Virus record (IMG/VR): IMGVR_UViG_3300025282_000262
Location: 1-22,754 of that record
DNA: 22,754 nucleotides
Source of the DNA: a virus
Direction: 5' to 3' (one strand)
Part shown: positions 1-22,754 of the stretch, one piece after another
Layout of the letters: the number at the start of each line of letters is the position of its first letter
How positions within the stretch are numbered: position 1 is the first letter of the stretch
Notes under the pieces: model-generated
What the model was told of the DNA's origin: nothing
The model's input: only the letters and a program-made list of their open reading frames with translations
The model's database searches: none
Made by a program: the position numbers and the translations under genes

Positions 1-146
1 GTATAGGACTCGTAGCCATCACCAGCTTCATAAGGACGCATAATATACAGGTCATAGTCGTCCTGCATCCTGTCTCTGAAAGGATATGTCGCCTCACGAT
101 GAGCTTCAACAAGGTTAACTATTTCATCAGCAGTCTTTCTTACCAA
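1..146 (-). CDS. Probable portal protein, N-terminal fragment (runs off the window)
   Basis: Forty-eight codons are open to the window edge, reading LVRKTADEIVNLVEAH and later RDRMQDDYDLYIM. The chosen start is TTG at 146-144, preceded on the minus strand by AGGGTG six bases upstream. It overlaps the end of the terminase gene by 7 bp, which indicates translational coupling. The portal call rests mainly on position, directly after the large terminase in the same operon, where most tailed phages carry the portal. The polar, helical N-terminus is compatible with that, but no diagnostic motif lies in the visible part. A different structural or packaging gene cannot be excluded. Confidence 0.45.
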   Translation of the reverse strand, partial: MVRKTADEIVNLVEAHREATYPFRDRMQDDYDLYIMRPYEAGDGYESY

Positions 147-1468
147 TGTTTCACCCTAATCTTCTTTCGTTCACTGGAATACCCATAACCGAATTGATGG
201 ATAAGTCCGTAAATGAGTGCTTTTACCCCATGATTATACTTATCTTCAGGAGTATTACCAACTATATTTCCGTCACGATCCATTTTCCATCTATAGGCTC
301 TGGTCTGACCGTCAAAGGGATTAGGGCCAGCACCAAATTCTGACAGTACCCCCTTGCAATGACTGTCTATTGTCAGTCGTGGGTAGCCACTTAAAGGGTT
401 AACCTTAAGGAAACTCTTCAGTCGCTCAGTACCATCATTGATAGCTATCTTCTGTGAGGCCATGTACAGCCCCGAATTGTGAAGCCAGACCTCTGCCGGA
501 GCTGGCATAGCCTGATGCTGGTTACCAGCGATATCAATTACACCGTACTGAACATCCTGCCACCACGGTTTAGTCATAACAATATCTATTATTTCTTCAG
601 TGACGAGTCCGATTTCGTAGACTTCATCGAAGACCCTGACGTCATCGTTGATGATCTGTACCGCTTCCACAGCATAACCCCCAGCATAGCCGGGATCAAT
701 CCATACATGAACAGGCTCACCGGGGACGTAATCAACTTCCTTCGAGTGGATTGACGCCCTGAACTCGTTGAAGACAAGTCCTCTTGGTGGCACTGGTTTC
801 CCTTCGATCCTTTCCATAAAGAAATCATCGCTAGAAAATGCCTCCAGTCTTTTTATTTCTTCATCTTCCCTACCGCCGGGGTACAGATGAAAGTTTGAAT
901 AGCTTGGTAAAGAGAAGCTCTGCTGATCGTCTACTCCTGACTTCCACGCTGTGTAAGTTTGTGGATACCATCCAAGAGAACTCTCGAAGGTACCTCCAAG
1001 GAAAAGCCATCCTTTTTTCGGAGCACATCTCCCAACGAGCCTGTAAAAAGTCTCCAAGTCAAGCTGGGATGCTTCACAACCAACGATACCATTGGGTGCT
1101 CGCATAGCGAGTGTTCGTGGATCTTTGGCAGACTTGGTTTCGATTCTAGTTCCATCAGCTAATATAATCCTTCCGGGGTCTACCCTCTTAGTAACTTCAG
1201 CAAGAATACCTATCTTCGCAAAGTCCTCGGTAAGATATTCAAACTCTGCCCTAGTCCTTTCATAGTCAGCAGCGACCAGCCAGTAAAGGCCCGGACTCTC
1301 ATCGTGAACAAACTTCTGAATTAAAAACTTAGACGCTACCATCGACTTCCCAGCTTGCTCACCACCAGCTACAAGAATGAATCTCTTGTTTGAGTTTAAA
1401 ATTAAATCCTGTTCCTCTGTCGGAGTAAATCCTACAAGGTCAAAGACTGCAGAAGATATCTGTGTCAT
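140..1468 (-). CDS. terL: Terminase large subunit (packaging ATPase and nuclease)
   Basis: 442 residues. The N-terminal ATPase domain has a Walker A motif GGEQAGKS (residues 35-42, Lys41), a Walker-B/catalytic acid region GIVGCEASQ (Glu132) and a following GGT segment near 168 that fits the ATPase coupling motif. The C-terminal RNase-H-like nuclease domain starts near residue 250 with HVWIDPG (Asp258), and a second acid lies in GVIDIAG (Asp312). The enzyme pumps DNA into the prohead through the portal and cuts the concatemer. Its start ATG overlaps the stop of the 36-residue gene upstream (TGATG), and its stop overlaps the putative portal gene. The codons for LILNSN contain one copy of the dispersed palindrome. 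Confidence 0.93.
   Translation of the reverse strand: MTQISSAVFDLVGFTPTEEQDLILNSNKRFILVAGGEQAGKSMVASKFLIQKFVHDESPGLYWLVAADYERTRAEFEYLTEDFAKIGILAEVTKRVDPGRIILADGTRIETKSAKDPRTLAMRAPNGIVGCEASQLDLETFYRLVGRCAPKKGWLFLGGTFESSLGWYPQTYTAWKSGVDDQQSFSLPSYSNFHLYPGGREDEEIKRLEAFSSDDFFMERIEGKPVPPRGLVFNEFRASIHSKEVDYVPGEPVHVWIDPGYAGGYAVEAVQIINDDVRVFDEVYEIGLVTEEIIDIVMTKPWWQDVQYGVIDIAGNQHQAMPAPAEVWLHNSGLYMASQKIAINDGTERLKSFLKVNPLSGYPRLTIDSHCKGVLSEFGAGPNPFDGQTRAYRWKMDRDGNIVGNTPEDKYNHGVKALIYGLIHQFGYGYSSERKKIRVKHW
1390..1405. repeat. Dispersed palindrome, copy 1 (14/16)
   Basis: TTGAGTTTAAAATTAA, two mismatches from the consensus TTGAGTTTAAACTCAA; the left half-site is perfect. It lies inside the terminase coding region. 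Confidence 0.55.
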
Positions 1469-1578
1469 CAGTACTTCTTCTTCTTAGTCACCTTCTGACC
1501 AGTCTTCTTAGCATACTTCTTAGCAGCAGCCTTACCCTTGCTACTATATGAGAAATGTTTCTTCCCTACCTTTGGCAT
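1468..1578 (-). CDS. Small Lys-rich basic protein (36 aa)
   Basis: It starts ATG with AAAGGAG seven bases upstream and ends TGA, sharing a base with the terL start (TGATG). The protein begins MPKVGKKHF, has a central KGKAAAKKYAKKTG stretch and ends KKKKY. About 40% of residues are Lys, there is no Cys, and no membrane segment. Short Lys-rich proteins of this shape are often seen near terminase or portal genes in uncultured phages; that is recollection, not a search result. The charge suggests binding to DNA or RNA, or a minor head role. The perfect SD and tight coupling to terL make it a real gene even though it is short. Confidence 0.8.
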   Translation of the reverse strand: MPKVGKKHFSYSSKGKAAAKKYAKKTGQKVTKKKKY

Positions 1579-1741
1579 ATGCAACTCCTTTATATCAACA
1601 TTGCACTAGTTACATTGATAGTTTATAGCTAAAACTTATTACTTTTGCACGGTTTGCACTTTTGCGTATGCTACTAACGACAGATGATGTGTCGCTAATG
1701 TCAGTAACTTTCGTAAAACTTACTGCAACACTGCAACACTA
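1579..1741. other. Intergenic stretch with short direct repeats
   Basis: I see no convincing gene in these 163 bases. They hold TTTGCAC twice within GCACGGTTTGCAC (about 1645-1660) and a tandem TGCAACAC TGCAACAC (about 1727-1742). A leftward promoter for the 36-aa gene and terL could be here, but no good -35/-10 pair was found. Confidence 0.4.
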
Positions 1742-1954
1742 TTATTCTGAATCTAATATCTTCATCCCTAATGCAATAATACCACCAGTGCATCCAGTTA
1801 CTACGGCAATGTACTCGTCCCCTGACTTCAACAAGGCTACAGTTGAGACTATCCCCAGTGTAGTAATAGATAATAATATCTGTGGCTTTATCCTTCTTAG
1901 AAATTCTCCCAATTCGTTCCTCCGTTCTGGCGGTATCCCATTTGGTCTATTCAA
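1742..1954 (-). CDS. Small two-helix membrane protein, holin-like
   Basis: 70 residues. The N-terminus is polar and charged (PNGIPPERRNELGEFLRRIKP). Two hydrophobic segments follow, about residues 25-42 (ILLSITTLGIVSTVALL) and 48-66 (YIAVVTGCTGGIIALGM). The C-terminus is short and acidic. Size and topology fit a class II-type holin, which perforates the inner membrane at lysis; family membership cannot be proven from sequence alone. The start is TTG with AAGG about eight bases upstream, and an in-frame stop just upstream rules out a longer start. No endolysin lies beside it in the window, so another small membrane role is possible. Confidence 0.65.
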   Translation of the reverse strand: MNRPNGIPPERRNELGEFLRRIKPQILLSITTLGIVSTVALLKSGDEYIAVVTGCTGGIIALGMKILDSE

Positions 1955-1968
1955 ATTATAACCTTAAG

Positions 1969-2021
1969 GGACTAGCCGGAGGGGAACATGAAGTCACTCG
2001 CTGAAAACCCCCGACTAGTCC
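1969..2021. repeat. Imperfect hairpin GGACTAG ... CTAGTCC
   Basis: Arms 1969-1975 and 2015-2021 are perfect. GGGG (1981-1984) and CCCC (2009-2012) can extend the stem across an internal loop. No T-run follows on either strand, so it is not a canonical terminator. It lies between the tiny-gene cluster and the holin-like gene. Confidence 0.4.
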
Positions 2022-2121
2022 GACTACTTTTTCTTCTTATGCTTCTTACCACATCCGCAACTCTTACACATACGAGACTCCTTTTACACAGTATACCCTT
2101 TATATAAAAATAATCTGTCAT
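1972..2121 (-). CDS. Possible 49-aa protein overlapping the 15-aa gene
   Basis: ATG at 2121 is preceded by GGTGGAGG with about seven bases of spacing, one of the best SD sites in the window. The reading frame (MTDYFYIKGILCKRS...) is Arg/Ser-rich after residue 12. It fully contains the 15-aa gene in another frame, and its last third is made of the 1969-2021 hairpin. The product may be real, or the SD may serve only a leader that couples translation from the small terminase to the nested peptide. No homology recognised. Confidence 0.35.
   Translation of the reverse strand: MTDYFYIKGILCKRSLVCVRVADVVRSIRRKSSRTSRGFSASDFMFPSG
2024..2071 (-). CDS. 15-residue Cys/Lys micropeptide
   Basis: Reads MCKSCGCGKKHKKKK, then TAG. 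AAAAGGAG lies six bases upstream of the ATG. Three Cys in CxxCxC spacing plus the His could bind a metal ion, and the tail is nearly all Lys, so a nucleic-acid-binding or metal-binding micropeptide is plausible. It is nested out of frame inside the possible 49-aa ORF. The perfect SD and non-random composition support expression. Its Lys tail resembles that of the nearby 36-aa protein. Confidence 0.55.
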   Translation of the reverse strand: MCKSCGCGKKHKKKK

Positions 2122-2149
2122 AGGTATCCTCCACCCAGAACGCAAAAAC

Positions 2150-2677
2150 CTAAGACATGCCCCCCTTCTTCTCCTCCAAGATATCCTGAACTTGCTCAAT
2201 CGGAGTTTTATCAGATGATTCAGTAGAATCATTAGCAGATGCAGAAGCATCTTTAGCTAATTTCCTTAACTCTGATAAAACATTCTTAGCAGTATCGTCA
2301 GATACAACTACAGTTGGACGATACTTATTCGGCAAGTTCGCATTTAACAGAGTAATCAAGAGTACTGGATTACTCTTAGCATCCTGAAGCTTCACTCTCT
2401 CCAATGCTAACTGCTCAAGGTTCTCGCAGAACTGTATATCTGCTTCCTCAATCCTGTCTGCAAATCCATAACTGTTCACAGATATCCATTTCATCATTGT
2501 CCTATAATTAACTCCAGCGTATCTAGCTGATACGCTCTTACTCCTTGTCTCTGAATAGCATTTAAGGAATTTAATCTGGTTTCTTACTCTTCGTTTTTGA
2601 CTAGGACTTAGTGCTTTGTATGTATGTTCAGTAGTATTGTCTATGCGTATTTGAGCTTTGTCCTCTGGGTTTTGCAC
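2150..2677 (-). CDS. terS: Probable terminase small subunit
   Basis: About 175 residues from a GTG start at 2677, chosen because CGGAG lies seven bases upstream. An upstream TTG at 2728 in the same frame lies at the -10 of the promoter, so it is unlikely to be transcribed. The N-terminal half carries a helix-turn-helix-like stretch (residues about 40-70, VSARYAGVNYRTMMKWIS), a central helical part follows (ENLEQLALERVKL), and the C-terminus is charged and flexible. That order (DNA-binding, oligomerisation, tail) and its place as first gene of the packaging operon fit TerS, which recognises the pac or cos site. A regulatory HTH protein is the main alternative. Confidence 0.6.
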   Translation of the reverse strand: MQNPEDKAQIRIDNTTEHTYKALSPSQKRRVRNQIKFLKCYSETRSKSVSARYAGVNYRTMMKWISVNSYGFADRIEEADIQFCENLEQLALERVKLQDAKSNPVLLITLLNANLPNKYRPTVVVSDDTAKNVLSELRKLAKDASASANDSTESSDKTPIEQVQDILEEKKGGMS

Positions 2678-2728
2678 TTTACTACTCCGTAGTATGATAG
2701 TTGTGGTTAGTCTTTGTCGATTTTCCAA

Positions 2729-2757
2729 ATAGTATTAGACATCTAATACTAAGTCAA
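2729..2757 (-). promoter_or_regulatory. Sigma70-like promoter for the packaging operon
   Basis: On the minus strand: -35 TTGACT (2757-2752), a 17-base spacer, -10 TACTAT (2734-2729). The start point is predicted near 2722, leaving about 45 bases of leader before the GTG start of terS. The spacer and -10 are covered by a 20-bp inverted repeat, so the promoter is probably repressed or activated by a dimeric protein. Confidence 0.6.
2731..2750. promoter_or_regulatory. Inverted-repeat operator AGTATTAGA-CA-TCTAATACT
   Basis: Nine-base perfect arms around a 2-base centre, placed between -35 and -10 of the terS promoter and overlapping the -10. This is a classic position for a repressor dimer. No second copy was found in the window. 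Confidence 0.65.
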
Positions 2758-2758
2758 T

Positions 2759-2774
2759 TTGAGTTTAATCTCAA
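2759..2774. repeat. Dispersed palindrome, copy 2 (15/16), between divergent promoters
   Basis: TTGAGTTTAATCTCAA. It lies one base beyond the -35 of the leftward promoter and overlaps a candidate rightward -35. It is one of two non-coding copies, which shows that the repeat is conserved as DNA, not as protein. Confidence 0.75.
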
Positions 2775-2786
2775 AACTAATATATA
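2759..2786 (+). promoter_or_regulatory. Candidate rightward promoter
   Basis: TTGAGT (2759-2764), 16 bases, then TATATA (2781-2786). The -35 lies inside palindrome copy 2. It would give a leader of about 300 bases before the first rightward gene. The -10 lies in a low-complexity TA tract, so this is weak evidence. Confidence 0.35.
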
Positions 2787-2808
2787 TATATATAACTTAT
2801 ATATATAT
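2784..2808. repeat. TA-rich inverted repeat
   Basis: Twelve-base arms, alternating TA ending in AA/TT, around a single C at 2796. Low melting stability suggests a DNA-unwinding element or cruciform. Confidence 0.5.
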
Positions 2809-2817
2809 TATTTAATA

Positions 2818-2848
2818 TAATAATTATCTTCTTTAAAGATAATTATTA
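2818..2848. repeat. AT-rich inverted repeat with 13-bp arms
   Basis: TAATAATTATCTT (2818-2830), 5-base loop CTTTA, AAGATAATTATTA (2836-2848), a perfect match. It has no T-run typical of a terminator and could be an origin hairpin or a regulator site. Confidence 0.6.
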
Positions 2849-2900
2849 AATATATGGAATTTTCCGAAAAGGTTCTCCCTTAAAGAAAGAACATTCAATC

Positions 2901-2947
2901 CCTTTCCCTTCTCCCCTCCCTTCCCCATCTTCCTCCCCTCCCATCCC
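2901..2947 (-). repeat. Homopurine/homopyrimidine tract, G-quadruplex-prone on the minus strand
   Basis: 47 bases that are pyrimidine on the plus strand except for two A. The minus strand has eight runs of three or more G with mostly short spacers, enough for a canonical quadruplex. Two near-identical units start at 2911 and 2933 (CTCCCCTCCCTTCCC and CTCCCCTCCCATCCC). It stands out in an AT-rich region. Confidence 0.7.
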
Positions 2948-2973
2948 GTGGGATTCTTGTTAAAGAATACCAC
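2948..2973. repeat. Hairpin GTGGGATTCTT / AAGAATACCAC
   Basis: Eleven-base arms with one mismatch and a 4-base loop GTTA. It lies in the likely leader of the first rightward genes; a role in RNA stability or at an origin is inference. Confidence 0.5.
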
Positions 2974-2982
2974 TCCCTTCCC

Positions 2983-3018
2983 GGAGTCAAGGGTCGTTTC
3001 ACTAGTACCCTTGACTCC
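2983..3018. repeat. Hairpin with perfect 12-bp arms GGAGTCAAGGGT
   Basis: Arms 2983-2994 and 3007-3018 around a 12-base loop. It is followed by TCTTATG on the plus strand, too weak for a terminator. It lies about 80 bases before the first rightward start codon, so a leader structure or protein-binding site is likely. Confidence 0.6.
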
Positions 3019-3096
3019 TCTTATGAAGGTCGTTGAGGATTGATAGATGTCGCCGAAATTTCCGGTGGCAAAAATCAGTGCCGAGGGAGGCAGAAA

Positions 3097-3423
3097 ATGG
3101 CAAACAAAGCCAAGATGAAACCAGCAAAGTTCATGGAATGGTGGTTAGACCCCAAGAATGGCAAAGTCGGACAGCCATTCACAAACAAGAAGACTGGCAA
3201 AGTTGGAATCACTAGGGGATTCCATTCAGTCACTTCAGGGTTCAATGACGTAGTACAACAGTACTACGGCAAAACTGGCAAAGAGTTCCTAGAGGAACTA
3301 GTCAGCAAGGAACTGGTCTCAATAAGACCAGTCAGTGGTGTCAAGGGAGTAATGGTCTATCCATTCAGACAGCAGTCTGAATCAAGAGCAAATGACATAC
3401 TCTCAGAGATGGGATTAAGTTAG
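3097..3423 (+). CDS. Hypothetical early protein (108 aa)
   Basis: Start ATG at 3097 is chosen because GGGAGG lies six bases upstream; an upstream ATG in the same frame (3040) has no SD. The protein starts MANKAKMKPAKFMEWWLD, is basic in its first 45 residues (FTNKKTGKVGITRG) and has a mixed helical C-terminal half ending in SRANDILSEMGLS. No Cys, membrane segment or known motif is seen. It is the first gene of the rightward block, where phages often place host-takeover or regulatory proteins. Function unknown. Confidence 0.75.
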   Translation: MANKAKMKPAKFMEWWLDPKNGKVGQPFTNKKTGKVGITRGFHSVTSGFNDVVQQYYGKTGKEFLEELVSKELVSIRPVSGVKGVMVYPFRQQSESRANDILSEMGLS

Positions 3424-3426
3424 TCA

Positions 3427-3489
3427 GAGTCCTGAGTAAGACAGTAAACTGCTCAATCTACAAACAAGCAAACAGTCAGGGAGACTAAG
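3427..3489 (+). promoter_or_regulatory. Intergenic element, copy A (possible structured leader)
   Basis: Shares CCTGAGTAAGACAGTAAACTGCTCAA with copy B at 3697-3765, with only a few changes; both sit between a stop codon and the next SD, 59 and 60 bases from the ATG. GTC/GAC closes a CTGAGTAA loop. Loop TGAG can pair with CTCA just downstream, which would form an H-type pseudoknot. Confidence 0.5.
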
Positions 3490-3696
3490 ATGCAAGCTAA
3501 CGAGACAGACCAAACAACAGAGCTAGTGACATATGAACAAAAAGACATAGAAGAATTCTATGCCTTTGGAGTTGTGATGAAAATCGACAGTATAATCGAA
3601 GATTATAAAGATGGTTTTCTAACCAATGCAGAAGTAGTCCAATTCTGCATAGAGAAAATAGCTGAATACCAAACAGAAATGACAAGGGACTGGTAA
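3490..3696 (+). CDS. Hypothetical small acidic protein (68 aa)
   Basis: ATG follows CAGGGAGAC with a 4-5 base gap, a strong SD that is also the best match to the anti-SD loop of the small RNA at 15120-15203. The sequence is acidic (TTELVTYEQKDIEEFYAFG..., then IIEDYKDGFLTNAEVVQFCIEKIAEYQTEM) and predicted to be mostly helical, ending MTRDW. Small acidic helical proteins in early phage regions are often anti-host or DNA-mimic proteins, but nothing here proves it. No family recognised. Confidence 0.75.
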   Translation: MQANETDQTTELVTYEQKDIEEFYAFGVVMKIDSIIEDYKDGFLTNAEVVQFCIEKIAEYQTEMTRDW

Positions 3697-3765
3697 GTTT
3701 AATGACCTGAGTAAGTCATTAAACTGCTCAAGCTACTACAAACAAAGCAGAGACAGAGGATAAAG
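3697..3765 (+). promoter_or_regulatory. Intergenic element, copy B, with 11-bp stem
   Basis: AGTTTAATGAC, loop CTGAGTAA, GTCATTAAACT form a perfect 11-bp hairpin starting at the stop codon of the upstream gene. GCTCAA follows directly and can pair with the loop TGAG. The loop and 3' part match copy A, and the spacing to the next ATG (60 bases) is nearly the same. Confidence 0.6.
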
Positions 3766-4299
3766 ATGGTACAGAGCAGAGTAATAAGCAAACAGCAAGA
3801 GACAGAGATCCGAAACAACATAGAACTATATAACAATCCATTCATAGCAACAAAGGTAAACTTCATGGTACCAACTATCAGACAAGAGAGAGCAGACGAA
3901 TGTGCCAATTGCCACAAGCTGACATTTATGTCAGGGAATACAGCAAAGGGTCTATTCTACTTATGCAGTCAGAGATGTATCAACTCATTCCTGCTAAAGG
4001 CAGGACTCAAGGGATACAATACAGTCAGAGACCATGCTCCAGTAGCTAAACCAAAACCACAAACAGTAGGCAAACTACAAGAATTAAATGCCAAAGAACT
4101 AGAGAGAATCTACAGGTTTAAGAACAACCATAGTAGAGATACTATGAACAAACTGAAGCAGGGTGACAGTCTCGACAAACTACTAGGGACAATGGGACTA
4201 CGAAACAAACCAAGCAAGGTACAAACTACAATGCCATTCACTTGGACTGAAGCATATGACAAAGCAGAGGAGCAGTATGAGACAGAATTCATAGAGTAA
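3766..4299 (+). CDS. Zinc-finger protein (177 aa), TRASH/FCS-like finger
   Basis: Residues 46-71 hold C46-x2-C49 ... C67-x3-C71 in the setting CANCHKLTF ... YLCSQRCINSFL, which looks like a TRASH/MYM-type treble-clef finger. The rest is basic and helical, with a Pro/Lys linker (APVAKPKPQTVG) and a C-terminal helical part. A DNA, RNA or protein-binding adaptor is likely. GAGG lies about six bases before the ATG. The gene is followed by an intrinsic terminator, so it ends the first rightward unit. Confidence 0.75.
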   Translation: MVQSRVISKQQETEIRNNIELYNNPFIATKVNFMVPTIRQERADECANCHKLTFMSGNTAKGLFYLCSQRCINSFLLKAGLKGYNTVRDHAPVAKPKPQTVGKLQELNAKELERIYRFKNNHSRDTMNKLKQGDSLDKLLGTMGLRNKPSKVQTTMPFTWTEAYDKAEEQYETEFIE

Positions 4300-4325
4300 T
4301 ATACAATCAAACAAGGCCCTATCAT

Positions 4326-4363
4326 TAAGGGTATGGTGCAAGACACCATACCCTTATTTTATT
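4326..4363 (+). terminator. Rho-independent terminator
   Basis: Perfect 13-bp stem TAAGGGTATGGTG / CACCATACCCTTA with a 5-base loop CAAGA, then ATTTTATT. It closes the 3097-4299 unit about 27 bases after the stop codon. The tail is moderately U-rich, so partial readthrough into the next genes is possible. Confidence 0.75.
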
Positions 4364-4395
4364 CTCCAAATAGACAAGGACAGAGGGTAGTAAAC

Positions 4396-4584
4396 ATGAT
4401 TCATTCAGCAGGAAAGGTAACGATCTATCTAGATAGGGTAGGCAGAGACCATAGCAGTAACAAGAGAGTAATAAAAAAACTAATCAACAGAATATATAAC
4501 AGCAAAGACCTTAAAGAATTTAAGCAAATCAACATACAACAAATAGACTACAGCATATATGATTGCGGAGAGTGGTTAGGATAA
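4396..4584 (+). CDS. Hypothetical basic protein (62 aa)
   Basis: Start ATG at 4396 is preferred, with AGAGGG about eight bases upstream; an earlier ATG at 4333 lies inside the terminator stem and has no SD. The protein has a strand-like start (MIHSAGKVTIYLDRVGRD), a basic helical middle (KRVIKKLINRIYNSKDLKEF) and an acidic end (IYDCGEWLG). The next gene starts directly after its stop codon. Function unknown. Confidence 0.7.
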   Translation: MIHSAGKVTIYLDRVGRDHSSNKRVIKKLINRIYNSKDLKEFKQINIQQIDYSIYDCGEWLG

Positions 4585-4878
4585 ATGGGAACACCAATAG
4601 AACTAATAGCAGAGACAGCAAAACTAGTAGGGGACATACTGATTAAGCAACACCAGTCAGATGACCAAAGGCTAGTGTCTGGTAGCGAAACAACCATGTC
4701 AGATGAGCAATGGACTAAGCTAGACGATTTGATATGGAAGCTAGAGGAACAACAACGATACTTAGAATATTTTCGTATGCTTACAGCAGTAGAAGCATAC
4801 AAAAATATAGACATGACAGAAATACTACAGCAGATAGAGGAGATAAAAGAACTACTGGAGACTATCAATGGGGAATAG
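4585..4878 (+). CDS. Hypothetical helical protein (97 aa)
   Basis: ATG abuts the stop codon of the previous gene, with GGTTAGGA as SD inside that gene's end. Acidic and almost wholly helical in appearance, with coiled-coil-like stretches (KLDDLIWKLEEQQRYLEYFRML and MTEILQQIEEIKELLETI). No Cys cluster or catalytic motif. An oligomeric scaffold or protein-interaction role is possible. Its end overlaps the next gene by 11 bp. Confidence 0.7.
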   Translation: MGTPIELIAETAKLVGDILIKQHQSDDQRLVSGSETTMSDEQWTKLDDLIWKLEEQQRYLEYFRMLTAVEAYKNIDMTEILQQIEEIKELLETINGE

Positions 4879-5119
4879 CAACGAACAAATACAATGGAAC
4901 AATGCCTACCATTTCTTACACAAAGACGGATCGAAAACAGCAGAGCAAAAGATAATAGACATAGTGAACTGGTACAACACCAGTATTCATGGATGGGGTA
5001 CGGCAGATACTAACGACAAGTTAAGTTTAAACTCAAACACTAAGCCATACTACAGAACACATTCATATGACACAGTACCCTACGGTACTTACATATGGGA
5101 AGATCCATTCACCACATAG
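4868..5119 (+). CDS. Hypothetical protein (83 aa)
   Basis: ATG overlaps the previous gene by 11 bp, with CTGGAG eight bases upstream. Rich in Asn, Thr, Tyr and Trp (QIQWNNAYHFLHKDG, NWYNTSIHGWGTAD, PYGTYIWEDPFTT). A short globular fold is likely; no family recognised. Its codons for KLSLNSN contain palindrome copy 3. Confidence 0.7.
   Translation: MGNSNEQIQWNNAYHFLHKDGSKTAEQKIIDIVNWYNTSIHGWGTADTNDKLSLNSNTKPYYRTHSYDTVPYGTYIWEDPFTT
5021..5036. repeat. Dispersed palindrome, copy 3 (15/16)
   Basis: TTAAGTTTAAACTCAA, one mismatch, inside the 83-aa gene. Confidence 0.7.
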
Positions 5120-5254
5120 CAGACCCAAGTTATACCAGAACATACTCAAACGAAGTCAATGGTAATACATTGACTTCTAGAGTAGTTATGGTAAGCTATT
5201 GTTACTCGCCACCAGTCAGGGCAAGTAGAACAAACGCCATAAAGGAGACAGCAT
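5120..5254. other. Intergenic gap before the swivel-domain gene, with hairpin 5152-5177
   Basis: No gene seen in these 135 bases. GAAGTCAATG, loop GTAATA, CATTGACTTC form a perfect 10-bp hairpin (5152-5177). Its right arm contains TTGACT, which could be a -35, but no good -10 stands at the right distance. A promoter or operator for the 5255-10587 gene cluster is plausible here. Confidence 0.45.
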
Positions 5255-5572
5255 ATGACTAATTACTCGGGACTTGGAGCATACATCGGAGAAGCTACTG
5301 GCACAGCCAGACTACCAGATGACCCAGACTTTACAGAGGGAGACATACTGGTAGCAACCATGACTACACCAGACAACGTACCAGCTATGAGACTAGCATC
5401 TGGTATAGCTACAGACAGAGGATCTATTACATGCCACGCTGCCATAGTAGCAAGAGAGATGGGCAAACCATGTGTAGTAAACACCAAAAGAGCGACTGAA
5501 TTAGCAGGAAGACGAGTAACAATCTCAGTTAAAAGTATCAAAGAAGCAATGATACTAGAGCTAACTACATAG
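5255..5572 (+). CDS. Free-standing phosphohistidine swivel domain (PEP-utilizing enzyme mobile domain)
   Basis: 105 residues. Residues 51-75 read IATDRGSITCHAAIVAREMGKPCVV, matching the mobile domain of PEP synthase, pyruvate phosphate dikinase and rifampin phosphotransferase; His61 in TCHAA is the residue that carries the phosphate. The segment before it (GDILVATMTTPDNVPAM) is the usual lead-in strand and DMTP-like turn. In known enzymes this domain is fused between an ATP-grasp domain and an acceptor domain; here it is alone. The matching ATP-grasp domain is encoded at 9118-9927 in the same cluster. Strong SD AAAGGAG before the ATG. The phosphate acceptor is unknown. Confidence 0.9.
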   Translation: MTNYSGLGAYIGEATGTARLPDDPDFTEGDILVATMTTPDNVPAMRLASGIATDRGSITCHAAIVAREMGKPCVVNTKRATELAGRRVTISVKSIKEAMILELTT

Positions 5573-5585
5573 GATAGGAGGACAT

Positions 5586-6185
5586 ATGCTAACGCCACAA
5601 GTAGAACTAACTATCGTCAAACTAGCAAGGCAAGGCTTAGTAGTAAAGACTAAGTTCGATAAGGAAAATACTATATCAGCTAAGAGCGGAGTGTCTAGCA
5701 GTAGTATCTATGCTGTCTTACAGAAATACGGCATCAACTCAAGGCCCAACCTTAGAAACTACAAGGACACAGATCTAGTGATCAAACAGCTACAACAAAT
5801 AGTTAAGTATGATCCTGACTTAAAGTATAACGCAGAGATCAATGATACTGAGAGCAAGTCAGACACAGACTATCCAGTGTCTAGCTCAATGAAAGTATCT
5901 AAAAGAGGATTACCCTACAGGTCAAGAGCATATCGTCATAACAGATTCAAGAAGAGGAGCAACCCGATAACTAACTGGATCATATCACTATTCAAATGGA
6001 TCAAGTACTCAGTGTTCGGAGCTACTAAACCAGTAGTTGAAAGAGCACCATCTAAAGCTGAGCCACCAATAAACAAAGCAACAGAAGAGGAACTGTACAA
6101 AATATATGATGAGCTAATAGTAATTACAAATAAACTAGAGCAAAGCATCACCAAAATCTATACATATAAAGACGAGGAGAACTAA
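5586..6185 (+). CDS. Putative HTH protein with amphipathic/membrane segment (199 aa)
   Basis: Start ATG follows ATAGGAGG. Residues about 28-50 (NTISAKSGVSSSSIYAVLQKYGI) resemble a resolvase-type helix-turn-helix. A basic linker (SKRGLPYRSRAYRHNRFKKR) leads to residues 127-145 (PITNWIISLFKWIKYSVFG), hydrophobic enough to lie on or in a membrane. The C-terminal 40 residues look like a coiled coil (ELYKIYDELIVITNKLEQSI). This could tie DNA to the membrane, but that is inference. It ends with TAATG into the next gene. Confidence 0.6.
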   Translation: MLTPQVELTIVKLARQGLVVKTKFDKENTISAKSGVSSSSIYAVLQKYGINSRPNLRNYKDTDLVIKQLQQIVKYDPDLKYNAEINDTESKSDTDYPVSSSMKVSKRGLPYRSRAYRHNRFKKRSNPITNWIISLFKWIKYSVFGATKPVVERAPSKAEPPINKATEEELYKIYDELIVITNKLEQSITKIYTYKDEEN

Positions 6186-6871
6186 TGGCCGGAGGACTTA
6201 ACAATCAGATATCAAAACATGCTAGGACTAGCCTTGACTGGAAGCATAGAGAGAAAGCAGACAGGGCATACACTCTATTCGATGTCATCAATGAACAGCT
6301 ATTCAAGTACAACCTACCAGATATCATAGTAGGATTTGACACCAGACTTAAGAAGTCAGGTGAGTATTACTTTGAAGCAGATAGCATAGGGCTCAAGCAC
6401 CACTTCGACATACATCCAGACATCAAGGGATTAGATCTCATACTGGCAACACTACATAATGCTACTCATGCTGACATAGATATACAGAAAGGGGCTGGTA
6501 AGTGGTATCACAACAAAGCATTTCAAGACAGCATGAAACAGTGGGGCGTAGAGGTAGATAAGAATGGAGATGCCAAAGCACTAGACCCTGACGTATTCTC
6601 AGAGGTACTAAGGAGAATAGGAGAGGGCCAGTTCATAGGAGAGATACTCCAGTATGACCCAACCTATCAGCCAGACTTGAGTTTAAACTCAACTGAACAG
6701 CTACCAGAATCAAGTAGTATCACTGTCACTATACCCAAGGTAAGTAAACCAAAGGTAAACAAACAAAAGAAATGGTCATGCTCATGTCTAACACCGACAA
6801 ATGTCAGATGCTATACCAATCTAACAGCATACTGCACTACATGTAACTCAGACTTCGAGCTACAAGGATAA
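6185..6871 (+). CDS. SprT-like zinc protein with HNxxH in place of HExxH
   Basis: 228 residues. A SprT-like core: TLFDVINEQLFKYNLPDIIVGF, then LATLHNATH (His91, Asn92, His95) and WYHNKAF (His109). In SprT/Spartan proteases the motif is HExxH followed by H-G-x-x-F; the three metal ligands are present here but the catalytic Glu is Asn. A C-terminal zinc ribbon follows (C199, C201, C209, C217, C220), as in SprT proteins, where it helps bind DNA. So it may bind zinc and DNA without being a protease, or use another base. Palindrome copy 4 lies in the linker (codons for LSLNS). TAATG overlap with the gene upstream. Confidence 0.75.
   Translation: MAGGLNNQISKHARTSLDWKHREKADRAYTLFDVINEQLFKYNLPDIIVGFDTRLKKSGEYYFEADSIGLKHHFDIHPDIKGLDLILATLHNATHADIDIQKGAGKWYHNKAFQDSMKQWGVEVDKNGDAKALDPDVFSEVLRRIGEGQFIGEILQYDPTYQPDLSLNSTEQLPESSSITVTIPKVSKPKVNKQKKWSCSCLTPTNVRCYTNLTAYCTTCNSDFELQG
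6677..6692. repeat. Dispersed palindrome, copy 4 (16/16)
   Basis: TTGAGTTTAAACTCAA, perfect, inside the linker between the SprT-like core and the zinc ribbon. Confidence 0.85.
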
Positions 6872-6874
6872 GAG

Positions 6875-7819
6875 ATGACGGTGTATACAATACATGCTGG
6901 GTATAACGTCTGGGATCTATACAATTTTACTCAGAAACCATACCTTAATCATGGTAGTCAAACAACATACCCTTGGAAAATCACAGAGAAAACTTCATTT
7001 ACTAATGGGGCTGGAACAACAAAGGTAATAACTACAGGGAAATGGCAAGCTGACTACTACCAGAAGCTATCAGGAGCCAGTCCTACCCAGACATTACTCA
7101 GCCAGTATACACCTACATCAAAGGCAAGTAGTACGGCAGCCAAAGTAATAAAGACAGGAGACAACCAATGGGGACTAAAGGGTATGGAGTGGAGTTTAGC
7201 TAAAGAATCAGCAGACTACTATCTCTTAACACTAGGAACAATCATAGACCCTAAGAAGTATGAACCGTACCTAACTGCTAAGACAAAAATAATACTGGAT
7301 CAGTTCTGTAGATACACAGACATGGCAGTAGGTGGAGAGTTGAGACATGCTAAGAATACAACAAACTTAGCAAGGCCACTACAGATAGCACTAAAGGATG
7401 AGACTATAAGAGGCAGTCGTAACTCAGCATGGGAAGGATGGTACTGGTTCAGACAGAGGTACGGAACACTAGCACTGAAGTGGGCAGTTAGTTGTTTCAA
7501 TACACCAAAGAGATACAACGGTGGGTATGGTGGCTTACCTTGGGGCAACATAGCAAACACTCTATACATGTACGAGAGAGGACATATAACACCACATACA
7601 TTCATAGATACATGTTGGGGACTACAACATAACAACGGTACTTACTTCAACAAATGGTGGAACACAATGGGTATTAAGACATCGTTAGATCTAAACCAAT
7701 GGGGTTTCTACTGCAAACTATGGAACAGAACAAACAGAATGGTACATCAATTATTCAAAGAGGATTTTATAAAGGAGCATTGTCTATGCGAATATTGCAA
7801 CGAGGAATCAAAAGCCTAA
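6875..7819 (+). CDS. Conserved-looking unknown protein (314 aa)
   Basis: No family recognised. The N-terminal ~100 residues are Thr/Tyr/Gly-rich (SQTTYPWKITEKTSFTNGAGTT). From about residue 130 the sequence has many invariant-looking residues: DMAVGGELRHA, SRNSAWEGWYWFRQRYG, YNGGYGGLPWGNIANTL, FIDTCWGLQHNNGTYFNKWW. These fit a compact mainly helical domain with a Trp/His/Asn-lined pocket. A pair of Cys closes the protein (CLCEYC). It is the largest protein between the swivel and ATP-grasp genes, so it is a candidate for the missing substrate-binding part of that system (inference only). The next gene starts inside its last 34 bases. Confidence 0.7.
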   Translation: MTVYTIHAGYNVWDLYNFTQKPYLNHGSQTTYPWKITEKTSFTNGAGTTKVITTGKWQADYYQKLSGASPTQTLLSQYTPTSKASSTAAKVIKTGDNQWGLKGMEWSLAKESADYYLLTLGTIIDPKKYEPYLTAKTKIILDQFCRYTDMAVGGELRHAKNTTNLARPLQIALKDETIRGSRNSAWEGWYWFRQRYGTLALKWAVSCFNTPKRYNGGYGGLPWGNIANTLYMYERGHITPHTFIDTCWGLQHNNGTYFNKWWNTMGIKTSLDLNQWGFYCKLWNRTNRMVHQLFKEDFIKEHCLCEYCNEESKA

Positions 7820-8649
7820 AGGGTTTATTACAAGTGGGAAAGACAACAGTATATTTATCAGGTGACATAGTTAGACTACCAAGTGGACAGGAAGCAGAGG
7901 TCATAGAGCAACGAGGCAATAAGGTAGATGTATATAACGAAAAGCAAATGCAACTCGATACATTCTATACTAAAGAACTAGTACTACTGGAAGCAGTAGA
8001 TAGTCTTATAGGTGATACATCAGATGACTTCTATGGGTACGGTAAGCAAACCACTATGCCCGGATTCCAGTCAACTAAGCAACCCCATAAGAAATACTAC
8101 CCAAAGGTAGTACCTTGTGGCCATAACAGAGACAAGTTTCAATTACGCAATGGTGAAACTGTATACCTATCATCTAGGTCAGGCTCACTAAAGAAAGGTG
8201 ACAGACCAGAGGTAACAATGGGCTGTTACTTAGATGATGCTTGGATGAAAGCCAGAGTTATGTTTACCTCTGACTTCAGACCTGACAACAATTTCAGTCA
8301 GCTATTCCAAGAGAATGATTATCCATACATCGTAATTAACTGGAGTGACATGGGGGTTCTACCTTTAACAGACTTCAGTGAGATAGTAGCTTGGTGCATG
8401 ACACAGATAAAGCATGGGGAAAAACTAGACATAGCCTGTGTCGGTGGTCATGGCAGAACTGGCACACTACTAGCTGGCATACTGGTATTCCAAAACTACA
8501 CAGCAGATGAAGCAATAGAGAAGGTAAGAAAGGAGCACTGCAACAGGGCAATCGAAACAGTAGCACAAGAACAATTAATTAAACAATACTACAACGTACT
8601 AACAAAGGTGAGAAAGGAAAGAGCAGATGAGCCAACAGTTTCCAAGTAA
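7786..8649 (+). CDS. Cys-dependent (tyrosine/dual-specificity) phosphatase with N-terminal KOW-like part
   Basis: Start ATG at 7786 is chosen for AAAGGAG eight bases upstream, giving 287 residues. An upstream ATG in frame lies deep in the previous gene without SD. The C-terminal domain has the P-loop CVGGHGRTGT (Cys218-x5-Arg224) and, 30 residues before, WSDMGVLP (Asp188) as general-acid loop, both hallmarks of protein tyrosine/dual-specificity phosphatases. Residues about 20-55 (GKTTVYLSGDIVRLPSGQEAEVIEQRGNKVDVY) resemble a small KOW/SH3-like barrel. It could act on phosphoproteins, RNA ends or nucleotides. It lies in the same cluster as the two phosphotransfer genes. The end overlaps the next gene by 23 bp. 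Confidence 0.85.
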   Translation: MRILQRGIKSLKGLLQVGKTTVYLSGDIVRLPSGQEAEVIEQRGNKVDVYNEKQMQLDTFYTKELVLLEAVDSLIGDTSDDFYGYGKQTTMPGFQSTKQPHKKYYPKVVPCGHNRDKFQLRNGETVYLSSRSGSLKKGDRPEVTMGCYLDDAWMKARVMFTSDFRPDNNFSQLFQENDYPYIVINWSDMGVLPLTDFSEIVAWCMTQIKHGEKLDIACVGGHGRTGTLLAGILVFQNYTADEAIEKVRKEHCNRAIETVAQEQLIKQYYNVLTKVRKERADEPTVSK

Positions 8650-9118
8650 AGAACTAAACCTAGAAGTAATAATCAATTCAACCAGAGATGGTGACGGCAC
8701 ATTGTTAACAGCATCACCACAGTTTTTCTCTCATCCATCAAAGGATATAGTCAAACACCTACTGGAACTACAAGTACCTATACCTATGGTAAATTGCAAT
8801 CGCAAAGGCGATGGCTGTCCTACATATATAACAGAACTACAGAACCACAACCATCATGTACCAGTATTTGAGAGTGAGAAAGATCTAAACTCTTACATCG
8901 CTAGGATCATGGTACATACAGAGCAAGCATGCAGAAGTGTAGGTGTTGCACTAACACAACTACAAAAGCAACAGATGCAAGCAATAACATTTGCACTGTC
9001 TACAAAGCTAATGATATGTGGTGAATGTGGAGAGGTAAAAGAAGATGACGCTAGAGTACAGGCCGGAATGAAATGCGGAGCTTGTGCATATGGAAATACA
9101 GAAGGAGACATAGAGTAA
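8627..9118 (+). CDS. Zinc-ribbon protein (163 aa), function unknown
   Basis: The C-terminus holds C131-x2-C134 (CGECGEV) and C150-x2-C153 (CGAC), a clear zinc ribbon. An earlier pair, C57 and C64 (NCNRKGDGCP), and several His (NHNHH) may bind a second metal ion. The N-terminal part is a mixed alpha/beta domain of unknown family. Overlaps the phosphatase gene by 23 bp and the ATP-grasp gene by 1 bp (TAATG), so these three are translated together. A nucleic-acid or protein adaptor role is likely. Confidence 0.75.
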   Translation: MSQQFPSKELNLEVIINSTRDGDGTLLTASPQFFSHPSKDIVKHLLELQVPIPMVNCNRKGDGCPTYITELQNHNHHVPVFESEKDLNSYIARIMVHTEQACRSVGVALTQLQKQQMQAITFALSTKLMICGECGEVKEDDARVQAGMKCGACAYGNTEGDIE

Positions 9119-9927
9119 TGGAAATATCTTATCTATCTACTAAGGACAATAACAATAACTGGGGTGACGAAGAGGTAGGTGGCAAGGCTAGGCAGTTAAG
9201 GAACATAGCATCTAACATGGTCCCAGACTGGGTAACAATAGTAGCCACATGCCCTGACTCAGAGATAGAACGAACAGTACTAGAGGCATGGTACAGCATA
9301 GCAGGAAACGATTATGTTTATGTTAACGGTGTCCCAGTCACTAACGGTAGACGGTATGCAGTCAGGTCATCTGCTTCAATGGAAGACGGCAAAGACCAGA
9401 GCTATGCTGGAATATTTGAGTCTAAACTCAATGTTCCTATTACCGGATTAGAACAAGCAGTAAGAGAAGTGAGAGGCTCAGCTAATACAGCTAGGTCAGA
9501 GGCATACCTAAATAAAATGGGAGTGTCACATCACTACCATAATTTTGAAGATAAATACCGGAATGACGTAGCAGTAATCATCATGCCTATGGTAGATGCC
9601 AAGATCTCAGGTGTTCTCTTCTCTAAGGAGCCAGTAGGTGGCTCAGATCAGATGTTAGTAGAGTGGGAACAAGGTGTAGGTGGAGTAGTAGATGGCAATA
9701 ACGAATCACAACATGCCTTTCTACATCGCAAAGTGTTTCCATCAAAGTCAATCTTTGGAGACATGCATTGGAGTAATGATATAGCAATGCAATCCATATG
9801 GGCAGAAGCTAAAAGGTTAGAGGCTAACTATAAAAGACCAGTAGATATTGAGTGGGCCATAGATAAAAATTATAAGCCTTGGATACTACAGGTAAGGGAA
9901 ATTACAGCCATGAAGGAGGCAGTGTAA
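9118..9927 (+). CDS. Free-standing ATP-grasp domain of PEP synthase / pyruvate phosphate dikinase type
   Basis: 269 residues from the ATG at 9118 (TAATG overlap). It follows the PPDK_N family through its length: VGGKARQL (Lys23), YAVRSSASMEDG (Arg83), SYAGIFES, VAVIIMPMVDAKISGVLFSKEP and VDIEWAIDKNYKPWILQVREIT (Asp243, Glu245, Gln258). The ATP and metal ligands known from the family are therefore present. In PPDK, PEP synthase and rifampin phosphotransferase this domain moves a phosphate from ATP to the swivel-domain His. Here the protein stops right after the domain; the swivel domain is a separate gene at 5255-5572. No PEP/pyruvate barrel is seen. Palindrome copy 5 lies in the SYAGIFESKLN region. 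Confidence 0.9.
   Translation: MEISYLSTKDNNNNWGDEEVGGKARQLRNIASNMVPDWVTIVATCPDSEIERTVLEAWYSIAGNDYVYVNGVPVTNGRRYAVRSSASMEDGKDQSYAGIFESKLNVPITGLEQAVREVRGSANTARSEAYLNKMGVSHHYHNFEDKYRNDVAVIIMPMVDAKISGVLFSKEPVGGSDQMLVEWEQGVGGVVDGNNESQHAFLHRKVFPSKSIFGDMHWSNDIAMQSIWAEAKRLEANYKRPVDIEWAIDKNYKPWILQVREITAMKEAV
9416..9431. repeat. Dispersed palindrome, copy 5 (15/16)
   Basis: TTGAGTCTAAACTCAA, inside the ATP-grasp gene and in a different reading frame from most other coding copies (it encodes FESKLN, not LSLNS), so protein sequence does not explain it. Confidence 0.7.
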
Positions 9928-10211
9928 TGAGTGACAACGATTACTACACCATAGAGCCAGACAGATCAGGGTATGGCGGTATGCCATTCAATGTATATGG
10001 ATGGGGAACATGGGAACAAGGATCTTTACTAGCAGGACAGCAACGTAAGACATATATAGATGGGTTCATGACACTAGAAGAAGCACAAGAAGAATATCCT
10101 GATGCAAACTTTGGATTCCAAGATTCTAATAATACATATGACCATCTACCAGAGGCAGCGATGAGTGCAAGAGAAGAAGAAGATTATTTTTATGGAACAG
10201 GAGCAGTGTAA
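9927..10211 (+). CDS. Hypothetical acidic protein (94 aa)
   Basis: Start ATG at 9927 is chosen for AAGGAGG about eight bases upstream and the TAATG overlap. The N-terminal half is Gly/Tyr/Trp-rich (SGYGGMPFNVYGWGTWEQGSLLAG); the rest is acidic (TLEEAQEEYPDANF, EEEDYFYGTG). No family recognised. TAATG overlap with the following gene. Confidence 0.75.
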   Translation: MSDNDYYTIEPDRSGYGGMPFNVYGWGTWEQGSLLAGQQRKTYIDGFMTLEEAQEEYPDANFGFQDSNNTYDHLPEAAMSAREEEDYFYGTGAV

Positions 10212-10396
10212 TGGCTGGACTATCAGAATTTATAGACGATTTACATACGGTGTTATCAAAGCACTACGGTCATGATCTTAACTTCGTAACCGGAGAACAT
10301 ATCGGATGCGAAGAAGAGAAAGACGCAGACGGCTTTCGTAATATAACTATCACAATGACAGTAGGTTTAAATTCAGATGAAGAGGTAGCTACATGA
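10211..10396 (+). CDS. Hypothetical small acidic protein (61 aa)
   Basis: Coupled on both sides (TAATG at the start, ATGA at the end). Acidic, with a helix (LSEFIDDLHTVLSKHYG) followed by strand-like sequence (FRNITITMTVGLN). No motif recognised. Confidence 0.7.
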   Translation: MAGLSEFIDDLHTVLSKHYGHDLNFVTGEHIGCEEEKDADGFRNITITMTVGLNSDEEVAT

Positions 10397-10587
10397 TAAA
10401 TGAACCATACAGGGTAGCAGAAGCTGCCTTAGAACTAGGGGTACACAAGACAACTCTATACCAGATGATAAAGGAAGGTACTATAGCAGCTTATACAGTT
10501 GGTACTAAGCATCATGGTCTTAGGATTGAACGCAAAGAGATTGATCGCTATAAGAAAGCGAACAAGATCAAAGTAGGGTTTGCTTAA
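10393..10587 (+). CDS. Excisionase/MerR-like helix-turn-helix protein (64 aa)
   Basis: YRVAEAALELGVHKTTLYQMIKEG followed by TVGTKHHGLRIERKEIDRYKKA is the pattern of the HTH_17 / Xis family: winged HTH reading DNA, then a beta-hairpin with basic residues. Family members are excisionases or small transcription regulators. ATGA overlap with the upstream gene makes it the last member of the rightward cluster, facing the leftward recombination operon. No integrase is visible, so a regulator is as likely as an excisionase. It is a candidate reader of the dispersed palindrome. Confidence 0.8.
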   Translation: MINEPYRVAEAALELGVHKTTLYQMIKEGTIAAYTVGTKHHGLRIERKEIDRYKKANKIKVGFA

Positions 10588-10837
10588 CACCATTCTTTCT
10601 AATTAACAATGCCAAGTCAGCCCATGCCTCATGGGTATAAACCTTAAAGGGGACAGACTCATACTCTGTTCCCTTCTTAACTCGGTCCCATATGTACTCA
10701 GGTTCTACAGAACCGACATTCATCCAGAATACAGCACACTCACACAGATAATAAAAAGTGGGGGCCCCTTTAAGGACAGCCCCCACTAAACCAGAGTATA
10801 TAGCTCCATCAATTCTATCTATGTCGTGGTCATACAT
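10568..10837 (-). CDS. Hypothetical protein (89 aa) with an internal intrinsic terminator
   Basis: ATG at 10837 has GGTGGAG five bases upstream and overlaps the previous gene by 8 bp. The sequence looks protein-like (ALKGAPTFYYLCECAVFWMNVG-type hydrophobic middle; EAWADLALLIRKNG near the end). However, codons about 17-30 (GAVLKGAPTFYY region) coincide with a strong minus-strand hairpin plus T-run. The gene is either expressed only when ribosomes melt that hairpin, or the operon really ends before it. Overlaps the HTH gene on the other strand by 20 bp. Confidence 0.55.
   Translation of the reverse strand: MYDHDIDRIDGAIYSGLVGAVLKGAPTFYYLCECAVFWMNVGSVEPEYIWDRVKKGTEYESVPFKVYTHEAWADLALLIRKNGVKQTLL
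10748..10787 (-). terminator. Intrinsic terminator inside the last leftward ORF
   Basis: Minus strand: AGTGGGGGC, 13-base loop, GCCCCCACT, then TTTTTATTAT. The stem is 9 bp and GC-rich with a true T-run, and only the minus strand has the T-run. It lies about 45 bases after the stop codon of the 71-aa gene, a normal place for an operon end. Confidence 0.75.
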
Positions 10838-11045
10838 GCTTTCTCCACCAGTTCATCACTTGCCAAAATGCCCTACGCTGATCGGTTGTTTTACTATGCC
10901 CTATATGATAGCACTTGTGCTCTTCACATTTATATACAACCATAGGGGATAGCAGTAATACAACTCTTTTCATGTAGCTTATTCTTTCTAAATTGGCCTC
11001 TTCTTTTGTGTCAAACTTTTGCTTTAGGTCACATGGTGTACCCAT
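10830..11045 (-). CDS. Hypothetical small protein (71 aa) with Cys/His cluster
   Basis: ATG with AAGGAG five bases upstream; that SD is formed by the last codons of the ATPase gene. The sequence contains YKCEEHKCYHIGHSKTT, a C-x4-C plus His pattern that could hold a metal ion, and ends WQVMNWWRKHV. No family recognised. Probably the last gene before the terminator of the recombination operon. Confidence 0.7.
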   Translation of the reverse strand: MGTPCDLKQKFDTKEEANLERISYMKRVVLLLSPMVVYKCEEHKCYHIGHSKTTDQRRAFWQVMNWWRKHV

Positions 11046-11047
11046 CT

Positions 11048-12310
11048 TTACTCCTTGTGAGCCAACCCATATGTTCTTTCATTGTCCTCTTGCCCTACTG
11101 CCACTACGCTACCTGACTTGATCATTATTTTTAACTGGTTAATAATCATTGACCTGTCTGTGTTTAACTTATCTGCCATAGTGGTAGCGGACATTGCCCC
11201 TATCTCTCCCATCAGTTCTTTTATTGTTTGGAATAGGTTAGCTTCCGCACTCATTAAGTTCTTTGTTTCTTCTGGTGTGGCAAACCTAACACTATCAAGC
11301 CCATGTTCAGTGAAGCTATAGTGTAAGCCCATAGGCTTTGGCTTTGGCATATCATTACACTTAGTAACCTCTAACAGTACAGCTATACTACCCTTGTCAT
11401 CTATCACTTCTGATGAGTGTCTGAGCATGACATCAGCCCCTGCCTCGAACTGACTGTTACCGTAGTACACTCTATCGTCATACTTAGGGGTATGTGCTAT
11501 GCCTAACCACGATATGTTTAGCTTGTTCATTGTATTGATGATAGCTGTAGCTACCTTATCCTCTTTCATGTCTCCCATTCCTGCTCTACTAACAGAGTCT
11601 AGTACTAGGAACTTAATGTCTTGGGTCTTGATATATTCTTCGAGTACATCTTTGTAATCAACCAGAGTTCCACCCTTGCCATTGAAGACGGTCAGGCTAT
11701 TTGAGTTTAAACCCAAAGCTTTAGCTACTGCCCCCACCCTTGGCGGTATGGTCCTCTCTGGTCTTTCTAAGTTAACGTACATAGCTTTGCCACCTGATGT
11801 TTCCCAGTAGTGGTTAGCTGAATAGTTAACTGTTAGTGCCATCATCATAGCGGTAAAAGATTTACCTCTGCCCGGCTTGCCGTACATGATAGTGCCACCA
11901 CCCTCTAGTACATGAGGCTTTAACGCATAGAGTACTGAGCTCGTGTCTGTTGTACCCTCTACCATTATGGGTGCTGATATCTCTAGATATGAACTCCATA
12001 CATTCTGGCAAAAGTAATTGAGTTGTTCCTTGAGTCTGCCCTTTGGTACGACAGACTCAGCGTCTGCTGGAGTAGCACCTAAGAACTTATACGCCTCATT
12101 GCATAGAGATGTACGCTCTCCATTTCTCTCTATGTTACATACTGTATAAGCCAGTGGTTTAGTATTGAACTGTATTTCTAAGTGAGCATGAACACCAGTG
12201 TCTGTCTTCCTGATATTCTCTGCTAAAAATGTAATAGTATCTAAGCTACATTCAATGTGATACTGAACACCATCATTGTCTGTCTTCTGTAATACGTTGT
12301 GGGTTACCAT
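11048..12310 (-). CDS. RecA/RepA-like ATPase (AAA_25 type) with C-terminal winged helix
   Basis: About 420 residues from the ATG at 12310, chosen because AGGGAG lies upstream (10 bases) and the longer frame overlaps the 81-aa gene. Walker A is GKPGRGKS (residues 144-151), Walker B FLVLDSVS (Asp238), and a sensor-like strand reads ISWLGIAHT. The C-terminal ~60 residues (MGEIGAMSATTMADKLNTDRSMIINQLKIMIKSG) look like a winged helix. Such proteins act in phage recombination or as replication helicases of RepA type; neighbours (annealase, two nucleases) favour recombination/replication. Palindrome copy 6 lies in its coding region (LGLNSNS). Its SD is a predicted target of the small RNA. Confidence 0.85.
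   Translation of the reverse strand: MVTHNVLQKTDNDGVQYHIECSLDTITFLAENIRKTDTGVHAHLEIQFNTKPLAYTVCNIERNGERTSLCNEAYKFLGATPADAESVVPKGRLKEQLNYFCQNVWSSYLEISAPIMVEGTTDTSSVLYALKPHVLEGGGTIMYGKPGRGKSFTAMMMALTVNYSANHYWETSGGKAMYVNLERPERTIPPRVGAVAKALGLNSNSLTVFNGKGGTLVDYKDVLEEYIKTQDIKFLVLDSVSRAGMGDMKEDKVATAIINTMNKLNISWLGIAHTPKYDDRVYYGNSQFEAGADVMLRHSSEVIDDKGSIAVLLEVTKCNDMPKPKPMGLHYSFTEHGLDSVRFATPEETKNLMSAEANLFQTIKELMGEIGAMSATTMADKLNTDRSMIINQLKIMIKSGSVVAVGQEDNERTYGLAHKE
11701..11716. repeat. Dispersed palindrome, copy 6 (15/16)
   Basis: TTGAGTTTAAACCCAA, one mismatch, inside the ATPase gene. Confidence 0.7.
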
Positions 12311-12518
12311 AAAACTCTGTCTCCCTAAATGTTTTTCTCTGTCGTGCTTGCTCATTAAACTTGGGCTTAACTCTTTCCCAAGTATCTTCACTACGCTTGT
12401 ATGGTTCTTCCTTGTCCTGTGGCGGTGGATACCAAATAGCCTCACAATAACGTGAGGCTATTGGCATATCCCATTTACAAGTCATTAACTTCTGACATAC
12501 AAAGTCACTGCAGTTCAA
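12273..12518 (-). CDS. Hypothetical Cys-containing protein (up to 81 aa)
   Basis: Frame opens at a TTG (12518) that overlaps the nuclease gene by 14 bp; a later ATG (MTCKWDMPIAS) is an alternative start. Neither has a clear SD, so coupling to the nuclease is assumed. Cys3, Cys8, Cys14 and Cys25 could form a metal site. The C-terminal half is highly charged (RSEDTWERVKPKFNEQARQRKTFRETEF). The 38-bp overlap with the ATPase start is unusual but within phage practice. Confidence 0.5.
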   Translation of the reverse strand: MNCSDFVCQKLMTCKWDMPIASRYCEAIWYPPPQDKEEPYKRSEDTWERVKPKFNEQARQRKTFRETEFYGNPQRITEDRQ

Positions 12519-13404
12519 GGTTATTAAGCTTTTTACTAGAGAATTTATATTGCTTCTGTGAGTTATACCAGTTCCATGCAGATATAAAGGATGTACCCTG
12601 TATCACTCCCTCTGGAACCCAGTTAACAGTACTGTTGTCTGGCTTGTCCTCTGATAAGTGGAACACTATACCGCCGATCTTTAACTTATCCATTACCCTA
12701 TCACCCCAAGGCATAGTATCTTGATAGCCTTCCCAAGGTGTTATGCTGTTCTTTAACATACTGATTATGCATGCTACATAGGCAGCAACTTGTACCCCGT
12801 CTTTGAAGTAGATATTACTACCAGTCTTTAAGTCACATACATATATCGTATCCTTCTGGTTAGACAGTAGTAGGTCTATGCTTCCACCGTACTGGTACTC
12901 TGCATTAAACACTGGTAGTTCTTGCCCTACTATTGTCAGTCCCTCTGACTTTATAAAATTACGAATCTTCTCTAGTGTTAGGAATATATTGTGAATGTTA
13001 TCAAGCCCTGCATCTAGTTCTCCTATCCATTTATCACAATTAAATGGATCTTGTAGATATAGTTCCATTGTTCTATGTATACGAGTGCCTTTCTTGCCAG
13101 ACTCTTTAAACTTTTCTTCTGAGTATCCTTTAGCTTTATCAAGTACATCATCCACTGTTAAGTTATTTGATATGTAATCAAGTGTCTGGTTAATAGACCA
13201 CCGCCTGATTCCCTCTGTCTTACTACCGTCTGCACTATTGATGATAGTGGTGACAGATGGTAGTGACTTGCCTTCGATCTCTCCAAGAGAGAGGAACTCA
13301 GGTACATCGCTTGTGACCTTATACCCATGCCCTCTGCCTCTTGCTACTTGATCTACCGACAAGCTAGATCCATTGTTGTTTTTATCCCAATGCCAATACT
13401 TCAT
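12505..13404 (-). CDS. PD-(D/E)XK nuclease, Cas4/RecB-like exonuclease
   Basis: 299 residues with the family motifs in order: GTRIH (His110), a Glu in QELPVF (Glu162), GGSIDLLL (Asp177), CDLKTG (Asp191-x-Lys193) and QVAAY (Gln205, Tyr209). These define the RecB/Cas4/AddB nuclease fold; the CxxC iron-sulphur ligands of Cas4 are not obvious. In phages such an exonuclease pairs with a RecT/Bet annealase to make 3' single strands for strand annealing, and the annealase is two genes upstream. The start overlaps the resolvase stop (TAATG), with AGGAG 11 bases upstream. Confidence 0.88.
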   Translation of the reverse strand: MKYWHWDKNNNGSSLSVDQVARGRGHGYKVTSDVPEFLSLGEIEGKSLPSVTTIINSADGSKTEGIRRWSINQTLDYISNNLTVDDVLDKAKGYSEEKFKESGKKGTRIHRTMELYLQDPFNCDKWIGELDAGLDNIHNIFLTLEKIRNFIKSEGLTIVGQELPVFNAEYQYGGSIDLLLSNQKDTIYVCDLKTGSNIYFKDGVQVAAYVACIISMLKNSITPWEGYQDTMPWGDRVMDKLKIGGIVFHLSEDKPDNSTVNWVPEGVIQGTSFISAWNWYNSQKQYKFSSKKLNNLELQ

Positions 13405-13751
13405 TAAATCTCTATCTCCTGTATTAAGAATGCTCGTGCTTTGCCTTTGGTGTATACCTTAATCACACCACCCTTGTCCTTCTTGGACTCTATTGAGGCC
13501 TTACTTAGCTGACTAGTGGCTTTGTCTAACCAAGCAGGAGTAGAGGACTGGGTGCTTTTGATTTCGTATACTGCATCGTCTGTTTCCACATCAGTGTGAG
13601 GCCGGGCACTGTCTATGTTCCTGACCCCACCTAATGCTCTAGCTACTCGGCGTTCATACTCTTTGCCACGCCGTTTGTTATTACGACCACGATGACTGTG
13701 GTTTATTGATTCGATAACTGCTTGATATCTATTCTTAGTCATCTGGTGCAT
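13404..13751 (-). CDS. Holliday-junction-resolvase-like nuclease (115 aa)
   Basis: RRGKEYERRVARALGG (Glu31/Glu33), DVETDDAVYEIKS (Asp54, Glu63-x-Lys65) and a later helical part with GVIKVYTKGKARAFLI match the Hjc/VRR-type PD-(D/E)XK resolvase layout. These cut four-way junctions; here it would process recombination or packaging intermediates. The start is ATG at 13751 or at 13742 (MTKNRYQ); neither has a strong SD. The gene overlaps the annealase end by up to 17 bp. Confidence 0.8.
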   Translation of the reverse strand: MHQMTKNRYQAVIESINHSHRGRNNKRRGKEYERRVARALGGVRNIDSARPHTDVETDDAVYEIKSTQSSTPAWLDKATSQLSKASIESKKDKGGVIKVYTKGKARAFLIQEIEI

Positions 13752-14835
13752 CCGCTACGCAGTAGTACTGTCCATTAACTACGACATCGCCCTGCGATCC
13801 ACACTGTATACAATTTGAGTTTACGCTCAAACCGTTATTGACTATGTTGATCCACCATGCCACATCTTGGTCCTTCCCTATTGATTCCACCTGTGTTGCG
13901 AGTTCACTACCATGGGCTTCACTAATTACATTGAGCCATGCGACTGTAAATTCTCCAGACGGCCTTGCCTCTGTGCAGTTACACCACCCCTTCTTGTAGC
14001 CCTCTTCTGGATGGGAGTAGTAGTCTCCAAAGTTACCGCTTCTTAGGTTCATAGACTTTCCGTGCAGCGGACAGATAATTGAGTCCTGTTTCTCTGGCAC
14101 TATTGGTGCTGGGATTTGTACTATTTGTGGTTGAGGTGTTGGTTCCTGTGCCATGACAGTCTCGCTGACTATGGTTGCACCCATGTCTTGTGCATGGTTG
14201 ACGATAGGGCTTGAGTGTTTAGGTGTACTGTCTATGATGGTAGTCTTCTCATCTTCTACCATTGTGCCTAAATCTATACCCTGCTCATCAAACTTCTGTT
14301 GCATTTCTGAGTAGTCATATAGTCCTGAGAATACATCAGGGTATGCCTCTCTGAGAGCATGTACCAATGCTACCTTTCTTATCATGGTGGCTGGCATCTT
14401 CTTCCATGTAGATTGATTACTCGAGTATTCTTCCATTGATACACTGGACTCAAATGGTCCGTCTGGTGTACTGACACTAGCCCATCCACCTACCAGTTGA
14501 TCGTCAGGTAATGCAAATGATCCCGACTCTTTCACGACAGACCTCTGTCCGTCTATTGTTCTGAGTACTATAACTCCACCTATCCAACTGGCACCATTGG
14601 CCCTTGCTTTCTTGGTGTAAAAGTCCTTACCTGTGACATATGAGGCAGGGCTATTGTTAGAGTATTTAATTAAATGCATATCATTCAGTAGTGGGTTAGC
14701 CCCTACTGTCTGACATGTCTTTACGAAGACCTGTAGTTCTAGGTCTGATGGCTGTACTCCACCCTTGCTCTGCAATAATGATCGTACATCGTCTATTGTG
14801 TAGTCTGTTGTTCTTACCAGTTCCGTAGTCGCCAT
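13735..14835 (-). CDS. RecT/Bet-family single-strand annealing protein with zinc-binding tail
   Basis: 366 residues. Residues about 15-180 match the RecT/Red-beta family: FVKTCQTVGANPLLNDMHLIKY, YVTGKDFYTKKA and WKKMPATMIRKVALVHALREAYPDVFSGLYD. The protein anneals complementary single strands made by an exonuclease. A Pro/Gln-rich linker (215-250) leads to an extra C-terminal part with C255, H258, C285, C287 and then C342, C345, C359, two probable zinc sites absent from the core family. Palindrome copy 7 lies there. The start overlaps the upstream gene by 22 bp; SD is weak. Confidence 0.88.
   Translation of the reverse strand: MATTELVRTTDYTIDDVRSLLQSKGGVQPSDLELQVFVKTCQTVGANPLLNDMHLIKYSNNSPASYVTGKDFYTKKARANGASWIGGVIVLRTIDGQRSVVKESGSFALPDDQLVGGWASVSTPDGPFESSVSMEEYSSNQSTWKKMPATMIRKVALVHALREAYPDVFSGLYDYSEMQQKFDEQGIDLGTMVEDEKTTIIDSTPKHSSPIVNHAQDMGATIVSETVMAQEPTPQPQIVQIPAPIVPEKQDSIICPLHGKSMNLRSGNFGDYYSHPEEGYKKGWCNCTEARPSGEFTVAWLNVISEAHGSELATQVESIGKDQDVAWWINIVNNGLSVNSNCIQCGSQGDVVVNGQYYCVADAPDD
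13815..13830. repeat. Dispersed palindrome, copy 7 (14/16)
   Basis: TTGAGTTTACGCTCAA. Outer arms are perfect and only two central bases differ. Inside the annealase zinc tail. Confidence 0.65.
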
Positions 14836-15062
14836 GGCGTTTTCTTTCCCTTTATGGTTATCTCTTTAATTTTTTGTACTTTGCCGTTAACTCTTCTGTT
14901 GTTATAAACTTCTGCTGTGTTAGTAAATGTCCTGCCTAGCTCATCTCCTGTATATCCACAGTTCTTACACTGTCCTTGACTTGTCTTACCATTGGGTCTT
15001 TCTATTATCCAATGATGATTCTTTGGTTCTGCTAATTGATCGCATGGTTTCTTTTTTGTCAT
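14814..15062 (-). CDS. Hypothetical small protein (82 aa) with CxxC
   Basis: KPCDQLAEPKNHHWIIERPNGKTSQGQCKNCGYTGDELGR holds Cys7, His16/His17, Cys32 and Cys35, a likely single zinc site. The C-terminal half is basic (RRVNGKVQKIKEITIKGKKTPWRLRNW). It overlaps recT by 22 bp. SD is weak (GTGGATC). Probably a DNA-binding accessory of the annealing system. Its leader is antisense to the small RNA. Confidence 0.7.
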   Translation of the reverse strand: MTKKKPCDQLAEPKNHHWIIERPNGKTSQGQCKNCGYTGDELGRTFTNTAEVYNNRRVNGKVQKIKEITIKGKKTPWRLRNW

Positions 15063-15084
15063 ATATATTGATCCACTTATTTAT

Positions 15085-15113
15085 TTGACCACAATATCTG
15101 GGTATGCTATAAA
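15085..15113 (+). promoter_or_regulatory. Strong sigma70-like promoter with extended -10 for the small RNA
   Basis: TTGACC (15085-15090), exactly 17 bases, TATAAA (15108-15113), with TGC directly before the -10 (extended -10). Five of six matches in each box. Predicted start near 15120. It points rightward, against the leftward operon. Confidence 0.75.
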
Positions 15114-15119
15114 TAAATA

Positions 15120-15203
15120 GCCGTTGCTATTAGGTTGTCTCCCTGATAGATGGTGCTTTGTTCGAGGGGCTAGTAATTGTGGCGATTGCTAGTCCCTTTT
15201 ATT
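15120..15203 (+). ncRNA. Predicted ~80-nt phage small RNA, antisense within the recombination operon
   Basis: A strong promoter lies just upstream and an intrinsic terminator ends it; no ORF with an SD is inside. Stem-loop 1: CTATTAGG (15127-15134), loop TTGTCTC, CCTGATAG (15142-15149). Stem-loop 2 is the terminator. Three pairs across the two stems are G-U wobbles that exist only in the plus-strand RNA. The loop plus flank GTCTCCCTGA is complementary to the SD of the 68-aa gene (3476-3485), and TTGTCTCCCTGA pairs over 12 positions with the SD region of the ATPase gene (two G-U). It is also fully antisense to the leftward leader between the HTH gene and the 82-aa gene, like lambda OOP in layout. 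Confidence 0.7.
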
Positions 15204-15204
15204 T
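15166..15204 (+). terminator. Rho-independent terminator of the small RNA
   Basis: GGGGCTAGTAAT (15166-15177), 7-base loop, ATTGCTAGTCCC (15185-15196), then TTTTATTTT. Twelve pairs including two G-U that pair only in the plus-strand RNA. It overlaps the stop codon of the convergent HTH gene. Confidence 0.8.
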
Positions 15205-15372
15205 TATTACTGACATAATTTTCTCCTCTGTTGATTCCTTTGGCTCACAGTGCCCATTCATAATTCTACTTAGGTGTTCTTCAGACATGTTTGCTTTCCT
15301 TGCCAAGTATGCCTGACTGCGTTCTTCTTTCTCTAACCATTCAACTATTGTCCATTTCAATTCTGTTCTCAT
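15199..15372 (-). CDS. Cro/CI-type HTH regulator (57 aa)
   Basis: Start ATG at 15372 is preferred, with CGGAG six bases upstream and a promoter just before it; an in-frame TTG at 15432 is the -35 box itself. Residues about 16-46 (ERSQAYLARKANMSEEHLSRIMNGHCEPKE) are an XRE-type helix-turn-helix. At 57 residues it is close to lambda Cro in size. As first gene of the leftward operon it probably represses its own promoter and perhaps the divergent hub at 2.7 kb. It is the first candidate to test for binding the 16-bp palindrome. Confidence 0.8.
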   Translation of the reverse strand: MRTELKWTIVEWLEKEERSQAYLARKANMSEEHLSRIMNGHCEPKESTEEKIMSVIK

Positions 15373-15403
15373 ATCGTTCTCCGTGGGGTGAACTCGGACA
15401 TCC

Positions 15404-15432
15404 AGTTTATCATCGGGGAAAATAAATGTCAA
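15404..15432 (-). promoter_or_regulatory. Leftward promoter of the HTH/recombination operon
   Basis: Minus strand: TTGACA (15432-15427, 6/6), 17-base spacer, TAAACT (15409-15404, 4/6). Start predicted near 15397, 25 bases before the ATG. A hairpin abuts the -35 and palindrome copy 8 lies about 50 bp upstream, so regulation from both is plausible. Confidence 0.75.
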
Positions 15433-15462
15433 GAGTTCCTTGATATTCTCAAGGAACCTCTT
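15427..15462 (-). terminator. Hairpin between late operon end and HTH promoter, possible terminator
   Basis: Perfect 8-bp core TTCCTTGA / TCAAGGAA (15436-15443, 15449-15456), extended to AAGAG/CTCTT with one bulge. On the minus strand it is followed by GACATTTATTTT, moderately T-rich. It would stop late transcription ahead of the HTH gene, and it overlaps the -35, so it may also be an operator. Confidence 0.5.
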
Positions 15463-15482
15463 GTTTAGATCTATCTAGTTGT

Positions 15483-15498
15483 TTGAGTTTAAACTCAA
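15483..15498. repeat. Dispersed palindrome, copy 8 (16/16), upstream of the HTH promoter
   Basis: TTGAGTTTAAACTCAA, perfect. It covers the stop codon of the 56-aa gene and lies about 50 bp upstream of the HTH promoter -35. Confidence 0.85.
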
Positions 15499-15665
15499 GC
15501 CGATAGTTTCTTTACCAATACCCAGTATTGTTTCATTAACTTGGAGGACTCACGCTTTGTGAGTCCACCATTAGTTGATTTGACACTAGTACATAACTCT
15601 ATAAATTCTATAAGTTCAGGCATTATATGCCTGTACTTATATATAACTTTAAATATATAAAACAT
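15495..15665 (-). CDS. Hypothetical basic protein (56 aa), end of the late operon
   Basis: ATG at 15665 has GGAGG 10 bases upstream, placed just after the stop of the structural gene; a longer frame to 15737 overlaps that gene without SD. Reads MFYIFKVIYKYRHIMPELIEFIELC, then SVKSTNGGLTKRESSKLMKQYWVLVKKLSA. Basic and helical; no family recognised. Confidence 0.6.
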   Translation of the reverse strand: MFYIFKVIYKYRHIMPELIEFIELCTSVKSTNGGLTKRESSKLMKQYWVLVKKLSA

Positions 15666-15682
15666 ATATATATATCCTCCGG

Positions 15683-16759
15683 CTATTGGGTCGTTGGCTC
15701 CGTCATTGCTAATTCTACATTGTCTGTGACAGTCCAATTTGCACCAGTTACACTAGCTGCAATAGAGAATTCTTTAGTACTGAAGTTTCCGTCATTGCCT
15801 ACTTCATTTAACTGTATGATTAATGTACCTACTTCCATCCTTGTAAATGTACAGGCTCCACCTTTGGTAAATAGATTACTTAATCTTAGTGTTCCTATCT
15901 TTCCGTTAACAGCACTGGTAGGAGCATCTATGTGTATACGGTCATATGTACCGCCAGACGTAACCATAGCTTCTGCTTGATGATGGCCACCACCTATAGC
16001 TCTCATCCTTGCAGTTCCGGGTGTGACATTAATACTTTGACCATCGCTGGCATTGCCTATGACCTTAATCGTATGGGCATTAATAGATGTAAAGTCCATA
16101 CTCTTGCATCTACTCTTTTCTATTATGAGTTCCCCTATCTCTAGTACGGTATCTGTTCCTGAGTCTACGTCAACTCCACCAATGAGAACAGCCGTAGTTT
16201 CATTAGCAGGGAGAGCAGACCCCGTGAACACAGTACCAACACTCACGTTCTCTATCGTAATCTCTCGTACTGGAGTAGATCCAAGTACAATACGGAGAGT
16301 GTTATCTCCTTCTTCATATGTAGTTGGCACATCATGTGGAGCTGCGTATACGCCAGAATCGCCTCGTGAAAATGACCTTTCTGCGAGCAAAGTTTCGTTG
16401 ACTATAGCCCCTGTCCCGGCGGTTGAACCTAAAGCCAGTAATCCAATAGCCATCTGTGGGCTGAAGCCCATCATTCTCAAGAAACTGTATGGAGACTTTA
16501 CGATATTAAACGCTCGTTTCCATTTCTCTGATTCTGAATTTAGATATTCAATCTTTGCGAATATCCAATCTCTCCATTTAACTAATTGTCGATACGTGCC
16601 GAGTGGTGAACGTACTACGTTCATGGGTATAGCTTTTAGCGTAGCCCACCATCTCTTTAATACGTCAGGAATACCCAGATGTATATGCAGTCTGGGTATG
16701 TGTGGCCTCGGTATAGATATTCTGGGTATGCTAGGTTTCTTCCATATCTTCTTGAACAT
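15683..16759 (-). CDS. Probable phage structural (tail/virion) protein (358 aa)
   Basis: The N-terminal 100 residues are basic with Pro/Ile/His repeats (SIPRISIPRPHIPRLHIHLGIP) and a helical part. A hydrophobic stretch follows (about 105-122, MAIGLLALGSTAGTGAIV), possibly a membrane or core helix. The C-terminal ~230 residues are beta-rich with Gly/Thr/Val repeats (ITIENVSVGTVFTGSALPANETTAVLIGG). It is the last large gene of the leftward structural operon. AAGGTGAG before the ATG. The exact virion role is not known. Confidence 0.65.
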   Translation of the reverse strand: MFKKIWKKPSIPRISIPRPHIPRLHIHLGIPDVLKRWWATLKAIPMNVVRSPLGTYRQLVKWRDWIFAKIEYLNSESEKWKRAFNIVKSPYSFLRMMGFSPQMAIGLLALGSTAGTGAIVNETLLAERSFSRGDSGVYAAPHDVPTTYEEGDNTLRIVLGSTPVREITIENVSVGTVFTGSALPANETTAVLIGGVDVDSGTDTVLEIGELIIEKSRCKSMDFTSINAHTIKVIGNASDGQSINVTPGTARMRAIGGGHHQAEAMVTSGGTYDRIHIDAPTSAVNGKIGTLRLSNLFTKGGACTFTRMEVGTLIIQLNEVGNDGNFSTKEFSIAASVTGANWTVTDNVELAMTEPTTQ

Positions 16760-16784
16760 AGATACTCACCTTATATGGCTACTG

Positions 16785-17021
16785 TCATGCGACTGCAATA
16801 ATCTTGGCTTTTGATATAAGACTTTGTATTGCTGTTTTTTCTGATGATGTTGCATTAGATACAGTAAACTGACCTGTCCTAGTACGAGTAATAATTGTAT
16901 CAGGGTCTGTACTGTCATCTAACAATGCATAATTACATCGTGCAATAACATTTACAGTGCCATCTGAAGCGACCTCTACTGTGAGGGCTTCCAGTTCTGC
17001 GTCTGTCTTGGTAATCGCCAT
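16785..17021 (-). CDS. Hypothetical small protein of the tail module (78 aa)
   Basis: Strong SD (AGGAGTG) before ATG. Begins MAITKTDAELEALTVEVASDGTVNVIARCNYAL and ends in a helix (SEKTAIQSLISKAKIIAVA). Mixed alpha/beta, no motif. Between two structural genes, so a tail assembly or fibre accessory role is likely. Confidence 0.7.
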   Translation of the reverse strand: MAITKTDAELEALTVEVASDGTVNVIARCNYALLDDSTDPDTIITRTRTGQFTVSNATSSEKTAIQSLISKAKIIAVA

Positions 17022-17035
17022 CTTACACTCCTGTA

Positions 17036-19513
17036 CTATGTCTTAGTAATTGTGTATGTGAGTCCACTTCCTGCACCATTGGGGAGAAAAAGTCTTGCAT
17101 ACAGGGTTCCATCAAGTCTAGTAGCATTCGGATGTGCGTTTTTTGCTACTGTTACAATAATATCGTTTGAGGAGTCAGCCACATCAAGAACAGGTGGAGA
17201 ATTTCCCCCTGTTTCATCACTTCCAATCTGGGTAACTGTTGGATTGCCATCATTAATCTCAAATTTCCAGCGGTTAAGTGTATAGCCCTCATCATGACCA
17301 GAATGATGCCCCATAACCCATACCTCTACCAAACCCATCGTCCATGAACCTGATGAAGTAGAAGGAGTAATGGTTAATGCTGTTGCTGCTGAAGTGTAAT
17401 TAACAATATCCATAGTCACATGTACCCAAGCATCTGTTATACCTGCATCGGGGTCATGGACAACAGCAAGGTTTTTGACAATTGTATTTGTCGTTGGATT
17501 TATAGACAATGCACCTGATGAAGTTGTAATCTCTTGAGGGCCAGTAAAAGTTAGGTCACCGTCAATTGTAAGCACTCCATCAGCTACAGTCATTAAGTCT
17601 GTATCATCAGTATGCCCTATGGTCGTGCCATTAATAAGTACATTATCTATATCTAAAGAGCCACCAGATATAAGCCCTGTTGTTGTGATAGTACTAGAAC
17701 CAGTATCTATAGTTCCAAAGTTAGAAGTAATGGAGCCAGAGTCCAATGCTCCTGTTGTAACTATATTTCCACCACCTACATTGTGACTTGAGAAGTATGT
17801 AGATACTGTATCTACATTAGTCATCCTCATAGTACCGCCATCATTAACTAGCAGACCGTCACCACTGGCAACAGCAGTAGTACCTCTAGCTGTACCACCA
17901 TCAATGAGGTTTAACTCAGTAGTAGTAACAGTAGCACCATCAAGTATCTCCAGTTCTGCTTCTAGTATTGCTGCACTACCTATAGTAAATCCACCAGCAG
18001 TAATAACCCCTGTAGTTGTCAGGGTTTCATTACCAAAGTCTAATGCTCCACCAGAGTCAGTGATACTTCCATCAGCTAGAGTAAGGTTACCTATAGTAGT
18101 ACCTGTAGCTAGAGTTGCAGCAGCAGAAAATGTTTTTGCACCACTAAAAGTTTGCGTTCCACTTAGGTGTGCTGTATCTGCGTCAAGGTATGCAGAAGCT
18201 ATAGCAGTTCCCTCCCATGTACCAGCAGTGATAGTACCTACAGTTGTGACAATTGCTCCTGTAAGTATATTAGTACCGCCAATCGTAATGGTATCAGCTT
18301 CTAACGTACCATCAAAGTAAGCATCTTTAAACTCAAGAGCATCAGTTCCCAAGTCCACAATAGCATTAGAAGATGGGGTTAAAGCCCCATCAGTTAGTGT
18401 GAGTTGGTCTTCATCACCTACTCTAAACCTAACAGTATTATCAGTAGTGAAATCTATATCATTGTGTCCATCTCTACCAATAACTAAACTTGCATTTAAT
18501 ACAGAAGTGATAGTTGTCTGGGCTGCTGTTACCGCTACATCATTAGAGTTAGCGGTAATACCGTCACCTCCTATGACGTTTACTACAGAACTTGTAGCTG
18601 TCATACCAGCACCAGCAAACAAAGTAGCCAAGTCATGGACTGCTTCCTTGTTCATGTTGCCAGTAGCACCACCATCAAGGAATAGAATGTAATCACCATC
18701 GGCTATAGCATCTTCAGTAGCAAGAGCTGGTGTAAGTTCGACAAAGTTATCAAGTCCAATCTTCTTAATCACACCACCATCAGAATAAAGTAACTCATCA
18801 GCAACAACTACTCCCGATGTAATCTCTGTCTGGCTCGATATAACTGTATTGTCTAATGTAAACGCCCCATCGTTAGCAAGGTCTATGACCCCACTGGGAA
18901 CTACAGGATTATAGTTAGTGCCGTCAGCTACAAGTATTGCTGTATCAGTATTGGTATTCATGGTGATGTCATCGCCAGATACTGTAAGATCACCGCCTAC
19001 TGTAAGGCTACCACCCAATGCAACAACTGATGCTGCTGCATTAGCACCGTTAGTGATAGTAACGTAGTCAATGATGGTGCCTTCTACTGCCTTATCTGAA
19101 CCAATAAGAAATGTATCACTAGGGGTAACTCTTATTCGCCAGTAATCTCCTGCGTCATCAGCCTCATCTGCAAAGAAATGCATATCTGCATTGCCAGCGT
19201 CTATTGCCCTTAGTATTATCTTTTCAGTATCTATGTTCTCTACTTGTATAGAGTCCCTATATTTGATACGTCTTTTAGAACCACCACCAGAGGATGTTAC
19301 TTCTACATCCAGTCTATTATTCGCAGTAGTAGCACTGTTGGAAGAGGTAATAGTCCACATACCATCAGTACTAGTAGTTGTATCATCTAATGAAGAGCCA
19401 TGTGTAGAAGTCTCGGCTGAATCACCTTGATAAACTTTTACTGTAGCTCCACTAATCCCATTCCCGGCATCGTCATATACATATCCTTTAAGTACTATAT
19501 CGTCATATGCCAT
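17036..19513 (-). CDS. Tail fibre-like protein (825 aa)
   Basis: Residues about 1-100 form a carboxypeptidase-regulatory/Big-like beta domain (GYVYDDAGNGISGATVKVYQGD). A long Gly/Thr/Asp-rich beta repeat region follows, with recurrent units such as TLTDGALTPSSNAIVDLGTD, GTITAGTWEGT, ELNLIDGG and SSHNVGGGNIVTTGALDSG, typical of phage fibres and appendages from aquatic viromes. The C-terminus (WVHVTMDIVNYTSAATALTITP...) looks like a globular tip. It probably contacts the host surface. TAATG overlap with the gene upstream. Its repeats make it a likely site of recombination. Confidence 0.85.
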   Translation of the reverse strand: MAYDDIVLKGYVYDDAGNGISGATVKVYQGDSAETSTHGSSLDDTTTSTDGMWTITSSNSATTANNRLDVEVTSSGGGSKRRIKYRDSIQVENIDTEKIILRAIDAGNADMHFFADEADDAGDYWRIRVTPSDTFLIGSDKAVEGTIIDYVTITNGANAAASVVALGGSLTVGGDLTVSGDDITMNTNTDTAILVADGTNYNPVVPSGVIDLANDGAFTLDNTVISSQTEITSGVVVADELLYSDGGVIKKIGLDNFVELTPALATEDAIADGDYILFLDGGATGNMNKEAVHDLATLFAGAGMTATSSVVNVIGGDGITANSNDVAVTAAQTTITSVLNASLVIGRDGHNDIDFTTDNTVRFRVGDEDQLTLTDGALTPSSNAIVDLGTDALEFKDAYFDGTLEADTITIGGTNILTGAIVTTVGTITAGTWEGTAIASAYLDADTAHLSGTQTFSGAKTFSAAATLATGTTIGNLTLADGSITDSGGALDFGNETLTTTGVITAGGFTIGSAAILEAELEILDGATVTTTELNLIDGGTARGTTAVASGDGLLVNDGGTMRMTNVDTVSTYFSSHNVGGGNIVTTGALDSGSITSNFGTIDTGSSTITTTGLISGGSLDIDNVLINGTTIGHTDDTDLMTVADGVLTIDGDLTFTGPQEITTSSGALSINPTTNTIVKNLAVVHDPDAGITDAWVHVTMDIVNYTSAATALTITPSTSSGSWTMGLVEVWVMGHHSGHDEGYTLNRWKFEINDGNPTVTQIGSDETGGNSPPVLDVADSSNDIIVTVAKNAHPNATRLDGTLYARLFLPNGAGSGLTYTITKT

Positions 19514-19914
19514 TACAGTCCTCTACCTCCTAATCTGGAGTGATCTCTATATCTCAATGCTTCCCGAATATAATAAAAGGGATTATCTTCTAAGCGATCT
19601 TCATCTATAAATATTAATATAACTCCTATAGATGCTAATTGTACACGAGCCAATATATCCCTAGTCGCTGTCTCCGTTCCCATGCCATAGTGATAGTAAT
19701 TTCCCTGTACATTTATAGCCAGATCAGGAGGATCTTTAAACATAAAGTCTACAACTGATCCACCTTTATCTAATCTGCCTCCCATAAGAGGACTCTGATA
19801 GGTAAAATCCTCATCAGGAATTTTACCAAGCTGTTGTAATACCACATATGTAATCCATTCAGGACCGGAGCCCTCCCAAGTTGATGGCATCTCTGGGATT
19901 TGCTGAGTTGTCAT
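19513..19914 (-). CDS. Vsr/PD-(D/E)XK-fold-like protein inside the tail module (133 aa)
   Basis: FTYQSPLMGGRLDKGGSVVDF (Asp56), DLAINVQGNYYH (Gln70, His75), TRDILARVQLASIGVILIFIDEDRL (Asp86) follow the Vsr/DUF559 pattern vDF ... IExxG..H ... D ... G..vi.i. The usual Glu of the ExxG strand is Asn here, so activity is uncertain. A nuclease among tail genes could be a homing-type or head/tail maturation enzyme, or a dead fold used in structure. It overlaps both neighbours by a few bases, so it is an integral member of the operon. Confidence 0.6.
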   Translation of the reverse strand: MTTQQIPEMPSTWEGSGPEWITYVVLQQLGKIPDEDFTYQSPLMGGRLDKGGSVVDFMFKDPPDLAINVQGNYYHYGMGTETATRDILARVQLASIGVILIFIDEDRLEDNPFYYIREALRYRDHSRLGGRGL

Positions 19915-21869
19915 GGCTCAACCAATGTGATTTGCGAATGACCTCTTTCATCATAGCCTGTATATTCCAAACCAGAAGCTGATGCTATATCTACATAGTA
20001 ATTACGGTCACCACCACTATCATCTCTAAATGTAAATTCAACTAGCTGTCTACTTTCTATAGCAGATATAAGATTATTCCGTAGCTCTTGAGGGGTCTTA
20101 CCTTTATATTCTTTAGAGAAGTCTACTGTTACTGAGTGGCCCCACTTAGATTCCAGTTTCTTTCTATACTCAAAGGTAAGAGATATAAGATCAGGAGATA
20201 ACTTCTTAGCTGCATCAGTATCAGAGTCTTCTCTACTAAGTGATACCTTAAATCGAATAGCCCTGAAAACTTTACCATTTAATACTGAGCTACTATCTCC
20301 AAAGTTAAACGTCTGTACGCCCTTCACAGCCCCCATAGTAGTGGAAGTTACATCGGTATCACCTGTCTGAATAGACAGAGAATTTTCTGCGTGATCTAAT
20401 TCATATTGAACAACTAGCTTTTCATTAGAGCTTAGATCGCTTGCTTCTACTTTTAATCTTAATGCCAGCTTATCAACTTCAACCTGTCCGGCATCGAACC
20501 AAGGAGTGTAATGATCTGCTGTCTTAGCGTATTCAAAATCTGCAAGCTGAGATGGATTAATAATGTCTGAAGCTATCTTCATATTGTATACATCATTATC
20601 AAATACCCACCATAATCTGTAATCGCCATGTGCATTACTAACATGAGTATCTAATATTGGTTTACCAGCATCAGGAGCATACCATTTAGTCTGCCATCCG
20701 ACTTCGTTATATCCGTATATACCACTCTTGCCTGTATCATTTGGCATAACAGGAGAACCGTGTCCGTGTTGCACGGCACTCCATTGGAAGTTACCAGTTA
20801 TAGCAGTAGAGGCAACAACTGGAGCAGTAGTAGCATCTACCATAGCTAGAAGCTCATTGTGAGATGCATCTAGGCGTTTAATAGTTCCTCTAGCCTCTGA
20901 GGGTAGCCCATCATCCTTGTCTGGTCCTACTGTAGTAATAACAGCATTGTTAGATCCATTAATATATTTATATATACCCAGACCAGCAGGAAAATATACC
21001 GAGTCTCTCCATCTTCTTGTTCCTATTCCATTATATGGATGGAATGGAAAGTCTACTTCAGTCTCTACCCATTTCGTATTAGTAGCATCATGAGCAAACA
21101 ATCCTACCTTTGTAGAGGCATAGATGATTGGATTGCCAGAAGAATCTCTGGCAATAAAGAGATCTGTTACATATCCGGCAGGAAGTGGGAGCAGTGCATC
21201 TGTAGTAGGAGACCCACTTGGAGAAGTAGCGTTATATAACTGACCAGCATTATTAATCCAGTACAGTTTATTGTCCCACCATGTCATATACTTTGCAGTA
21301 TGCGTAGTGTCAGCCGTCCACGATGCTCCGTCAGTACTGTATGTATATCCAGTAGTATGAGCAAAGATAATATATACAGTCCCTCCAAGATTAACCGTTA
21401 AGGTATCTGTTGCATTAGCACCAAGAGTAGCCACTACTGCCCAGACATCTGTAGCGGATGTGTACTTTAATACTTTATGGTCGCAACATGCGTATATGGA
21501 ATCACTAAGCTCACCAATAACTGCTGATGTTAATCCTGCTATAGCGTGAGCTGATGCAGCTAAAGTTCCATTTGATCCTGTCTTATTAGACAGAGGCGGT
21601 AATACCAGATGCCTTTTATATCTAAGCTGTGCTGTAGACCACCATGTTTTATCTACATCAACAGTCCCCTCCATCCTCTCAATACCAAGACCACCTCTCC
21701 AGTCTGCCCAAGATATGACAGATGCCCTTGTCTGTGAGTCTCTTGAGGTGTCACCGATAGTAACTTTAGGTGGATATAAAGAAGCTAATATAGCCTGTAT
21801 AGGTCTTGTAACAGGGTAGTGAACCCCATTTATAGATACTTCATTCTCTTCAATGACCGTTGCTACCAT
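19911..21869 (-). CDS. Phage tail/structural protein (652 aa)
   Basis: Start MVATVIEENEVSINGVHYPVTRPIQAIL. The middle is rich in Trp/Tyr/Asp/Gly turns (YSTDGASWTADTTHTAKYMTWWDNKLYWINNAGQLY), reminiscent of a beta-propeller. The C-terminal 60 residues (GHSVTVDFSKEYKGKTPQELRNNLISAIES...) are a separate alpha/beta domain. Baseplate hub, tail tip or receptor-binding component is likely. ATGA and TAATG overlaps with neighbours. Confidence 0.75.
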   Translation of the reverse strand: MVATVIEENEVSINGVHYPVTRPIQAILASLYPPKVTIGDTSRDSQTRASVISWADWRGGLGIERMEGTVDVDKTWWSTAQLRYKRHLVLPPLSNKTGSNGTLAASAHAIAGLTSAVIGELSDSIYACCDHKVLKYTSATDVWAVVATLGANATDTLTVNLGGTVYIIFAHTTGYTYSTDGASWTADTTHTAKYMTWWDNKLYWINNAGQLYNATSPSGSPTTDALLPLPAGYVTDLFIARDSSGNPIIYASTKVGLFAHDATNTKWVETEVDFPFHPYNGIGTRRWRDSVYFPAGLGIYKYINGSNNAVITTVGPDKDDGLPSEARGTIKRLDASHNELLAMVDATTAPVVASTAITGNFQWSAVQHGHGSPVMPNDTGKSGIYGYNEVGWQTKWYAPDAGKPILDTHVSNAHGDYRLWWVFDNDVYNMKIASDIINPSQLADFEYAKTADHYTPWFDAGQVEVDKLALRLKVEASDLSSNEKLVVQYELDHAENSLSIQTGDTDVTSTTMGAVKGVQTFNFGDSSSVLNGKVFRAIRFKVSLSREDSDTDAAKKLSPDLISLTFEYRKKLESKWGHSVTVDFSKEYKGKTPQELRNNLISAIESRQLVEFTFRDDSGGDRNYYVDIASASGLEYTGYDERGHSQITLVEP

Positions 21870-22753
21870 TACGATATAGTCCTAACGCCAACTAAGAATG
21901 GGAATGCTCGTTTATTCTGCTCTGACATTCCATAGTAGAACGCTGCTTGTTGTCTATTGTTATCTGGATCAGTAGCAGGGCCACCAGAGTTAGAGGACAA
22001 AGCTAAAGCAGTAGCTTTATTAATTACATATCCATCATCTACTTCACATGTAGCAGAGTCAGATGTTAAAACTGCTGGCTTGTCCCCACCCTTTAACTTT
22101 AATAGGTTATATCCTACAAATCTTATTCCATCTCTAGTGAATACAATATCTTGAGAAGCCTTATCAATACTCCATAGATGGGATGGAACATCAGTCCAAG
22201 TAGCCGAATCGTTTTGTACTACCTTTATATCATCAAGTCTTACTGTGCATGCCCCTAGATCTGAATCGTATTCAAGAGCAACAGCAGTGATAGCTGTATT
22301 AGATTCCGGGTTAGATAAAGCTACTCGACAATGAGTCCAAGTGTCTGCTGATAAAGCTGGAACATCAACCGATTCTAAAATCGTAGCTGCAGCTATAGTG
22401 ACAGTAGTTATAGCTGCATCATCAAGATGTATCTTAAGGTTTCCTGCTGACGTTGCTACTGTACTCTTAACCCAGAACTCTAGGTAGTCGTACTTACTAA
22501 TATCTTTAGCGGTAAAGGTATCTCCTGCTATATCTCCGGCACTACCTCCTATAGCAATAACAAACTTATTACTACCTGAACCCTGTACCTTATCCTCACT
22601 ATCTACAGATACATCAAAGTCTGAGTCTACACTGGAATCAAATACCGCATTACATTGATGAATTGAAGTCCAAGTAAACTTACTTCTGTATTGAACTTTA
22701 TTAATCATGGCAAAGTTGGTAGGTGTGTTGAACCTACCAATGTGCCCATTCAT
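21869..22753 (-). CDS. Phage structural protein (at least 294 aa, possibly cut by the window edge)
   Basis: An ATG stands at the very edge (22753) and the frame may extend beyond, so the true start is unknown. The middle reads like a carbohydrate-binding/jelly-roll domain (DSSVDSDFDVSVDSEDKVQGSG, KYDYLEFWVKSTVATSAGNLKIHLDD, DTWTHCRVALSNPES, GACTVRLDDIKVVQND), a shape common in phage tail tips. The C-terminus (MSEQNKRAFPFLVGVRTIS) is short. TAATG overlap with the next gene. Confidence 0.7.
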   Translation of the reverse strand: MNGHIGRFNTPTNFAMINKVQYRSKFTWTSIHQCNAVFDSSVDSDFDVSVDSEDKVQGSGSNKFVIAIGGSAGDIAGDTFTAKDISKYDYLEFWVKSTVATSAGNLKIHLDDAAITTVTIAAATILESVDVPALSADTWTHCRVALSNPESNTAITAVALEYDSDLGACTVRLDDIKVVQNDSATWTDVPSHLWSIDKASQDIVFTRDGIRFVGYNLLKLKGGDKPAVLTSDSATCEVDDGYVINKATALALSSNSGGPATDPDNNRQQAAFYYGMSEQNKRAFPFLVGVRTIS

Positions 22754-22754
22754 A

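Follow-up and report, generated by a model that had tools for sequence, protein, structure and literature searches.

A predicted antisense small RNA facing the recombination operon in a group of uncultured phages, OOP-like in position

Most of what is known of antisense RNAs in phages comes from a small number of lysogenic model phages. The c4 RNA of P1 and P7 is processed from the transcript of the ant operon, is not known to be made from an opposing promoter, and has ant as its target, while the sar RNA of P22 has an intercistronic promoter. In Firmicutes, small RNAs with C-rich loops such as RsaE/RoxS pair with Shine-Dalgarno sequences through a single-stranded UCCC/CUCC segment. The OOP RNA of lambda overlaps 52 nt of the cII coding sequence, and upon its pairing with the cII-O mRNA, RNase III cuts 12 nt downstream of cII (PMC5869508). 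The c4 RNA acts via loops complementary to a ribosome-binding site, and sar is a small antisense RNA of an early regulatory region that limits a downstream gene (PMC12197685). The RNA described here was found by comparative genomics in uncultured phages. We consider it likely, judging from sequence, that this phage group carries a genuine small-RNA gene with a sigma-70-type promoter, an antisense transcript of 85-90 nt, an OOP-like position and a c4-like loop.

The stretch of DNA analysed, referred to here as the window, is the 22,754-nt IMG/VR virus record IMGVR_UViG_3300025282_000262. As far as sequence can establish it, positions 15085-15209 of the plus strand are a small-RNA gene, recognised by promoter, strand, terminator and two-hairpin fold. 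The promoter (15085-15113, +) combines a −35 box, TTGACC, at 15085-15090 with a 17-nt spacer and an extended −10, TGC-TATAAA, whose hexamer lies at 15108-15113. The predicted RNA runs on the plus strand from 15120, a start set 7 nt past the −10, to about 15204-15209 within the T-run, giving a length of roughly 85-90 nt. It would open with a 5′ stem-loop (15120-15154, +) bearing a 7-nt loop, UUGUCUC, at 15135-15141; a UCUCC segment resembling an anti-Shine-Dalgarno sequence (15138-15142, +) sits inside or at the edge of this loop, hereafter loop 1. A terminator hairpin follows (15164-15198, +), with a stem of 16 bp that includes four G-U pairs, and then the T-rich tail TTTTATTTTATTA. No ORF led by a Shine-Dalgarno sequence was found inside the predicted RNA, the only frames there being a 7-codon ATG frame without such a sequence and a mechanical TTG frame at 15158-15316.

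Only four sites in the 22.7 kb of the window combine TGn with at least 10/12 promoter matches; the small-RNA promoter is one of them, and the promoter-like site of the neighbouring helix-turn-helix (HTH) gene is another. The number of consensus promoter matches in the region does not exceed that in shuffled sequence. A scan of the region for terminator patterns gave 8 matches against 2.5 expected, and terminator-like patterns alone were therefore not counted as evidence. The fold of the predicted RNA reaches −35.1 kcal/mol on the plus strand (z −5.2; 0/200 shuffles as stable), compared with −15.3 kcal/mol (z −1.65) on the opposite strand, and it has the second-lowest z of the 1512 overlapping windows of 90 nt taken from both strands of the record. 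Seven G-U pairs occur in the best plus-strand fold, three in the 5′ hairpin and four in the terminator, and none in the fold of the opposite strand. A preliminary description of this locus had proposed an extended −10 promoter, two stem-loops and the lack of a Shine-Dalgarno-led ORF between promoter and terminator, and all of these hold on closer analysis, the last by a frame check. Its 12-bp terminator stem is in fact the 16-bp stem given above; it was right that G-U wobbles are confined to the plus-strand RNA, and its count of three has to be raised to seven.

All genes from the HTH gene through a helicase-like ATPase (15372 to 11048) point leftward, opposite to the predicted RNA. The HTH regulator (15199-15372, −; 57 aa) matches Pfam HTH_3 (E 6e-5) and phage repressor PHROGs. 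The first operon gene behind the small RNA encodes p82, a small Cys-containing protein (14814-15062, −), and is followed by genes for a RecT-like single-strand annealing protein (13735-14835, −; phrog_2760, E 1.9e-32), a small nuclease (13404-13751, −), a PD-(D/E)XK exonuclease (12505-13404, −) and the AAA_25 helicase-like ATPase (11048-12310, −; Pfam AAA_25, E 4e-15), whose Shine-Dalgarno region, AGGGAGACAG, lies at 12317-12326. The small-RNA unit occupies the intergenic region between HTH and p82. The terminator reaches the HTH gene at its stop codon, and the overlap with that gene is confined to this codon (about 6-11 nt); at the other end, about 58 nt separate the start of the RNA from the start codon of p82. 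Facing the small-RNA promoter is the HTH promoter-like site (15404-15432, −), TTGACA-N17-TAAACT with TGn, which is presumably also the promoter of the whole operon. The small nuclease family had matches among the genome contigs only in L084 and L085 (PBIO01000029 and PBIO01000007), which belong to a Halobacteriovorax MAG; this may point, though only weakly, to a host of the wider phage group.

For comparison, diverged IMG/VR relatives were found by protein searches, and four distinct ones hold an intact operon start: L007, L039 (identical to L040), L041 and L086, the last a fuller stretch of the L046 contig. Together with the window these make five distinct examples. A near-identical contig (99.75%) has no differences within the small RNA and is thus uninformative. 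All four relatives share the layout before the RecT operon, with the unit on the same strand relative to the operon. The small-RNA promoter reads TTGACC-N17-TATATA in L039, TTGACC-N17-TGTATA in L041 and TTGACA-N17-TAATAT in L086; in L007 there is an extended −10, TGT-TATAAA, with no recognisable −35. The two-hairpin architecture is common to all five phages, the 5′ loop being larger in L041, and in each of them a terminator hairpin follows the UCUCC, though in L007 and L041 its T-run is weak. HMM relatives of p82 occur in L039, L041 and L086. The upstream gene encodes an HTH protein in the window, L007 and L086, and an unrelated Xis-like protein in L039 and L041. Since the small RNA stays with p82 despite this swap, the unit goes with the p82/RecT operon, not with the HTH gene. 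At the more distant p82/RecT loci of L011, L024, L026, L027, L050, L075 and L076 no such small RNA was seen, and the RecT-only relatives L003-L005 were left out as not syntenic. A pattern scan of both strands of the 1.1 Mb of fetched DNA (UCUCC hairpin plus terminator plus TTGAC promoter) returned homologous copies of this locus only.

Where the HTH gene is present, its own control region also recurs: TTGACA plus a −10-like hexamer lies upstream of HTH in L007 and L086 as well. Immediately upstream of the TTGACA box is an inverted repeat, GTTCCTTGA..TCAAGGAAC at 15435-15457 in the window and GTTTCTTGATA..TATCAAGAAAC at about 5905-5935 in L007, and these repeats are possible operators. Other features of these genomes may be recorded here. 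A 16-bp palindrome, TTGAGTTTAAACTCAA, occurs at window positions 1390, 2759, 5021, 6677, 9416, 11701, 13815 and 15483, both within genes and close to the promoters of the terminase and HTH genes. With up to 3 mismatches allowed, it gives 17 strand-hits in the window against 1.1 expected, a number that 0/100 shuffles reached. Copies number 8 in the window (G007), 8 in L007, 13 in L039 and 12 in L041, with none in most other related contigs and a variant, TTGAGCTTAAGCTCAA, in L086; they are candidates for repressor operators, stoperators or partition sites. Beside the leftward gene at 2150-2728, the intergenic stretch 2728-3040 (fold z −7.4) has several inverted repeats in a row, together with AT-rich palindromes and a long polypyrimidine tract, and is possibly a packaging site, an origin or a second control region. 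The window also encodes a PEP-utiliser swivelling domain (5255-5572, +; Pfam E 5e-24) and a PPDK_N ATP-binding domain (9073-9927, +; Pfam E 2e-30) in separate genes, with a CX5R phosphatase-like ORF at 7699-8649 between them; L039 has a PPDK_N-like gene and L041 a swivelling-domain-like gene.

The five examples allow selection on the RNA itself to be examined. Because whole-RNA alignment with MAFFT and RNAalifold misaligned the stems, these were extracted and aligned directly. The terminator stems share little sequence, and 8/10 aligned pairs have changed on both sides across the five phages, a degree of covariation that 0/500 shuffles match and that collapses when the pairings are slid. All cells of the alignment (ten pairs by five phages) are paired, 100%, a figure that is high by construction, the alignment having been built from predicted stems. 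The weight of the stem evidence lies instead in the finding that five different stems stand at one and the same position, each followed by its T-run on the same side. Fold z on the predicted strand is −5.5, −4.7, −3.8, −4.2 and −4.1 over the five phages, below that of the other strand in each, and the predicted-strand folds hold 21 G-U pairs against 6 in the opposite-strand folds. The preliminary description had looked to related phages for compensatory changes and had argued for selection on a plus-strand RNA. The changes are present, with the hairpin kept in four independent relatives, and the argument is borne out by them together with the strand bias and a promoter that is whole or, in L007, partial. 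That promoter-like and hairpin sequences should have come together by chance is scarcely credible: consensus promoter matches are indeed no commoner in the region than in shuffles, but there are five syntenic examples, independent of one another, whose changes are two-sided and whose signals agree on the strand, and these effectively refute this account. An RNA whose hairpin shape has been kept while most of its letters changed is, by comparison of these sequences, very probably a genuine regulatory RNA, belonging to a new family.

The strand signals also bear on whether the selected element is instead on the other strand, in the leader of the recombination mRNA, where GGAGA would serve a short leader ORF, held in a hairpin, as its ribosome-binding site. 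This would account for GGAGAAAC-TATG in L041 and GGAGACAAC-TATG in L086, which open ORFs of 26 and 23 codons, and the sense-strand folds of L007, L039 and L086 are stable too. However, no start codon is found there in the window, L007 or L039, the window has TAA TAG next, and its sense-strand fold is weak (z −1.65). G-U pairs and T-runs favour the small-RNA strand, and this reading offers no explanation for an antisense-strand TTGAC(A/C)-N17 promoter; we regard a leader ORF as very unlikely. A sense-strand mini-ORF, LYNTTIYxGQQI, in L039 and L041 was likewise not favoured because of the lack of a start codon in the window, L007 and L039.

UCUCC is the best-kept sequence in the small RNA, being present in 5/5 phages and beginning 17-23 nt past the predicted start, and simple cis-antisense action does not need it. 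A cis-antisense RNA may drift freely, because its target changes along with it. That UCUCC has been retained while the stems drifted therefore suggests a further constraint, the simplest being that it pairs with GGAG ribosome-binding sites. This retention also bears on a device that works without any base-pairing RNA. In such a device the convergent promoter would hinder leftward transcription or, as transcription from lambda pO may do, activate replication, and the terminator would serve only to keep antisense transcription out of the HTH gene. In its favour, most loci show the promoter and the terminator more clearly than anything else, and a review gives lambda pO a part in replication control that is separate from the RNA (PMC12197685). 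Such a device has no need for the 5′ hairpin and UCUCC, yet both are kept while their surroundings change, and we think it unlikely. Conservation of UCUCC could also be read as the anti-Shine-Dalgarno seed of a trans-acting RNA aimed at host mRNAs, its antisense position being incidental. That the RNA faces one and the same operon from a constant position in 5/5 phages suggests cis or in-phage targets instead, which makes host targets improbable, more so than a device without a pairing RNA.

Among in-phage partners, the best for loop 1 in the window is the helicase Shine-Dalgarno sequence given above (−17.4 kcal/mol; rank 1/32 start sites). The helicase start site is also the best loop partner in L007 and L041, and in L039 the best is the RecT start site (−19.7, first of 39). 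In L086 neither the helicase nor the RecT site stands out, the helicase scoring −11.3 and p82 −13.4. When loops and sites were reassigned among the phages, own-phage pairing with RecT came out best of 120 assignments, though strong only in L039 and L041, and own-phage pairing with the helicase Shine-Dalgarno sequence came 14th of 120. These pairing calculations are suggestive at best of a trans target of the loop among the operon start sites.

Taking the antisense small RNA as the preferred reading, a mechanism can be proposed. The sigma-70-type promoter would drive an RNA of 85-90 nt against the early operon HTH - p82 - RecT - nuclease - exonuclease - helicase, and the transcript would stop at the intrinsic terminator, which lies where the upstream gene has its stop codon. 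We infer that the RNA is made in infected cells, where its pairing partner would be the complementary leader in operon mRNA that has read through from the HTH promoter. The resulting double-stranded RNA may be open to RNase III cutting between HTH and p82, as with OOP, and the UCUCC loop may additionally mask GGAG-type ribosome-binding sites, most likely in the same operon, as with c4. The effect would be to damp the recombination and replication genes or to time them relative to the HTH regulator. A dual-mode version, in which the RNA acts in cis through full complementarity to the recombination-operon leader and in trans through an anti-Shine-Dalgarno loop on the RecT or helicase ribosome-binding sites, is a tentative suggestion that we would not put at even odds. 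If true, operon-wide translation would be set by one RNA in a group of uncultured phages. More broadly, operon-facing antisense RNA may be a recurring control of early phage recombination and replication genes, and the conserved loop predicts how the RNA pairs, in a way that can be tested directly.

The phages themselves are far from those in culture: no DNA similarity to cultured phages was found, the terminase shares only about 25% identity with theirs, and the helicase has no match among them. An Rfam scan of the window, L039, L041, L007 and L086 gave no match at gathering score, and a lax search gave only a below-threshold miRNA match (E 0.58). The RNA family is thus new, having no Rfam match, and its kind, the phage-encoded antisense small RNA, is known.

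Of the described systems, lambda OOP shares several features with the present RNA: a short RNA with its own promoter opposite an early operon, an intrinsic terminator by the upstream regulator gene, a start in front of replication or recombination genes, and full complementarity to the operon mRNA. The pairing of an own promoter with an intrinsic terminator against the early operon is found in all five phages, without the −35 in L007. The likeness to OOP drawn in the preliminary description therefore stands for the layout and fails for the overlap with the coding part of the upstream regulator, the present RNA being almost wholly confined to the intergenic leader and touching only the HTH stop codon, in contrast to the 52 nt of cII covered by OOP. 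The HTH gene, moreover, is identified here as an HTH_3 regulator, not as a cII homologue, and is replaced in two relatives. To our knowledge, a conserved UCUCC loop is not a described feature of OOP. In this respect the RNA resembles c4 of P1 and P7, also a structured phage RNA, whose loops hold the complement of a ribosome-binding region (PMC12197685), as loop 1 may do here; no sequence or Rfam relation was found between the two. P22 sar differs in blocking translation initiation of the downstream ant, whereas the present RNA leaves the p82 ribosome-binding site uncovered. RsaE/RoxS are chromosomal stress regulators and not phage antisense RNAs, and what they have in common with the present RNA is the segment that pairs, or here would pair, with Shine-Dalgarno sequences.
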